Shown here piece after piece: positions 1 to 64,000 of a stretch of DNA of 64,000 nucleotides. The first letter of the stretch is position 1. Every line of letters begins with the position of its first letter. The stretch is taken from positions 1-64,000 of IMG/VR virus record IMGVR_UViG_3300033984_000205. One strand, 5' to 3'. The translations under genes were made by a program, and so were the position numbers. The DNA comes from a virus. The notes beneath the pieces are model-generated. The model was not told the DNA's origin and searched no databases. It saw only the letters and a list, made by a program, of their open reading frames with translations.

Positions 1-1107
1 GAACCCAATGCTACCTCAACAAGTCAATTAAAATCTTGGCTTTTCAGTTTGGGATGGACACCAACAGTATTTAACTATGTAAAAGAAGAAGAGTCTACAA
101 GAGCTGTACCTCAGATTCAAGATAAAGATAAAAAGCTTTGTCCTAACATATTGGTGCTAGCTGAAACATATCCTGTGCTTGAAAATCTAAAGGGATTATT
201 TATGCTTCAACATAGAATTGGTGTTCTTAAAGGTTTTCTAGAGTGTTCTAATGAGCAAGGTAAAATGCAAGCTCAAGTAGCAGGATTTACTAATACTCTT
301 AGATTTAAACATAAGAAACCTGTAGCAAATCTTCCTAGTGTAGATAAGCCTTATGGTAAGGAAATCAGAGGAGCTATTATAGCACCTGATGAGAATCATC
401 TATTTTGTGGTTCAGATATGTCTTCATTAGAAGATACTACTAAACAACATTATATGATGTTCTATGATCCTGATTATGTTACTCAAATGAGAACTCCAGG
501 ATTTGATCCACATCTTGATGTTGCTGTATTATCAGGTATGTTGACTCCTGAACAAGTAGAAGAGCACAAACTTTATGAAAGAACAGAGGGCAAAGAAGGG
601 ACATCTTACAAGAAGGTTAGAACTAAAGCTAAAGTGGTAAACTTTTCAGGTATTTATGGTGCAGGACCAGCAAAGATAGCTTTAACTACAGGTATGTCCT
701 TAGAAGAAGCTACACTACTGCATAAGATTTACTGGGAAAGAAACAAATCTGTAAAGCAAATTACTAATGATGTTGTATTCAAAGAAGTAAGAAAACAAAT
801 GTGGCTTTACAATCCTGTAAGTACTTTTTGGTATTCTTTGAGACAACCTAAAGATAGATTCAGTACTCTTAATCAAGGTACAGGAGTTTATTGCTTTGAC
901 ACTCATATTAAGAATGTTAGAGCACAAGGCATTAAGATTAGTTTGCAGTATCATGATGAGATTGGCTTTAGTTTCTTAAAAACAGAAGAACAACAAGTAA
1001 AAGATAAACTTAACAAAGCTATAAAACTTACTAACAAAGCATTAAATCTTAATGTTCCACTTGGTATTTCTATAGATATAGGCAAAAACTATGCAGAAGC
1101 CCATTAA
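1..1107 (+). CDS. DNA polymerase, family A (5' end outside window)
   Basis: Replicative DNA polymerase of the Pol I family; 368 codons are visible. The frame is open from base 1, and the TTG at 49 is internal, so the gene starts upstream. All three family A palm/finger motifs can be read. Motif A is GSDMSSLED, with the metal-binding Asp at visible residue 139. Motif B is RTKAKVVNFSGIYG. Motif C is QYHDEIGF, with the HDE triad near base 955. The 3'-5' exonuclease half, if present, lies outside the window. It heads a packed replication operon and overlaps the next gene by 17 bases. The motif A wording departs from the bacterial DYSQIE form, as is common in phage enzymes. Confident call. Confidence 0.93.
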   Translation, partial: EPNATSTSQLKSWLFSLGWTPTVFNYVKEEESTRAVPQIQDKDKKLCPNILVLAETYPVLENLKGLFMLQHRIGVLKGFLECSNEQGKMQAQVAGFTNTLRFKHKKPVANLPSVDKPYGKEIRGAIIAPDENHLFCGSDMSSLEDTTKQHYMMFYDPDYVTQMRTPGFDPHLDVAVLSGMLTPEQVEEHKLYERTEGKEGTSYKKVRTKAKVVNFSGIYGAGPAKIALTTGMSLEEATLLHKIYWERNKSVKQITNDVVFKEVRKQMWLYNPVSTFWYSLRQPKDRFSTLNQGTGVYCFDTHIKNVRAQGIKISLQYHDEIGFSFLKTEEQQVKDKLNKAIKLTNKALNLNVPLGISIDIGKNYAEAH

Positions 1108-1348
1108 TTACACAGACTTTTTTACTTTCTTTTTAGCTCAACCTATAGCAGTATTAGTAGGAGGTGCTACTGAAAAAGAAATCTTAGAAGAATTAGAATT
1201 TAATGAACTATTTCCTTTAAGCTTCATCAGAGAAAAGGATAATCCCTACTTTAAAGCTACAGCTATAGCACTAAAAGCTCAAGGAGTTACACAAAAATTA
1301 AAATTTATTATCATACCTATAGGGTATACTAAAGAGTATTTAACATGA
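1091..1348 (+). CDS. Small protein of unknown function
   Basis: An 85-residue protein that I do not recognise. It starts inside the end of the DNA polymerase gene and its stop overlaps the next ATG (ATGA), so it is translationally coupled on both sides. That supports it being a real gene. The middle is acidic (repeated Glu with Leu/Phe) and the C-terminus has a hydrophobic strand KFIIIPIGYT. There is no signal peptide or membrane segment. Its place between polymerase and helicase suggests a replication accessory role, but this is only context. Confidence 0.7.
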   Translation: MQKPINYTDFFTFFLAQPIAVLVGGATEKEILEELEFNELFPLSFIREKDNPYFKATAIALKAQGVTQKLKFIIIPIGYTKEYLT

Positions 1349-2613
1349 GAAAGTATTTTAGAGAGTTAGAGGTGCTCTTCCAAAACCCCAATTCAGTTCT
1401 TACTTACATTGATAAAATAGAAGCTTTAAGAGAACATATTACAGACCCCTTAGCTATTACTGAATTTGTAAATAAAGTTAGGGAAAAAGTTCAAATTGAA
1501 GCCATACAAGCTGTTATAGATAATGAAGGAGGAATGGTAGCTATGGCAACAGGTTCAGGTAAGTCAAGAGTAGCAGTAGAGTTAGCTAAATATTACTGTG
1601 AACCTTTTGTTTCAGATATAGCTTTATTAGTACCTACTGAAAAACTTAGAGATGAAAACTGGTTAGAAGAATTTGAAAAATGGGGAGGAATGCATCTTTG
1701 GAATGATACTCAAAGGTTATGCTATGCTTCAGCATCTAAAATTAAAATTAAAAGTTTTAGTTTAGCTATTTTAGATGAAAGTCACAATATTACAGAATTA
1801 GCTTCTGAATTCTTTTATAATAATAGAATATTGAGAACAGTGTTTCTTACTGCAACACTGCCTACTGATCCTATTAAAGTAGAAATACTTAGAAGACTAG
1901 AAGTTAACCTTGTCTATCAATTGACTTTAGACCAAGCTGTGAGACTAGGATTTGTAGCACCATATAAGATTACTGTTATTACAGTACCTTTAGATAATGT
2001 TACAAAGAATATTCCTGGTGGTAATAAAACTAATCCTTTTATGACTACTGAATCTGCTACTTATGCTTATTGGAATAAAAGAGTTCAATCTTGTATGGGA
2101 AATCAAACTCCTCAAGGTAAAGCTAAAATGAAGTTTGCTGTCCTTGGTAGAATGCAGTTTATATACAAAATTCCTTCTAAAACTGCAGTAATTAAGTTTT
2201 TACTTGATAAAGTAATCAGTAAAACAGATAGAACTATTATTTTCTGCGGTAATATAGAACAAGCTGAAGTAGTGTGTCCTACATTTTATCATTCTAAATC
2301 TACTAGTGTAGCTTATGATGATTTTAAAGCTGAGAGAATCAATAGGTTATCTTGTGTAAAAGCAATCAATGAAGGTCATAACTTTCCTGGTATTGACTCT
2401 GGCATTATAGGTCAGTTAAACTCTAAAGAAAAAGATTTGGTGCAAAGAATTGGCAGATTGATTAGGTTTAGGCCTGGACATGAAGCTCATTTGTACATAG
2501 TAATTTCTGAATCAACTCAAGATGAGAAATGGTTAGAAAATGCTACTGAAAACTTAGATCAATCTAAGATAGAATATATAAGAATTGATAACTTTAAAAA
2601 AAGATTTGTATGA
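1345..2613 (+). CDS. Superfamily 2 DNA/RNA helicase
   Basis: A 422-residue SF2 helicase with two RecA-like lobes. Lobe 1 has Walker A ATGSGKS at residues 68-74, the DEAD/H-type box DESH at 144-147 and motif III TAT at 169-171. Lobe 2 has TIIFCGN near 298-303 (motif IV-like) and the arginine-finger motif QRIGRLIR at 367-374. The layout resembles compact phage helicases of the UvsW/RecQ-like type, which act in branch migration, replication restart or recombination. Specific substrate not deducible. It is coupled by 4-base overlaps to the genes before and after it. Confidence 0.9.
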   Translation: MRKYFRELEVLFQNPNSVLTYIDKIEALREHITDPLAITEFVNKVREKVQIEAIQAVIDNEGGMVAMATGSGKSRVAVELAKYYCEPFVSDIALLVPTEKLRDENWLEEFEKWGGMHLWNDTQRLCYASASKIKIKSFSLAILDESHNITELASEFFYNNRILRTVFLTATLPTDPIKVEILRRLEVNLVYQLTLDQAVRLGFVAPYKITVITVPLDNVTKNIPGGNKTNPFMTTESATYAYWNKRVQSCMGNQTPQGKAKMKFAVLGRMQFIYKIPSKTAVIKFLLDKVISKTDRTIIFCGNIEQAEVVCPTFYHSKSTSVAYDDFKAERINRLSCVKAINEGHNFPGIDSGIIGQLNSKEKDLVQRIGRLIRFRPGHEAHLYIVISESTQDEKWLENATENLDQSKIEYIRIDNFKKRFV

Positions 2614-2831
2614 GATTACTAACTTATTATCAATATCTAGGTTTAGGTAAAATTAGACCTGTAGATATAGATACTATTGAAAAAACAACTAATCCAGGTG
2701 CTATTTGTACAGTGCAACAACATATGGTTATTAATGTCTTCGATAAGACTTTTAGTCTAGAAGAAATCAAAGAAATAGTTGAATTTATAACTGAAAAAAT
2801 TGAGAAAGATGAAAATAAACATACAGATTAG
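2610..2831 (+). CDS. Small protein of unknown function
   Basis: A 73-residue protein that I do not recognise. Its ATG overlaps the helicase stop (ATGA) and its end overlaps the next gene. The C-terminal third is an acidic amphipathic helix (SLEEIKEIVEFITEKIEKDE), which may be a protein-contact surface. The tight coupling on both sides argues that it is expressed. Confidence 0.65.
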   Translation: MRLLTYYQYLGLGKIRPVDIDTIEKTTNPGAICTVQQHMVINVFDKTFSLEEIKEIVEFITEKIEKDENKHTD

Positions 2832-3351
2832 AGCAATACTTGATACTTACAATATTCCTGTTGAAGATGGTATAGCATATCTTCTTTCAATATATTTTAA
2901 TTGTAGACCTTCTTATACTCCTCCTCTTTTAGTTCAAAGAATGAATGTTACTAACATTCTTGGCATTGATGCTAATAGAGAAGTTATGTGGCATATTCCT
3001 TTATTTGAGGAAGGCAGTCATACTAAGTGGGATTGGGTTAAAGAATGGAATCAAGAATTTGGTAACATTAACAAAAAAAGAAAAGGTCCAGACAAAGATT
3101 GTATTACAAGGATGAAAGCATTTTTTGCTGATAACCCTGATGTAAGAAAAGAAGATGTCATTGGAGCAACTAAGATGTATTTTAGAACTCTTAGCAATGC
3201 AGAATATCTTATCTCATCTCATTACTTTATAAGTAAAGGTGTAGGTAGAGATAGAACTTCAGCACTAGAAGGTTGGGTAGAAAAGTATAGAGAAGCTCTT
3301 GCTGATACCTCAACCAATGACAGTGTTGACATAACTTCAAGAATGCAATAA
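2809..3351 (+). CDS. Conserved-looking hypothetical upstream of the DnaB-like helicase
   Basis: 180 residues from the ATG at 2809. A TTG at 2800 would add three residues but is a poorer start. No enzyme motif is recognised. It has basic patches (NKKRKGPDKD around the middle) and a C-terminal aromatic/helical stretch (LISSHYFISKG, then a Trp-containing helix). Its stop overlaps the ATG of the DnaB-like helicase by one base (TAATG). Helicase loaders are often encoded beside phage replicative helicases, so a loader or replisome-organiser role is possible. This is inferred from position only. Confidence 0.75.
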   Translation: MKINIQIRAILDTYNIPVEDGIAYLLSIYFNCRPSYTPPLLVQRMNVTNILGIDANREVMWHIPLFEEGSHTKWDWVKEWNQEFGNINKKRKGPDKDCITRMKAFFADNPDVRKEDVIGATKMYFRTLSNAEYLISSHYFISKGVGRDRTSALEGWVEKYREALADTSTNDSVDITSRMQ

Positions 3352-4613
3352 TGAATTTTAGAGCAGCCTTTGAAGCAGGTCAGAAAGGTAGTAATAAAGG
3401 CCTTCCTATGGGGGAAGGTTTGAAGACTATCTCACAGGCAATTAATGGAATCCAAAGAGGAAGAATTTACACTGTTGGAGCTGCCCCAAAGGGAGGGAAG
3501 TCAACTTTTGTAGATGTAGGTTTTTGTATAGAACCTGCTGTCTATGTATTGGACCATAATGCCAAAATTAATGCTTCTATGGAAGCAATTGCCACTAAAC
3601 TTGAAACAATGGCTGACCCTGATACTAGAAATGCTCTCAATACAGAGTATGAAAGTCTTAATGGTAAGTTACTTGATGTTGAGTTTATCTATAACTCTTT
3701 TGAGATTGATAGAGTAAGTAAAGAATTTGATTTTGTTGCACATTTCCTCAACAAGGATTTTAACATTTATCTGATAACTTTACCTGCTGGAAAAACTTAT
3801 AAAGAGAAAAATGTTGTATCTTTATCCTCTGCCTTTTTAAAAGGCGAGTTGGAATATGATACTGCAACTCCTGATGCTCCTAAAGAAATTATTAGAGTTT
3901 CTGAAGATTTAATCTCTAAGATTAAAGTCATTTACAGAAACAGAATAGTTCCTTTATTTGGTGAGTATAATGATAAGGGAGAGAAAGTTTCTAAAGGGAT
4001 TATTAAGTTTTTGGAAATCAAAGACAATCCTACTGGAATCAGAAATTATCTTTTAGGTTATGCTAGAGAAAATGGTGAATTTTTGTATAGAACTACTGTT
4101 AAGGATGGGGTAACCTTTCAAAGAATGATTGGTTATAAACCTAATAATCCTGCTAAGTATGTTATTATCATTACTGACCATTTAAGAAAGCTATTACCTG
4201 AAAGAGGATTTAAGATGAAAGAAACTGTAGATAAATTCTCAGAATATGCTGTAGAGTTTAGAAACACTTGTAATTTCACATTTGTGCATATTATCCACCT
4301 TAATAGAGCACTGAGTGATATTGGAAGAAGGCAGTATGATGATGACAGATTGTTTCCACAATCTGATGATATTAAAGAAACAGGTAATCTAAGTGAGGAT
4401 AGTAATTATATCTTCACAATGTTTAATCCAAATGATGACAAGTTTAACTTGACTAAACACTTTGGAACTCCTATTAGAAGACCTGATAAATCTCTTTTGT
4501 ATCCATTTATGAGAACTATACATTTAGTAGAATCTAGACACAGTGTTTGTCCTCAACACTTTAGAGTCAACATGTATGGTGATGTTAAGAAATTTGAACC
4601 TTTAACTATTTAA
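3351..4613 (+). CDS. DnaB-like replicative helicase (RecA-fold ATPase)
   Basis: A 420-residue SF4-type ATPase, probably the hexameric replicative helicase. Walker A is GAAPKGGKS at residues 43-51. Walker B is the hydrophobic strand YVIIITDH, with its Asp at 276. A sensor-like segment HIIHLNR follows at 313-319, and a DDIKETGNLSEDSNYI stretch lies near 339-354, matching the end of the DnaB core. A long insertion separates Walker A from Walker B, and there is no clear N-terminal primase-interaction domain. The gene is coupled to the upstream hypothetical gene and precedes the Sak4-like ATPase by 10 bases. Confidence 0.85.
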   Translation: MNFRAAFEAGQKGSNKGLPMGEGLKTISQAINGIQRGRIYTVGAAPKGGKSTFVDVGFCIEPAVYVLDHNAKINASMEAIATKLETMADPDTRNALNTEYESLNGKLLDVEFIYNSFEIDRVSKEFDFVAHFLNKDFNIYLITLPAGKTYKEKNVVSLSSAFLKGELEYDTATPDAPKEIIRVSEDLISKIKVIYRNRIVPLFGEYNDKGEKVSKGIIKFLEIKDNPTGIRNYLLGYARENGEFLYRTTVKDGVTFQRMIGYKPNNPAKYVIIITDHLRKLLPERGFKMKETVDKFSEYAVEFRNTCNFTFVHIIHLNRALSDIGRRQYDDDRLFPQSDDIKETGNLSEDSNYIFTMFNPNDDKFNLTKHFGTPIRRPDKSLLYPFMRTIHLVESRHSVCPQHFRVNMYGDVKKFEPLTI

Positions 4614-4623
4614 AAGAGAAAGT

Positions 4624-5334
4624 ATGCCAAAGATTTTGGTTTTAGCCCCTAGTGGGTTTGGAAAGTCCACCAGTATTGGACAAATACCTGAGTTAGGTAT
4701 TAAAGGATTAAATCCTGAAGAAACTTATTTAATATCAGTTACTTCAAAACCTCTTCCTTTTAGAGGAAGTGGAACAGCATATCCAATTACCACAATGCCT
4801 GACTTAAAAACAGGTAGAAGAATCATTACTGATAATGCAAAAGACATAGAAGCTATCTTCTTAAATTTAGTAGCTAGTCCATTTAAGAATATTGTATGGG
4901 ATGACTCTAATTATGTAATGCAGAATTGGTTTATGGCTAATGCCTTGGCTAAGGGTTGGGATGCACCTAAGCAGATTGGTTATTTTATGGGTAAAATCTT
5001 TGATGCCATAGAAAAACTAGATGCAGCAGGTAAAAATGTGATCATTTTGGCTCATGGGGACAATGTTCCTGGTGCTGATGGTAGAATCTATATGAAGTAC
5101 AAAGCTACAGGTAAGATGGTAGATGAGTATTTGACTGTAGAGGGTAAAGTAGATGTTACTCTTATTGGTATTAGTAGATATGATGCTACTGCAAAGAAAG
5201 CTGTTAAAGAGTTCTTAACCAATGAGAATGAGCAGTATTCTTCAGCTAAATCTCCTATTGGGATGTTTGACCAACAATTTATTCCTAATGATTTAGGTTA
5301 TGTTGTTGACAAAATTGCTGAATACTATGGATAA
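4624..5334 (+). CDS. Sak4-like AAA ATPase (phage single-strand recombinase family)
   Basis: A 236-residue P-loop ATPase. Walker A is APSGFGKST at residues 8-16, Walker B-like FKNIVWDDS lies near 87-95, and VIILAHGD near 138-145 matches the sensor strand of the AAA_24/Sak4 family. Sak4 proteins are RecA-core ATPases that cooperate with a phage SSB in single-strand annealing and recombination. An SSB candidate follows two genes downstream, which fits. Its stop overlaps the ATG of the next small membrane protein by 8 bases. Confidence 0.85.
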   Translation: MPKILVLAPSGFGKSTSIGQIPELGIKGLNPEETYLISVTSKPLPFRGSGTAYPITTMPDLKTGRRIITDNAKDIEAIFLNLVASPFKNIVWDDSNYVMQNWFMANALAKGWDAPKQIGYFMGKIFDAIEKLDAAGKNVIILAHGDNVPGADGRIYMKYKATGKMVDEYLTVEGKVDVTLIGISRYDATAKKAVKEFLTNENEQYSSAKSPIGMFDQQFIPNDLGYVVDKIAEYYG

Positions 5335-5518
5335 TCTTCAATGGTATCTGTTAATTCTGCTAGGCATTATTGTTGGTGCTATGATAGGAATAATAACTAT
5401 TGCTTTACTAAAAAGTGGTAATCCTACTCAAAATCTTTGTCCAAGATGTTTAAATGAAACTGAAGAAGAAAGACAGTTACAAGAACAATGGGAAGAACAA
5501 CAAAAAGGTTACAATTAA
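5327..5518 (+). CDS. Small single-span membrane protein
   Basis: 63 residues from the ATG at 5327, which overlaps the end of the Sak4-like gene. An in-frame ATG at 5300 lies deeper inside that gene and is less likely. A strong transmembrane helix (residues about 5-28, rich in Leu/Ile/Gly) is followed by CPRC and an acidic Glu/Gln-rich tail. I do not recognise the family. The CxxC could bind metal or form a disulphide. An early membrane protein inside a replication operon could act in host takeover or membrane anchoring, but nothing shows this directly. Confidence 0.65.
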   Translation: MDNLQWYLLILLGIIVGAMIGIITIALLKSGNPTQNLCPRCLNETEEERQLQEQWEEQQKGYN

Positions 5519-5543
5519 TTTTTAATTTTTAAATTTATACATT

Positions 5544-5906
5544 ATGTCACAAGAAAATGTGCAAGCTGTTGTATCAGCACCACAAGTTTTAAGAATCACT
5601 ATTAGTGATGTTTTAGGCTTGTTAGACCAAGGTAAAAGCAGAAAAGAAATTGCTGAACACTATGGTAGAACTCAGTTAGAGATGAAGAAAATGGTTTGGG
5701 ATCACCCTAAATTAAAGAACAGAAAAGCCAAAAAGCAATATATAGGTATTGAGCTTGAGGATGATACTGAAGACATCAATGATGCAATGAGACCTCCTCT
5801 TCCTCCTGGAGAAGAAGAAACTACAACAACAGAACCTGTTGTAGAGCCTGTTGCTGTAATGGAAGAAGCTCAAGTTGAAGGTCCATCTTCATCAGACTGG
5901 AATTAA
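5544..5906 (+). CDS. Small helix-turn-helix-like protein with acidic tail
   Basis: 120 residues. Residues about 17-60 form a likely HTH: a segment with GKSRKEIAEHYGRTQLEMKK, then a basic WDHPKLKNRKAKK stretch, as in small DNA-binding proteins that recognise with the second helix. The C-terminal half is Glu/Pro/Thr rich and probably disordered, ending DWN. Acidic tails of this kind also occur on SSB-type proteins. It has its own A/T-rich leader (5519-5543) and lies just before the probable SSB. It may be a regulator or replication accessory protein. The function is not established. Confidence 0.75.
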   Translation: MSQENVQAVVSAPQVLRITISDVLGLLDQGKSRKEIAEHYGRTQLEMKKMVWDHPKLKNRKAKKQYIGIELEDDTEDINDAMRPPLPPGEEETTTTEPVVEPVAVMEEAQVEGPSSSDWN

Positions 5907-5937
5907 GAATTTGTTTAATTAATTAAAAAGACTAAAT

Positions 5938-6711
5938 ATGTCACAATTACCTGGATACGGATTCGTATCAGATTCAGATGAATCATTAAAAACAAAAAGT
6001 GGAGCCAGATTTGGTGGTAACTTTGGAGTAGCAACTTTAGCAAAATTTGCTTACAGTCCTAATGTAGCTAAAGCTGGTCAAGAGCCAAGAGAAGCTATTG
6101 AGATTGAAGTAAAAGTTGGAGATAGAAGCTACAAAGAATGGATTAATCCTGTAACTAGAGTTGTTGATAAAAACAATGCTGAGATTACAGATAAAACTTC
6201 TGCTGAATATATCAGTGGTTTTACTCTTCTAATGAATCAGCAAAATGCTACAGTAACTCATTATTTGAAAGCTGTTGGTGTTACTGAAGACGGATTAAAA
6301 GCTGCTTTCACTACTCCTGCAGTTAGCTTTGCTGACTATGCTTCAAGAGTTTGTGCTTTATTACCTATTGGGTATGATAAAAAGCCACTTGACTTATTCT
6401 TAGAATATCAATGGAACTTTGGTAAAAAGCAAGATGGTGGTCTTAATGACAAAACCTATCCTACTTTGCCAAAGAACATGAAAGGTGGTTATTTTATTAT
6501 TCCTGCACAACCTGGAGTATTTGTTGAGAAAAGAGCTGAAGATGCTGCTTTATCTTATGAGAACTCTAATGGACAGAAACATCCTTTTGAAAGAGATGCT
6601 AACTTCATGACAGGTAACAAAGGTACTCAACAAGTATTGGGTCAAACTGCTAGCACTGGTGGAGCTATGGCAGCTCCTGCTATAGCAGGTAACCCTAATG
6701 GAACTTGGTAA
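5938..6711 (+). CDS. Probable single-stranded DNA-binding protein
   Basis: A 257-residue soluble protein in the position crAss-like phages use for their SSB, between the recombinase/HTH genes and the primase. The N-terminal and central parts are beta-rich with many aromatics. The last 50 residues are Gly/Ala/Thr rich and probably flexible, ending NPNGTW, like the disordered tail of SSB proteins. Its leader is strongly A/T rich (5907-5937), suggesting high expression. No diagnostic motif exists for this family, so the call rests on context and composition. An OB-fold prediction would settle it. Confidence 0.6.
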   Translation: MSQLPGYGFVSDSDESLKTKSGARFGGNFGVATLAKFAYSPNVAKAGQEPREAIEIEVKVGDRSYKEWINPVTRVVDKNNAEITDKTSAEYISGFTLLMNQQNATVTHYLKAVGVTEDGLKAAFTTPAVSFADYASRVCALLPIGYDKKPLDLFLEYQWNFGKKQDGGLNDKTYPTLPKNMKGGYFIIPAQPGVFVEKRAEDAALSYENSNGQKHPFERDANFMTGNKGTQQVLGQTASTGGAMAAPAIAGNPNGTW

Positions 6712-6739
6712 TAATTAATTAAAATCTAACCTCTTTTAT

Positions 6740-7768
6740 ATGAGCCAATATCAATATAATTCAGATAACTTGCATAGAAGAGGTTTTATTAGTAAGGAAA
6801 GCATTTTAAGTTTAGTCACTCAGGAACAGATATTTGAGTTAGTATTCAATTTTATTCCTCAAGAGTTTGATTATGTGGTGTCTCCTTTAAGAAAAGATAG
6901 AACTCCAGGATGTTGGTTTAGTTACCATACTAATGGAGTTCTTTATTTTATTGATTTTGCTTATAGCAGAACTCATAGTGATTGTTTTAACCTAATTCAA
7001 GACTTTTTTAAATTTCCTAATTTCTATTTGACTTTAGAATATGTCCATAAAACCTTAATACAAGGTAAAACAGGCTTAGAGCCTATTATACAAAAAGAAG
7101 ACAGTATCAAAGTAGTCAAAGAAAAAGTTAAACTCCTAATTGAAGCAAGGCAATATACCTCTGCTGATGTGAAATTTTGGTCTCAATATGGTATTAGAAA
7201 GAAACATTTAGTTGAAGACAGGGTCTTTCCTGTACAAAAGTTATTTGCTTTGAACACTAAATCAGGTAGTCATATAATTGATTGTAAAGATATTGCATAC
7301 AGTTATAATGATTTTCCTGAATCTAGAAAGAAAGTCTATTTTCCTATGAGAGAAGGTAGTAGAAGGTTCTTAACTAATTGCACAAAGAATGATGTAGGTG
7401 GCATCAATTCCTTAATGCCTTATGGTAAAGAACTCATAATTACTAAATCTTATAAAGATTATAGGGTACTGAAGAATAGTGGCAAGAATGTGATTTGGTT
7501 TCAAAATGAAGGTATGATGCCCAATGATTTAATCTTAAATCAGTTGGTTAAAAATTTTGTTAATATCATTGTATGGTTTGATAATGATCAACCTGGTATT
7601 ATAGCTTCTGAAAAAATTAAAACTCATATTAATAATATTGTTCCAGGTAAGGCAAAGAATTTGTGGCTTCCAGAAAGAAGTCTAGAAGTAGGTATAAAAG
7701 ACCCTTCAGACTGTATTGCTAAAGACAAATCATTATTTACTCAATTCTTAAAAGATTTTACAAAATGA
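6740..7768 (+). CDS. DnaG/gp4-like primase with Toprim domain
   Basis: 342 residues. The N-terminal domain carries SPLRKDRTPGCWFSY at 48-62 and DCFNLIQDF at 81-89, which match the fold of CHC2-type primase zinc domains (the SPFRxDxxPS motif). The four zinc-binding Cys/His residues are missing. The C-terminal Toprim domain has ELIITKSYKD at 231-240 and the metal motif DNDQPG at 281-286, then KDPSD at 320-324. A Lys replaces the usual Toprim Glu, a form I associate with Bacteroidota phage primases. It would make RNA primers for the polymerase encoded upstream. Its stop overlaps the next ATG (ATGA). Confidence 0.85.
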   Translation: MSQYQYNSDNLHRRGFISKESILSLVTQEQIFELVFNFIPQEFDYVVSPLRKDRTPGCWFSYHTNGVLYFIDFAYSRTHSDCFNLIQDFFKFPNFYLTLEYVHKTLIQGKTGLEPIIQKEDSIKVVKEKVKLLIEARQYTSADVKFWSQYGIRKKHLVEDRVFPVQKLFALNTKSGSHIIDCKDIAYSYNDFPESRKKVYFPMREGSRRFLTNCTKNDVGGINSLMPYGKELIITKSYKDYRVLKNSGKNVIWFQNEGMMPNDLILNQLVKNFVNIIVWFDNDQPGIIASEKIKTHINNIVPGKAKNLWLPERSLEVGIKDPSDCIAKDKSLFTQFLKDFTK

Positions 7769-8298
7769 ATTTTAAGCATATTCATTACTCTTGGAGACCT
7801 CTTCTGAGTGAATTTAACACAGATGCTTTCCTTTACTTCAAAAATGAATTGTTACCCAAAGAAAAATATTACCCTGAAGCTGATGAAGTCTTCAGGGTTT
7901 TTTCTATGCCTGTATCAGAAATTAAGGTTGTGCTAATAGCTAGAGAAGAAGCTTCTCCTATAGTACAAGAAGGCCTTTTCTTCTTAAGAATGTCCCTAAC
8001 TTTTGGGGCAACCACAGACCATAGTGAATATTGGGAACCATTCATTAAAAAGGTTATCTATTTTATTGCTAGGAGTAATCCTTGCATTTGGCTTTTGCCA
8101 ACAACAAAATCACAAAGTTATACAGCTAATCTACCTGCTAAAACTATATTTAATGTGATAAAGTATACTGATGAAACTATTCATCATATCCCTTTCAATG
8201 TAGATTACAACTATGTGTTTAAAGGGATATATATTAACCTTAAGCATGTAAACCTCCTTCTTAAAAAGAAAGGATTAACTGAATTAAATAATTTTTAA
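7765..8298 (+). CDS. UDG-fold protein, catalytic motifs degenerate
   Basis: A 177-residue protein with the outline of family 1 uracil-DNA glycosylase. It has SWRPLLSEF at 9-17, then YYPEADEVFRVFSMP, then the strand KVVLIAR, where UDG has the GQDPYH water-activating loop. Here that loop reads AREEAS (59-64), so the catalytic Asp is absent. The HPSP DNA-minor-groove motif appears as HIPF (141-144). The tail (VFKG then VNLLLKKKGLTEL) matches the UDG C-terminal helix. It is therefore probably not a glycosylase. Poxvirus D4 shows that a UDG fold can serve as a polymerase processivity subunit. The gene is coupled to the primase gene. Confidence 0.65.
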   Translation: MNFKHIHYSWRPLLSEFNTDAFLYFKNELLPKEKYYPEADEVFRVFSMPVSEIKVVLIAREEASPIVQEGLFFLRMSLTFGATTDHSEYWEPFIKKVIYFIARSNPCIWLLPTTKSQSYTANLPAKTIFNVIKYTDETIHHIPFNVDYNYVFKGIYINLKHVNLLLKKKGLTELNNF

Positions 8299-8309
8299 AA
8301 ATTAAAACC

Positions 8310-8969
8310 ATGAGTGATGTACAAACTCCACAAAGAGAAATAACTATCTATGCTACTAGAGGTGGCCAAATGAAAAAAATCATGACTAATGCAAGTACTT
8401 GGGGAGAATTACAACCTCTTGTAAGAGCAGAAGGATTTGATTTAAGTTCTTTATTAGCAGCAGAAAACATTAACAAGTCTGACTTAGTAAATGATTTAGC
8501 TGTGTTGCCAGCAACAGATTTTAGATTATTCTTAAGACCAAAACAAACTAAGTCTGGTGCTTTAGACAGAAAAGAATGTTTTGCTGCTATCAAAATTTAT
8601 TTAGTAAATCATCCCCAAGATAAAGCTAAATTTACTGTTGATGGTAAAAATGTAACTCAATTGAGTACTGCTATAGTTCAAGACCTAGTTGCTAAGTATA
8701 TTGGTGGTATTAAATCTGAATCAAGTACTACTATAGCTTCTGAAACAATTAAAGAAGTTAAGTATGTTGCAGAAACTCCAACTAATGCTGATTTAACAGA
8801 CATTGAAAGAGTAGAAGAAGCTTTGTCTTTAATATCTACCTTGAAACAGTATGATGCTTATTACAAAGTTCTTAAGCATTTAGGAAAACTTCGTTTTCAA
8901 ATTTCTCCTGAAGCTAGACAATCTGAAGAAGATGAGCTAGCTAAAGAAGCTAGAGAATTAGGTTACTAG
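8310..8969 (+). CDS. Ubiquitin-like beta-grasp protein (PRTRC-C-like)
   Basis: 219 residues. Residues about 9-83 look like a beta-grasp (ubiquitin/ThiS-like) domain: strand EITIYAT, hairpin with GGQMKKIM, a helix starting TWGELQPLVRAEG, and a last strand DFRLFLRPKQTKSG. This resembles the bacterial PRTRC protein C. A helical second domain (84-140), a Ser/Thr linker and a C-terminal helical region rich in Glu follow. The fold ends at K81-S82-G83, a possible point for proteolytic exposure of a Gly C-terminus. Downstream genes encode a JAMM isopeptidase and an E1-like enzyme, which is the main support for a conjugation role. A hairpin terminator follows directly. Confidence 0.65.
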   Translation: MSDVQTPQREITIYATRGGQMKKIMTNASTWGELQPLVRAEGFDLSSLLAAENINKSDLVNDLAVLPATDFRLFLRPKQTKSGALDRKECFAAIKIYLVNHPQDKAKFTVDGKNVTQLSTAIVQDLVAKYIGGIKSESSTTIASETIKEVKYVAETPTNADLTDIERVEEALSLISTLKQYDAYYKVLKHLGKLRFQISPEARQSEEDELAKEARELGY

Positions 8970-8977
8970 TATTAATT

Positions 8978-9013
8978 AAGGGCTTATGTAATGTAAGCCC
9001 TTTAATTTCTTTA
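8978..9013 (+). terminator. Hairpin terminator/attenuator after the Ubl gene
   Basis: A 9-base-pair stem (8978-8986 with 8994-9002; core GGGCTTA / TAAGCCC) has a 7-base loop and is followed by TTAATTTCTTT. It lies between the ubiquitin-like gene and the next gene on the same strand. It would partly end transcription, giving more Ubl mRNA than mRNA for the downstream enzymes. Confidence 0.7.
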
Positions 9014-9015
9014 TT

Positions 9016-10212
9016 ATGTCAAGAAGTATAAAAGATAATACAACAGATCCTCTTAAAAAGTTTCTAAACAATGCATGTTTACTAGGTACTCATAAGAATA
9101 AGAAGTTTTTAGGAAAACTATTTGACAAGCAATTTATTGCTATTCCTGGAGCAGATCCTACATCAGATATTCAGAAAGTAAAATCCGACTTCTTTAAGAT
9201 ATTAGACTTATTTGAAGAAAAGTATAAAGGGAAAGCTGATTTAGGTTTTTATCATGAGTCAGGTTTACAAAGGATTATTCCTTATTTTAAAGTTCTTTAT
9301 CCAAAATTTACTATTACTAATAGTCAAGGTAGAAGTCATGAAATAAGAGATTTATTTGTATACCATAGTTTTAAATTTACTAGAGGTTCTGTGCATCCTT
9401 GGAAATTAGAGGGTGGTAGGTTTTCTAAAACTGATTTAGAGATTACCTCAGGGTATCAACAAAGTCATTTAGGAAGTCACAGTGGTTGGAGTTCTAATCC
9501 TTTTTATTGTTCCTATTTTTGTGTAGGAGGAGATACTGATGTAAGTAGAATGCTAGCTGAATTTGAAGTAGAGATGGATATGGATAGGTATGAATTATTT
9601 TTATTTTGTGTAGATAGTATGATTACTTGGGAATCTTTAGAGGGTGTACCTTTTATTAGAATGGAAGTAATTAAAAATGCTAATTCTGGTAGAGTAACTA
9701 ATACTAATCCTAATTATGAAGAAGGAATAGTTCAAGCTATTCTAACTGAAAAAATACCTTTAGATGTAGATTTTTACATCTCTGATGGTATTTACAAAAT
9801 TCATCCTAATTTAAGAGCTTCTAATTTTATTAAAAAAATAGTTTTAAAACATTACACATTTAATGTAGCTAAGAGTATTATTGTTAGTAAAACTCCTAAT
9901 ACTTTTGATCATTATTTACAAATGAAAGCAGAAGGAGAAGTCTTAAAGCAAGTTAACAAAGTCACTGTACCAAAAGAATACACTATTTTTAGAGGAAGGA
10001 AACTTTATCCTAAAGTAGTTAGAGAAGATAGGAGAAAAAATACTCCTATTTCAATTGAAGATTATATTGTTTATCCTAAATTTTTAGAAAATGTCCTTAG
10101 AAAACTTGAGTCAAGAATCTATGAGAAAGCAGTTGTCAAGAATGCAACTAGACTCTATCATACCAGTAATAATGCCAGTAGAGGTATTACATCAGATACA
10201 GTATCTCTGTAA
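9016..10212 (+). CDS. Unknown protein of the Ubl cassette, possible E2-like domain
   Basis: A 398-residue protein between the Ubl and JAB genes. I do not recognise it with certainty. Residues about 75-185 have a strand-rich pattern (KFTITNSQGRSHEIRDLFV) followed by GYQQSHLGSH at 146-155 and NPFYCSYFCVGG at 161-172. This order, a His-containing turn, a short spacer and a Cys near a Val-Gly turn, recalls the HPH...CLG arrangement of bacterial E2-like families. C169, or C165, would be the thioester candidate. The C-terminal half is basic with no known motif. The end overlaps the JAB reading frame by 122 bases. E2 identity is a hypothesis, best tested by structure prediction. Confidence 0.6.
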   Translation: MSRSIKDNTTDPLKKFLNNACLLGTHKNKKFLGKLFDKQFIAIPGADPTSDIQKVKSDFFKILDLFEEKYKGKADLGFYHESGLQRIIPYFKVLYPKFTITNSQGRSHEIRDLFVYHSFKFTRGSVHPWKLEGGRFSKTDLEITSGYQQSHLGSHSGWSSNPFYCSYFCVGGDTDVSRMLAEFEVEMDMDRYELFLFCVDSMITWESLEGVPFIRMEVIKNANSGRVTNTNPNYEEGIVQAILTEKIPLDVDFYISDGIYKIHPNLRASNFIKKIVLKHYTFNVAKSIIVSKTPNTFDHYLQMKAEGEVLKQVNKVTVPKEYTIFRGRKLYPKVVREDRRKNTPISIEDYIVYPKFLENVLRKLESRIYEKAVVKNATRLYHTSNNASRGITSDTVSL

Positions 10213-11275
10213 AAATATTTCAAAAGTAGAGTGGTCAGGTGCTCTATTTTATACTACTGAAGGTAGTATTGAAAAACCTGAATTTTTCAAAATTACTTTA
10301 AAAACAATCCTTCCTTTAGATATGGGTTCTCAAGCCTATACTGAATACAATCTTGATGAAAGATTTATGGATTTTATTGAAGAAGACTTTGAAGAAAGAT
10401 GCACTTGGAAACTTGGTCATATCCATAGCCATAACAGTATGGCTGTATTCTTTTCAGGTACAGATATGGCAGAGCTAAATGATAATGCTCCAGCACACAA
10501 TTTTTACTTGTCTTTGATTGTAAACAATGCTATGGATTTCTTAGCTAAAGTTGCATTTATAGGAGAAGCTAAAAAAGATATTAAAGATGTCCCTTATACT
10601 GCTAAGAATGTAGAAGGTAATAATTATATCATTGAAAGACAAGACTTTCAAGTTAATAGCCAAAAGTTATTTATTTTTGACTGTCAGATTTATAGTGACT
10701 TACAAGAACTTTCAATTACTGAACAGTTTAGAGATCAAGTGGCTAAGATTATGATACCTAAACCTGTAAAGACTTTTCCCAGACAAGAACCTTGGAACAA
10801 ACCTCAAGAGCCTTGGAAGAAACCTAGTTTACCTGCTCACACTAATAATCAGAAAAGTCTTTTTGATGATTGGGATTCTCCTTACACTCCTGGTAAACAA
10901 GCAATAGATGATTTGGCAGAGTATGACTTAAAAGCACAATCTATTTACAATTTTGCTAAAGAGTTATTTAATTACAGTACTCAAGAGTCAGATGAATTAG
11001 TAGATATAGAAGAAGTTCTTGATCTTTTAGCAGAGTATGATTTATCTCCTCAAGAGATAGCTAAAAGTGTAATTACAGACTATGCTAAAACTTTTGCTAC
11101 ACATTTTCCTAATGCTTCAGCAACTGATTTTGTAGAATACACTCATGAAACTCTAGATTTACTAGAAGATATAGTAATGATGTATCCTGAAATCAAATTG
11201 ACCATTAAAACAATTACATCAATGATTAATAATTTTATATCACATGAGACAAAGGGATACAAGTCAGCAAAGTAG
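10091..11275 (+). CDS. JAMM/JAB-domain isopeptidase (deubiquitinase-like)
   Basis: 394 residues. The N-terminal 180 residues form a JAB/MPN+ domain with a complete JAMM zinc motif: E47 (in VEWSGALFY), H112-S113-H114, seven residues, then S122 and D125 (SGTD). This matches H-x-H-x7-S-x-x-D exactly, so an active zinc metalloprotease is expected. Such enzymes cut after ubiquitin-like domains. A Pro/Trp-rich linker (about 220-245) and an acidic, helical C-terminal region (260-394) follow, perhaps for substrate binding. The start at 10091 overlaps the previous gene strongly. In-frame ATGs at 10121, 10142 and 10172 are alternatives. PRTRC protein A is a known JAB-domain relative. Confidence 0.88.
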   Translation: MSLENLSQESMRKQLSRMQLDSIIPVIMPVEVLHQIQYLCKNISKVEWSGALFYTTEGSIEKPEFFKITLKTILPLDMGSQAYTEYNLDERFMDFIEEDFEERCTWKLGHIHSHNSMAVFFSGTDMAELNDNAPAHNFYLSLIVNNAMDFLAKVAFIGEAKKDIKDVPYTAKNVEGNNYIIERQDFQVNSQKLFIFDCQIYSDLQELSITEQFRDQVAKIMIPKPVKTFPRQEPWNKPQEPWKKPSLPAHTNNQKSLFDDWDSPYTPGKQAIDDLAEYDLKAQSIYNFAKELFNYSTQESDELVDIEEVLDLLAEYDLSPQEIAKSVITDYAKTFATHFPNASATDFVEYTHETLDLLEDIVMMYPEIKLTIKTITSMINNFISHETKGYKSAK

Positions 11276-11942
11276 ATTTAAAGATGCCCCATGGTTTCCT
11301 AGAAACAATGAAATTTGTTTAGTAGGTGGAGCTGGTGGTATAGGTTCTTGGTTATGTTTTTTCTTAACTAAGATAGGTTTCAAAGTCAATGTTTATGATT
11401 TTGACACTGTTGAAGACCATAACTTAGGTGGTCAGTTATTTCAACAATCAGATATTGGTAGTCCTAAAGTAACAGCAATTTATAGAATAGTACAGACTTT
11501 TTGTGGAGACAGAGTTTCTACTTTTAATGAAAGGATTACTAGTAATACACCTCATCATTACTATAGTTTTTCTGCTTTTGACAATATGGAAGCTAGAAGA
11601 ACTTTGTTTATGAACTGGAAACAGTCTTGGGGAAGTTGCCCTGATGGAGTTACAGCTATATTCATAGATGGTAGACTAGAGATAGAGCAATTACAGATAT
11701 TTTGTGTTACTCCTGAAAATGCTGATAAGTATGAAAGAGAACATCTTTTCCATGACAGTGCTGTAGAAGAAGCTCCATGTACAATGAAGCAAACTTCTCA
11801 TACTGCTGCTATGATAGGCTCTCTTATGTCAGCTTTCTTTACCAATCATATTACCAATGTTTATTTGGGTGAGACTCTCAGAGAAGTCCCATTCTATTAT
11901 GAGTTTGTAGTTCCTATGAACTTCACACAATCAGAGTTATGA
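11244..11942 (+). CDS. E1/ThiF/MoeB-like adenylyltransferase
   Basis: A 232-residue Rossmann-type activating enzyme. Nucleotide loop GGAGGIGS lies at 28-35, DFDTVEDHNLGGQLF at 52-66, IGSPK with Lys75, and AFDNMEARR at 111-119 with the Mg-binding Asp113. These align with MoeB/ThiF, but the arginine finger of NxxRQ is a Gly here (NLGGQ). A conserved-looking APCTMKQTSHTAA segment places C179 where E1-like enzymes have the thioester Cys. The family adenylates the C-terminal Gly of ubiquitin-like proteins. It overlaps the JAB gene by 32 bases and the next gene by 4, so it belongs to the same unit. ThiF-type activity is expected but the Arg loss leaves some doubt. Confidence 0.88.
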   Translation: MRQRDTSQQSRFKDAPWFPRNNEICLVGGAGGIGSWLCFFLTKIGFKVNVYDFDTVEDHNLGGQLFQQSDIGSPKVTAIYRIVQTFCGDRVSTFNERITSNTPHHYYSFSAFDNMEARRTLFMNWKQSWGSCPDGVTAIFIDGRLEIEQLQIFCVTPENADKYEREHLFHDSAVEEAPCTMKQTSHTAAMIGSLMSAFFTNHITNVYLGETLREVPFYYEFVVPMNFTQSEL

Positions 11943-13084
11943 GATTGACTTATTCCACTATAGGAGTCTTTACTCGTTCTCTATTTGATATAACTGCTGT
12001 TGCTGCTAATGAGTACATTCCTATTAATACTTTTAATAAAGAGTATACACTAGGAGATGGACTTAGATATTATAATAAACCTAGTTTACAAGATGCTAAC
12101 TATAAACCAAACACTCTTAAGAATATTAAAGATGGTTTTGAAATGGGTAATAGTACTAGAAGAATTAATATCAATAACAGAAACTATTTTATATCAAAAG
12201 GTCTCTTTCTATCAGAAAATGGTACACCATTAATGGTATGTACTATGAAGAAAGAAGCCTATATGAATGCAGAAATACCTAAATTCTCTGATACAGGGTA
12301 TCATGCAAATTTCTCCTACACCAATTACGTTTTATTTTACTCCACTTCTTTTTTCACTGACCCTGGTCTAACTCCTTTAAACAGGAGACTTCAAAAAGAA
12401 ATATTACAATCTTGTTATGAAAAAGGTATAGAAGTCAGAGTACTGTCTTCCCTAGAAATAGAAAAGAATACCTTTGCAAGATTATTTGAAGTCAAGAAGA
12501 CAAAGTCATTGACACAATTAGAAGCCTATATGGAACAAGTACTGCCAAATTTCTTACACAATAATGGGGAGGACAACTTCATTGAGCAAGAATTTGCACC
12601 AGTAACTATCCATAGAGAAGAACTTTCTGTAGAAGAAGAAGCTCTCTTATTTGATAATGAAATGAGAGATTTAATTGTTGATTCTATTCAAAGAGAAGCT
12701 GAAAACACAATTCATTCTGGTTCTAATCTTAGTCTTAGTGTTGGTAGTAATCTTACTACAAGTACAGGTACAGGTACAACTACAAGTGGTCACTTTACAA
12801 TTGACACTACAAGTTATACTCATACTAGTACAGGATTAACTATGCCACCTAGACAAATGACAGAACTAGAAGAATTAGCTGCTGAAGCTGCCCAATATGA
12901 CCCACTTGAAGAATCTTCTGATGAAGAGGAATCTTTTGATGATGATGAAAACTATGGAGAAGAGTTTCATTGGGGAGATACAGAACATGCAGTAGAAATT
13001 GAAGAAATGCTTAGAGATGAAGAAACTGCCCATACAGTTTCAACATGGCAATCAGTTATACAGCTTATTGATGACACAGAGTAG
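11939..13084 (+). CDS. Unknown acidic Ser/Thr-rich protein coupled to the E1 gene
   Basis: A 381-residue protein of unknown family. Its ATG overlaps the E1 stop (ATGA), so it is almost certainly made together with the E1-like enzyme. The N-terminal 220 residues look globular. Residues about 257-303 are a low-complexity Ser/Thr/Gly tract, and 317-381 are strongly acidic (EESSDEEESFDDDENYGEE). It lacks lysine in the last 80 residues, which argues against that part being a modified substrate. It could be an adaptor, a target or an inhibitor within the Ubl cassette. I see no motif that decides. Confidence 0.75.
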   Translation: MRLTYSTIGVFTRSLFDITAVAANEYIPINTFNKEYTLGDGLRYYNKPSLQDANYKPNTLKNIKDGFEMGNSTRRININNRNYFISKGLFLSENGTPLMVCTMKKEAYMNAEIPKFSDTGYHANFSYTNYVLFYSTSFFTDPGLTPLNRRLQKEILQSCYEKGIEVRVLSSLEIEKNTFARLFEVKKTKSLTQLEAYMEQVLPNFLHNNGEDNFIEQEFAPVTIHREELSVEEEALLFDNEMRDLIVDSIQREAENTIHSGSNLSLSVGSNLTTSTGTGTTTSGHFTIDTTSYTHTSTGLTMPPRQMTELEELAAEAAQYDPLEESSDEEESFDDDENYGEEFHWGDTEHAVEIEEMLRDEETAHTVSTWQSVIQLIDDTE

Positions 13085-13131
13085 TTCTTAAGGTATTTAA
13101 GTTTTTTATTATTAATCCTTAAAAATCTTAT

Positions 13132-13644
13132 ATGGGAGTTGGAGCAACAAACAAAAGAAAGGGGAGCACTGCAGAAAGATATTATGCCAAATTCTTTAGG
13201 GAACTAGGGTTTAATTTCTGTGAGACCTCTAGATTTGTAAGCAAAAAGCATGACAATGCTAAGATAGACTTGATGTATATTCCTTTTAATCTACAAATCA
13301 AGGCTGGTGTCCAACAGAATATGAATCCTGGGAAGGAATTATTTATGATGGCTACCTCTATTGCAGGCATGTTTCCCCTTGAAGATGAAGTTCATAAAAA
13401 ACCTTGTTTGTTAATTCATTACAAGCAAGGTAAACCTGGAGCCAGAAGGACTCCAGAGATGGAAATGGTGTATATGTCTATGATACAGTTTGATTTATTT
13501 AGAAGTAAAAGTCCTAGTTTAGAGTATTCAATGATGAAAGACTTTAAATTTGACCTAAACTCTGAGTTTAAAACTATTGTAGGCATGACACTTGACCATT
13601 TTAAAAGTGAAGTAATCTTAAAACAATATGTAACATGTCCGTAA
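13132..13644 (+). CDS. PD-(D/E)XK nuclease (Holliday-junction resolvase-like)
   Basis: A 170-residue nuclease fold. RKGSTAERYYAKFF places Glu15 on helix 1, KIDLMYI gives Asp46, and NLQIKAG gives the Q55-x-K57 form of the (D/E)xK pair. This is the layout of small archaeal-type Hjc/phage resolvases and restriction-like nucleases. A role in resolving branched replication intermediates or in recombination fits its position after the helicases and Sak4-like ATPase. The gene has a 47-base leader (13085-13131) and overlaps the next nuclease gene by 10 bases. Substrate specificity cannot be told from sequence. Confidence 0.78.
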   Translation: MGVGATNKRKGSTAERYYAKFFRELGFNFCETSRFVSKKHDNAKIDLMYIPFNLQIKAGVQQNMNPGKELFMMATSIAGMFPLEDEVHKKPCLLIHYKQGKPGARRTPEMEMVYMSMIQFDLFRSKSPSLEYSMMKDFKFDLNSEFKTIVGMTLDHFKSEVILKQYVTCP

Positions 13645-14804
13645 TTGTAGCAACAAAAGAAGAAGTACAAGAGTACTATGAATCTGATGCCTTAGGGCAA
13701 TCAAAATTAAAATTATTACTAGGAGATCTAGGTTCTTTTCACAAAGAATTTGACTCTTCAGCAGAACACTTTATGATAGGTTCTGCAGTAGATTGTATAT
13801 TAACTAATTCAATAGAAGCCTTTAACGAGGACTATTATATCTCAAGTGTAGAAAAACTACCTTCTGATGCAGTAATAGAAATTCTAAAGTTAGTCTATGA
13901 AGATTTATTGCAGGACTATGCTGAACATTTAGAAGTAATTACAGGACAGCAGGAATCTGTTTCTGTTACTCCATTTCATGAGTTTGTAGGAGAGCTTGGA
14001 GAGTGGAGTACTTATATTCTAGATGCATGTGAAAAAACAGGATGGCAACCTAGATGGGGTGCTGATGCTAAACTAAAGAATATTGTAGAACCTAGTTCTA
14101 GCTATTTCTTAGATATGTGTTTAGGTTTTGGTAAGACTATTATTAGTCAAACTCAGAACAACACCATCAAAAGTATTGTACATTCTTTACAAACTAATCC
14201 AAGAACAGCTAGTTTCTTTGACAGAGAATTTTATTCAGATATGCCTTTTTATACAATGTATTATCAATTTCCTATTTACTTTGAGTATAGGGGAGTAGAT
14301 TGTAAAGCATTGTTAGATATGGTGTTTATTGAAAGAGATGAAGAGGGAAAGATTCTATCTATCCTTGGTGCAGATTTGAAAACTATGAATGGAAATACAT
14401 TTTATTTCCCTAGTAGTGTTAGAGCAAGAAGATATGACATCCAAGCTGCTTGGTATAGTCTTGCTCTACAAAAACATTTTGCAGTTCCTGATGGTTCTAA
14501 TGCAATTAAACCTTTCCAATTTGTAGTAGAATCTACTTCATTTCAAGGAAAACCTTTAAATTTTGTTGTTGATAAGTCTCTCCTAAATATAGGAAGGTAT
14601 GGTAGAAAAGCTATATCTTTACATGAGTCAACTATGTTTCAAGAGCATCTTGAAGCTAGTGCCATTCTACAATATGAAATTAAAGGCTTTGAACAACTCT
14701 TAGAAATGTATGTTTACCATTGTGAAAATGGTTTTACAGAAGAAAGAGAAATTCAAGAAACAGGTTTAACTCCATTAAAACTTGATTGGGATGGTATTAT
14801 CTAA
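13635..14804 (+). CDS. RecB/exonuclease VIII-like PD-(D/E)XK nuclease
   Basis: A 389-residue nuclease. The active-site order is Asp228 (ALLDMVF), then D247-L-K249 (GADLKTM), then the RecB-type motif YDIQAAWY with Q270 and Y274. An N-terminal GSAVDCILT segment matches the helix seen in RecE/DUF3799-type exonucleases. These degrade one strand of double-stranded DNA to prepare ends for annealing proteins, so with the Sak4-like ATPase and SSB it could form a recombination set. A long insertion (60-200) separates the N-terminal helix from the core. Overlaps the genes on both sides. Confidence 0.82.
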   Translation: MSVIVATKEEVQEYYESDALGQSKLKLLLGDLGSFHKEFDSSAEHFMIGSAVDCILTNSIEAFNEDYYISSVEKLPSDAVIEILKLVYEDLLQDYAEHLEVITGQQESVSVTPFHEFVGELGEWSTYILDACEKTGWQPRWGADAKLKNIVEPSSSYFLDMCLGFGKTIISQTQNNTIKSIVHSLQTNPRTASFFDREFYSDMPFYTMYYQFPIYFEYRGVDCKALLDMVFIERDEEGKILSILGADLKTMNGNTFYFPSSVRARRYDIQAAWYSLALQKHFAVPDGSNAIKPFQFVVESTSFQGKPLNFVVDKSLLNIGRYGRKAISLHESTMFQEHLEASAILQYEIKGFEQLLEMYVYHCENGFTEEREIQETGLTPLKLDWDGII

Positions 14805-15408
14805 GGTTGCAAAAGAAGGCATGGATATTCAGATTGGGAAACTTTTTATTAACAGAACTGTTAAGTATCTAGTACCTGGTTTGAACTTTTATGGACCCAC
14901 TTTAAAGACAAAATTAAATTTAGTTTTTAAATTGGCTTTTGGTGTACATGATTCTTTGATAGAAGGTTCTCATTTAGAGGGACAAAAGAATATTTTTATT
15001 CTTGTGGACAAACTTGTGAGACCTGAACTATTCCAAAACTTTATGGATTGGATAAAACATCAGGAATATTATGTTACTGATTATGCTTATGATGCAATAT
15101 TGGAAGCTCATAGTAGAAAACACATGATTGTGTTATCTTATCCTCCTACAATGGGAGATACTTATGACAAATTCTTATTAGGTAAGTACAGTAAAATGTA
15201 TACCAAGAAAGAGATTACTAGTTTTTTTGCTGAAGAAAGTAAAAAAGAAATTAGGCAAATTATTGTGAAAACAGTACATGCTAAAATGAGATTTATAACT
15301 TTAGTCAAAGAAACTTTTGGTACTCTTTTAGAAGAACAAGACTTCTTAACTGATTATTGGGAATATGATCTTCCCCCTAATAAGGAAGAAGAGTTTTTTA
15401 ACACATAG
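14791..15408 (+). CDS. Hypothetical protein
   Basis: 205 residues from the ATG at 14791, which overlaps the nuclease gene by 14 bases. TTG 14782 is a weaker start, and ATG 14821 is a possible later one. I do not recognise the family. The protein is basic in the middle and aromatic-rich (KYLVPGLNFYGP near the start), with an acidic C-terminus and no membrane segment. It is the last gene before a clear terminator at 15413, so it ends the nuclease sub-operon. Confidence 0.7.
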   Translation: MVLSKVAKEGMDIQIGKLFINRTVKYLVPGLNFYGPTLKTKLNLVFKLAFGVHDSLIEGSHLEGQKNIFILVDKLVRPELFQNFMDWIKHQEYYVTDYAYDAILEAHSRKHMIVLSYPPTMGDTYDKFLLGKYSKMYTKKEITSFFAEESKKEIRQIIVKTVHAKMRFITLVKETFGTLLEEQDFLTDYWEYDLPPNKEEEFFNT

Positions 15409-15412
15409 AAAT

Positions 15413-15436
15413 AGGGCAGAAATGCCCTTTTCTTTT
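15413..15436 (+). terminator. Rho-independent terminator with GAAA tetraloop
   Basis: A 6-base-pair stem AGGGCA / TGCCCT closes a GAAA loop and is followed by TTTTCTTTT. It starts four bases after the stop of the gene ending at 15408. The next gene begins at 15449. Confidence 0.85.
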
Positions 15437-15448
15437 AATTTTGTATAT

Positions 15449-15676
15449 ATGTCATACACACTTATAATTACAGCTTATCAACCAGTATTTAGTGATAAGT
15501 TTAAATCTTGGATAAAGAAGAATATTAATCCTTCAATGGTTAATGCAGAACCTCATGATAAAGAAGCCAGCTATTTCTTAGACACTATTCTAAGTCAATC
15601 TGATGTAATTTCTTTACAGGACTTTGAATTAATTATGGAATTACAAAATCAAAATGTAGAGTATGTCGAATTCTGA
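15449..15676 (+). CDS. Small hypothetical protein
   Basis: 75 residues from the ATG at 15449, which lies just past the terminator. An in-frame upstream ATG would read through the hairpin and is rejected. I do not recognise the family. It starts with a strand (YTLIITAYQP) and has an acidic C-terminal helix. Its last 14 bases overlap the next gene, so it opens a new run of small coupled genes. Confidence 0.65.
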   Translation: MSYTLIITAYQPVFSDKFKSWIKKNINPSMVNAEPHDKEASYFLDTILSQSDVISLQDFELIMELQNQNVEYVEF

Positions 15677-16016
15677 TAAAACAAAAGCTTTCATGACTGC
15701 ACAAGAATTTGATATTCTTGTACAACAGCGTGTACAAAAAGTGCAACAAACATTAGTTGTAAAGGGTAAAGAGTATAGAAGAAACAATGACCCTCTACAC
15801 AATTTTAGGGTAGCTGCTAAAGTAAATAACACCACTGAAGAGAAAGCTCTTTGGGGATTTGCTGTTAAGCACTATGTATCATTTTTAGATATTCTAAATG
15901 ATATAGAAAGAGGAATCCTTCCTAAAGAGGAAGTTGTTGATGAAAAGGTAGGAGATTTAATCAACTATCTTATTTTATGTGAAGCAAGTATTAAAGAAAA
16001 AATTAATAATCAGTAA
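15663..16016 (+). CDS. MazG-like / DUF1599-type nucleotide-associated protein
   Basis: A 117-residue all-helical protein. KGKEYRRNNDPLHNF near 34-48, ALWGFAVKHYVS in the middle and DEKVGDLINYLILCEA at about 94-109 match the DUF1599/Nmad1 group. This group is related to MazG-type all-alpha NTP pyrophosphohydrolases and is found beside nucleotide-modification genes in phages. Expected role: handling of a nucleotide pool. The final EKxGDxINY element is the conserved acidic motif. The gene is followed at once by a one-base-overlap start (TAATG). A second MazG-like gene lies at 18469. Confidence 0.68.
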   Translation: MSNSDKTKAFMTAQEFDILVQQRVQKVQQTLVVKGKEYRRNNDPLHNFRVAAKVNNTTEEKALWGFAVKHYVSFLDILNDIERGILPKEEVVDEKVGDLINYLILCEASIKEKINNQ

Positions 16017-16189
16017 TGGCAAATGATACTATCAAAACAACTTTTGATAAAGAGAAATATCAAGAGTTAAAAACTTGTTATGATTTAGCTAAAAGACAAG
16101 GTAAAAAACAATTTGTTTTTTATGGAGAAGTCTTACTGTTAGCTTATGCAAAGTATTTATTAGAATATTTAAAACCCTTAGTAAAATGA
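16016..16189 (+). CDS. Small coupled protein, 57 residues
   Basis: A short reading frame whose ATG shares a base with the upstream stop (TAATG) and whose TGA overlaps the next ATG (ATGA). These two couplings make it a likely real gene. The product is basic and helical: an N-terminal KEKYQELKTCYDLAKRQGKK, then a hydrophobic VFYGEVLLLAYAKYLLEYL. Family unknown. Confidence 0.7.
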   Translation: MANDTIKTTFDKEKYQELKTCYDLAKRQGKKQFVFYGEVLLLAYAKYLLEYLKPLVK

Positions 16190-16428
16190 ATCAAAAAATT
16201 AAAATTGGAAACCTTACTGTTGATGTTTTTTTCAATGAGTATGACAAAAATCTAAAGACTAGAGTTCAAATTCCAGGTCATGAATTAACCAAACAAGATA
16301 GATTAGCTATTAATAGAGGTTTAGATGACACTGACTTTGGAGAATTTTATAGATTTGAAAACAAAGACAAAGAAATCACTGGAATGTTTAATGTTGTAAT
16401 GTCTGATGAAGAAGATGACGACTATTAG
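16186..16428 (+). CDS. Small acidic hypothetical protein
   Basis: 80 residues, coupled by ATGA to the 57-residue gene upstream. Two short strands at the start (KIKIGNLTVDVFF) are followed by a charged middle and a very acidic end (SDEEDDDY). The family is unknown. It overlaps the following gene by about 14 bases, so it belongs to the same run of tiny genes. Confidence 0.65.
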   Translation: MNQKIKIGNLTVDVFFNEYDKNLKTRVQIPGHELTKQDRLAINRGLDDTDFGEFYRFENKDKEITGMFNVVMSDEEDDDY

Positions 16429-16600
16429 TGAATTAACAGTTTGGGCAAAAGGCATTGCTGAAGAACACTCATCTTCTAAAAAGCAGATATTTGAATTTGT
16501 CATATTATGCATAGGTGAGGTAGAAGAAGGAGGTTCTGAACCTCATGAAGTTCAGTTAGCTTATAGTGACATTTGTGATTTAGTTGGAATAGATGAATAA
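16415..16600 (+). CDS. Small hypothetical protein
   Basis: 61 residues from the ATG at 16415. An in-frame ATG at 16406 would add three residues (MKK) and cannot be excluded. The product is a helical acidic protein starting MTTISELTVWAKGIAEE. I do not recognise the family. It overlaps the end of the preceding gene, and a 19-base A-rich gap follows. Confidence 0.6.
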   Translation: MTTISELTVWAKGIAEEHSSSKKQIFEFVILCIGEVEEGGSEPHEVQLAYSDICDLVGIDE

Positions 16601-16619
16601 ACTTAAAAAATAATTAAAG

Positions 16620-16841
16620 ATGACACAAGTACAATTAGATAGGCATTCTTTTGCAAAACACACCTTTTATAAAGGGACCTATACACATAATAGTGTAGGA
16701 TATGCTTTTACCTTAACTGTAGAAGAGTCTGAAAACAGAGTTCAACCTGCTATTATAGTAGAGTTTGAAACAGAGTACAGACTTAGACCTTTTGATTATG
16801 GTAAAGCTTGTAAAGAAATTTTAGCAATTTATTTACCTTAA
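16620..16841 (+). CDS. Small hypothetical protein
   Basis: 73 residues with an A-rich leader. It is mostly strands with aromatic residues (KHTFYKGTYTH, GYAFTLTVEE, AIIVEFETEYRL) and looks like a compact beta-sheet domain. Family unknown. It is the last gene before the promoter-like site ahead of the GroES-like gene. Confidence 0.6.
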   Translation: MTQVQLDRHSFAKHTFYKGTYTHNSVGYAFTLTVEESENRVQPAIIVEFETEYRLRPFDYGKACKEILAIYLP

Positions 16842-16858
16842 AAGTAAAGAAAAATCTT

Positions 16859-16866
16859 TATATTTG
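16859..16866 (+). promoter_or_regulatory. Candidate Bacteroidota-type -7 box
   Basis: TATATTTG matches the Bacteroidota primary sigma factor -7 consensus TAnnTTTG and lies 21 bases before the ATG of the GroES-like gene. No clear TTG-type -33 box was found upstream, and the region is A/T rich, so chance matching is possible. Confidence 0.35.
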
Positions 16867-16887
16867 TAAACAATTAAATTTAAACAG

Positions 16888-17196
16888 ATGAAAATCATTG
16901 GTAATAGGGTTCTTATAGAACAAACAAGTGTAAAAAATGAGTCATTAATTATTATGACTGAAAAAAATAAAGGATCTGATTTAATAATCACCTTTAAAGT
17001 CCTTCAATTAGGCAATGAATGTCCTACAGGAGAAGGGCATGTTAAAGTAGGAGATGTACCTATCTTTAGTGAAAATGTTACTTTTAGTGGTCATAAAACT
17101 ATTGATGTGACTAAAGCTCCTAATGGAGAAGTTACTAAGCTTATAGCTCACACTATTGTGTACTATGATGATATTATAGCTACAGAAAATGACTAG
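16888..17196 (+). CDS. GroES-like co-chaperonin
   Basis: 102 residues in the Cpn10/GroES pattern. It starts KIIGNRVLIEQ (the GroES LxDRVLV strand), then has a mobile-loop-like stretch containing ESLIIM, then KVLQLGN and GHVKVGDVPIFSE (GroES EVxAVG...VKVGDxVxF), and ends LIAHTIVYYDDIIATE (GroES VLIMxExDILA). GroES caps GroEL. Phage versions such as T4 gp31 and RB49 CocO let GroEL fold the capsid protein. The usual hydrophobic IVL triplet in the mobile loop would be the LIIM segment here. It has its own candidate promoter and overlaps the next gene by 8 bases. Confidence 0.72.
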   Translation: MKIIGNRVLIEQTSVKNESLIIMTEKNKGSDLIITFKVLQLGNECPTGEGHVKVGDVPIFSENVTFSGHKTIDVTKAPNGEVTKLIAHTIVYYDDIIATEND

Positions 17197-17398
17197 GCAA
17201 AGAATTATAATTATGGATTTTGCAACTTGTGAAGTCCATATTTATCCTTATGATACTCAAGTCTGGGGAGAAGGAGGAGAAGATTTTATAACAACTCATT
17301 ATTCAGAACAAGGACAAACTTTTAAAGAAGGAGAGTGTCATTGGATGATAGTTGATTTAGAAAGAACTGAAGAAAGATTACCAATTTATATTCACTAA
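17189..17398 (+). CDS. Small conserved-type hypothetical protein
   Basis: 69 residues, overlapping the GroES-like gene by 8 bases. It has a strand-rich start IIIMDFATCEVHIYPYD, then GEDFITTHY and CHWMIVDLE. Short proteins of this form occur in Bacteroidota phages and I recall no function. It may bind a partner or nucleic acid. It ends two bases before the ligase gene. Confidence 0.65.
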   Translation: MTRQRIIIMDFATCEVHIYPYDTQVWGEGGEDFITTHYSEQGQTFKEGECHWMIVDLERTEERLPIYIH

Positions 17399-17400
17399 AT

Positions 17401-18453
17401 ATGGAGAAAACAATCTATAAAAAAGACAGTAGTGGAAATATTAGATACTTATGTATCACTACTGAAGGCAATATAGTAGTTCAAGAGTCAGGTATATTTG
17501 GAACTAATAGTCCTGTATTCAATAGGAGTGCTTGTGAAGCCAAAAATGTTGGAAAGGCTAATGCAACTACTCCAGAAGAACAAGCTGTTTCAGAAGCCCA
17601 CTCTAAGATTAATGAAAAGATGAGGTTAGGTTATTTTAATTCAATTGAAGAGGCTCAACAAAAGGGAGGTAAGGATTTCTTACTTCCCATGTTGGCTAAA
17701 GACTTTAAGAAGGAATCTAAAAAAGTAACTTATCCTTGTTATGTTCAACCTAAATTAGATGGTATGAGGTCTTTAGGGACTGAAGATGATGGATTTATGT
17801 CAAGAACAGGTAAATCTATTGATACTCTTGACCATATAGTATTATCTGGCTTTGAAGGTGCTATTTTAGATGGAGAGTTATATGCACATGGAATCTCATT
17901 CCAAGAGACTATGAAGCTTATCAAAAAGTACAGAAGAGGAGAAACAGAGCAGATTAAGTATCATGTTTATGATATGGTTATGGATGCCCCTTTTGCACAG
18001 AGATATGAAAAACTTTGTGATATAGTGATGCATAATCCTAACATTGAAGTTGTACCTACTCATGTAATAAATAGCTTAGAGGAGTTGGCTTATTACCACA
18101 CTAAATTTCTTTCTCAAGGTTATGAAGGTACTATGGTGAGACACTCTGATGAAAATTATGCTGTAAATAAGAGAAGTTCTCAATTACTTAAATACAAAGA
18201 CTTCTTAGATGAAACTTATATAGTAATTGATGTAGTCCCTTCTGAGAGTAGACCTGAGCAAGGTGTTGTAGTTTGTAGTTCACCTAAAGGAAACTTTAAC
18301 TGTGGTATGAAGTTTAGTCACTTTGAAAGAAAGATGATACTAGAAATGAAACATGAGTATATAGGGCAAATGGCTGAAGTAAGATTTTTTGAATACACTG
18401 ATGGAGGAATCCCAAGGTTTCCTGTATGTGTAGGTTTTAGATTAGATAAATAA
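17401..18453 (+). CDS. ATP-dependent DNA ligase
   Basis: A 350-residue enzyme with the full nucleotidyltransferase set. Motif I is QPKLDGMR, with the nucleophile Lys118. DGELY lies at 157-161, YEGTMVRH (motif IV) at 241-248 and LLKYK (motif V) at 262-266. A C-terminal OB-fold region ends GGIPRFPVCVGFR, matching motif VI position. Residues 1-90 form an extra N-terminal domain with aromatic and Gly turns (IFGTNSPVF, then AEAHSKINEKMRLGY) resembling a WGR-like DNA-binding domain. It seals nicks during replication and recombination. Standard length for a phage ligase with an added N-terminal domain. Confidence 0.92.
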   Translation: MEKTIYKKDSSGNIRYLCITTEGNIVVQESGIFGTNSPVFNRSACEAKNVGKANATTPEEQAVSEAHSKINEKMRLGYFNSIEEAQQKGGKDFLLPMLAKDFKKESKKVTYPCYVQPKLDGMRSLGTEDDGFMSRTGKSIDTLDHIVLSGFEGAILDGELYAHGISFQETMKLIKKYRRGETEQIKYHVYDMVMDAPFAQRYEKLCDIVMHNPNIEVVPTHVINSLEELAYYHTKFLSQGYEGTMVRHSDENYAVNKRSSQLLKYKDFLDETYIVIDVVPSESRPEQGVVVCSSPKGNFNCGMKFSHFERKMILEMKHEYIGQMAEVRFFEYTDGGIPRFPVCVGFRLDK

Positions 18454-18468
18454 CTTAATAAAAACAGA

Positions 18469-19077
18469 ATGAGTAAAATTCAATCAATTCTTGAATATCA
18501 AGAATTAGCAGTTAGAACCTGCACAGACTTAGGTCATCAAAGTACAAATGAAAGACACATGAATTTAGGTGTTATTACAGAAATTGGTGAAACTCTTGAC
18601 ATTTTCAAGAAAAACATGGCTTACAATAAGCCTATGGATTTAGTAAATTTAGGAGAAGAGTTAGCTGACATTGTTTGGTATATTGTAAACAAATGTGCTC
18701 TTGAAAACCTGCCTTTAGATGACAATTATCAAGAAGTTTTAGATCAAACAGCAGAATTGTTAGAAACTAAAATGTTTACTGTACCTGATTTAGCTGTAGA
18801 ACTTAAAACAGAAGCAATCTTAGTTTTAATATTAAATGCTTATTGTGCACCAGTAAACAATATTTTCAGTGCTCCTATTGTTCAAATAGCTTTCTTAAAC
18901 CATATTGCTAGTTGGTTTGATTTAGACTTTGGAGACTGTCTTAGTAACAATATTGACAAACTAAGAGTAAGATACCCTGAAAAGTTTACTGAAGAAAATG
19001 CTATAGAGAGAAATCTTAAAGCAGAAAGAGTAGAGTTGGAAAAAACTCCTAGTAAACCTAAAAGAAAAAGAAAGTAA
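18469..19077 (+). CDS. MazG-like nucleotide pyrophosphohydrolase
   Basis: A 202-residue protein. The N-terminal half has the MazG helical metal site: GVITEIGETLDIF gives E38 and E41, and LGEELADIVWYIV gives E63/E64 and D67, the ExxE...EExxD arrangement. MazG enzymes hydrolyse NTPs/dNTPs to NMP and PPi and can lower (p)ppGpp or damaged nucleotides. The second half (90-160) is helical and may be a degenerate second MazG repeat. The tail is very basic (KPKRKRK). A strong terminator follows. Confidence 0.82.
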   Translation: MSKIQSILEYQELAVRTCTDLGHQSTNERHMNLGVITEIGETLDIFKKNMAYNKPMDLVNLGEELADIVWYIVNKCALENLPLDDNYQEVLDQTAELLETKMFTVPDLAVELKTEAILVLILNAYCAPVNNIFSAPIVQIAFLNHIASWFDLDFGDCLSNNIDKLRVRYPEKFTEENAIERNLKAERVELEKTPSKPKRKRK

Positions 19078-19083
19078 TTAACC

Positions 19084-19130
19084 AAAATGTCAAGTTTTTT
19101 ACACAGAAAACTTGACATTTTTAATATTTT
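19084..19130 (+). terminator. Strong hairpin terminator
   Basis: A 15-base-pair perfect stem (19084-19098 with 19107-19121; core AATGTCAAG / CTTGACATT) has an 8-base loop and is followed by TTAATATTTTG. It ends the ligase/MazG transcript seven bases past the stop codon. Confidence 0.88.
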
Positions 19131-19135
19131 GTATC

Positions 19136-19894
19136 ATGAATAAACTGTACACACAAGAATTACAAGAAGGTTGGAACAAATTTAAAATTATTCTTATAGC
19201 CTTAGGAGTTATAACAATAGTTGTTCTTTTAACAAAAGGTTGTAATGCACAACATCAGTTAGCTTCAAATGAAGTTATGAATGAAGCATTAAAAGATAGT
19301 CTAAAGACTTGGAAAGACAAAGAAGGGCTTTATGTTGCTAACATAACCCTTCTTCAACATGAGAATGTAGATTACTTTACTAAATGGACTACTGCTGATA
19401 GTACTGTTATTGTATTACAAGAACTTGTAATAAAGTATAAGGATAAGATTAGAAAAGGAGGCAGTGCCACAGTCATTAAAACTGATGCAAATATCAATAT
19501 TGTAGCTCCTAGTAAAGTCTCTGGTTTTGTTACAGTTCATGATACAGTTTATGCTAATTACAAATCTGATTTTAATATTAAAAATTGGGTTTGGGGAACA
19601 GTAGCTGCTAGTAAAGATAGTACTAAAGTTAATGTAAAGTTTAAAGAACAAATTGATGTAGTAATAGGAACTGAAAAAACAGGTTTCTTAGGTTTAGGAA
19701 AAGGAAAACCTTTTGCTGAAGTAACTCTTCATAATCCTTTCAATACAGTAAGTACTCTTAGAGCTTATAGTACTAAGCCTGTAATTAATAAAAAGTTTGG
19801 AATTGGACCTGTAGCTGCTTATGGTGTAGGACCAGGTTTTACTCCAGGAGTTTTTATAGGAGTAGGAGTTAATTGGAACATCCTTAAGTTTTAA
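19136..19894 (+). CDS. Membrane-anchored periplasmic-type protein, possible lysis accessory
   Basis: 253 residues from the ATG at 19136. An upstream in-frame ATG at 19112 lies inside the terminator and is rejected. There is one N-terminal transmembrane helix (about 17-34), then a coiled-coil-like stretch (NEVMNEALKDSLKTWKDKEG) and a strand-rich C-terminal half ending in Gly-rich segments (FGIGPVAAYGVGPGFTPG). This resembles Bacteroidota phage proteins of the DUF6808 kind. Orientation suggests most of it is periplasmic. A spanin-like role in lysis is possible because a holin is present elsewhere, but this is inference. Confidence 0.7.
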   Translation: MNKLYTQELQEGWNKFKIILIALGVITIVVLLTKGCNAQHQLASNEVMNEALKDSLKTWKDKEGLYVANITLLQHENVDYFTKWTTADSTVIVLQELVIKYKDKIRKGGSATVIKTDANINIVAPSKVSGFVTVHDTVYANYKSDFNIKNWVWGTVAASKDSTKVNVKFKEQIDVVIGTEKTGFLGLGKGKPFAEVTLHNPFNTVSTLRAYSTKPVINKKFGIGPVAAYGVGPGFTPGVFIGVGVNWNILKF

Positions 19895-19899
19895 TACAA

Positions 19900-20046
19900 A
19901 TGGTAGAAAAGGAAAATCCAAGTTGGAAAGTTAAAAAACAACTTATTATAGATAAGATGAATGAAGGTCAAGAATTAGATGTGCCTTTATATACTTGGAA
20001 AACAATTCCTTACAGCCTTAAACACTTTTGGTATAATTTATTATAA
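19900..20046 (+). CDS. Small protein, 48 residues
   Basis: A short reading frame beginning five bases after the previous stop and ending one base before the next ATG. The spacing on both sides and the A-rich leader support expression. It is a basic, Trp-containing peptide starting MVEKENPSWKVKKQL and ending SLKHFWYNLL. Family unknown. Confidence 0.55.
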   Translation: MVEKENPSWKVKKQLIIDKMNEGQELDVPLYTWKTIPYSLKHFWYNLL

Positions 20047-20047
20047 A

Positions 20048-20377
20048 ATGGAAAAAGAAAATATATTAGAGTTACCTGTTTTTCCCAAATACTTGGTAGA
20101 AACTTTTGGTAATGTATTTAGATACTCTAGTGCAGTATATGTGCACTATGATAAAGAAAAGTGTGTAGAAGTGTTACTACAACCTGTAGTAAACCAACAT
20201 GTAAAGTGTAAAGGAATAACTAAACAAATGTTCATAGAACACCATTTAAAAGGTTGTCTTATGGTTTCTAAATATGCATTAATTACTCCTGAATATAGAA
20301 AAGAATTACCATGTATAGACACTATATTTAAAGACAATAGAGATTTCTTAAATATATTACACCATACATATCCATAA
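20048..20377 (+). CDS. Hypothetical protein with NUMOD4-like start
   Basis: 109 residues from the ATG at 20048. An in-frame upstream ATG at 19979 overlaps the 48-residue gene and is rejected. The N-terminus PVFPKYLVETFGNVFRYS resembles the start of NUMOD4 modules that precede HNH homing endonucleases (aromatic, then S/T-x-x-G-x-V). No HNH motif follows, so it may be a DNA-binding remnant or a diverged module. It is the last + strand gene and ends at the convergent terminator. Confidence 0.6.
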   Translation: MEKENILELPVFPKYLVETFGNVFRYSSAVYVHYDKEKCVEVLLQPVVNQHVKCKGITKQMFIEHHLKGCLMVSKYALITPEYRKELPCIDTIFKDNRDFLNILHHTYP

Positions 20378-20413
20378 AGTTGAGGCCCCTAAAGGCCTCA
20401 CTTTATTTTTTTT
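20374..20413. terminator. Convergent-block hairpin terminator
   Basis: Stem TGAGGCC / GGCCTCA (20381-20387 with 20394-20400) extends through AAAG / CTTT with one bulged base; the loop is CCTAAA. ATTTTTTTTAG follows on the + strand, so termination is clearest for the + strand operon. On the - strand the stem is followed by only a short T-rich run, so it is a weaker stop for the structural block that ends at 20420. Confidence 0.85.
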
Positions 20414-20419
20414 AGTTAA

Positions 20420-23400
20420 TTATTCTTCTTCTTGAGGAACTGGCTCTCCTGTTAATTCAGGAACTCCAGGATTTCTTTTCTGTTTTTCATTGTAATCTTC
20501 TCTCTCAGGATTAGGAATTAAATTTAAAGCTTCTTCTTTAGCTAGAGTTTTTCTTTCCTCTTCAGACATATCTCTAATGTCTTCATCTGTAGATTTTTCA
20601 TAATCTTTAACAAGTTGTAATCTCATTTCTTTTCTTGCTTTTTCAGCAGTAGTCTTATCTTTTTTATAGTCAGAATCAAACATACCATCCATATACTCAT
20701 CTTTATCCCATTCTGTTTCCATAGAAGACTCTAATCCTCCTCTCCAAGTATCTTGACCAATACCTCTAATGAAAGCAGGTAAGAATTCTTTTCTAAGAGT
20801 GTTTCCTAATTTAGATTGTCCTTCTCTAACTCCTTTAGATATTTCATCTTTTCCTGAAGTTGATTGCATTAAAGCAGTACAAATTTTTACTATTTTATCC
20901 ATACTATTTTGAAGACCATTTCTACTACCCAGAGTACTAGCTATAGCATAAGGGTCCATAGCTAAAGCTATCTCTTGATACATACCTGTAACTTGATTTT
21001 CTATAAAATTTTGCTTTTGTTTGTTTTCTTCTCTGTCTTTTTTTCTTTGTTCCCAAGCTGCAATTTCATCTTCATCTTCAGGTTTAGGTTCATCTTCATC
21101 ATTGTCTTGAAATAGAGCTTGAATAGCAATTTTAACTAATATAAAAGCTGCTGTAGTCTGCATATTTCTAGCCATTAATCTTACATCTTTAATCTCTTGA
21201 GGAGTTAAGTCAGCTTTATCACTAAAAGTAGGTTGTTTTACTAATTGTCTTCCTGTAGCAACATTAGCTATTTCTGCAGGAGTATAAGCTAAACTTTTAA
21301 GTACAAAAAGAGCTTGTTCTTTAATATTAATTACATCTGTAGGATCTACAATAGGGCCCTGACCCTTAGCTTTTTTATACATTGCTAAGCCTGCTGCTAT
21401 AGAACCTGCAGTTAAAAAACCTGCAACAAGTATAGGAGAAGAAGCAGCCATACCCATTATTCCTGTGGCTCCTAACATAAGTCCTCCTGCAACAGAAGTT
21501 TTCTTATTTAAGAATGTAGATAATAAATAACCTGTTTCAGTTTGTCCTGTTCTAATATTTTTTTGTTCATATCTATATCTAGAAGATATAAATCTAGGAA
21601 GCCAAGTCTTAAATACCATAAAAGGTTTAGTATAAATACTTCCTTTTATTCTAGTTATACCAGTTTTACTGTAATCTCCAGCAAGACTTTTAGTCATGTT
21701 ATCAACATCTGTTTTCCATGTTACCATATCTTCAGTGTCCATCTCTTCAAACTCAGCAATATTTTCAGGAGTTCTAAACTCTTCTTTTAATCTAAGTTTT
21801 CCTCCTGTAGTATCAGGGTCTTCATATACATTAAATGCTCCCCCATCAAATAAAGGTTCTTGGTTACCATTTTTATCTGTAACCATTTTATCCATAGCCA
21901 TAGCTAAGATACCTGAAGTCTGATTATAATATTCTACTACTTGAGTTCCATACATAGCAGAAAACCACCTAGCTCTTTTTTGTAATTTACTTTGAGCTTT
22001 TTGCAACTCATTAGTACCATCTTGTAATCTACCTAATTGTTTAATAAATAGTTCACTTTTATGCCACTCTTTTGCATAGTTAGGGTTAATAAATCTAAGC
22101 TTGTTTAAGCCAACAAAATGATTTACTGGATAAATATTACCACTACTCCAGAATTCTCCATCTCTGGATAGCAGAGCAAAGAATCCTTGAGTTCTGTTTC
22201 TAAAGTTAGCAAGAAAGTTATACCCTAATCCTACTTTTACAGTTAATTGGTTTACAACATTATCAAAAATAGCCCCAAACATATAATCTTTACCTAATAG
22301 TCTTAACCTTTGTTCAAGATCTTGTTTCTCAGAGTAAAGTTCTTCTGACTTATTAGGGTTAGTATTATTAGCAATTTCTGTTTCTAATTTTGCTAATCTT
22401 TTTATAGCAGAGTTATATATTATTTTTTCTTCTCTAGTAAAGTTTTTATAAAAGTGCTGCCCTAAAAGAGCAACATTAAAATCAGCTTTTCCAAAAGCTT
22501 TAATTAGAGCATCACTGACATTTCCTCCTAAATCTTTTTGATTTTTATTTAGAATAACTTTCTCATTAAAAAACTCTTGTCTTTCTACTTCACTTTTTCT
22601 AGTTTGTCCTTTTTTATTAAATACAGAATCTTTTTCATTTTTTATGACATTACTTTTTGCCATATATACACTCATTTCATTTTTAGCTTCTGTTCTAGCT
22701 TTGTGTTCTGCAGAGATCTCTAATAAAGCTTTAATAAGTACAGGTAAATTTAAAGTCTGAGATTGCATTACTCTTTTTTCAGAAAAAACTTTTAATTCTC
22801 CTACTTTAAAAGTGTCTTTACCTAGTTCAGTAGTAAAATCTTGAACAGTATCAACTCCTATAGAATCTAAAAAAGCTTTTTGTTGTAATGGAGGTAAACT
22901 AGAAAGAGTAATTTGAGTTTTATCAGTAATCTGATTCCCCATTATATTAGCAATTTCTGTTTTTACAATGTCAAAATCTTTTTTTATTTGATTTCCTACA
23001 GTTTTAATTTCTCCAGCTAAAACAACATCATTACTTTGATTATTATAGTTAGGTTTTTTAGCACTTATGACACTTTTGATAAACTTTTTTAAATTAATAA
23101 GATTACCTAATCCTCTTTTTACTATAGAAAAAATACTTTTGTCTACTAGTTCTTCAGCAAGTTGTTTTTCCATATAAAATATGGTATTAGCACTTACTTT
23201 TAAATCAGAATCTATAAGGTTTTCTGCAATAGCTCTTGACCCTGCTTTCATTGCACTCCAAAGATTTTTAAGAGCAGGATTTTTATCTATTACATCAAAA
23301 TCTTTATCATAAAAGTCAGTGTCTACTCCTGCTTTAGATACTGCCCTTGGCATTACAGTATTATATTTTAAGAAAGAAGGTTTCTCATTAGATTGAGTTC

Positions 23401-25351
23401 CTATTTTAAACTCAATTAAATTGTTTCCGTTACTTTGATGAGCTTTAAGAAACTCTAAAGGGTTTAATCTTTTATCAGTAATTTCTAAATTAGTCTTTGC
23501 AGCATCAGACAGATTATTATAATTACTTACATTTTCTTCTGCCATTTTAAAGTTTGTGAGAATTTTCATTTCCTCCATGTAATTGTCAAGAAAGTTTCTT
23601 TGTTGTTCAATTATATGATTGTATTCATCTTCTCCTATCTTAGAAAGAATAGAGTCTTTATATGCTTGTGCTGCAGCTGTATCAGGATTTTTAAATTGAT
23701 TATAACTAGGCCCTGTAAAAATATCATGCAACAAGGTAAAATCAATAAACTCAGAAGTATTATCTAAATTTTCATATTTTTCTGTTAAGAGTCTTTCTAC
23801 TTCTGCCCAATTTTTGTTTTCTCTAGCTTCAAAAATTGCTTTTTTAGATTTTTGAACTATGCCAGTTAAAGTAGTATTCCATTTTCTAGAAAACTTCCCA
23901 ACCATGTTAGGTTTAGTGTTACCATTCTCATCTTTTTGATAAAACATACTGTAATCATAGCCTGAATAAACAATTCTTCCTGCTTTAGCTATTATTTTTT
24001 TACCTAGTTTTTGTAGTTCTTTTTCAGCTTCTTCTATAACTGCATCAATATCAGCTATAATTTTTTGAGATTTAGCTGACTCTCTAATAGAAGCTTTTTC
24101 ATATTCTAGTACCATTAAGTCATCTAAAATATTATTCTTGCTTGAAACATTTTGACCTAATCCAAAAAACATAGATTCTCCCCAAGTAATATCTTGAAGA
24201 TTTTTTAGAAGTTCATTTTTAATTCCTTCCATATCTACTATTCTTTCTCCTGTATTAGAGTCTATAGTAACATGTTCAGGGTATAAAGAAGCTAAATTAG
24301 GAGCTTGTTTTTCTAATAAGTCCATAAAAATATTATCTAAAGCTCTATCTATTTTATCTCTAGTATCATTTATTTGACTTGCAACATTATCTATTACTTT
24401 TTTTACATCAGGCTCATAATAAGTATCACTCTTAGGAGTAAAAAGAGTGTTTTGTTTATTATCAATGCTTGTATTAGCAGAAGTCTCAATGTATTTAAAA
24501 ACTTCTTTGGCTAAGAAGATATTATCTAGTGTAGGATTAGCAAGAAATTCTTTTATTAAATCAAAATCTCTATTAAAAAAATCTCTCAATAAACTAACCT
24601 TATCTGTACTCTTAGTAAAGTTACTAATTTCTTTTTCAAGACTATCTTTTACTAAATTTAATCTTGAAATTTTAGATGTAGTGTCTGCTTGAGGTTTTAA
24701 TCTTTTTTCATTAGACAACTTTTCAATATTTATTTCAATTTTTTTAAGCAAAGCCTTTTTCTGCTCTAAGTAGTCTTCATAAGTGGGTTGCATTATTCTT
24801 GAAGCTCCTGTACCTCTAACCATACTTATACTTTCATCTATGTCTACTTCTTCAGAGTCTAATGCTTCTTGAACAGTAGGAAAAACATCTCCATTTTCAT
24901 TAACAAAACCTGACTGTGCATTAGTTTCTCTAATTTCTGCAAGAGTTTTTAATTCTTTCTCTTCATTAATTTCTCTTTGCATTTCCATTTGAGTGTTGTA
25001 TTCTCCAATAGAAATTTGATCTTCATAAATACCTAACTCTTTTCTTTTTTTATCAACAGCTTCAAAAGCAGAATCAATAGGAGTAATTCTAATAATAGTT
25101 TCTCTACCTAACTTTGCATTAGCATCTTCATTAGTTACCTTAAGTTCAGTATCAAACAAAGAAGTTAAATTTAGACCATAGTTATCATTGGTAGCTTTTA
25201 AAAGAGCAGCATGATAATCTTCAAACTCAGTTTGTTTATCTAATTTTAATTTTCTTGTATTGGTTTCTCCCTCTTCAAATATAAAAAAACCTTTATTTTT
25301 TATATCTGCAAGAGCATTACTCTTAGATTCTTTAAATTCTAGACATGCCAT
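20420..25351 (-). CDS. Large virion (cargo/ejection-type) protein
   Basis: A 1,643-residue protein encoded directly after the giant RNA polymerase gene, with 11 bases between them. No enzymatic motif is recognised. The N-terminal two thirds are charged and helical with coiled-coil character (LLKKIEINIEKLSNEK; RRLLGKDY region). A hydrophobic stretch at about 1280-1327, Gly/Ala rich, could insert in membrane, and a second lies near 1420. The last 200 residues are very acidic and basic-mixed and probably disordered. crAss-like phages carry several such huge proteins inside the particle that enter the cell with the RNA polymerase. The role here is inferred from size and neighbours. Confidence 0.75.
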   Translation of the reverse strand: MACLEFKESKSNALADIKNKGFFIFEEGETNTRKLKLDKQTEFEDYHAALLKATNDNYGLNLTSLFDTELKVTNEDANAKLGRETIIRITPIDSAFEAVDKKRKELGIYEDQISIGEYNTQMEMQREINEEKELKTLAEIRETNAQSGFVNENGDVFPTVQEALDSEEVDIDESISMVRGTGASRIMQPTYEDYLEQKKALLKKIEINIEKLSNEKRLKPQADTTSKISRLNLVKDSLEKEISNFTKSTDKVSLLRDFFNRDFDLIKEFLANPTLDNIFLAKEVFKYIETSANTSIDNKQNTLFTPKSDTYYEPDVKKVIDNVASQINDTRDKIDRALDNIFMDLLEKQAPNLASLYPEHVTIDSNTGERIVDMEGIKNELLKNLQDITWGESMFFGLGQNVSSKNNILDDLMVLEYEKASIRESAKSQKIIADIDAVIEEAEKELQKLGKKIIAKAGRIVYSGYDYSMFYQKDENGNTKPNMVGKFSRKWNTTLTGIVQKSKKAIFEARENKNWAEVERLLTEKYENLDNTSEFIDFTLLHDIFTGPSYNQFKNPDTAAAQAYKDSILSKIGEDEYNHIIEQQRNFLDNYMEEMKILTNFKMAEENVSNYNNLSDAAKTNLEITDKRLNPLEFLKAHQSNGNNLIEFKIGTQSNEKPSFLKYNTVMPRAVSKAGVDTDFYDKDFDVIDKNPALKNLWSAMKAGSRAIAENLIDSDLKVSANTIFYMEKQLAEELVDKSIFSIVKRGLGNLINLKKFIKSVISAKKPNYNNQSNDVVLAGEIKTVGNQIKKDFDIVKTEIANIMGNQITDKTQITLSSLPPLQQKAFLDSIGVDTVQDFTTELGKDTFKVGELKVFSEKRVMQSQTLNLPVLIKALLEISAEHKARTEAKNEMSVYMAKSNVIKNEKDSVFNKKGQTRKSEVERQEFFNEKVILNKNQKDLGGNVSDALIKAFGKADFNVALLGQHFYKNFTREEKIIYNSAIKRLAKLETEIANNTNPNKSEELYSEKQDLEQRLRLLGKDYMFGAIFDNVVNQLTVKVGLGYNFLANFRNRTQGFFALLSRDGEFWSSGNIYPVNHFVGLNKLRFINPNYAKEWHKSELFIKQLGRLQDGTNELQKAQSKLQKRARWFSAMYGTQVVEYYNQTSGILAMAMDKMVTDKNGNQEPLFDGGAFNVYEDPDTTGGKLRLKEEFRTPENIAEFEEMDTEDMVTWKTDVDNMTKSLAGDYSKTGITRIKGSIYTKPFMVFKTWLPRFISSRYRYEQKNIRTGQTETGYLLSTFLNKKTSVAGGLMLGATGIMGMAASSPILVAGFLTAGSIAAGLAMYKKAKGQGPIVDPTDVINIKEQALFVLKSLAYTPAEIANVATGRQLVKQPTFSDKADLTPQEIKDVRLMARNMQTTAAFILVKIAIQALFQDNDEDEPKPEDEDEIAAWEQRKKDREENKQKQNFIENQVTGMYQEIALAMDPYAIASTLGSRNGLQNSMDKIVKICTALMQSTSGKDEISKGVREGQSKLGNTLRKEFLPAFIRGIGQDTWRGGLESSMETEWDKDEYMDGMFDSDYKKDKTTAEKARKEMRLQLVKDYEKSTDEDIRDMSEEERKTLAKEEALNLIPNPEREDYNEKQKRNPGVPELTGEPVPQEEE

Positions 25352-25362
25352 AATTTTCTTTT

Positions 25363-28300
25363 TTAAATTGCTAGGCCTCCTTCACAGGCAGATTTATCTT
25401 CTTTCACAAAGGTATCATTTTTTTCTATAGTTGAAATACTTATATCTTCACTATTTTGGTCTCTAGGATCATTAGCAGGATTACCTAATTCAGTGTTTAC
25501 AGGATTACCATACTGTAGTTTATTGGCTTCTTCTTGTGCTAATATAAGTTGAACATCAGGAGGAATAAGATCTTCAGTGACTACTCTTCTTGCTTTTGAC
25601 TCTTCATTAATAAAATTCATAGAAGCCATGATAGCATCTTTTGCTAAAGTGTTGTCTTTTAAGTCTGGATAAATTGTTTCAACAAGATCCATAAAAAGAG
25701 CTTTAAGGTCTTCCCAAAGATTACTTTCTCCAGCAGTAGAAATTTTACTCATTTCTTGTTGGAAAGTAGGAGAAGTCATTGACACAGTCATAAATTCTCT
25801 GATATTTACTCCAGCATAAATAAGTTCTTTTTCTCTCTCTGTATATCCACCTCCTAAAGATTCTTCTTTAGAGTTTCTTTTAACTTGTAAATCTTTAATT
25901 TCATCTTTATGTAATTCTACAAATTTTCTAAAGACTTTATCTAATTTTTGTACATGAGTAGGTATAGGAATATCAGTTCTTAAGGTAGTTTTATCAGTTT
26001 GATAATAAGTCATAACCTCTTTAGAACTAACTGTATGAATTAATTCATGTATGAAAACTAAAGCAGTTTTATCTGTAGACACTTCTGTAGTATGTTCAGG
26101 ATTAATACTAATATTTCCTTTAAAAGCTTGTCCTGCTGCTGCTAGATTTCTATCTATATTAACTTTTTCATTACCATTTTTTACAATAGGTAGTAACCAC
26201 TTAGCTGCTTCACTTAAATGAGCATACTTAGGTGTTAGTACAGCATCTGCAATACTTTGAGTTAACTCTTTGATAGTAGTAACTCCTTCAACTATTCCAA
26301 AAGGTACACCATTACTACTTTTTGCTTGAGTATCAATTGTTTTAGGAGTGTTATTAATAGTTGTAGAATTCATAGCAGCAACATTACTGTTTCTGTATTC
26401 ATATTCATTAACTCCCTTATTTCCTAAAGTATCAATTTTCTGATACATTCCATTTCCAACATTTTCATATAAAGAATAAGCCTGAGCATCTCCTTTTTTA
26501 TTCTTAATAGATACAAAAGAAGGACTTTTACCAGCTTTGTTTGTATATTTAAACAATCCATTTACTTCTTTATTTCTTTCTTTATAAGAAACTTTAGGAG
26601 CTTTACTTGGATTATGTTGAAAGTATTGTTTTGTAAAAATACTTGGCCCTTGAGAGTTTACTCCAAGAGCTACCCCAAAAATATTAATGTTTGTATTCTT
26701 CTTAGAATTAAATCCTTGAAGCTTTTTATTTGCTTGTACAAAAACTTGTTTTTCAACTACTTCTCCATTTACAAATTCTTTCTGAGTTTCATAAGCACCT
26801 ACAGTTTCTAAATACTCTACAGGAACATATTTTACAAACTCTGTAGCTTTTTGAACTCCTCCTTGTAGAAAAGAATAAGAAACTAAATCTTCAGCTAAAA
26901 GCTTAGTAGAATACGGTTTACCATTTTTAGGAGGTAAAGGTGTGTCCATTAAGATTAATTCAGGAATAGAGTTGTATAACTCTTCTTCATCAAGATTATC
27001 TGTAGCAGCATTGTTATATTTAATAACAGAGAAATCACTTTCTCCTAATGAAGACTCATAGGTAAAACTTCTTACTAATGGATTTTGAGATAACACTCTA
27101 ATTCCTTTAGCAAACTCTGGATTCTTAGCCCCTACAAGATCTTTCATATAAGTAGACAAAGAAGTATTAGTGTCTGTGTCTTTAAATAACTCAAATCTTT
27201 TAGCTCTAGGATCCATTTCAAATACATTATTACCTTGTCTAGAGTAAATATATTTTTTAATGTTTTCTATAATTTCTTCAAAGTTTTCAATAATAACTGC
27301 ATCTGAAACATCTTCTTTACCTTGAATAGCAAGAATTTCTTTTACTGTATCTACAATACTTTGTTCTTGATAAGGAAAGAAATCTTGGTACATAGTATTA
27401 CCTAACCTAAGACCATTAATAACAATTTGACCTTGAGGAGTAGTAGGAGTTACATAGTACTCCCCTAACCATTCACCATCTTGTCTTTCTCCTTGACTTT
27501 TTGTAAACTCTCCAATAAGATTTTCTACCCCTTTAATTGTACCATTATCAGGTAAAGTTTTAAGAGCTTCAAATTTTAATTGAGATTCAATCATAGATTT
27601 ACCTAAAGTATTAGCATTGACAGTTTTTTGAACAGTAGAAAGAACTCTAGCTTCTTTTTCTATTTGAATATAAGTCATGAAAGCATTTAACTGTATGTTA
27701 CTATCTTCTCCACTATACTTAACTCCTTCCAATAGATTTTTACCATTTAATACTTTACCATCAGGTTGAGCAACTTGTCCTGTAGCCATATCTACAAACT
27801 GGTATTTAAGACTGTTGCCTTCTCCTACTTGTTTGTAAGCAATAGTTCCTTCAGATAGTCTATTAACAATTTCTGCAATTACTTCTTCTTGTTTTAAGAA
27901 TTCTCCTAGAATACCTTTACTTGCTTTCTTTTGACTGTTAAATTGTTTAATAACAGGTTGAGATAAAAGCATATAAGATATAGAATTTCCTAACTCATCT
28001 CTATCAAAACCTAATAAAGAGAGGTAAGCATCTACATTAATAGTGTCTTCATTAACACCTACTCTACCTAAGATTTGCTCTTTCTCATTATCTGTAGCTG
28101 TATTTTCTTTTTCAGCAAATACTTCAGCAGTACTTCTTTGATGTCTTTTAGCCCAACTAGAACTATTTGTTGTAGGAGTAAGTGTTTTTTGAATGCCTAA
28201 AGTTCCAGTAGAAATAAAATCTCCAATAGTTGTTACTTTAGGGTCTCCATTTTCATCCATTACAAAGACACTTTTACCTGATACATTTTGTTGAAGTAAC

Positions 28301-31300
28301 CCATTAAAAGTAGTGTAGTTTGCATATACTCCAATAGCAGTTTTACCAATAGAACCCAAGTCCATTTTCATTTTTTGGTAACTATTAGTAAGCATAGTAA
28401 AGTTCATTAGACTTTTTTGGTATATCTCACCTGCTTCTTTTAATGAAAGATTAGGATTGTTTTCTTTATGTTTAGCAATAGCAGCATTCTTAACTCCTTC
28501 AGCAGTCAATTCTTCTATCATATTAGCTTGTTCAGAAGCAAAATCTATAGAAAGAACTTTGTTAATTTTGTTTTGTACATTGACATCAGGATTATTAAAT
28601 ACAGCTAAGTGAGTTTTTATAAACTCATTCTCAGCAAGTTTTCTTTTTAGTTCTATTTCTACTTTACTTAATTTTTCTACAATACTAAGTTGAGGTAAAA
28701 GTAAAGTTTCTAAAGACTCTTCATCCATAAAAGAACCTGATCCTTGTATAAAACTTCTAAAAAGTTCTTGTGCAAAGTTACTCTTAGCAGAAGCTGTAAC
28801 ATTTTGTAAATTAGCCTTGTCAATTTTATCTCTTAACTCTTGTATTCTAGCTTCAGCATATTCTTTTGTAAGTACTTGAATTTTACCATCAACAGTAGTT
28901 ATATGATTTAATTGGTAAGCAGTTTCTTTATCAATATCATAATCTAAACCTTTTTGTTTAGTAAAGTTCTTAGGTACTATCATTAAGTCTCCTACTTCAG
29001 GAGGAAGAATACCAGCAATTTCAATACTTGAGCCAGAGACATGAGAAGAAGTTGGAGTTCTAAAACTAAAGTTATTAAATAAAGCAGGATCTATCATGCC
29101 TTCTTTTAATCCTAAAGTTCCATTTTCTCTCTTGATAATGTATTTACCCTCTTTGCCATTAAACCCTTCAAATAAATCAATAAGTTTTTTATCTGAACCT
29201 TTAAATTTAGAAGGTATAAAGACTTGTGCTTTTTTAAACATAGGAGTCCCATTTACATCTTCAGTGTGTACTCCTTGTAACTCTTTACCATTCCAATTAT
29301 TTAAGTAGATAACTCTTGATTTATCTACTCCTTCTAAGTTTTCTTTAAATTTAAACCCTGCTTCAGAACCAGCTACAAAACCATTGCCAGGCATTTTGTG
29401 CTTCATAATTCTGTTAGTAATGATAGCATTCAATAAAGATTCATATCTATTACTATCAGAAGATAACCATAAAGGAGTCTTAAATTCATAGTAAATTCCT
29501 GCTTTAGCTTGTAGTTGTTCTAACTTTAACCCTGCTAAAGATTTAACACTGTAACCTCTGCTAGTAGCTTCTTTAATTAATAAGTCTTGTAGCTTAACCA
29601 TAAATTGATTTTGGTCAATTACTTTTCCTTTTTCATTAAGTCCTAACTCAGAAAACAATTGAGCTTTTTTACTGTCAATAATGTCTTTAAAAGCTGTGTT
29701 ATAATGTTGATATAATTCTTTACCTGTTAATTTTTTACCATCAATTTCAAAATTGTCAGCATCTACTATACCATCTCCAAACAAAAGTTTAAAGAATTGA
29801 GTTCCCATAGAAACCTTATCATCTTGAGTCTTGTCAGATTTAAAAGGTACATCTTGTTGTATTCTAAAGTTATCTCTTTTAAGAACCATTACACTACTTC
29901 CTGTGTCAGTAGCATTATATTCTTTAATGTCATTCAAAGAGTTTACATCAAAAGGACTAATACCTTTTACAGTAGCCCCAACCTTATTGGCAGTCTGGAA
30001 AGATGCTCTGGTAAATCTACCAGTATTTTTTTCCAACTCTTCCATTTTATTTCTCAATCCTTCTAATCTTGTACCTGCAGTAAGTTGAGGTAGTAAAGGG
30101 AAAGCAGAAGACTTAATATAAACAATTCTGTTTACATCTTGTTCTTTATTGATATAACTACCTGTGTGTACAGGTTTAATAGGTTGAAAGACAACATTAA
30201 GTTCTTCTTTAGTTAAGTCTTCTCCTTTAGCTAATTTATCATTAATCACTTTTAACTCTTTATCAGAGAGTCTTCCCATTCTGTGAAGAATAGAAACATG
30301 TTCTGCAGCTGTAGAATACTCTTGAGCATCAGTAGATTCAATATCAAAATAAGCAGAAAGATCTGAAAATTCTTTAGACAAACTTTCTCTAAGTTCTTTC
30401 ATATCATTCTTAGCTTTAGCATAAAGTTCAGGAGTAATATCAACAATTCCTTGTTCATATCTATCTATTATTTTAGCAGCTACATCATGCTTTTCAAGTA
30501 AAGGAGTAGCTTTAGTTAAAGCTTCTTCTCCATAGTAGTTTTTAATTAAGTACTCAGCATTTTCAGTAATATCTATAGAGTCATTTAAGAATATCTGATT
30601 ATACTCTTCATTTCTAGAGTTAGCTATTTTATTACCAGGAGCAATAAGTAAAGCCAACCTTTTACCTAAGTTAGTACCAATTTGTTTATTGATAGAGATA
30701 TAAGACTCCTCATTAGAAAAATCCCAAGCATTGATCTTAGTTTTTTCTTGTTCATTAGTCTCTTTATTTAATCTTTGTTCTGTAAATAATTTGTCTTGAC
30801 TGTAGTTTGCTATATCTCCAGCAAACACTTTAAACATTTCAGCATTAAATAATAGATTGTTTAATACAAAATCATTTATAGCTAAATCATAATCAATAGA
30901 AGGGTCTCTTCCTGCTTCTGTAAAATAGTTTTTATCCAACATTTTAGAAGTAGTCTTACCATTTTTAGTTTCAGTATAAGGGGCCCAAGATTCTTTTTTA
31001 AACTCTACTTCTTGTTGTACTACATCTTCAATAGCATTTTGAAAAGTCTCTCTAAACTCTTCTACAGCTTCATCTATAGTATAATTTAAAGTAGGACTTG
31101 CTAATTTTTCTATAATTCTTACTCCATCTTCAGCTTTTAAAGTATTCATTATAGGAAGTAAGTGAAACAATTGAGCACCTTTGTCATAGTTTTTAATATT
31201 AGTTACTCCTACTTCTCTATGGAATTTTACAATTCTTTTAAGTTCAGGTAAAACTAATCTATCAAATAACATTTCTTTTAATTGTGTTTTAAATCCTGAG

Positions 31301-34300
31301 ATAGTACCATCTTCTTCTACTTTAAATAAAAGAGATTTATCAGCCATAAAATCAAAAACAGCAGTCTCCATAAAAAGACCTGTAGTTTTATCAGACATAG
31401 TAGGAGAAAGCATATGAGCCATTCTCATAGTTATACCATCTATTTTAGTACCTGCAGGTAGTTTATCTACTTTTCTATCTTGAAATCCTGTTAAAGCATT
31501 CATATCAAAATCTGTATCACTTAAATCAGTTAAACTTGCTTTAGTAGGGCTATCTCCTTTTTCTTTAATAGCAGTCAAAGCAACATGATGCACTTGAAAC
31601 ATGCTTTTAAATGCAGGCACATTTTTTAGTAAGTCAAGAATAACAGAATCTTCTGAAAAAGATAAAGACTGTAAGTCATCTATCAAAGTATTACTTTCAT
31701 CAACAGCAGACCTTTTTAAGTTCTGAACCATATCAGTTACATACTTTGTAGGTACAAGAGTAGAAATGTTTTTACCAGTATCTCTAAAAGATAAAGCAAT
31801 AAGATTAGGATTGTATTTAGTTTCAACAGCACTCAAAGCTTTTGTAACTCCTCCTAGATTAGAAAATACATTTGTATTCACATCAAATTTCATTCCTGTT
31901 GGATCATTTTTAGCTTTAGTTAAAAAGTCTACAATAGGTACAAATAATCCTCCTGCATTGACATTATACAAGTCTTTGAAAGGTACATCTCTTTGAGCAT
32001 TAAAAATTCCTTTTTCATATATCTGAGTCCAAGCAGCATCTTGAAAACTAAAGCCTAATTTACCTAGCCAATTTCTTAAATCTGTTTGAGGAACTGTAGT
32101 ATGATCTTTATCCCAAGATTTAAACTCTTCTATTAATTTATCTGCAAAAGCAACATCTACAGTTCCATCTTTTTTATAAAGACCTGAAACCATATTATCA
32201 TTTTTCCATTTGTTATTAATAATTCTAGAAGCTTCATTAGCATTAGTGTTGTACATTTTAAGTGTTACTCCATTAGGACCACTTTCATACATACCAAATT
32301 TAGAAGACAAAGTATGTCTAACAAAATTGTAAACAAATTCATTTTTAATTTGTTGATCAGCTTTGTCTAGTTTACTAAGTATATCTTTTACAAAAGCAGA
32401 CTCACTTTGTTTTAATTTTTCAATTAACTTATCATAGTCAGACTCTACTTCAGACCCCATACTAAGAACTTTACTTAGCTCATTGTAAACATCATTAAAA
32501 CTCATGTAAGATGGTAACCCTAAATATGTTGTTTGAGCAACACCTTTAGCATCATACCTATTTATTTTGTGTAAAAATCTTCTAAGTCTATATGAAGCCT
32601 TAGCTTTACCTGACTCTTCAATAGATTCTTTGTTATAATCTTTTACATTCTGAGTTTCTTCATCTATATTAGTACTTTCTGTTTCTTTTTCTTTTTCAAC
32701 TAACTGAGTTTGTTTTTGAATATCAGTAAAAGCTTTATCAAATAAAGGAGTAAAGTTTGCTTTAATATCTTTTATGTTTTCAAGTGTAGTTGAATAAGCT
32801 TCTTTCAATAAAGCAACTCTTTCATCTGTAGAGTTACTATTATTTAATTCAGTAAGCAAAGTTCTTAATTGAGTTTCAAGACCTACTAGTATAGGATCTA
32901 ACTCATTCTTAATATCTTCTTTTAACTTAACTTTAGAAACATTAGATTTATATTCTATACTTACTTTTTCTCCAATATTATGTACAATAAATTGTCTGAT
33001 AGCTTTTTCTTGAAGAATATTTAAGTTACCTAATGTCTTAAACAAGTTAGCTAACTTAGAAGTATTCTCAATCATATCATCTCTTAGTTCAAACTCATCT
33101 AAACTAATACCTAAATTATTTAATAACTCAACATGTTTATCAATGTCTAAAGGTTCAGCAACTAGTTCTTTAGCTAATTCTACATTTTCAGTTTGTTGAA
33201 TTTCAATTTGTTGAGGACCTGTTACTTCTACAACTGGAGTATAAGAGACAGTAAAAGTAGGTTGAGCTACAGTAGCATACACAGGTTTTTCTTCTGTACC
33301 TACATTAACAGATTTAAGATTACTTTTTAAAGTATCTTTTAAATAATCTTCATAATTTTTATTACTAGAAATTACTTTACCATTTACAATAGACACTATC
33401 TTGGCTTTTTTATTTCCAAGTAATGCTAAGTTAGTGTGTTGTTTAATATTAGGATAGTTTTCTTTATCAAATAAAACTTTCTTGTAAGATTCAAGTTTAT
33501 CCCCTTGAATTGAAGTTTGAAAAAAAGTTTTAATAAAAGATACTAATTCTAAGTGACTTCCAATATTAAATCCCATATTTTTATTAATATCTGATAAAAT
33601 CTTTTCAGCATTTTCTTTAGTCATTTCAAATTCAGTGCCTTTAATAAGATCTGTTCTTCCTTCTAAAGTCATATAGGCTGATAAAGCCCATCTTGCAGTT
33701 TCAATTTCATCATCAGGTACTGCTCTAAGCACAGGATAAGCTCTATACTGAGGTACTATTTCTCCTTTATCATTTTTAATAGTTCCTATTTGAGAAACCA
33801 TCCAAGTATGTCCATTAGTTCCATCTTTTCCAGCCATAAATAACTGTCTGTCAATTATTTTTCCTTGAAATTTGGCACTAAAAGTTGTATGTAAATCTGT
33901 CCCTCTTTGAACTACTAAGACTGCTTGAGGATTAGATTCTCTTACACTTATTGCAGGTTGAGTTTCAGGAATTTTAATAGGAGAACCTTCAGCACTCCTA
34001 GTTAATGTAACTTCTCTTAGACCATTATTAATATTATCTCTTAATGCTCTAGCATTGTCAACACCTTTCTGAATATGATTACTCCAAATAGGATCTTGTG
34101 CAGCTCTCTTAGGATTTTTAGAACTACCTGCTGGATTTTTAATAGTGTAAGCATTAAACTTATCTACTTCTTGTACATACCCTAATCTTTTACCTTTTGA
34201 GTCTGTATAAAACATAGGAACTTTATCTCTAAACTCTTGAGTCTCTTTAAAGTTGGGATTAGTTTTTTCTCTTTCAGCTAACCATTTGTCAAAAGTGGTC

Positions 34301-37300
34301 ATTATAACTTTACCTTCTGCATCTCTACCATTAGTAGCTGGGATTTGACTCCAAATAGAAGGGTCAGCAATTTCAATAGAAAGTTTAGTTCCTGTTGGAT
34401 TTAAGTTTGGATTAATTAAATCTCTTGGGTCTATTAAATCTCCTTCTTTATAAGCCAAATCAGTACCTTGAACAGTAACTTGAACACCTCCTTCAGTATT
34501 TACTGTAGTAGTACTCATAGCAGAGTAACCTATTCTAGGCGTAATATTAATGTTATTTGTTATTTCTTCTTCAGTTTGAGCAGTTTGAACTATAGCCATA
34601 TTTTCTTCATCATAACCAATAGTAGTTACATTGTTTTGTAAAACTTGCTCTTCAATTTTTTCAGACTGTTCTGAAAATTCAGTATAAGGACTTTTATCTT
34701 CTACAGGCACAACAGTTTCAAAAATGTTTTGCATGTTCTTCATATAATCAGTTACTGCAGTTTCATAGGGATTAAATAAATCATTAAATATAGCTTGAAA
34801 ATCTGTAGACTCATAACCATTTTCTTGCCATCCTCTAACCATGTGAGGAAATAAATTTCTTAAAGCTTTTTTATCTGGTGAATATTTATAAGTCTGCTCA
34901 GCAAATTCTTTAAAAGTTGGTCTTCTACCTAGTCTTTCAGAAATTGTATCTACAGAGTCCTTAGTAAAAGCTTTGATTGATGCTAATTGTTCAGGAGCAT
35001 AACTATTTTTAGTATCAATAGATGCATCAAATTCAGAGTCATCTACAATAATTCCAGTAGTATCTGACTTTTCATTTTCTAATAAAGGGGTTATTAACTT
35101 GTCGTATTTATCATAGATTTTATTAAGGCTAACATGACCCTCTTCTCCAAGTCCAGGATTGTTATCATATTCTTTTTGCTCTTCAGCTCTTAAATCAGCA
35201 ATTTGCTCTTTATTAGTTTTAGTTTCTTCTTTTGTAGAAGTATTAACTACAGGAGTAGGTAACTCTGCAGGTATAGGAAACACATCTAAAAGACTGTCTA
35301 CACTTACTCTCACAAAATTTTGATACTCTGCTTCAGCCACATCATCTATAATAGTTACAGTAGCATCACTAGGAACTACAATAGGACTTTCTTCTGTAAA
35401 ATCAGTTTCTCCTTGATAACCAGCTTGTTCTGCTCTTTTTAATAAAAGAGATTGTAGATTAGCTGCTTCAAGTTTTTCTTTATTTCTAAGTTGATTTAAT
35501 TCTAAAAGACCTTTTCTTTTATTAGCAACCTCTTCAAAAAAAGTATCTGCAACTCTGCCTTTGTATTGAGTTTTAATTCTTGCTATTGTTTCATCAACTA
35601 ATTCAGGAGTCTCTTCTAATTGATTATTATAATTATATGTAGCATTTTCAGGAGTGACTATATCATTTTGATAATCTCTTAAAGTCTGCTCATAAATTTT
35701 TTCAATTCCTTTTTTAGTTTCTAATCTTTCTTCATATTCAGGACTAGTTTCATCATTAATGTCTTTGTTTAATTGACTATTATCCATTTGGAAACCAGCT
35801 TTTTCCATAAGAAGTCCTCCAAATAAACTTACTCTTGTAAGATTTTCTTCATTTAGTCCTTGAATAAAATCATTATATTCTTGTTCTTTCTCAGGAGATT
35901 CAAACTCTTCTTTAGTTAAAAGAGTATCAATATCATAATCAATACTTAAACCTTTTCTTTGGATAAAAGCATCAATGTCTTCTTTAGCTCCTTCTTTTTG
36001 TTTTACTAACTCTTCATCAATAAGTTTTATAGTTTGATCATTAGCTAGTTTTCTTTCTGATAAATTAAAGATTGTAGCAAAATTATCTTTTTCAGAATGT
36101 TTATTATAGATTTCCATTAAACCATCAATTCTTGCTGTAGCTAAAGCAAGATTCTGTTTAGTAGAAACACTCATATCTGGATTACTTTGTATTGCTTCTA
36201 AGTTCTTTTTAAAGTTTTCTACAGTCCCTGTTCTAATAGCCATAGCTGCCAAGTTAGTAAACTTGTTTTGTTCAAGTCTATCTGCTTTAACATTGGAGTC
36301 TGCAGTGTTTTCTCTTCTTAAAGTCATAATCTTATGATCATAATCTAAAGGACTATATATAGTACCTCCAGTATTCATAAGAATATTATTAGCAACATCA
36401 TCATCAGTAACAGCAGCATCAAGAGCTTTATACATCTCTTTTAACCTAGCTTTATCATTCATGTAGTTTCTTCCTCTACCTACCATACCTATTCCTCCAA
36501 AAGCAACTCCTTGGATTAAAGTTTGTGCAACTACATCTCTATAAAAAGAGGTATCTTTTAAACTTTCTAATTGTTGAGCATAGTCTTGTTTATAAGTAGG
36601 TACAAATTGATTCCAAATTTCTTCTGCAACTTCTCCAGGAAGACTATGAATTAAACTTGCTCTACCTGTATGAGCAATAGCATTGCCTGATAACTTACCA
36701 AGAGATAAGTTATTTACAATATTTCTAGCATAGTTGTATCCTTTAATAGGTGCTGATACAGTTTTACCAAAACCACTTTGTTCAAATTTTTCAACTCCTG
36801 TTGTAATTCCTTTTGCAATTTTATTGCCAATACCTGTCTTAGCTAATTTTCTCATTAGCATATTATTGGTAATACCTGGCAAAGCACTTCCTACATATTT
36901 CTCAGAAAAGTTTTCTTTTGCATTTTCAGAAAAACCATACCATAAAGATTCTCCCCAAGTGTTAGGTTTGTAAAGAGTATCAAACTCTTCAGTAATATTT
37001 TCTAATCCTGCCTTAAGACCTTCTAGTTTTTGTTCTTCTTTATCAGTCCTTTTGTCTTTTTTCTCAAGCTCTGCAATATCATATTTTATAAGGTCTGCTT
37101 TTTTATTGAAGTCTTTTTTATAATAGTTATATCTTTGTTCTCCAACTATTAATTTTTGTTTACCATTTTCATCAGTAATAAATTCCATATTACCTGTCTT
37201 AGCTTTAGCAGCCATAGCATAAGTACCAGGAGCAAGTAAAGAAGATACACCAATATTAGCAGCTCCTCCAGCAGCTTTAGCCCCTAGATTAGATAATAAA

Positions 37301-38559
37301 AACTTACTTCCTCCTTCTCTCCATGCTTGTTTTAATGTAGTTTTAGCTGCATCTTTTATAAGAGCATTTGCAATAGTTTCTTCTGCAGCTCCTGCAATTC
37401 CTCCTGAAAGTAAAGTTGCTTCCATAAAAACAGCAGAAGTGGCTACTCCTTGTCCCCAACTGTAACCTAACTTGTTTTCAAATAGATTTTTAGCAGCTAA
37501 CTCTTGAGTGTGTCCTTCAGCTTCTAAAAGACTTTGTTCATTTTCTGAAAGTCTTTCTTTAGGTTTATAGTTAATATTTTTACTATTAAGAACTTTTTCT
37601 TTTTCAATTCTATCTGCTTTATCTTTTATCTTAGCAACAGTTAAAGCATCTCCCATACCATATAAACCTACTGTAAGAAGTTCTTTTTTCTGAGTACCAA
37701 ATCCATCCCAAAATCCTGCTTTACCTGATGTGTAATCATCAATTTGAGTAATTAAATCATTGTATTTTGCAGCAGCTCTTAAAGACATGTCCATATCTGC
37801 AGATTGCCCAGGAGCAGTATCAAAATCTGTTCTGAGTTGTCCTTTATGTTCTTGTTGCCACTTTAAATATTCAGGAGATTTAGTATGATTAAGAGTAGCT
37901 TGTTTGTGTCTTTCTTGAGCCTTTTTTGCTTCTTGTTCATATTGAACTCTAAGTTCTGTTAAAGCAGGTTGTAAATCTTTTCTTTGTTGAGCAGTAAGGT
38001 CATTATATTGTTGTTGTTCTTTTTTATTAAGTCCTATTCTAGTGTCACTAAAAGTATCATTAAAAAGATTAGAGATTTTACCAACTACAGCCATAATAGG
38101 AACTGCAAAATTCAAATTATATGTACCTTTTGGTCCACTTTTATCAATAAAAGAAGCATCAGATCTTGAGTATGCAGTGAAAGGGTTTTTTTCTTCTAGT
38201 GCTTTTATTTTTCCAGCATTGTCTAATACAGACAAAGCTTTTTCAACTCCATTCTTTTCAGCTACTTTAGTAAGAACTCTGTCTTTTTTTACAGCTTGTT
38301 CTTTAGCAAGTTGCTTCATTTCTTTCTTAGCTTCAGAAGTCTCATATTCAATTTTATCTCTTTCTCCTTTATCCACATAGGTAGAAAGTAGTTGAGCACT
38401 AATGCTATTATTAGAAGCACTTTGAGATCTTAACTCTTCAAAACTTAATCCTACTCCTGATTCAACCCCTGTACCAGCAGAAAGACTTTCAGGTTCTTGT
38501 TGAATTTCTTGTTTTGCTTTGGCAAAAGCTGATAAAATTTTTCTTGATGGAAATGTCAT
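25363..38559 (-). CDS. Giant virion RNA polymerase / zincin fusion protein
   Basis: A 4,398-residue protein, the largest in the window. Near residue 3,200, GDLMIVPKNFTKQKG is followed by LDYDIDKE. D3206-Y-D3208-I-D3210 is the DxDxD Mg-binding loop of two-barrel RNA polymerases, as found in the crAss-like virion RNA polymerases related to phi14:2 gp66. Near the C-terminus, VFIHELIHTVS contains H4171-E-x-x-H4175, a zincin metalloprotease site. The N-terminal 800 residues are helical with hydrophobic Gly/Ala stretches (about 366-410), and long coiled-coil-like regions lie between. Expected role: injected with the DNA and transcribes early phage genes. The zincin may process this or neighbouring cargo proteins. 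Standard code, one uninterrupted frame. Confidence 0.88.
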   Translation of the reverse strand: MTFPSRKILSAFAKAKQEIQQEPESLSAGTGVESGVGLSFEELRSQSASNNSISAQLLSTYVDKGERDKIEYETSEAKKEMKQLAKEQAVKKDRVLTKVAEKNGVEKALSVLDNAGKIKALEEKNPFTAYSRSDASFIDKSGPKGTYNLNFAVPIMAVVGKISNLFNDTFSDTRIGLNKKEQQQYNDLTAQQRKDLQPALTELRVQYEQEAKKAQERHKQATLNHTKSPEYLKWQQEHKGQLRTDFDTAPGQSADMDMSLRAAAKYNDLITQIDDYTSGKAGFWDGFGTQKKELLTVGLYGMGDALTVAKIKDKADRIEKEKVLNSKNINYKPKERLSENEQSLLEAEGHTQELAAKNLFENKLGYSWGQGVATSAVFMEATLLSGGIAGAAEETIANALIKDAAKTTLKQAWREGGSKFLLSNLGAKAAGGAANIGVSSLLAPGTYAMAAKAKTGNMEFITDENGKQKLIVGEQRYNYYKKDFNKKADLIKYDIAELEKKDKRTDKEEQKLEGLKAGLENITEEFDTLYKPNTWGESLWYGFSENAKENFSEKYVGSALPGITNNMLMRKLAKTGIGNKIAKGITTGVEKFEQSGFGKTVSAPIKGYNYARNIVNNLSLGKLSGNAIAHTGRASLIHSLPGEVAEEIWNQFVPTYKQDYAQQLESLKDTSFYRDVVAQTLIQGVAFGGIGMVGRGRNYMNDKARLKEMYKALDAAVTDDDVANNILMNTGGTIYSPLDYDHKIMTLRRENTADSNVKADRLEQNKFTNLAAMAIRTGTVENFKKNLEAIQSNPDMSVSTKQNLALATARIDGLMEIYNKHSEKDNFATIFNLSERKLANDQTIKLIDEELVKQKEGAKEDIDAFIQRKGLSIDYDIDTLLTKEEFESPEKEQEYNDFIQGLNEENLTRVSLFGGLLMEKAGFQMDNSQLNKDINDETSPEYEERLETKKGIEKIYEQTLRDYQNDIVTPENATYNYNNQLEETPELVDETIARIKTQYKGRVADTFFEEVANKRKGLLELNQLRNKEKLEAANLQSLLLKRAEQAGYQGETDFTEESPIVVPSDATVTIIDDVAEAEYQNFVRVSVDSLLDVFPIPAELPTPVVNTSTKEETKTNKEQIADLRAEEQKEYDNNPGLGEEGHVSLNKIYDKYDKLITPLLENEKSDTTGIIVDDSEFDASIDTKNSYAPEQLASIKAFTKDSVDTISERLGRRPTFKEFAEQTYKYSPDKKALRNLFPHMVRGWQENGYESTDFQAIFNDLFNPYETAVTDYMKNMQNIFETVVPVEDKSPYTEFSEQSEKIEEQVLQNNVTTIGYDEENMAIVQTAQTEEEITNNINITPRIGYSAMSTTTVNTEGGVQVTVQGTDLAYKEGDLIDPRDLINPNLNPTGTKLSIEIADPSIWSQIPATNGRDAEGKVIMTTFDKWLAEREKTNPNFKETQEFRDKVPMFYTDSKGKRLGYVQEVDKFNAYTIKNPAGSSKNPKRAAQDPIWSNHIQKGVDNARALRDNINNGLREVTLTRSAEGSPIKIPETQPAISVRESNPQAVLVVQRGTDLHTTFSAKFQGKIIDRQLFMAGKDGTNGHTWMVSQIGTIKNDKGEIVPQYRAYPVLRAVPDDEIETARWALSAYMTLEGRTDLIKGTEFEMTKENAEKILSDINKNMGFNIGSHLELVSFIKTFFQTSIQGDKLESYKKVLFDKENYPNIKQHTNLALLGNKKAKIVSIVNGKVISSNKNYEDYLKDTLKSNLKSVNVGTEEKPVYATVAQPTFTVSYTPVVEVTGPQQIEIQQTENVELAKELVAEPLDIDKHVELLNNLGISLDEFELRDDMIENTSKLANLFKTLGNLNILQEKAIRQFIVHNIGEKVSIEYKSNVSKVKLKEDIKNELDPILVGLETQLRTLLTELNNSNSTDERVALLKEAYSTTLENIKDIKANFTPLFDKAFTDIQKQTQLVEKEKETESTNIDEETQNVKDYNKESIEESGKAKASYRLRRFLHKINRYDAKGVAQTTYLGLPSYMSFNDVYNELSKVLSMGSEVESDYDKLIEKLKQSESAFVKDILSKLDKADQQIKNEFVYNFVRHTLSSKFGMYESGPNGVTLKMYNTNANEASRIINNKWKNDNMVSGLYKKDGTVDVAFADKLIEEFKSWDKDHTTVPQTDLRNWLGKLGFSFQDAAWTQIYEKGIFNAQRDVPFKDLYNVNAGGLFVPIVDFLTKAKNDPTGMKFDVNTNVFSNLGGVTKALSAVETKYNPNLIALSFRDTGKNISTLVPTKYVTDMVQNLKRSAVDESNTLIDDLQSLSFSEDSVILDLLKNVPAFKSMFQVHHVALTAIKEKGDSPTKASLTDLSDTDFDMNALTGFQDRKVDKLPAGTKIDGITMRMAHMLSPTMSDKTTGLFMETAVFDFMADKSLLFKVEEDGTISGFKTQLKEMLFDRLVLPELKRIVKFHREVGVTNIKNYDKGAQLFHLLPIMNTLKAEDGVRIIEKLASPTLNYTIDEAVEEFRETFQNAIEDVVQQEVEFKKESWAPYTETKNGKTTSKMLDKNYFTEAGRDPSIDYDLAINDFVLNNLLFNAEMFKVFAGDIANYSQDKLFTEQRLNKETNEQEKTKINAWDFSNEESYISINKQIGTNLGKRLALLIAPGNKIANSRNEEYNQIFLNDSIDITENAEYLIKNYYGEEALTKATPLLEKHDVAAKIIDRYEQGIVDITPELYAKAKNDMKELRESLSKEFSDLSAYFDIESTDAQEYSTAAEHVSILHRMGRLSDKELKVINDKLAKGEDLTKEELNVVFQPIKPVHTGSYINKEQDVNRIVYIKSSAFPLLPQLTAGTRLEGLRNKMEELEKNTGRFTRASFQTANKVGATVKGISPFDVNSLNDIKEYNATDTGSSVMVLKRDNFRIQQDVPFKSDKTQDDKVSMGTQFFKLLFGDGIVDADNFEIDGKKLTGKELYQHYNTAFKDIIDSKKAQLFSELGLNEKGKVIDQNQFMVKLQDLLIKEATSRGYSVKSLAGLKLEQLQAKAGIYYEFKTPLWLSSDSNRYESLLNAIITNRIMKHKMPGNGFVAGSEAGFKFKENLEGVDKSRVIYLNNWNGKELQGVHTEDVNGTPMFKKAQVFIPSKFKGSDKKLIDLFEGFNGKEGKYIIKRENGTLGLKEGMIDPALFNNFSFRTPTSSHVSGSSIEIAGILPPEVGDLMIVPKNFTKQKGLDYDIDKETAYQLNHITTVDGKIQVLTKEYAEARIQELRDKIDKANLQNVTASAKSNFAQELFRSFIQGSGSFMDEESLETLLLPQLSIVEKLSKVEIELKRKLAENEFIKTHLAVFNNPDVNVQNKINKVLSIDFASEQANMIEELTAEGVKNAAIAKHKENNPNLSLKEAGEIYQKSLMNFTMLTNSYQKMKMDLGSIGKTAIGVYANYTTFNGLLQQNVSGKSVFVMDENGDPKVTTIGDFISTGTLGIQKTLTPTTNSSSWAKRHQRSTAEVFAEKENTATDNEKEQILGRVGVNEDTINVDAYLSLLGFDRDELGNSISYMLLSQPVIKQFNSQKKASKGILGEFLKQEEVIAEIVNRLSEGTIAYKQVGEGNSLKYQFVDMATGQVAQPDGKVLNGKNLLEGVKYSGEDSNIQLNAFMTYIQIEKEARVLSTVQKTVNANTLGKSMIESQLKFEALKTLPDNGTIKGVENLIGEFTKSQGERQDGEWLGEYYVTPTTPQGQIVINGLRLGNTMYQDFFPYQEQSIVDTVKEILAIQGKEDVSDAVIIENFEEIIENIKKYIYSRQGNNVFEMDPRAKRFELFKDTDTNTSLSTYMKDLVGAKNPEFAKGIRVLSQNPLVRSFTYESSLGESDFSVIKYNNAATDNLDEEELYNSIPELILMDTPLPPKNGKPYSTKLLAEDLVSYSFLQGGVQKATEFVKYVPVEYLETVGAYETQKEFVNGEVVEKQVFVQANKKLQGFNSKKNTNINIFGVALGVNSQGPSIFTKQYFQHNPSKAPKVSYKERNKEVNGLFKYTNKAGKSPSFVSIKNKKGDAQAYSLYENVGNGMYQKIDTLGNKGVNEYEYRNSNVAAMNSTTINNTPKTIDTQAKSSNGVPFGIVEGVTTIKELTQSIADAVLTPKYAHLSEAAKWLLPIVKNGNEKVNIDRNLAAAGQAFKGNISINPEHTTEVSTDKTALVFIHELIHTVSSKEVMTYYQTDKTTLRTDIPIPTHVQKLDKVFRKFVELHKDEIKDLQVKRNSKEESLGGGYTEREKELIYAGVNIREFMTVSMTSPTFQQEMSKISTAGESNLWEDLKALFMDLVETIYPDLKDNTLAKDAIMASMNFINEESKARRVVTEDLIPPDVQLILAQEEANKLQYGNPVNTELGNPANDPRDQNSEDISISTIEKNDTFVKEDKSACEGGLAI
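26035..26049 (-). other. Zincin HExxH active site in the giant protein
   Basis: Codons for HELIH, residues 4171-4175 of the giant protein. The preceding strand ALVFI and the following helix fit a gluzincin/metzincin-type helix. The third zinc ligand is not obvious; E/D/H candidates lie within the next 60 residues. Fusions of zincin domains to crAss-like RNA polymerase proteins are known. Confidence 0.7.
28930..28944 (-). other. RNA polymerase catalytic DxDxD loop
   Basis: Codons for DYDID, residues 3206-3210 of the giant protein. The upstream PPEVGDLMIVPKNF and the downstream KETAYQLNH match the catalytic double-psi beta-barrel surroundings of crAss-like and YonO-like single-chain RNA polymerases. 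The three Asp residues would hold the catalytic magnesium. Confidence 0.8.
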
Positions 38560-38589
38560 TTTTAATTAGTGTTAAAATTTATAAATCTA

Positions 38590-40731
38590 TTAAAGACCCA
38601 TTACAACTTTTTTAATTGCTTTTATACTTAAAGCATCAGTTCTTTCTACTCCATTCATGTAAGCTTTTCCCTTATTCATAGTGTAAACATTTCCTGCTTT
38701 ATCTTTAGTTTCTTGTTTAATCATTTTCCAGTTAGTTTTAGAATTTTGATTTTCAAAATATAATGCATCATCATTTGCAGAAAACCAATTTCTAACTTCA
38801 GGACTTGAAACTTGGTTTACTCCAAGTGTAGCTCTAAAAGTATTGTTACCCATTTGTACATGAACTCCCATATTAGCTTGTCCTTGATTATCATATCCAC
38901 TTACTGCACCAAAAGTTTCTTCTGCAACATCCATTCCAATTTGTTTACCATTTTCATAGAAAACATATTTTTTCTTACCATCTTTAGTAACAGAAAGACC
39001 AGCTACACCTAATCTTTGAAGATCTGCAAAAGAGTGTTGTCCATCAGGACTATAAGCATAAGTAACCTTTTCTCCATTTCTATTTCCTACTTTTCCGTCA
39101 AGTGCTTTCTTAGTTGTAAAAGCAATCTTATCTCCTTTTTTATCTTCTAAAACTTGTTCATTTCCTTGAAGTCCTCCAAACTTAAATCTAAATTTGTCTA
39201 AATCATCTACTATAACTTTTTTAAATGACTCTTTAGTACCTTTAGATAAGTCCATACCATTTAAACTTGTGATTTGATTTTCTACAGTAACAGCATTAAA
39301 CTTTCCTTCAGCATGAGCTTTCTTTGTATACTCTTCATAAGCTTTAGCAATTTCAGTATTTGTTTGCCATCCTGGTTTATATATAATTTTTTGAAGATTA
39401 GCAGGAAGACTTTTTGCAAATGTTGCTAAACTTGAATTAGCTAGTGTACTTTCTGCTTTAGATCTTTTATATGATTTATCTAATTGATCTACAGTACTTG
39501 AAAACCCTTCTTGCTTTGCACCTGCTGCTCTTAGTGCTGTAAAATTACCATTTTTTATTTGATTATATGCAACAGAGTTTGGTTTTATACCTAACTGTCC
39601 TGCTATTTGTAAAGCAGAATTTATTGTAGAAGTCACTTTAGCAGAAGAACTGGCTCTGTTTTTTGTTAAAGAATTAAGAGTTGCGTCTCTAGTTGTAATA
39701 GGAGTTTCATCTATAGTCTCAGCAGTAACATTTTGCTCAGCTTCTTTTGCATCAGCTCTTTGCCAACCAGCTTGTGTCCAATATCCTGAATTTGTAGATA
39801 AAGTATCCTTAACCTCAGAGTTACTTACTTTATAAGTTTCTCCAGCAGCTCCCATTTTCTTAGCCCAATAATTGTTAGGATTAAGAACTTCTTTCATTTT
39901 AGGTTGTCCATTCTCTATAACAGGTTTTCCTGAAGCATCTAATACAGGAGTCTTAGTATAGACTTCATTAAGACCTACACTTTCAAAACCTGATATTCCT
40001 AAAGCATTTCTTCTTTCTAAAGCAGCTTTAGTAGCTGGATCAGCATTAGCTTGTAACATGTAGGCACTTATAATAGTATTAGGATTTAATGTTTCTGAAC
40101 TTCCTTCATGTCTATATACCCAAGGACCTCCTGGAGTGTCTTTAGTTCTTGAAATTTTTTGAGCTTTTAAATGATTTAAAAAGCTATCATCAAAATCTAA
40201 TTTATAATAAGAATCTGCAATCTCAGGAGCTCCCATAGCTTTACCTTTTTCTTGGTCCCACTCTACTCCTTTATATTTTGCTAATATTTTTTTCTTTTCT
40301 GCAGCAACATAATCTGCTTCAAATCCTTTCTCTTTAGCTAACTTATCTAAGTCATCATACTCAGCCAACACTTTCTTTTTATTAGCTTCCATAGTTCCTA
40401 CCTTACCTGAAGTACCCCAAGTATTAGTAATGTCTCTTCCAAGAGTATTTAAGTCTGGAGTATACTTTTGATAATTCATAGGGTCACTAATAATACCTTG
40501 TACAGCATTATCAATTCTAGTTTGATATCGTTGTATAGTAGCCCTTAATTCAGGAGAGTCTTGTTCTAATACATCAGCTTTTAACTTATCTAAATACCCT
40601 TGATATTGAGTAATAGTATCATCTATAGCTTTGTCTTTTTTATCAATCACAGCTCCCATTAACTCATAAGGAGCTTTGTACATCTTGTCATCAAGAAATG
40701 TGGCTTCTGTACCTTTATAAAACTGTCCCAT
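38590..40731 (-). CDS. Virion cargo-type protein
   Basis: 713 residues immediately upstream of the giant protein in transcription order. It starts MGQFYKGTEATFLDDKMY, then a long helical, charged region (DKKDKAIDDTITQYQGYLDK, with repeated Lys/Asp/Gln). Much of the central part is low in hydrophobic residues and looks elongated, and the C-terminal third is more beta-like. There are no enzyme motifs and no membrane segment. Similar mid-size helical proteins are packed inside crAss-like particles next to the RNA polymerase. The call is based on position and composition. Confidence 0.7.
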   Translation of the reverse strand: MGQFYKGTEATFLDDKMYKAPYELMGAVIDKKDKAIDDTITQYQGYLDKLKADVLEQDSPELRATIQRYQTRIDNAVQGIISDPMNYQKYTPDLNTLGRDITNTWGTSGKVGTMEANKKKVLAEYDDLDKLAKEKGFEADYVAAEKKKILAKYKGVEWDQEKGKAMGAPEIADSYYKLDFDDSFLNHLKAQKISRTKDTPGGPWVYRHEGSSETLNPNTIISAYMLQANADPATKAALERRNALGISGFESVGLNEVYTKTPVLDASGKPVIENGQPKMKEVLNPNNYWAKKMGAAGETYKVSNSEVKDTLSTNSGYWTQAGWQRADAKEAEQNVTAETIDETPITTRDATLNSLTKNRASSSAKVTSTINSALQIAGQLGIKPNSVAYNQIKNGNFTALRAAGAKQEGFSSTVDQLDKSYKRSKAESTLANSSLATFAKSLPANLQKIIYKPGWQTNTEIAKAYEEYTKKAHAEGKFNAVTVENQITSLNGMDLSKGTKESFKKVIVDDLDKFRFKFGGLQGNEQVLEDKKGDKIAFTTKKALDGKVGNRNGEKVTYAYSPDGQHSFADLQRLGVAGLSVTKDGKKKYVFYENGKQIGMDVAEETFGAVSGYDNQGQANMGVHVQMGNNTFRATLGVNQVSSPEVRNWFSANDDALYFENQNSKTNWKMIKQETKDKAGNVYTMNKGKAYMNGVERTDALSIKAIKKVVMGL

Positions 40732-40733
40732 GA

Positions 40734-43262
40734 TTATGTTGTTTGTGTAAGTTGACTCATCATTTTTTGTAATTCTTTTGCAGAAATTTTAATTGTTCCT
40801 CCTTTACCATCAGGTATTTCTAATTGATTTTTAGTAGTTGCAACACTATTTTTATTAATCGTATTACCTTGACTATCAAGACCAAGATATTTTCCATAAT
40901 CTTTCATAAGATTTTCAATCATCTTATTTTGTTTCATAGCATTTAAGTCTTTACCTGTTTGTTGTAAAGCTAAAGACTGATCTTTAAGTCCCATTCCTTT
41001 AGCAGTATAGTAAGCATCTTTAGCAGCTTCATTAGCCATATTAGCTTGATATTGTCCTTGACCTTTTAATTGGTCTACACTTAAAGCAACATTACCTTTA
41101 GTCTTATATATATCTGCAACTTGTCCTGCAGCTCCTGCACTAATATCCATAATGTTTTGTTGTAAAGCAGTGTCATATAACCAATCTAATCCTCTCATTT
41201 GATTAACTCCTCTAGCAGCATTTCTAGCTGATTTTTTACTTCCTTGAGTATTAGTTGTTGCTTTTGTTATTGCTTGTGCTTTACTACCTTCAATAGAACT
41301 CATAGCTTTATCTAACTCTTTCTGAGTTTCTTTACCTGCATTTTTATAAACATTGGTGTGAGTTACATCAGTACTCCTAGATTCAGCAGCATTCTTAAGT
41401 CCTGCAGTTGCTCCAAGATAGTTTCCAAAGAGTCCAGCAAGATCACCTATACCTGGTATACCTCCTTGTTTACCTATTGCACCTAATCCTTTTTCAAGAC
41501 CTCTACTAAACATAGTTCCTTCAGGATTAACTTTAGTCATAGTTTCAGTCCCTTCAGGAACAAGGTTAGGTGTATAACCTATTGACTCTGGTATAGAATT
41601 TTTAAACATCTCTGGATTAGATGTTTTAAAATCTTCTGCCCAATTAGAAAATATCCCTCCTGCAGTTCCATCTGGTGAAAAAGGATCTGCAGTTTTACCT
41701 ACAGTATTTTTCACTAATTGTTTTAAATTAGGTGCTTTCAAATCTATAGTAGAAGGTATATCTTGTCCTTGATTTTTAAAATAACCTTTAGGGATACCCA
41801 CATCTTCTCCAGGAGTATAACCAACATAATCTTCTATCATATCAGTATAACCATTTAGATTTGCATCACCTTCTTGATATATCCAATCATTAGCAGGATT
41901 AGGATCAGGGTCAGTAAGATAGTCAGTTCCATTAACATATTCAGTTACTCCCATAGCACCTGTACCACTACCATATCTCATAGAGTCTCCTACAGGATTA
42001 CTTTGCAATCCTTCCATACTAGTACCAAATGCTTTTACCATAGTATCAGCCATAGCCTGCATATTGTTTACTTGCTCTTGAAACTGTAAATCAGATGCTT
42101 CTTCTTTTTGAATAGCCATCATCTTTCTTTGAGTAGCATTCTTAAGAGCAGCATCAATTAAAGGTTGAGAAGCAACTTTTTCAAGGTTAGCAATCTTTCT
42201 CTCTCTGGCTTCTTTTCTTTCAGCTAAAGTTTCTTTACCTACTTTAAGTCTATCAGAATATATCTTAGTTCCTTCTTCAACATCTTCTCCTACTTCTAAT
42301 GGAATACCTCCTTGCTCATGACTAGGGCCTTCAAACTCTCCTGTTTCTCCTTGTGGAGTTTCATACATTTCTCCTCCTTCAACTTCAACATTAGACTTAA
42401 CATTGTTCATACCATTAGCTGCTACAACTCCTGCACTATTACTTGCATCTATATCTGGAGTTGCACCTGGAGCTTTTTTGAAACTACCTGCTGCACTAAT
42501 ACCTTGTTGTAATAGTCCTCCAACTAATGAAACAATAGGGACTACAGAATTACTAGCTACTTGTTTATCAGTTTCTGCTAACATAATATTATAATCATTC
42601 AATACTTCATTAGGAGTTTGAATATAATTATTAGGACCAACACCTTGAGTATTAGTGCCATTAGCATATTTTTTTCTAGGGTTCATTCTTTTTTTCATAA
42701 TTCCTTCTTGGTTAGTTCCAAAAGCTAGTGCTTTAGGGTTATCAGTAATTTTTTCATCAACTTTATCTGTAACTTCTTCTTGAACTTTTTGACCTACACT
42801 TTCTTTTCCTAAATACTTTAAAAGCTGATTAAAAATAGGTTCTACAACAGCAGGAGCCTTCTCAAGAGCAAACCCCTTTTTTGCAGTTGCCCCTTTACCT
42901 TCAAAAGGAAAAAGAAGACTTAAAGCATCTATAGCATGATTTACAGTTTTTAATCCTTCTCTTTTTTTTAAATCTTTACTTTTATATTGATCTGCATTGT
43001 TTAAATCCATATAAGTAGCAATGTCAGAAGCTAAATGAACAGGAGAACTTAAAACTTGTCTGATAGACCTAGTAAAAAAATTAGGGTCTTGCTCTTGATC
43101 TTTAGAAATCTTATCAAATTGTTTTTGTACAGGATTTCTTTTTTGAGCTATTCTCCAATCATTATACTTTACCCTAGAGTTATAATTTTCCTTACTCTCA
43201 TTAGGTAATCTATTAGGATTTGTATCTAATTGTTGTGACCTTGATTTCTTAGGTTGTAACAT
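40734..43262 (-). CDS. Virion cargo-type protein with acidic EGGEMYE-type segment
   Basis: 842 residues, two bases from the next gene. The basic Gln/Arg/Asn-rich N-terminus (QPKKSRSQQLDTNPNRLP) looks disordered. The middle has GGEMYETPQGETGEFEGPSH and GGIPLEVGEDVEEG, segments I associate with structural proteins of Bacteroidota phages. A basic helix (RKEARERKIANLEK) follows, and there is a helical, Ala/Gln-rich C-terminal half. A hydrophobic patch near residues 240-260 (VVPIVSLVGGLLQQG) may contact membrane. No catalytic motif. Probably a capsid-interior or tail-interior protein. Confidence 0.7.
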   Translation of the reverse strand: MLQPKKSRSQQLDTNPNRLPNESKENYNSRVKYNDWRIAQKRNPVQKQFDKISKDQEQDPNFFTRSIRQVLSSPVHLASDIATYMDLNNADQYKSKDLKKREGLKTVNHAIDALSLLFPFEGKGATAKKGFALEKAPAVVEPIFNQLLKYLGKESVGQKVQEEVTDKVDEKITDNPKALAFGTNQEGIMKKRMNPRKKYANGTNTQGVGPNNYIQTPNEVLNDYNIMLAETDKQVASNSVVPIVSLVGGLLQQGISAAGSFKKAPGATPDIDASNSAGVVAANGMNNVKSNVEVEGGEMYETPQGETGEFEGPSHEQGGIPLEVGEDVEEGTKIYSDRLKVGKETLAERKEARERKIANLEKVASQPLIDAALKNATQRKMMAIQKEEASDLQFQEQVNNMQAMADTMVKAFGTSMEGLQSNPVGDSMRYGSGTGAMGVTEYVNGTDYLTDPDPNPANDWIYQEGDANLNGYTDMIEDYVGYTPGEDVGIPKGYFKNQGQDIPSTIDLKAPNLKQLVKNTVGKTADPFSPDGTAGGIFSNWAEDFKTSNPEMFKNSIPESIGYTPNLVPEGTETMTKVNPEGTMFSRGLEKGLGAIGKQGGIPGIGDLAGLFGNYLGATAGLKNAAESRSTDVTHTNVYKNAGKETQKELDKAMSSIEGSKAQAITKATTNTQGSKKSARNAARGVNQMRGLDWLYDTALQQNIMDISAGAAGQVADIYKTKGNVALSVDQLKGQGQYQANMANEAAKDAYYTAKGMGLKDQSLALQQTGKDLNAMKQNKMIENLMKDYGKYLGLDSQGNTINKNSVATTKNQLEIPDGKGGTIKISAKELQKMMSQLTQTT

Positions 43263-43290
43263 CTTTCTTTAGTTTATTAAAGGTTAATCT

Positions 43291-46200
43291 TTATCTTTCT
43301 GATTCAGTTCTTTGAAGAGCTGAAAAATTAAAGATTAATCTTGTATCAGCAAAGTTATCAAATATCAGTCTTACAACCAAGAACTTATCTCTAAAACTTT
43401 CAAGTTGAGTCCAATCTTTATTAAAGTCAATAGCAGTAGGATTAACTATCTTATCTATATAGTAATTACTTTGAAGAGCAGAACCATTTTTTAAGAACAT
43501 AGGGACAGTATAATTGTCTCTTATATCTCTTAAATTATTCATAGTCCAATCTCTTTCATTTCTATCTATAGTAGCTTGAGTTAAGTTATTTGTTGTTTGT
43601 TGTAACAAGTAATTTACATTACTATCTTGTTTAGGTACTAAGTTAAGAACACCACTAATCTGCTGAGTATTATACAAAAGTATCTTATTAAAAGTTACAT
43701 ACCTTTGATCTAAGTACTCTTCAGAAACAGTATCAAATTTCTTAGCTTCAGTTTGGAATAATAAACTATCCCACACTTTAGTTGTCATAGCACTTGGATT
43801 ATCTACATACTCTACAATAAAAGGATACCTTACATTATAGAAAGTCTGATAATGATTAGGCCTATTATGTTTAAACAAGTATCTAGAATTTTCATTCCAA
43901 GAATAAAACTTCTCTTGTACATGCATATAGAAACTAGGTATATAAGGATGCCAACTTACCCATTCTTTTTTCTTTAAAGAGTAAGACATAGTGTATCCAT
44001 TATTTACAATCTGAGGTACAAATGTTGCTCCTTGACCTTGTTCAACAACAGGTACTGGTTTTGTACTAATTATTTCTATATCAATAGGAGTTTTTATAGC
44101 AGCAAGAATAGTATTCATATCTAAAGCAAATTGACAAGGAGATATAATAAGATTACTTGCAGGACAATCTATAGTTAAAGGACTTCCTACATTACTTCTA
44201 TCAGGTTTTATATACCAACCATACTGTTCTAACCCTGGTTTTCCATCTGGTCCTAGTAAAGTAGAATATGGATTGTTTAAGAGTTGACTTTTTACAGATT
44301 CCCATTCAGCATTTGAAAAGTACCTGTTTCTAGGTATAGCATTAACTTCTGCTAAAGTATAATTTCTCCCTTTTATAGCTCCTAAAGCATGTAATATAAA
44401 AGGTTTTGACTCTGCTACTGTAGCTATAGGATAATTAATACCTATAAAAGTTTCAAAAGTAGAGTGAATTCCTCCTGTTTTTGTAAAATTAAAATAATTA
44501 TTTACATACCCACCATAAGGTTGATTTGCAAAATTTAATGTTACATCATTACCAAAATTATGATAAATAGGGCGTGACTCATTAACAAATGAAATTAGTA
44601 ATACATTTTTTCTTCTCTCTATAGGAATTAAACTGGCAAGATTTAACCATCTTTCAGTCTCATCATAAAATTCTCTTAATTGTCCTATCCAACCTGAAGG
44701 TATTAAGTCATTTGTAATCCAAGAGTTTAAACTTTGTTGAATTTGACTTCTGTCATTATCATCAAAAGAACCTGTCTTATCATAATAAACCCAAAGGTCA
44801 AGATCATTAGGTACAGTAGTAAATCCTTGAACAATAGTAGTAACTTCTTGATCAACAACTTTTTCAAATTGCATTTTACAATCTTTTACTCCTATATAGT
44901 TCCAACCATCTTCAAGTCTATCTGCAATAATTTGAGCAGGGTTAATAAAGATTACAGAGTCATCTCCTTCAGTACATAATTGATGAGGTACAGAAGGAAG
45001 ATTAACAATTTGCTTATCTTTTTTTGTAATAATTAATCTTTCTTTATTGCTATCATAAGTAGAAAGAAAACCTGTTCCTATTGGATTTGAAGGGTTGTTT
45101 CTATATGGATAAGGTACAAGATTAGTATTATAATATTGTTGATCTACTGAAAAGTCCATGTGAGTTTTAAAGTAGTTACTATTCCCATTATCACTTACAG
45201 GTTCTAATTGTTGACCATTAAATAGATACCATTTCTTTTCTTTCCAAGAAGGGAAAAATACTCCAAACTTAGTCTTAGTTCTTGCCCACTTATGAATATT
45301 TCCAGCAGAAGAATTTGCATCATCTACAATCTTTCTAGGAGGTACTGAGAAGTATTCTCCTGTACCAATAAAAGATATAATATCAGAAGTGATTCTTTCT
45401 TGGAAAGTCTGAGGACAATGCCATAACCCTTCTTCAGTGTGTATATACAAATTATTTTGTATTCTGAATATGTCTGTTATTCTTCCTGTTTCAGCTTCAA
45501 GGTCTTTATAATTATTAGGTAAAAAAGCTCTAAAATTATCTGTAAGTTCTTCTTGAAAGGCTTGTTCAGACCAATGAAATCTATGAGGAAAGGTTTCTAC
45601 ACAATCTGAACAACAATCATATTCTAATCCTAAATGATTATATGCTTTTTGACGATTTCTTCTTTTATAGTCAGGGTTAAGTGCATATACTTCTGCACCT
45701 GCTACTCCATAATAACCTCTTCCTCCTTTTCTATTAGCATCTAAATAAGTTAATTTCTTAACCATGTGAAAATCTAAAGCAGTTGTAGGTTCTATCTCTT
45801 CAGTTCTTACAGACCAAATATCAAAATACTCACGATTTCTTTCAACTACAGTAGAACCTGTTTCAATTAAACCTGGAGCATTTAAGAAGTCAGGAGTATT
45901 ATCTGAAGCTCCATGTCTTAACCCTACATTAACTGCAGACTCAAACCATAAATTAGCACAATCTCCTAACCACTGAATTTCATCATCTGATGGATTTTTT
46001 TCAAATCCTCTTTGATCTCCTGAAACTGGGTCTATATCATATTGTACATAATCATCTTTAATAGTATCTCTAAGTCCTTGATTATAAAGAACATTGTAAG
46101 CTTTATTCCAAGCTTCTTGATTAAGTCCTGATATAGTTAAAGTAGTTGCTATACCTACTGCAGCTCCTGCTACTGCTAAACCTGCTGCTGCAACTATTAA

Positions 46201-49152
46201 AGGAGTACCTGCTCCAAGAGAAAATATAGTTAATACTACTGCACCAATTAATAATAGTCCAGCCCCAATAAATTTCCAAACAGAAGTTTTACCTGCTCTC
46301 TGTTTCATTCTAATGTCATGATAAATACTATTTACATATCTCATAGAACTTACATAAGTATCTCCATTCCAAATAGCAGTAGTCCCTGTATTTGTAAGAT
46401 TATCAAATACTTCAGGATTTTTACTTTCTTTATAATATGGAGTTAACCTAAAATTAGAATAAGGTTCAAAGTTATCTCTATATAGATATACATAAGGAAG
46501 ACTTGATACAGTTTCAAAAGAATAGTTTTGAAGTAATTGTATAATACCTACTTTATTATCACATGCTAAGTTAAATACATCTACTCCTTTATTAGCACTG
46601 TCTTTAGTCAACTTATCCTCTAAAGCAGATAAATAATAAAGGTCTTTAATATTAGAAGGACTAAGAGTAAAAGAAGTAGAAGAAGCAAACTCAGTTATGT
46701 TATCTCTAGTTTTTATATGAAGACTTAGTCCATCATCATCACTTTCTCCTTTTTTATGTTTACCTGATACATATCCACTACCATCAACTATATCTCTAAT
46801 TTTAGCCATACTTTTAATGACTTGAGTCTTATTAAATTGTCCTTGTTGAACAATTTTACTAAAAGTAGCATATTTTTTATCATTAAATTTATGTTCAGGA
46901 TATATTAATCCTAAAGTATCCTTTTTAATCTTAGAAGCTATTGTACCATATTGAGGAAATAAAAGTCCTTGTGCTACAAAATTCTTTTGTTGAGTTGTAG
47001 AAGTTAGTACAGCACTATCAATAACAGTTTTATCTGATTCTGTTCTTTCATTTCTTACTATGTAATATCCTGTAATTTTTAATCCATTAGTATCAATTAA
47101 AGAAGGTCTATAAATATTAGAGAAATTAAGACCAAAAACTTCAGTAGTATATAAAGGATCTGAATTTTCTCTTATTCCTACTCCTATAACAATAGTATAA
47201 GTAACTTTTGTTACAGTAGAAGTTCCTGTATACTGATACATTCCTGAAGTAGGATTTAAAGTAGGGCCAGTTAGTACAACTGTATTAACATCAGAAGGAA
47301 TAGGTGCAACTTGAGGATAAGTACCATATGCAAAGTTTTCTACAAGACTAGTTACAAGAGGAGCTGTATCACCATACAAGTTTCCTGAATTAGTAGTATA
47401 ACTTACATTTGCAGTAGTATTGTTTCCTACTTCAACAGCATAATCATAAGGATCTACTACACCAGTAAAAGTACTTTGTGTAGAATCTTCAGTATATTTT
47501 AAAGTAAAATCATAAGCTTCAAAAGTTACTGGATTTCCAAAATCAGCAAGAGTTGCTGTACAATTTTCAGGGTCAGAACATTCTGCAGGAACTTTGGCTC
47601 CTGTCCTTGTAGTAAGAACAGATATATTTTTTACAAAACTTGGTGCTTGATTATCAGGGACTTTAGTTATAAAAGGAATATTATGATCTGTTCTTAAAGG
47701 AAACCTATGATGTCTTATAGATCTACCATTTAAAGGGTCTCCTTTAGAGTCTGTCCCCCAATAATCTTCTACTCCACAAAGACTATTATCAGTGTAATTT
47801 GTCTCTTCACAACTGTTATTAGTATTACTCATAGGATAAATCTCATCACCTGTGGCAAACTTTAAATCTGAAGCATAGTTATTATTTTTTCCAGGGATAT
47901 GAAATACAGGAGTTGTTGTATTGTCTTCAAAAATATAAACAATACCTAAAGAATATATTTCTCCTGGCATATATCCAAGGCCATTAAAATGAGCTGCAGG
48001 ATCTTTAGCATTACTCTTATCAGGTTCAGAGACTATTACAGTTTTAGTAATTAAATCTGTATTGATTTTACTTGCATACTTTTGAAGTTTACAATAGTTT
48101 ACTTGTTTACCTTCTACATCTCCAAGTATTAGTCTATTTTCAATCTGTTCTATACTTTGAGCTTTCTCAATAATATTATTAAACATTGTAATCTCTGCCT
48201 GAGTACCTGTGCTTTCATAATTAGAACCTGTATAATAAAATACATTATTTCTTGTAGAAATTTCAGCAGTATATTTAGTATCACTAATTTCTCCATTACC
48301 TGCTGCAGCTTCAGTAACAGCTAATCTATAAAAAGGAAAAGTAGTATCTAAACTATTAATATCAAAAGTTATTTTGATAGCTTTATTACTAACTTCAAAG
48401 TTTAAATAACTATCATTTCTTTCCATAGTAACTCCTCTCTTATCTCTATAAGATATAGTAGAAGGAGTGTTATAAATAGAAATAGTTTCAGTGCTTGTAA
48501 CAAACTCTGTAGGGTTAAAGTCTTCATCAAGATACTGAATAGAAAAGTTATAAGAACCTGGAGCCAAAGTCCCTGCTCCATCTACAACTGTAATATCATC
48601 TACAATTGGAATCTTTTTGTAAGTCTTAAATAAGTTAAATTTAGAAATATCCCAATTCCCTGAAGGATCTTGAAACTCTTCTTCTTTATCAAAAATAAAT
48701 ATTCTAGGTTTTGGATCAACCCAATATATAACTCTTTCACATCCTCTTCTTAATCTAAAGGTTGCATCAATTTGTTGAGTAACCTTAAAACCTAATTTTT
48801 CTAACTGGTCATGGTCACTTACAGCAACAGTAGAATTACATTCTTTATCAACAATAATTATAGCAGAGTCTCCATTAGAGTGGGCTAAGAATATTGCATT
48901 ATTTTCTTCACCTATGTAACACTTACCTATAGGAATATATCCTGAAGGTAATAGTCCATCAACAGTTAAATCATAACACTCTTGGTTAGACTCTTCATTT
49001 GCAATAAAACCATAATCTCCTTCTTTAGTTTCATTTACTCCTGTAAGAACAAATCTAGTTGTTCCTTCAGGTTGATTTACTAAAGAGGAATCTGTATTTA
49101 ATCCTCCAGGAATGTTTACACTAACTCCTCCTTGTTGTTTTTCTTTAGCCAT
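43291..49152 (-). CDS. Muzzle / tail-stabilisation-like protein with vWA-like insert
   Basis: 1,953 residues. The N-terminus GGVSVNIPGGLNTDSSL plus a long beta-rich region is typical of the crAss-like muzzle protein, related in role to P22 gp10-type stabilisation proteins that close the tail tip. A hydrophobic block at about 940-1000 (LLLIGAVVLTIFSLGAGTP, Ala/Gly rich) is unusual for a beta propeller and may be a membrane-active element. Near 1453-1545, LDLWVYYDKTGSF gives a MIDAS-like D1458-x-T-x-S1462, and a later strand NVLLISFVNES completes a vWA-like pattern. It sits between the connector gene and the cargo genes. Confidence 0.72.
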   Translation of the reverse strand: MAKEKQQGGVSVNIPGGLNTDSSLVNQPEGTTRFVLTGVNETKEGDYGFIANEESNQECYDLTVDGLLPSGYIPIGKCYIGEENNAIFLAHSNGDSAIIIVDKECNSTVAVSDHDQLEKLGFKVTQQIDATFRLRRGCERVIYWVDPKPRIFIFDKEEEFQDPSGNWDISKFNLFKTYKKIPIVDDITVVDGAGTLAPGSYNFSIQYLDEDFNPTEFVTSTETISIYNTPSTISYRDKRGVTMERNDSYLNFEVSNKAIKITFDINSLDTTFPFYRLAVTEAAAGNGEISDTKYTAEISTRNNVFYYTGSNYESTGTQAEITMFNNIIEKAQSIEQIENRLILGDVEGKQVNYCKLQKYASKINTDLITKTVIVSEPDKSNAKDPAAHFNGLGYMPGEIYSLGIVYIFEDNTTTPVFHIPGKNNNYASDLKFATGDEIYPMSNTNNSCEETNYTDNSLCGVEDYWGTDSKGDPLNGRSIRHHRFPLRTDHNIPFITKVPDNQAPSFVKNISVLTTRTGAKVPAECSDPENCTATLADFGNPVTFEAYDFTLKYTEDSTQSTFTGVVDPYDYAVEVGNNTTANVSYTTNSGNLYGDTAPLVTSLVENFAYGTYPQVAPIPSDVNTVVLTGPTLNPTSGMYQYTGTSTVTKVTYTIVIGVGIRENSDPLYTTEVFGLNFSNIYRPSLIDTNGLKITGYYIVRNERTESDKTVIDSAVLTSTTQQKNFVAQGLLFPQYGTIASKIKKDTLGLIYPEHKFNDKKYATFSKIVQQGQFNKTQVIKSMAKIRDIVDGSGYVSGKHKKGESDDDGLSLHIKTRDNITEFASSTSFTLSPSNIKDLYYLSALEDKLTKDSANKGVDVFNLACDNKVGIIQLLQNYSFETVSSLPYVYLYRDNFEPYSNFRLTPYYKESKNPEVFDNLTNTGTTAIWNGDTYVSSMRYVNSIYHDIRMKQRAGKTSVWKFIGAGLLLIGAVVLTIFSLGAGTPLIVAAAGLAVAGAAVGIATTLTISGLNQEAWNKAYNVLYNQGLRDTIKDDYVQYDIDPVSGDQRGFEKNPSDDEIQWLGDCANLWFESAVNVGLRHGASDNTPDFLNAPGLIETGSTVVERNREYFDIWSVRTEEIEPTTALDFHMVKKLTYLDANRKGGRGYYGVAGAEVYALNPDYKRRNRQKAYNHLGLEYDCCSDCVETFPHRFHWSEQAFQEELTDNFRAFLPNNYKDLEAETGRITDIFRIQNNLYIHTEEGLWHCPQTFQERITSDIISFIGTGEYFSVPPRKIVDDANSSAGNIHKWARTKTKFGVFFPSWKEKKWYLFNGQQLEPVSDNGNSNYFKTHMDFSVDQQYYNTNLVPYPYRNNPSNPIGTGFLSTYDSNKERLIITKKDKQIVNLPSVPHQLCTEGDDSVIFINPAQIIADRLEDGWNYIGVKDCKMQFEKVVDQEVTTIVQGFTTVPNDLDLWVYYDKTGSFDDNDRSQIQQSLNSWITNDLIPSGWIGQLREFYDETERWLNLASLIPIERRKNVLLISFVNESRPIYHNFGNDVTLNFANQPYGGYVNNYFNFTKTGGIHSTFETFIGINYPIATVAESKPFILHALGAIKGRNYTLAEVNAIPRNRYFSNAEWESVKSQLLNNPYSTLLGPDGKPGLEQYGWYIKPDRSNVGSPLTIDCPASNLIISPCQFALDMNTILAAIKTPIDIEIISTKPVPVVEQGQGATFVPQIVNNGYTMSYSLKKKEWVSWHPYIPSFYMHVQEKFYSWNENSRYLFKHNRPNHYQTFYNVRYPFIVEYVDNPSAMTTKVWDSLLFQTEAKKFDTVSEEYLDQRYVTFNKILLYNTQQISGVLNLVPKQDSNVNYLLQQTTNNLTQATIDRNERDWTMNNLRDIRDNYTVPMFLKNGSALQSNYYIDKIVNPTAIDFNKDWTQLESFRDKFLVVRLIFDNFADTRLIFNFSALQRTESER

Positions 49153-49154
49153 AA

Positions 49155-50171
49155 TTATCTCATATAAGATGAGTTACCTGATGTATATCTATATTTGTTT
49201 GTAAAGTTAGGATCATTAAAGATTCTATCTTCTGCTTGTCCAAGTTTTCCAAAGAAACCATAGTATCTTTTTCTTCTTGGTAATAAGTAGTTACTACCTT
49301 CCATAAGGTCTTCATACTCATCAGTTCCCCAAGGCATCTTGGCTTTGTTCTTAAATTGCTTAATGTATTTTAACCACCTTGCTTCAGCTACTTGAGCTAT
49401 TTGCATAGCCCCTTCTCTGTGATTCCAAGCTTCTCTTTCTTTAGTTTTCCAACCTAAGTAATAAGTAATAGCAGCCTTAGCAGATTCATCATCAGGAATC
49501 ATAGGATAACCTGTTTCTTGATCTACTCTTTGTCTTAAGTAAGCTACTGCTACATATCCTTCTTTAAAACTAAATCTAAGTTGGTCTCCAACAATAGTAT
49601 ATTCATCTGAAAGACTTGAAGTATTCTCATTATACAATCCTGCATTACATTCTGTCTGACAAACTAGACTATTAAAGAAACTATGATTAGCTAATCTAAC
49701 AGGAGTAAATTTAGTTCTGTAAGCTTTAGAATGAACCCAACCTAAGTATTCATATTGTAAATCAAAATAAGGTCTGTAATAACCTATTTCTTGATCTCCA
49801 ATTAATTCTCCTTGGCAATCTACAGCAACTAAATCATCTGTCCAGCCACCACAACAAGAATCTGGAGAACTAATAGGTACTAACTCTTCAGCAATAACTT
49901 GTGGTGTACAAGATACAACATCAGTAGGAGACCAAGCATTATTCTTGGCAACCTGAATAATATAATGTAATCCATTAGGTAAAGCTGCTTGATAATTTCT
50001 AACTTCAAGAAAGGCAATACCTTCTTCAGAAGCAGAAGCCATTTGCATAAATCCTAGTGCCTCTCCTATCCATTCTATAGCCTCATCTTCATTAAGTTCA
50101 ACCCCTCTGAAGTCTCTCATATACTTAGATAGTATAGTGTCTACTGTAACATATTGAAATCTATCTTGCAT
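49155..50171 (-). CDS. Connector / ring protein (podovirus tail-hub type)
   Basis: 338 residues, starting MQDRFQYVTVDTILSKYMRD and containing VELNEDEAIEWIGEAL and MIPDDESAKAAITYYLGWK. The last segment resembles the helix of T7 gp11/P22 gp4-like proteins that bridge portal and nozzle. The C-terminus is basic and aromatic (LLPRRKRYYGFFGKLG). A Cys pair occurs in SPDSCCGGW. It lies directly upstream of the muzzle gene in transcription order, which fits a ring of the tail. The fold is not certain from sequence. Confidence 0.6.
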   Translation of the reverse strand: MQDRFQYVTVDTILSKYMRDFRGVELNEDEAIEWIGEALGFMQMASASEEGIAFLEVRNYQAALPNGLHYIIQVAKNNAWSPTDVVSCTPQVIAEELVPISSPDSCCGGWTDDLVAVDCQGELIGDQEIGYYRPYFDLQYEYLGWVHSKAYRTKFTPVRLANHSFFNSLVCQTECNAGLYNENTSSLSDEYTIVGDQLRFSFKEGYVAVAYLRQRVDQETGYPMIPDDESAKAAITYYLGWKTKEREAWNHREGAMQIAQVAEARWLKYIKQFKNKAKMPWGTDEYEDLMEGSNYLLPRRKRYYGFFGKLGQAEDRIFNDPNFTNKYRYTSGNSSYMR

Positions 50172-50185
50172 AATCTTTTATTTAT

Positions 50186-51202
50186 TTAAGGTACACAAAT
50201 ATAAGTACCATTTATATATATTTTACTATTAGTAGTAAATATAACTGGAGTTCCTTGAATTAGTAAACTTTCAATTAAAGGTTTGGGAGTTGCTGTAGTT
50301 TCTTTTAACCAATGCAAATCTAACACTAAAGAATTAGGCAAATGATCAGCAACCATTTGTATATGTCCATTTAATTCATCAGGAGGTAAGGCTGTATTAA
50401 CCCAAGACCATGCAGAAAAATGATTTGCTGCTGTAGGTATAGGTAAAAATGGAAGTTCTGTTTTAAACTGTCCTGTCCCAAAATTAGTAACAGTAGACAA
50501 ATCTATAACAATATTAAATGAAACCATTTGTCCAAACCTTACATAATAAGAATTATAGGTAGGATATGTTCCATTACTTCCTGTAAAAGTTAAACCTGTT
50601 GCTTGAAATACAGGAGACCAACTAGTAGTAACTGGTCCAATAGTAGAAGCATCTGCCCAAGTTGTATTATAATTAGAACCATTAACTTTTACTAAGACTT
50701 GTCCAGCAGTTCCTCCTATAGCAACTCCTGGTCCAACTGCTCCTTGTATTCCTTGGTCACCTTTGTCACCAGTATTTCCTGTGTCTCCTTTTATTCCCTG
50801 AATACCTTGTTGACCTTGTATCCCCTGTATTCCTTGAATTCCTTGTATTCCTTGCAATCCTTGAGGTCCTTGTAGATCTCCTACATCATCCCAAGTATTA
50901 GTTATTGTATGCCATACATATAAAGAGCCATCAGAAATAAGTAACCAAGCTTCTCCAGGATTTCCAGGAGCACTTCCAGCTCCAACTTGAAATGCTGCAA
51001 GATCAGGGTAAGAACCAAGCACTGTTAAAGCTGCTCCTACTTCTCCTTGAATCCCTTGTGTACCCTGAATTCCCTGAGTTCCCTGAGGACCTTGGATTCC
51101 TTGTGGTCCTGGAGTAGTCTCTACTTCAGCCACCTTGTGATAAAGATCAACAATTCTTTGTTCAGCTTTACTTATTCTTGGTAATATCTGTCTTTCTTGC
51201 AT
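50186..51202 (-). CDS. Collagen-like appendage/fibre protein
   Basis: 338 residues. An N-terminal helix SKAEQRIVDLYHKVAEVE (11-28) probably anchors the trimer to the particle. Collagen-like Gly-X-X repeats run at about 32-56 and 112-159, separated by a small domain (LGSYPDLAAFQVG, SLYVWHTITNTWDDVG) of the kind seen in phage fibres. The C-terminal 180 residues form a beta-rich tip domain with Trp/Tyr residues, a candidate receptor- or glycan-binding head. The same anchor motif EQRxVDLYxK recurs in the 57027-57830 protein. Confidence 0.78.
   Translation of the reverse strand: MQERQILPRISKAEQRIVDLYHKVAEVETTPGPQGIQGPQGTQGIQGTQGIQGEVGAALTVLGSYPDLAAFQVGAGSAPGNPGEAWLLISDGSLYVWHTITNTWDDVGDLQGPQGLQGIQGIQGIQGIQGQQGIQGIKGDTGNTGDKGDQGIQGAVGPGVAIGGTAGQVLVKVNGSNYNTTWADASTIGPVTTSWSPVFQATGLTFTGSNGTYPTYNSYYVRFGQMVSFNIVIDLSTVTNFGTGQFKTELPFLPIPTAANHFSAWSWVNTALPPDELNGHIQMVADHLPNSLVLDLHWLKETTATPKPLIESLLIQGTPVIFTTNSKIYINGTYICVP
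50725..51106 (-). repeat. Collagen-like GXX coding repeats
   Basis: Two runs of Gly-X-X triplets, mostly GIQ/GPQ/GTQ, at about 51031-51106 and 50725-50869. The near-identical GGAATTCAAGGA-type units may be prone to slippage and length change between related phages. Confidence 0.75.
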
Positions 51203-51208
51203 GGTTTA

Positions 51209-54200
51209 TCATGTTATTATTGTTGTTATTCCTCCATCTGCTATTCTCCAATTATTTGGTGCTGCTTCTAGTTCTCCTCTTTTTATACTTGAGTTTGCTG
51301 TATACCTAGCTGATCCAAAACTTATGTTTGTTGCAAGTGGCGATGATATATTTGGTTGTACACCATTTACTATCCATCCATTATATATTGCATCTAGGTT
51401 AGTTGATGAGAATGTGGCTGGTGTTTTGCCAGTCATAAAATTAGTAAAATTAGTTACTCCAAAAACATTCCACGAACCTATATTTTGGTTAAAATTAGTA
51501 ACACTATAGGTGCTACTAGCAAACATACTAGACATATTAGTCACTTTACTCACATCCCAATTTTCAAGAGACTCATTAAAAGCAAAAGCACCCTGAAACA
51601 TAGCACTCATATTAGTAACATTACCAACATTCCAAGTTCCAATAGGTTGGTTAAAGGTACTAACTGGTGCATTGTCATTATAGAACATAAATGACATATT
51701 AGTTACCTTACTTGTATTCCACATACTTATGTCTTGATTAAAATAACCATTTCGTAAAAACATTGAACTCATATTTATTGTTGTTACTGATGCATCTCCA
51801 CCAATGTTCAATAAGTTTAATGGTTGGTTGTATCTGCTTGCAGTAAACATACTTCCAAAATTATTAACTTTAGGCACATTCCAACCACTTATTGTCTGAT
51901 TAAATGCATTATTATATGTAAACATACTATTCATAGTAGTAACATTGCTAACATTCCAGTTACTAATATCTTGGTTAAAAGTAGTAAAACCAACATTAAA
52001 AAAGCCAGCAAACATATTACTCATATCAGTCACATTACTCACATTCCAATTTCCAATAGGTCTATTGAATAAGAAAGCTTGATGAAACATTTTGCTCATA
52101 GTGGTAACACTACTTAAACTAGAAACATTTGGTGTAATTCTTTCCCATCCAGCAAGAGGTTGATTAAATGCTCTAGCATTTTCAAACATACTTACCATAT
52201 TAGTTACCTTACTCACATTCCAAGAGTCAATAAGTCGATTAAAAGCAGAAGCACCATTAAACATATCAAACATACTAACTGATGTTGCAGTGGTATTTAT
52301 GTTCCAACCATTTATTCCTATTGGTCTCGGTACTGGATTCTCTGGATTCTCTTGATTGTTGTCTCCATTATTAAAGGCAGTAGCACCAGCAAACATTTTT
52401 ACAAATGCTGTTACTTTAGATACGTTCCACTTACTAATATCTTGATTGAAATTAGGGGCAACCCAAAACATAGCAGTCATATCAACTGATGCTGCTTCAG
52501 TGTTTATGTTCCAATCTCCAATATATTTATTAAAGTCTCTAGCACCTTGGAACATACCATAAAATGACGTCACCTTATTTACATTCCATAGATTAATATC
52601 TTGATTAAATGCTAAACTATATTGGAACATGGTACCCATATTAGTAATATTGCCCATTGTAGATACATTACCTGGTGTACTTCTTTCCCAATTGCCAATA
52701 GGTTGATTAAAGGCAGAAGCATAAGCAAACATACTATTAGTACTAGTCGCCTTACTTACATTCCAACTACTAATATCTCTGTTGAAAACAGATGCACTAG
52801 CAAACATACTATTTAAACTAACTGATGTTACACTTCCTCCTATATTCCAATTATTTATTTTAGATTTTGTAATATCATCTTCATTTCCATTATTAAATCT
52901 AGATGCTCCATTAAACATACTTGTAAAATTATTAACTTTACTAACATCCCATGGTGTAGCCCCTGTTCCTAAATTAGAGTTAAATGCAGGAGCAGGAGAA
53001 AACATAGAATCCATATTAATTGGACCTGTTATATTACCACCTATATTCCAAGGTAATTGATTTCCTACTCCATCTCCAAGTGCAAATCCATTATTAAAAG
53101 TATTACAACCGTAGAACATTTTATTAAAGGTTGTCACTTTAGATACATTAAATAATGATATGTTAGAGTTAAATGCAGGAGCACTTACAAACATACCAGC
53201 CATTGTAGTACAAGAAGATGTATCCCAATTTAATTGGTTTCCTGTTCCAACACCAGGAGCAAATCCATTATTAAATACTATACAGCTATCAAACATGCCT
53301 GACATTATAGTCACGTTAGATGTATTCCAATCACCTATATATCTATTGAATTTTTTACAAAGAATAAATGGATAGTTTAATGACACTGATGATGTTGTAC
53401 TAAATCTCCAATCATTTAATGGTGTACTATTATCCCCATTGTTAAATTCCCAACAATTATAAAACATTCCTTCAAAAGTAGTAACATTAGATACATTCCA
53501 ACCACCTATACATTGATTAAATAAAACACAACCATTAAACACAGCGCCCATAATAGTAACACCACTAGTATTCCATTCATTCATTCTACCAACAGTAGTA
53601 ATTTTAGAACAATTTAAAAATGCACTACTAAGACTAGTCACTCCAGTTAAATCAATCACATCAGTTATTCCAGACATGGTCATATTAGAACATCCATTAA
53701 AAGAAGCTTGAGATATTTTTAATTTACCCCAACTAGATATAGACTTTATTTTTAATCTATCATTGACACTATTAGTATTCCCAAATCCAAAATTGAAATT
53801 ATCTCCAAGTATCCTTACTGTATATTCTCCTGGTGTTGTATATGTGTGTATTCTATTTGCAACAATATTAGTACTATTCATAGTACTATACTGATTATCA
53901 CCCCAGTCTATCCATATTGATTTTCCAACAGGAATACTAGTTATTGGTAATTGTATTTGATTAGCAGCTGATGAACTTTGTAATATACTTAACTTTACAT
54001 TTCCAACAAAACCTACTGGTGTAATTCTGAAATTAGCTGGAAGGGTTGTTGTTGTTGTTAAATTTATTGTGGTGCTAAGATTGTTAGTAGACACTGTAAC
54101 ACTAGGTGCATCCCCGAAGTTAATTATAACCTCACCTGTTGAGCCTGCAGAAAATGTACATATTATTTGCCAACTCTGCCCCGCAGTCATAGCCATGCCA

Positions 54201-54418
54201 AATAGTAATGGATTTGAACCTGATGCATTATGAGTGTATCCAGCATTGTTTAGAGTTGTTCCACCCCCAGGTCCAAGTGCCCAATCAGAAGGTACTGGTG
54301 CTGACGCTCCTCTAGCTGCTTGGTCACCTCCTCCAGTACTAGTAGTATCTGTCTTCCAAACAGATTGAAAGGGAGCTGCTTTTTTTGTTCCGTATATTTG
54401 GAATGCTAAGTTATTCAT
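51209..54418 (-). CDS. BspA/DUF285-type repeat adhesin (putative receptor-binding protein)
   Basis: 1,069 residues. The N-terminal 150 residues are beta-rich, then a PKD-like module (about 160-206, with WIDWGDNQYSTM and HTYTTPGEYTV). From about 225 to 1,040 come roughly 30 tandem repeats of about 25 residues of the form MFxxAxxFNQDIxxWNVSKVTN, the BspA-family leucine-rich repeat (DUF285) known from bacterial surface proteins. No signal peptide is present, as expected for a virion protein. It would form a long solenoid for binding a host surface protein or glycan. It sits in the fibre cluster and may have been acquired from, or exchanged with, bacterial adhesins. Confidence 0.82.
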   Translation of the reverse strand: MNNLAFQIYGTKKAAPFQSVWKTDTTSTGGGDQAARGASAPVPSDWALGPGGGTTLNNAGYTHNASGSNPLLFGMAMTAGQSWQIICTFSAGSTGEVIINFGDAPSVTVSTNNLSTTINLTTTTTLPANFRITPVGFVGNVKLSILQSSSAANQIQLPITSIPVGKSIWIDWGDNQYSTMNSTNIVANRIHTYTTPGEYTVRILGDNFNFGFGNTNSVNDRLKIKSISSWGKLKISQASFNGCSNMTMSGITDVIDLTGVTSLSSAFLNCSKITTVGRMNEWNTSGVTIMGAVFNGCVLFNQCIGGWNVSNVTTFEGMFYNCWEFNNGDNSTPLNDWRFSTTSSVSLNYPFILCKKFNRYIGDWNTSNVTIMSGMFDSCIVFNNGFAPGVGTGNQLNWDTSSCTTMAGMFVSAPAFNSNISLFNVSKVTTFNKMFYGCNTFNNGFALGDGVGNQLPWNIGGNITGPINMDSMFSPAPAFNSNLGTGATPWDVSKVNNFTSMFNGASRFNNGNEDDITKSKINNWNIGGSVTSVSLNSMFASASVFNRDISSWNVSKATSTNSMFAYASAFNQPIGNWERSTPGNVSTMGNITNMGTMFQYSLAFNQDINLWNVNKVTSFYGMFQGARDFNKYIGDWNINTEAASVDMTAMFWVAPNFNQDISKWNVSKVTAFVKMFAGATAFNNGDNNQENPENPVPRPIGINGWNINTTATSVSMFDMFNGASAFNRLIDSWNVSKVTNMVSMFENARAFNQPLAGWERITPNVSSLSSVTTMSKMFHQAFLFNRPIGNWNVSNVTDMSNMFAGFFNVGFTTFNQDISNWNVSNVTTMNSMFTYNNAFNQTISGWNVPKVNNFGSMFTASRYNQPLNLLNIGGDASVTTINMSSMFLRNGYFNQDISMWNTSKVTNMSFMFYNDNAPVSTFNQPIGTWNVGNVTNMSAMFQGAFAFNESLENWDVSKVTNMSSMFASSTYSVTNFNQNIGSWNVFGVTNFTNFMTGKTPATFSSTNLDAIYNGWIVNGVQPNISSPLATNISFGSARYTANSSIKRGELEAAPNNWRIADGGITTIIT
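51480..53740 (-). repeat. Tandem BspA-type leucine-rich repeat codons
   Basis: The DNA encodes tandem diverged repeats of about 70-80 bases (WNVSKVTNMxxMFxxAxxFNQ). On the + strand they show as recurring ACATTCCAATTACTAATA-like runs. They are coding, with no spacers, so they are not a CRISPR array. Confidence 0.85.
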
Positions 54419-54420
54419 AA

Positions 54421-57015
54421 TTATAGGTTTCCTGTTGCTATGAATGTGTTTGCAGCTATCATTCTCTTTAATGTAAAACTTAATTGTGGTGGTAGTACAT
54501 TATTTCCAGTAGGGTTTGGTGCATTGTTTAATGTATTACCTGTAGAAACAACTGTTAATGTTACACCAGCCAAAGTAACAAATGTACACTCAAATCCAGC
54601 TACAAGTCCTGTTGGTATTGTTAGTGTTGCAGATGCTGTAAATATGATTACACTTCCACTATCTGCATTTACTAGTGGGTAGTTCCCTGACTTTTCTGAT
54701 ACTACTCTATCATTTAATACTGTTTCAAAAAGAAAAGTTGTATAGTTGTAATTTTTAGTAACAGTATTAAAAGGACTTGCTACATTTACATTTTGATAGT
54801 ATAAAGCAGAACTATAATCTGAACGTATTATCCCACCATTTGTACTTTCAGATATTCTTATTTGTTTTGTAGAAAGAATTAGATTATCTGCAGTTTGATT
54901 TTGTCCAAAGTAATTATTGTAATTTACATTTGTAAGTTTTGAACTAAATAACTTAAACTGATTGTAATCTGTCTCATTTTCAGGACCATTAGAATAAGTA
55001 AATAATCCTCCTCCTGAAATAGTAGAATTATTTAATTGCATACTAGCTACTCCACATCCAATTAAACAGTTTTTAAGACTTGACATTTGACCATTTAAAG
55101 TCAACCATCTAACAGGAGTATTAGCTGGAACAGAACCCATCCCACTAAATGCAGTACCATAAGGTAAAGAACCTATTATTGTATTTGAAATACTTACATC
55201 AAGGAAACTTATATATAGATAACTTAATGCATTTATATTTGATAATGATATATTGGTACCAAACATCTCTACTTTATCAAGTAAAACTACATTATTAAGA
55301 TTTGTTCCTGAACATTTAATATTAGGGTATCCAAAAAAAGTACTATTAAAAAAGTTTATGTCATTACCTACCTTTAGATTTCCTTTTTGAGTAGCATCTG
55401 TGTTTATAAATATTGTATTTTCTAAATTATCTATTATACAATTTTCTACTTCAACAGGTTCTAAAAATGAGTCTAACTCAAATATTGCATAATCTCTAAA
55501 TTTTACAATACTTTCTGTAGAATTTAATCCTCCAGTTCCATCTATTACTATTGGAAAAGAAGTTGAGGAACCTGTAATTCCAGCAGTCAAACTAGTAGTT
55601 TCAATCTTTCTACAAATATACATATACGAAGTACTATTAACATTTAATAGTTCACTTGTATAAAGATACTTACTTTGAAATGCTAGATATGTATTTGTGT
55701 TTGGAAGATCTATATTAAGTAATTTTTTTCTGTAGTCAGAGTCAACTGTAGCTACAGGAACCATCCATCTTCTGTATCTTTGAACTCTCCAATCTTTATC
55801 AATATCTATATTAATATCTTTATTAAATCTTCTTTTTATAAAACCATTTCTTGTTCCAATTTGTTCTTTATTATCATTATAAACAATATTAGAAGTAAAG
55901 TCATAAATTAACTCATCATTTAGATACGTTAAACTATAACAATTTTCATAAAAAGCATTTGTACTTTTTGCTTTTAACACTATACTTTCAACAGGAGCAG
56001 GGAAGTTTTCACTACCATTTAAATCTCCATATGGAGTACCATCATGCACATCAGTATTTAAGACTCCTCCTGGTTTTAGTATTACTTTATTATAAGCATC
56101 ATATACAGTTGCATTATTTAAATCTGTACGAGTAGCAAATCTTGCATATGAATAGGATATTTCTACTCCTAAAATGCTTGGATCCCAGTTCATACCATTA
56201 GCAAATCTATAGTAATAGTTATATTGTTGTTCACTAACTGTTGTAGTATTTCCTACTACTAATCCTCCTGTATATGTTGGAGGTAAGTATTCTATAGTTA
56301 CAACAGTTCCTACATTTAAGTCATAAGCATTGTCATCATCAAAAACTAAAAAATTAGCAATTTTAGATGTAACTGTTTTAAATACTTTTTTTGCAGAAGT
56401 ATTACTCTCATCTATACAATACTTGTGTTGATAGTCAGTAATAGCATAATATCTTTCAGGAAGTAGTGCATTATTATTAATTTTTTCAACATATTCTGCA
56501 TAAGTTCCACTTTCAATCCTATCTACATATTGTTTTGTAGCAGCACCTAAAGCAGTGTCAGGATCTGCATTAAGTATCAAGTCTCCAAACATTGTATCAC
56601 CAGCTTTGTTAATTGGTGTATATCCTAAGTCTGTCCCTCCATTACCACCTGTGCCAGCAGGACCTTGAGGTCCAGTAGGGCCCTGCTCTCCTTGTATACC
56701 TTGTGCACCTTGAGAAGCAAGTAATGCCCAATGTGTTGTATCTAAGTCTGGAGTTGTAGTTCCTGATGTAGCCAATATACAAAACCAAGAAGCTCCATCA
56801 TATCCCACAGCATCATCTGCAACATAAGATGTCTCTGAAACCCAAGAACCTTGCCACTCTAATCCAGCAGGACCAACAGCACCTGCTGTTCCTGGAATAC
56901 CTTGTACTCCTTGAGGACCTATTGGGCCTTGAGGTCCTTCATTGCCCTCTGAACAACATAGACCTCTTACTTTTCTTTCTACAGATGTTACTCTTTCTTG
57001 TATTGACTTTGCCAT
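54421..57015 (-). CDS. Collagen-like fibre with CBM-like module and beta-helix-type body
   Basis: 864 residues from the ATG at 57015. A longer frame start at 57069 overlaps the next gene and is rejected. An N-terminal helix KSIQERVTSVERKVRGL gives a likely anchor, followed by a GPQG collagen-like run (25-51). A chitin-binding/CBM5-12-like module (52-101; WQGSWVSETSY, GYDGASWFCIL) comes next, then a second GXX run and the fibre motif GDTMFGDLILNADP then AATKQYVD (139-165). The remaining 650 residues are Asn/Ser/Thr/Ile rich and resemble a right-handed beta-helix. Probable host-binding fibre. Confidence 0.78.
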   Translation of the reverse strand: MAKSIQERVTSVERKVRGLCCSEGNEGPQGPIGPQGVQGIPGTAGAVGPAGLEWQGSWVSETSYVADDAVGYDGASWFCILATSGTTTPDLDTTHWALLASQGAQGIQGEQGPTGPQGPAGTGGNGGTDLGYTPINKAGDTMFGDLILNADPDTALGAATKQYVDRIESGTYAEYVEKINNNALLPERYYAITDYQHKYCIDESNTSAKKVFKTVTSKIANFLVFDDDNAYDLNVGTVVTIEYLPPTYTGGLVVGNTTTVSEQQYNYYYRFANGMNWDPSILGVEISYSYARFATRTDLNNATVYDAYNKVILKPGGVLNTDVHDGTPYGDLNGSENFPAPVESIVLKAKSTNAFYENCYSLTYLNDELIYDFTSNIVYNDNKEQIGTRNGFIKRRFNKDINIDIDKDWRVQRYRRWMVPVATVDSDYRKKLLNIDLPNTNTYLAFQSKYLYTSELLNVNSTSYMYICRKIETTSLTAGITGSSTSFPIVIDGTGGLNSTESIVKFRDYAIFELDSFLEPVEVENCIIDNLENTIFINTDATQKGNLKVGNDINFFNSTFFGYPNIKCSGTNLNNVVLLDKVEMFGTNISLSNINALSYLYISFLDVSISNTIIGSLPYGTAFSGMGSVPANTPVRWLTLNGQMSSLKNCLIGCGVASMQLNNSTISGGGLFTYSNGPENETDYNQFKLFSSKLTNVNYNNYFGQNQTADNLILSTKQIRISESTNGGIIRSDYSSALYYQNVNVASPFNTVTKNYNYTTFLFETVLNDRVVSEKSGNYPLVNADSGSVIIFTASATLTIPTGLVAGFECTFVTLAGVTLTVVSTGNTLNNAPNPTGNNVLPPQLSFTLKRMIAANTFIATGNL

Positions 57016-57026
57016 CTTATTATTAT

Positions 57027-57830
57027 TTAATTGTATACTCTTATTTCTATTGATACTGGATAAACCCAATCATTTTCAGAAGCACCACTATCAGTAGTTT
57101 GGATTAAACTTACTCTTGTTGAAGATATTCTAGAAGCTGCTAGAACTACTCCAAAAGATCCAGTGGGTTGCACTTGTACAAAAACAGCAGTTTTATCTGC
57201 AGTAAATAACCCTGATGAGTCTATATTATATATACCAATACCATCATAACTAAGTGTAATTGTACCTAGTGTATTTTCTAAAACAATTGGAGGTTCTACA
57301 GAAGCACCTGTTCTTTTTAATAAAGCTGTATACACTTTATATGGTCTTGAATCTACAGGTACTTGCAATTCCCAAACAGCATTTTCTTCTGTATTATCAG
57401 TACATACATAAATATCCCCATTGTCTAATATCCATCTACTACTAGATACAAATCCTCTAGTAATATCATCATTAACTCCTGGAGTAAGTGTAAAGTTATG
57501 ACTCACTTCTCTAATAGTAAATCCGTCTTGTTGCATAACATACTGTCTTCCTGCTTCCCATTTTAATTCGTAGTCTATAGAACATACTTGAGCAATACCA
57601 CCATTACCACCAGTTTCACTATTAGTAGTTCCTTTTTGTAATCTTGAGCCATTATCAAAAAGAATTTTAGCTCCATCATTAAACTCTACATTATTTGTAG
57701 TTGTACTACCTTGAGTTGTAACTGCTTGTAAGTCTCCTGCTGAAGATATATTTATGTTTTTTATTTTAGAATAGAGGTCTACTACTCTTTGTTCTAAATT
57801 TTTAATTGCATAAAGAATTTGATTGTTCAT
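57027..57830 (-). CDS. Appendage/fibre protein
   Basis: 267 residues. The N-terminal helix NLEQRVVDLYSKIKNIN shares the EQRxVDLYxK element with the collagen-like protein at 50186-51202. The rest is beta-rich with Gly/Asp/Ser turns and looks like a globular tip (VSIEIRVYN end). No collagen repeats are present. It is probably a short fibre or adaptor that uses the same docking site. Position just after the IHF-like gene fits a baseplate or head-fibre protein. Confidence 0.7.
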   Translation of the reverse strand: MNNQILYAIKNLEQRVVDLYSKIKNINISSAGDLQAVTTQGSTTTNNVEFNDGAKILFDNGSRLQKGTTNSETGGNGGIAQVCSIDYELKWEAGRQYVMQQDGFTIREVSHNFTLTPGVNDDITRGFVSSSRWILDNGDIYVCTDNTEENAVWELQVPVDSRPYKVYTALLKRTGASVEPPIVLENTLGTITLSYDGIGIYNIDSSGLFTADKTAVFVQVQPTGSFGVVLAASRISSTRVSLIQTTDSGASENDWVYPVSIEIRVYN

Positions 57831-57834
57831 GATA

Positions 57835-58305
57835 TTAAGTTTTAATTATATATTCTTTTCCCTGTTTTATCTGATTGTAGATATTTCTTTTATTCTCTCT
57901 TGTTAACCTAAAACTATAAAATAATTTATTCTCTATTGGTACTCTGTTTTTAGACCAATGTAACTTATAAACTACACCATTTGTTTCTTCATTAAGACAA
58001 TAAACTATTTTTTTTGTTGCTTTAGCATCAGGACTTCTTTCCCATAATTTCTTAGTCTCACCCCAATTAGGTGGAAGCATTGGTACACCATCTTTATTAA
58101 AAGTGAGTTTCTTTTTTACTCCTTGTATAAATAAGGTTCCAAGTTTTGCTGGCAGAGTAACTTCTTCTCCTGCAATAACTTTCTTCATTAGAAAATCCAT
58201 ATACCCATTAGCAATAGGAATAAAAGTATCAATCTCAATAGGTTTCTTTACTTCTTTAGAATACCTTTTAAAAGAACTTCTTATATTTAGATTTGTTTTC
58301 TCCAT
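57835..58305 (-). CDS. IHF/HU-like protein
   Basis: 156 residues. FIPIANGYMDFLMKKVIAG followed by EEVTLPAKLGTLFIQGVK gives the helix-turn and strand seen in HU/IHF (the GxxVxLxxxGxF element). An extended basic region (KKKLTF, then RVPIENKLFYSFRLTRENK) replaces the usual DNA arms. crAss-like phages carry an IHF-like gene in this structural cluster next to ring proteins, so a virion or packaging-related role is more likely than regulation. The match is partial. Confidence 0.65.
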   Translation of the reverse strand: MEKTNLNIRSSFKRYSKEVKKPIEIDTFIPIANGYMDFLMKKVIAGEEVTLPAKLGTLFIQGVKKKLTFNKDGVPMLPPNWGETKKLWERSPDAKATKKIVYCLNEETNGVVYKLHWSKNRVPIENKLFYSFRLTRENKRNIYNQIKQGKEYIIKT

Positions 58306-58316
58306 TATCTATTACC

Positions 58317-59003
58317 TCACTCAGACCTTTGAGTATCTTTTGATTTATTTTCTTTTTTCTGACCAAAGATAACAATAATTTCTTGAACACAGATGTCAAT
58401 TAATGGTTCAATTAAATCACCATCAATATCAAAAGTGTGGTCAGGAGTTGGAATACAATCTAAACATTCTTGGCACTCTTCACACATAGAAGGATAGTAA
58501 TGTGCTTTTAAAGGATCTTCAGCAAGAAGTTTAATCTTTACTATTCCTGGATTTTTCTTTAGGGGAAAGTAAAGGTAACCATTCTCAAATAAGTACTTAG
58601 GTTTAGTCCCTGTGTACTTGTTTCCTTTTAAATAAAGAACACCTTGTCTTGTTACTTCTTCTATTCTAATACTGTTTTCTATAGACATAACATATTCAAT
58701 GTAGTGTCTATTAGAATCTGTTAATATTCTTGGTATTTTAAATTTAGTTCTATAAACATCACAACCTAAATCTCCAAGACAAGGGCACTCATGATTAGGT
58801 ACTTTAATTAGTTCAACACAAGGAAGAACAGTATAGTTCCAATCACTAAGTCTTTGTTTCTTTTTTAATTGTTGAGAAAGTAATTGCATTCTAACAGACA
58901 ATGCTTTATTATAAACATGTCTGTCAGATAGTCTAGATTCATCACTAGACACCCCTTTAGAATAAAGAGATTGAATTCTTTCTACTATTTCAGCTATTAA
59001 CAT
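58317..59003 (-). CDS. Tail ring-type protein with Cys clusters
   Basis: 228 residues in the position of a crAss-like tail ring protein, between the IHF-like gene and the bL12-like gene. It starts with a helix (IAEIVERIQSLYSKG) and a strand-rich middle (YTVLPCVELIKVPN, YRTKFKIPRIL). Two Cys groups stand out: C73-P-C75 and C81, and C174-x2-C177-x2-C180-x2-C183. These may bind metal or form disulphides. The C-terminus is acidic, then basic. Ring assignment rests on synteny. Confidence 0.6.
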   Translation of the reverse strand: MLIAEIVERIQSLYSKGVSSDESRLSDRHVYNKALSVRMQLLSQQLKKKQRLSDWNYTVLPCVELIKVPNHECPCLGDLGCDVYRTKFKIPRILTDSNRHYIEYVMSIENSIRIEEVTRQGVLYLKGNKYTGTKPKYLFENGYLYFPLKKNPGIVKIKLLAEDPLKAHYYPSMCEECQECLDCIPTPDHTFDIDGDLIEPLIDICVQEIIVIFGQKKENKSKDTQRSE

Positions 59004-59004
59004 A

Positions 59005-59343
59005 TTAAACTATTTCTATAATGATACCATCATCTTCTTTTATTTCAGCAGCAAAAGAAATAGCTGAACTTCTAAAAGAAGAATTAATGTTGTATATAAT
59101 TACTTTAGGGTAATCCCCTTCTTTAACAAATGCTGTAGCTTTCTTTACAGTCCAATCTGTAAAAGTTCTAATGTAGTTTACAGCAGCAGTTTGTTTCCCT
59201 ACAGGAACAGAAACTAAAACTAAATCATATTGTTTTCCAATACCATGTTTTTGTTCTAATCTTTTATTTTCATTAGGAAAAAAAAGTTTAAAAATACTGT
59301 TACCTATAATCTTTTTAAATCTGTGTAATTGTAAATGTTTCAT
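59005..59343 (-). CDS. Ribosomal protein bL12 C-terminal-domain-like protein
   Basis: 112 residues. Residues 39-112 follow the bL12 C-terminal domain closely: YDLVLVSV (FDVIL), then KQTAAVNYIRTFT then DWTVKKATAFVK (NKVAVIKAVRGAT then GLGLKEAKDLVE in Escherichia coli), ending IKEDDGIIIEIV (LEEAGAEVEVK). The Arg, Thr, Lys, Ala and Val of the helix-turn-helix core are kept without gaps. The N-terminal 35 residues are basic and unrelated to the bL12 dimerisation domain. bL12 recruits translation factors to the ribosome. Phage-encoded bL12-like proteins have been reported. It lies in the structural/lysis block. Confidence 0.7.
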   Translation of the reverse strand: MKHLQLHRFKKIIGNSIFKLFFPNENKRLEQKHGIGKQYDLVLVSVPVGKQTAAVNYIRTFTDWTVKKATAFVKEGDYPKVIIYNINSSFRSSAISFAAEIKEDDGIIIEIV

Positions 59344-59346
59344 GAC

Positions 59347-60051
59347 TTAATTGTTTAATGTTAATTTTAAAATACTTGTTACATCATCAGTTTGAATACT
59401 AGTAAATTTACCATCTAAACCTAACCATATAATTATCCTTTTACTAACTCTTACTCCTATTTGTTCTAGCAGTAATTGATAGTAAGAAAGTTGAACTACA
59501 TAATGATTTAAAGGACAATCTAATAATGCTTCAAAAGGAGCTAACATAGTCTTGTTTTTATAATTCTTAAACAAGTCTTTATTGGTCTTGTAATCTGCAA
59601 TTATATATGATTGTGTTTTAGTGTCAAATAGGATGATGTCTGCTGTACCTGCAAACATGTACTTAAAGTGGTACATTCTAAGTTCTGCAGCTACTGGAAT
59701 AATGTGTTCTGGTACACTTTCCCAAAAGGCTACAAGAGCTTCTTCTTGAGGACAGGAAGGTTTTAAACTTCTGTTAAATTGGTAGAGTTCTCCAAAGGCA
59801 TGTACTCTATGTCCTCTATCCCTAGACTCTTGGTTTATGTCAGCCCATTGTTTTAGGACTTCTTCTGTGGTAATCCCTAATTTTCTAGCAGAATAAGGGG
59901 CAATTGCTTCAGCATCAAAATGCTCATAATACTCTGAAATTAAACCTGAGACAGATGTCTTAATAGGTTTATCTTCAACAAAGTACCTATGCTTTTTTTC
60001 TTCAAAAGTCAAGGCACTAAAAGGCTTTGTTATTTTTTCTAATAAATCCAT
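59347..60051 (-). CDS. RecB/Cas4-like PD-(D/E)XK nuclease
   Basis: 234 residues with a complete RecB-family site. GHRVHAFGE gives H84 and E88 on the first helix; Glu123; FAGTADIILF gives D138; IIADYKTNK gives D153-x-K155; and QLSYYQLLLE gives Q187 and Y190. The spacing is close to that of AddB/RecB and Cas4-type nucleases. It may process DNA ends during packaging or degrade host DNA. It is the third nuclease of this fold in the window and the only one in the structural block. Confidence 0.85.
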   Translation of the reverse strand: MDLLEKITKPFSALTFEEKKHRYFVEDKPIKTSVSGLISEYYEHFDAEAIAPYSARKLGITTEEVLKQWADINQESRDRGHRVHAFGELYQFNRSLKPSCPQEEALVAFWESVPEHIIPVAAELRMYHFKYMFAGTADIILFDTKTQSYIIADYKTNKDLFKNYKNKTMLAPFEALLDCPLNHYVVQLSYYQLLLEQIGVRVSKRIIIWLGLDGKFTSIQTDDVTSILKLTLNN

Positions 60052-60073
60052 ATCACAAAGATATGGTTTTATT

Positions 60074-60613
60074 TTATTTCTCTACTTGAAAGACAATCTT
60101 TTTTATACTGTTAACTACTTTAAGAAATCTTTTTGCAATATCAAATCCCATCTTTTTAAAATTCTCAAATACAATAGAGTAGAACTCTATTGCACAACAG
60201 AAACCAGTAAAGATTAAAGTTACAGTTAGATCTTCTGTACTTACATTATCAAACTTAAAAGTCTTTATAAAGAAGACCTTTTCAATTCCCCAAACTCCTA
60301 AGATAGCACTAGCATAAGTGAAGGCTTTTACAGCTGAGAGTTTAAGTTTATCTGAAGAAATTAAAGCTGTACCTTTAAGGGAAGGGTCTAATTTTTCTTC
60401 ATCTTTTTTAATTTTCCAAGATGCTATTATACCTGTTATAAAATCTAGTATAAAAAATAATAATAAAAGTAACAAAGCTTTTTGGATTGAAGTTAAAACA
60501 GAAGCTACAACTATTGTACTTCCTGATATAACTCCTGATGGACTTGATGCCATTGCTTTTAAGTTAATTCCTAACTTAAGAAAATACTTAGTGTATAGAC
60601 TTAACCATTCCAT
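60074..60613 (-). CDS. Holin (Phage_holin_4-like)
   Basis: 179 residues from the ATG at 60613; an upstream in-frame ATG at 60658 would add 15 residues. There are three likely transmembrane helices. The first, ALLLLLLFFILDFITGIIAS, contains the LDFITG signature of the TcdE/Phage_holin_4 family. The second region is VKAFTYASAILGVWG and the third LTVTLIFTGFCCAIEFYSIV. The tail is basic. Holins form lethal membrane holes that let the endolysin reach the cell wall. No endolysin gene was found in the window. Confidence 0.82.
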   Translation of the reverse strand: MEWLSLYTKYFLKLGINLKAMASSPSGVISGSTIVVASVLTSIQKALLLLLLFFILDFITGIIASWKIKKDEEKLDPSLKGTALISSDKLKLSAVKAFTYASAILGVWGIEKVFFIKTFKFDNVSTEDLTVTLIFTGFCCAIEFYSIVFENFKKMGFDIAKRFLKVVNSIKKIVFQVEK

Positions 60614-60691
60614 AATGCTGCTTTTTAATATTATTATAATGTTGTATGACTTTTTCATAGTAATAGTCTTTACAAAAATAGTTAAAATATT

Positions 60692-60829
60692 TTACCTTCC
60701 TTGTCCTTTATAAAGTTTTTTATAGTTTTTTGAAGATTTAAGTTTAGATACTTTAGACTTTGCGTGAACTCCTGGTCTACTTACTTTAATTTTTACTTTC
60801 TTTTCTACTGTGTTAGTTTGTTTTGCCAT
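60692..60829 (-). CDS. Small very basic protein, 45 residues
   Basis: A 45-residue frame with ATG at 60829. The product MAKQTNTVEKKVKIKVSRPG continues VHAKSKVSKLKSSKNYKKLY and ends KGQGR. It is extremely basic and lacks hydrophobic segments. Short proteins with an RPGVHAK...SKNYKK...GQGR pattern are recurrent in Bacteroidota phages beside fibre or lysis genes. A nucleic-acid or envelope-binding role is possible, but no function is known to me. Confidence 0.75.
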   Translation of the reverse strand: MAKQTNTVEKKVKIKVSRPGVHAKSKVSKLKSSKNYKKLYKGQGR

Positions 60830-60841
60830 GATTTATAGTAT

Positions 60842-61099
60842 TTATATTTGTATTGCAGCTCCTATAAGTGTGCAGTCTAAAAATGCAACTGCACTTTTTG
60901 GAACTAGTTGATTAGATGCATATGCATTAAGATTAGTTGAACCTAAATTATACTTTGCAAGTACTTGTGCTTTAGTCATACATTGATTAGCAGCAGGAAG
61001 AGTTACAAGATGAGATTGACCTGCTAGTAGAGGAAGTCCACTAGTTGATATATCTAAATGACTAATCATTTGATTTGCTAATAAATCATTCCAAGCCAT
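60842..61099 (-). CDS. Small fibre-associated hypothetical protein
   Basis: 85 residues directly after the S74-domain fibre, sharing one base with its stop. It has GQSHLVTLPAANQCMTKAQ, then YNLGSTNLNAYASNQLVPKS. The pattern TKAxVxxKYN...NQLVPK recurs in proteins and fibre modules of Flavobacterium and other Bacteroidota phages, so it probably relates to fibre assembly or attachment. No enzymatic motif. Confidence 0.65.
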   Translation of the reverse strand: MAWNDLLANQMISHLDISTSGLPLLAGQSHLVTLPAANQCMTKAQVLAKYNLGSTNLNAYASNQLVPKSAVAFLDCTLIGAAIQI

Positions 61100-64000
61100 T
61101 ATTTCTCTAATTGTTTTATTCTATTCTCTAATTCTTGAATCTTAGCAACAAGTACTTCTATATAATTTACAGATAACATTTTATTTTCTCCTTCAGATAC
61201 TTGATCAGGATATTTTTCTTGAATTTCTTGTGCAACATATCCTATGTGTACTTTGTCATCTCTCTTGTCTTTCCAAGTAAATTTAATAGTATCACCATCT
61301 TGTTCTATAATATCTTTTAGTCTAGCATCAGAAGAATTAAAAAATCCTAAAGCTGTTACATTTCCAACATTAGAAACTGTAAAAACAGTACCACTTTGTT
61401 TTATTACTCCATTTAAAACTGTTTCAGTTATTTGGTCATTACCTAAAACAGCTTGGTTGTTTTTAGTTGTAAATGAATTATACCCTATAGCAATACTATT
61501 GCTAACAGTGGTTACTTGTGGGGATATGGTATTATCATCTTGTGATCCAAGAAAAGTATTTCTAGCACCAGTTACAGTATAACCTGCTTTGTAACCAAGT
61601 CCTGTGTTTAAGCTTGAATTTATATTAGCTTTAAGTGAATCTACACCTATTGAAGTGTTATATGTACCACCAAAATTTGAATATGATGCATATCTACCAA
61701 CAGCAGTGTTTTGATACCCAGCAACATTACCTTGAAGTGCACTTGAGCCAACAGCAGTGTTCCAATTTGCATCAGTATTCTGTCTAAGTGCATCTTTACC
61801 AACTGCTGTATTTTCTTCTCCACTATTGTTTGTTTTAAGTGCTTCAGATCCTATTGCAGTATTTTGAAAACCTATTGTATTAGCTGTAAGTGTTCCTATA
61901 CCAAGTGCTGTATTGTTATTTCCAGTGTTAAATTTAAGAGACTCAAACCCTACTGCTGTATTATAAATGCCAACAAAAGGTATTGTAGGATCTACAGAAC
62001 TAGATTCTCCTACATTATTTAAAAGAGCATTTACTCCAATAGCTGTATTTTGAAAACCTCCAACATTATTTGCTAGAGCACTTTTACCAATTGCTGTATT
62101 ATTATTTGCAGTATTTACTTTAAGAGCATCTATTCCAATTGCTGTATTATTAACTGCGCTATTGGGTACAGTTGATCCCTTACCAACAGTTAAACCATTA
62201 ACTACTAAGTCTTCAGTAAAACTTTTTATTCCTGCAAATGTTTGTGGATCAATTGTTACTACTCCTCCAAAATTAAGTGAAGCAGGTTGTAAGTTTAAAA
62301 CACTTCCTGTTATTGTAGCTCCATTTACATTAGGTGCAGAACCTATAGGATTTAATGTTATTGTTCCTCCAGTCCCAACACCAATAGCAGTTCTGAAATC
62401 TGCAGCACTTAAAAGACTTACTGTATTATTTGCATTAGCTCTTAAGAATGTTATTGCTCCAGGATTTGTTACTGTAAAAATATTTGATCCAATTGTAGTT
62501 GCTCCTAAATTGGTTCTTGCTCCTGTTGCAGTAGTTGCACCTGTTCCTCCATTTGCAATAGCTAAAGTACCAGCTAATGTAATTATTCCAGATGTGGCTG
62601 TACTTGGAGTTAATCCTGTTGTCCCTCCTGAAAATGAAGTAACTGCTGAAGTCAAGTATGTACTTGTATCATAACTAATAACACCAGCAGTAGATTTTAC
62701 AAACCCTGTTCCTGATAAAGTATTTTGTTTAGATGTTGCTAAACCACTATATAAACTATTTACTGCATTATCTCCTGAGTTGTTGTTAGTTGTATTATTA
62801 AGAACAACTAATTTTGCATCAGTAACATATCTTCTATTTGTTGAATCAGCTATATCAGCAGTAGTTGCATCTGCTCCTACTGTAACTAATCCCTTAGAGT
62901 CATAAGTAATTTTTGTTTTAGTTGCTCCTGTTATTGCAGTATTTGGAGTAAGTTTATCATTAAATGTTGTCCAATCACTAGCTGTCAATAAACCTCTTCT
63001 ATTTGTTGCAGAAGATGCATTTGGAATATTAAATGTATGAGTAATATCAGTTGAATTAATATTAAAATCGTTACCTAATGCTCCTGTTGCAAATAATTGT
63101 GATGCAGATGTCAAACCATTTAATGAAGCAAGACCTGTTGTAAATGTACTTTGTATTGAACTTAAGTTAGAATTTTGTGTATATAATGTAATAGTATTTC
63201 CTGAACTTAAATTTTTAGGGTAAAACCTAATAGCAATTCTGTCAGAAGTTGTTAATGGTGCATACTCTGGTACAGCACATGTAAATGTATATAAATCAAC
63301 TGTTGTTCCATTTGTTATAACCTCAACTAAAGAGGTGGCTAAAACATAAAATGTAGATCCATTATAAACTTCAACAGTTGCATAAACTTGTAAAACATTA
63401 GAAGCAGATGCAGATAAATAACACTGAAAAAGCCAAACTCCTGCAGGTACAACTTCTTGAGTTGGTTTACCTATATCTGTAATAAAGTTTGCAAATGCAA
63501 CATCATTTACAGTTCCTGATGTAAAATTAGCACTAGTACCTAAATTTGCTCCAGTAGATAATTGATAAAAGTTATTTGCATCTATAGTTCCTTGAGATGT
63601 TCCTCCATTACAATAGTAAACTTGTCCTCCACCTCCTCCTGCTATTTCAGGAAAGGAAGCTAGCTGACCATCCCCTCTTATATATTGTGAAGCTAATCCT
63701 GCCCCTGTTACTGTAAGAGTATCACTTGATGTTACAGGACTATTAGTAACTTGAAATGCACTTGGCATACTTAGTCCTACAGATGTTACTGTTCCACTAG
63801 TAAGAGTTGGAAATGTTGCAAGTGTACCATTACCTCTTAAATATTGAGAGATAGTACCTATTGGATATGGGTAATATGCAGTAGAATCTGTTGAACCATT
63901 AGCCTTTAAAAACTGAGATGACGTGCCACCTACTACCTTATCCACTTTTAATGCATCTTGAGTGTCAACATAACTTGTTGTAGCTAATCCATTAGTAGAT
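61099..64000 (-). CDS. Tail fibre with S74 chaperone domain (5' end outside window)
   Basis: At least 966 residues. A GTG at 63945 is in frame, but the frame stays open to 64000, so the true start is beyond the right edge. The body has Ser/Thr/Gly beta-structure and, at about 61620-62150, tandem repeats NTAIGxxALxxN like YadA-type trimeric heads. The C-terminal 90 residues hold SSDARLKDII with the Ser-Asp/Lys dyad, VHIGYVAQEIQEKYP, and a coiled-coil end (KIQELENRIKQLEK), the Peptidase_S74 intramolecular chaperone that trimerises fibres and then cuts itself off. Likely primary host-binding fibre. Confidence 0.9.
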   Translation of the reverse strand, partial: STNGLATTSYVDTQDALKVDKVVGGTSSQFLKANGSTDSTAYYPYPIGTISQYLRGNGTLATFPTLTSGTVTSVGLSMPSAFQVTNSPVTSSDTLTVTGAGLASQYIRGDGQLASFPEIAGGGGGQVYYCNGGTSQGTIDANNFYQLSTGANLGTSANFTSGTVNDVAFANFITDIGKPTQEVVPAGVWLFQCYLSASASNVLQVYATVEVYNGSTFYVLATSLVEVITNGTTVDLYTFTCAVPEYAPLTTSDRIAIRFYPKNLSSGNTITLYTQNSNLSSIQSTFTTGLASLNGLTSASQLFATGALGNDFNINSTDITHTFNIPNASSATNRRGLLTASDWTTFNDKLTPNTAITGATKTKITYDSKGLVTVGADATTADIADSTNRRYVTDAKLVVLNNTTNNNSGDNAVNSLYSGLATSKQNTLSGTGFVKSTAGVISYDTSTYLTSAVTSFSGGTTGLTPSTATSGIITLAGTLAIANGGTGATTATGARTNLGATTIGSNIFTVTNPGAITFLRANANNTVSLLSAADFRTAIGVGTGGTITLNPIGSAPNVNGATITGSVLNLQPASLNFGGVVTIDPQTFAGIKSFTEDLVVNGLTVGKGSTVPNSAVNNTAIGIDALKVNTANNNTAIGKSALANNVGGFQNTAIGVNALLNNVGESSSVDPTIPFVGIYNTAVGFESLKFNTGNNNTALGIGTLTANTIGFQNTAIGSEALKTNNSGEENTAVGKDALRQNTDANWNTAVGSSALQGNVAGYQNTAVGRYASYSNFGGTYNTSIGVDSLKANINSSLNTGLGYKAGYTVTGARNTFLGSQDDNTISPQVTTVSNSIAIGYNSFTTKNNQAVLGNDQITETVLNGVIKQSGTVFTVSNVGNVTALGFFNSSDARLKDIIEQDGDTIKFTWKDKRDDKVHIGYVAQEIQEKYPDQVSEGENKMLSVNYIEVLVAKIQELENRIKQLEK
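61620..62150 (-). repeat. Trimeric-head-like NTAIG coding repeats
   Basis: About nine diverged repeats of NTA(I/V)GxxAL/SxxN within the fibre gene, with spacers of 14-20 residues. They resemble the left-handed beta-roll of YadA-type adhesin heads. Confidence 0.75.

Follow-up and report, generated by a model that had tools for sequence, protein, structure and literature searches.

A conserved cassette for a putative ubiquitin-like conjugation pathway in crAss-like phages

Bacterial conjugation of ubiquitin-like (Ubl) proteins is known chiefly as a defence against phages (CBASS, Bil). PRTRC modules, carried by plasmids and ICEs, correspond to operon class 6d of Iyer et al. 2006 and are represented by PRTRC models in NCBIfam; their genes run in the order C-(F)-B-A-ThiF and on plasmids adjoin ParB, dnaN or ssb, and we found no functional study of such modules in the literature. 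The C. subterraneum operon encodes Ub, E1, E2, RING and Rpn11, of which Rpn11 cleaves pro-ubiquitin (PMC5654768). Some phages use a Ubl and a JAB protein in tail assembly, the JAB of lambda and T1 being fused to NlpC/P60 (PMC1779556).

Here we analyse a locus in a 64,000-nucleotide stretch of viral DNA (the window; positions 1 to 64,000 of IMG/VR virus record IMGVR_UViG_3300033984_000205). As an earlier sequence-only reading had it, five open reading frames on the plus strand, encoding a Ubl, a 398-residue protein (P398), a JAB enzyme, an E1 and an acidic fifth protein, lie within a replication block. Upstream are a DNA primase (6740..7768, +; PHROG 12622, 3e-86) and a shortened uracil-DNA-glycosylase (UDG)-like protein (7765..8298, +; TIGR00628, 9e-6, with UDG annotation in relatives), and downstream are a RusA-like Holliday junction resolvase (13132..13644, +; PHROG 244, 5e-5) and an exonuclease VIII-like protein (13635..14804, +; PHROG 412, 6e-27).

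Comparison with described Ubl systems

The parallel with PRTRC that the sequence-only reading had drawn is borne out by the phage gene order, Ubl-P398-JAB-E1, and by profile relationships of the E1 and the JAB. Both modules sit next to genes for replication or partition on a mobile element, and both have a conserved Ubl end, K-G in PRTRC and K-S-G in the phage. The phage cassette differs in the length of P398 and its lack of significant similarity to PRTRC B, in the long tail after the Ubl glycine, where PRTRC C mostly stops, in an E1 without the usual arginine, in a fifth gene with no identified counterpart and in being carried by lytic phages. No PRTRC model was among the matches of the Ubl or P398, and no ParB-related, E or F protein of PRTRC is annotated among the neighbours in relatives.

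With the C. subterraneum operon the cassette shares an apparent pro-Ubl extension past the glycine and adjacent genes for JAMM, E1 and candidate E2 proteins, and Ub and Rpn11 from that operon are among the structure and sequence matches of the cassette proteins. However, the cassette is viral, has no RING that we could find, carries K-S-G instead of di-Gly and has a Ubl extension that far exceeds the 9 residues of C. subterraneum. CBASS (Cap2/Cap3), Bil and Bub also combine E1 and JAB-type enzymes with E2-like domains, and the phage E1 is weakly similar to theirs by HMM and to Cap2/BubCD structures, but those systems are encoded by bacterial operons, and the PADLOC E1-E2 models describe a fusion, whereas the phage genes are separate. 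Neither a CD-NTase with effector nor BilA-D neighbours the cassette, which is surrounded by replication genes. The lambda/T1 pair TAPI-TAPK likewise joins a phage Ubl with a C-terminal domain to a JAB, but lacks E1 and E2 and lies among tail genes.

The five cassette proteins

The 219-aa Ubl reading frame occupies 8310-8969 in full. Residues 1-83 (8310..8558, +), ending in K81-S82-G83, make up the Ubl domain as delimited by AlphaFold, Foldseek, conservation and dN. The beta-grasp proposed by the sequence-only reading is predicted by AlphaFold for residues 9-77, with EEHEE topology, the top Foldseek matches are UBX, ubiquitin and SUMO, and the predicted fold is followed by a conserved glycine, as in ubiquitin-like modifiers. 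Alignment to PRTRC C with hhalign covered only the terminal TK(S)G and was not significant; the folds are of the same kind. The tail (residues 84-219; 8559..8969, +) consists of a small helical domain, a variable linker and an acidic end helix. The boundary at Gly83 itself is strongly supported: this glycine of the K-S/A-G motif is invariant (111/111 sequences), and dN changes sharply there, from 0.05-0.07 before it to 0.33-0.45 after it, the tail evolving about 5-10 times faster. A stand-alone homologue of the tail occurs in two rIIA-bearing relatives, cr116_1 and L327, with its Met aligned directly after KSGA of crAss001 gp79. Because Gly83 is invariant, the tail evolves faster and the stand-alone homologue starts at the boundary, the Ubl is probably made as a precursor that the JAB cuts, with the predicted site after G83; alternatively, the tail might stay attached to the Ubl. 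The small stand-alone gene preceding rIIA was also considered as a Ubl and was rejected, its homology being to the tail and not to the beta-grasp.

P398 (9016..10212, +) overlaps the JAB gene by 122 bp in a different frame. H151, C169 and G171 are invariant (114/114) and form an HxH...CxG-type site. The SH...CxG arrangement, a conserved cysteine with an upstream histidine motif, is as expected of an E2, and Cys169 (codon 9520-9522, +), which occurs with H151, G171 and a WESxEGxP motif, is the predicted catalytic residue. In the AlphaFold model (pLDDT 90.6) the elements follow the order alpha-beta4-loop(Cys)-alpha-alpha, which fits the E2/UBC fold. Foldseek comparison of the full-length model with solved structures gave no significant fold match (CENP-O and TSG101-UEV were among the hits), and comparison with viral models returned homologues from crAss-like phages plus a small number of unnamed proteins; nor was there a significant match to E2 profiles. 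Both PRTRC B and PRTRC F were tried as homologues and were not significant, the former by hhalign, though the Cys-x-Gly sites of B and P398 align. P398 is likely the E2 of the cassette, completing a PRTRC-like set, and the support from its fold is only suggestive. Of the two partners that the sequence-only reading had left as unknown, P398 is the one with a likely role.

The JAB/JAMM metalloprotease (394 aa; 10091..11275, +) carries the full active site that had been recognised earlier, H112-x-H114-x7-S122-x2-D125 (10424-10465, +), and in addition the JAMM glutamate E47 (10229-10231, +), which together make up a JAMM/MPN+ motif. Its best solved-structure matches, which are weak, are CSN5 and C. 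subterraneum Rpn11. It aligns with PRTRC A (TIGR03735) in hhalign (prob 94, E 1.5e-7), and 11 of the 26 phage JABs match TIGR03735 (best 3e-4).

The identity of the E1/ThiF-type Ubl-activating enzyme (232 aa; 11244..11942, +) was confirmed by matches to Pfam ThiF (7e-16) and NCBIfam PRTRC_ThiF (1e-10). Its best NCBIfam model is ThiF (PRK08644), hhalign relates it to PRTRC ThiF (prob 99, E 2e-18), its score against TIGR03736 is 41 bits at a cut-off of 144.75, and it also matches the UBA5, SUMO and NEDD8 E1s. The motifs GxGGxGS, D52, D54, N60, Q64, K75 and D113 are kept (ATP-binding Rossmann fold, catalytic Asp and Lys), but the usual adenylation arginine (N-x-x-R-Q) is mostly replaced, position 63 being Gly (102) or Asn (9), and because of this substitution catalysis by the phage E1 could differ. 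The candidate Cys179 (11778-11780, +, within APCTMKQ) is invariant in a CT(M/L)K context, which we take to resemble that of E1 catalytic cysteines; ThiF/MoeB enzymes likewise have a Cys in that region. The fifth gene (381 aa; 11939..13084, +) is coupled to the E1 gene by an ATGA overlap, as noticed before, and encodes a protein with an acidic C-terminus that belongs to the crAss001 gp75 family (hhalign prob 100, E 6e-58) and is perhaps an adaptor or E3-like. The Ubl, P398 and the fifth protein matched no informative family in Pfam, NCBIfam or PHROGs.

Conservation and exchange with rIIA-rIIB

The order Ubl-P398-JAB-E1 is kept in 104 of 114 distinct loci, the ten exceptions being eight contig-end cuts and two distant jumbo-phage E1s, and dN analysis indicates purifying selection on all four core genes; the cassette is therefore beyond chance. 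Ubl, P398, JAMM protease and E1 are an obligate unit, and the comparison of gene order in relatives that the sequence-only reading had suggested gave constant co-occurrence. In nearly all loci the primase lies on one side of the cassette and the resolvase/exonuclease on the other. The same genes are present in the cultured phages crAss001 (gp79-gp75), DAC15 and Flavobacterium FpV4. When bacterial and archaeal species genomes were scanned with the E1, the sole matches were two MAG contigs, probably phage; the carriers are a virus family infecting bacteria, from gut and environment. No paper that we found treats crAss-like phages and a ubiquitin pathway together or describes the crAss001, DAC15 and FpV4 genes as one system, and neither ThiF nor ubiquitin is mentioned in Yutin 2021 or the 2023 Crassvirales review (main texts).

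A new observation is that the cassette is present either whole or not at all, and that it and rIIA-rIIB exclude each other from the slot they both use. Thirty-three loci have the cassette, nine have rIIA-rIIB and none has both (counts 33/9/5/0; Fisher 1.5e-6, a test that covers few rIIA-bearing lineages and ignores kinship, absence from a fragment being weak evidence). Among E1-bearing records of at least 80 kb, rIIA occurs in 0 of 45. Sister phages that share the primase, UDG, resolvase and exonuclease carry rIIAB or other modules in place of the cassette. The T4-like rIIA-rIIB pair (GHKL ATPase and partner) in sister crAss-like phages is similar in its slot but consists of unrelated proteins. 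An alignment of primases that took in crAss001-type sequences diverged too much to serve in a scan.

Proposed pathway and alternative explanations

We consider it probable that the cassette is a self-contained pathway of Ubl conjugation and deconjugation, acting in the middle (replication) phase, with a purpose similar to that of rIIAB, since the two replace each other in one slot. The protein-modification pathway proposed in the sequence-only reading is supported by the Ubl, JAMM and E1 identities and their obligate co-occurrence. The JAMM protease would cut the pro-Ubl after Gly83 and expose the K-S-G end. The E1 would adenylate Gly83 and may hold the Ubl on Cys179, after which the Ubl would pass to the invariant Cys169 of the E2-like P398. 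P398 would then couple it to a small number of proteins, perhaps only one, of host or phage, possibly using the fifth protein as an adaptor, and the JAMM enzyme would later take it off the target.

Most likely the pathway shields the phage against the host's response while replication proceeds, and does not serve biosynthesis or tail assembly. The exchange with rIIA-rIIB provides a concrete hypothesis on this purpose. Its fullest form, that a complete reversible pathway (pro-Ubl, E1, E2, JAMM) functionally replaces rIIA-rIIB by tagging a host protein against defence, is somewhat less likely than not. A conserved, apparently complete pathway in abundant gut phages would place the chemistry of bacterial defence on the attacking side, so that ubiquitin-type signalling would act for the virus too, besides bacterial immunity. 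PRTRC-type modules would gain a genetic model in the cultured crAss001 and DAC15, and a ubiquitin-type pathway may thus be a tool of viruses that can already be cultured.

With the same conjugation chemistry but other targets, the Ubl could instead modify proteins that the phage uses to replicate or recombine its DNA (primase, resolvase, exonuclease), much as SUMO modifies PCNA, the rIIAB slot being incidental. The near-constant placement between primase and resolvase/exonuclease and the comparable neighbours of plasmid PRTRC modules (ParB, dnaN or ssb) speak for such a regulator; yet a position in the middle operon reveals little about targets, and the cassette can be dispensed with, as sister phages having these replication genes lack it, and we regard this explanation as rather unlikely. 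It is improbable that the Ubl is a sulfur carrier whose thiocarboxylate (ThiS/MoaD-like) thiolates a metabolite, tRNA or cofactor. The E1 is of the ThiF family, with PRK08644 as its best NCBIfam model (compare the label 'thiamine biosynthesis protein'), but a sulfurtransferase and other thiamine genes are absent from the annotated neighbours, the E1 always comes with a JAMM enzyme and a partner that bears a cysteine, and the context of the invariant E1 Cys also points away from this role, although ThiF/MoeB have a Cys there too. A role in tail assembly, for which a Ubl and JAB pair is known (PMC1779556), is extremely improbable given the location in the replication block and the presence of an E1; the main texts of those crAss001 virion papers that we searched also do not name gp75-gp79.

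Bacterial hosts may carry Bil, type II CBASS or Bub, and the sequence-only reading had suggested that the genes block such defences. As JAMM enzymes deconjugate, the JAMM protein could strip host conjugates, or a decoy E1/Ubl could block their formation. PADLOC gave no match for the Ubl, P398 or the fifth protein and only weak ones for the E1 and JAB, and the suggestion is not supported; a decoy would need neither an intact E1 nor an invariant E2-like cysteine, whereas the sites that a full forward pathway should have are conserved in more than 110 sequences; we thus hold antagonism of host Ubl defence to be quite improbable. The term "early-acting" from the same reading is not supported either, as RNA-seq of crAss001 assigns replication functions to the middle class, at 10-30 min (PMC8375218).

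Gene content and conservation of the cassette

The five ORFs that the sequence-only reading had placed on the + strand at 8310-13084 of the window are all present there, within a virus record of 94,105 bases in total. They encode a ubiquitin-like protein (Ubl, 8310-8969), a 398-aa protein (P398, 9016-10212), a JAMM metalloprotease (JAB), a ThiF-type enzyme (E1) and a member of the crAss001 gp75 family (hhalign probability 100, E 6e-58), whose gene overlaps or abuts that of E1 in the window and in the cultured phages crAss001 and DAC15. The P398 and JAB genes share 122 bp (10091-10212), read in different frames; in crAss001 the overlap of the pair is shorter, at 62 bp. The cassette is flanked by genes for a DNA primase (PHROG 12622, 3e-86) and, by profile match, a UDG-like protein, a RusA-like resolvase and an exonuclease. 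The UDG-like protein (7765-8298; 177 aa vs about 240 aa in relatives) has its best fit to UDG models over the first 60 residues and may be inactive. An ORF of 4398 aa, as would be expected in a crAss-like phage, lies on the opposite strand.

Scanning viral contigs with E1 gave 36 loci. Alignment-based scans of contigs with P398 and E1 returned 121 and 244, respectively, from which the best 80 of each were taken; merging loci with an identical core protein left 114 distinct loci. Ubl, P398, JAB and E1 occur on one strand in this fixed order at 104 of these 114 loci; eight others are interrupted by contig ends, and the last two, from jumbo phages, have E1 but none of the other cassette genes. 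Since the baits were two different genes, this co-occurrence is not built into the scans. The same arrangement is found in the cultured or named phages crAss001 (gp79-gp75), Flavobacterium phage FpV4, DAC15 and cr85_1, where the genes are labelled as encoding hypothetical, metalloprotease or thiamine biosynthesis proteins; we found no paper describing the phage cassette in the open-access library searched. The E1 gene is in two separated pieces in records G023, G026, G029 and G031 (loci L014, L074, L086 and L092), possibly due to introns or insertions.

RNA-seq of crAss001 assigns replication functions to the middle class, at 10-30 min (PMC8375218), and the crAss001 virion atlas names gp45, gp46, gp47, gp49 and gp50 as cargo, and not gp75-gp79.

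Predicted folds and conserved residues

The confident portion of the Ubl AlphaFold model (27 sequences, mean pLDDT 80, whole-chain pTM 0.41) is the fold, with strands at residues 9-15 and 20-26, a helix at 31-40 and strands at 48-52 and 71-77; in the PDB it best matches structures of UBX, ubiquitin-like and SUMO proteins and of C. subterraneum ubiquitin (probability near 1, E about 1e-3). A (T/V/I)-K-S-G motif directly follows the last strand, and Gly83 is kept in 111 of 111 sequences. Among four close relatives, dN is 0.33-0.45 from residue 84 onward vs 0.05-0.07 upstream. Two rIIA-bearing relatives, cr116_1 and L327, have a stand-alone gene (82-94 codons) between primase and rIIA that is a homolog of the part of Ubl following Gly83 (HMM E 2e-5 and 3e-6). 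In cr116_1, the Met of this gene aligns immediately after KSGA of crAss001 gp79. Because of this stand-alone homolog and the dN shift, the Ubl gene resembles a fusion with its seam at Gly83. Fusions of ubiquitin to ribosomal proteins have a comparable seam at Gly. Such a seam fits a cut by the adjacent JAMM protease, which might release Ubl after Gly83, much as archaeal Rpn11 cleaves pro-ubiquitin (PMC5654768).

The JAB residues E47, H112, H114, S122 and D125 are essentially invariant, and among solved structures CSN5 and C. subterraneum Rpn11 match best, though weakly by sequence. The ThiF motifs of E1 are complete except for the N-x-x-R arginine, a position mostly occupied by Gly or Asn. All 111 sequences ungapped at the site carry Cys179, in a CT(M/L)K context that resembles that of the catalytic cysteine of E1 enzymes. 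PDB relatives of E1 include UBA5, MccB, SUMO and NEDD8 E1s, Cap2 and BubCD. Both crAss001 gp76 (L038:11545-12000) and the DAC15 E1 have an additional N-terminal region of about 100-150 aa that the window E1 lacks.

In P398, residues N102, R135, S150, H151, C169, G171, E206, S207, G210 and P212 are invariant or nearly so. Its AlphaFold model (91 sequences, pLDDT 90.6, pTM 0.82) has a helix at 52-70, strands at 74-80, 87-101, 107-122 and 125-139, a loop carrying the His and Cys motifs, and helices at 175-185 and 189-203, a predicted order of elements that is that of the UBC/RWD core. Foldseek gave no significant match; the kinetochore protein CENP-O, an RWD protein, ranked 2 and the TSG101 UEV domain 26.

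A slot shared with rIIA-rIIB

A survey anchored on primase took distinct loci that extend 5.5 kb or more downstream. The cassette without rIIA occurs at 33, rIIA without the cassette at nine, neither at five and both at none (Fisher 1.5e-6, which overstates independence because the loci are related). The identities of rIIA (PHROG 612, 4e-65) and rIIB (PHROG 609, 5e-27) are clear. Among 50 records of at least 80 kb, E1 is present in 45, none of which has rIIA, and rIIA in three of the five without E1; most of the 45 were chosen for the cassette, which leaves the rIIA column as the only informative one. Two gene-order settings show the exchange. In the window's lineage the order is UDG-[cassette or rIIAB]-resolvase; in Asinivirinae it is primase-[cassette or rIIAB]-UDG, with the cassette in crAss001 and, in cr116_1 (L329 7998-12157), the rIIA-rIIB pair and no E1 found when looked for. 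The pair also fills the slot, to the exclusion of the cassette, in L284, L285, L287, L289, L291, L292, L295 and L301.

Downstream of primase, L230, L231, L233, L234 and L235 have neither cassette nor rIIA. The slot holds a DUF2201 metallopeptidase/VWA protein and an AAA ATPase in L231 and L235, and ATP-grasp, amidotransferase (C26 peptidase), COOH.NH2 ligase and amidoligase-type genes in L233; L230 is similar.

Relation to PRTRC and other E1 sets

JAB matches PRTRC protein A (profile comparison, probability 94, E 1.5e-7), and TIGR03735 is the commonest NCBIfam match of the phage JABs (11 of 26 members); E1 matches PRTRC ThiF (hhalign probability 99, E 2e-18). With P398 as E2, the order Ubl-E2-JAB-E1 is also that of PRTRC C-F-B-A-ThiF, and operon class 6d has an E2-like member (PMC1779556). 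This position and order support the reading of P398 as probably E2-like. Counterparts of the PRTRC proteins B, C, E and F and of ParB were sought by test or search, and none emerged. We therefore do not class the cassette as PRTRC, although it would operate like a PRTRC-type pathway, and regard it as a new variant, borne by phages, among the prokaryotic Ubl-conjugation modules. In such a pathway Ubl would be processed, activated and transferred to a target, and the cassette might serve a role like that of rIIAB. The weak points of this reading are P398 as E2 and the absent E1 arginine.

At L041:5241-8615, in the 227-kb Xanthomonas phage PhiXhv-12, a jumbo-phage E1 is preceded by a protein of 892 aa that contains an HPHM...SLCLG motif and looks E2-like; the other cassette genes have no homolog at this locus. 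The 595-kb phage LR756511 (L044:6648-8570) encodes a JAB (FIHTHPNFSAHYSGRDD), a 226-aa frame and an E1 consecutively, a further phage E1-JAB set.
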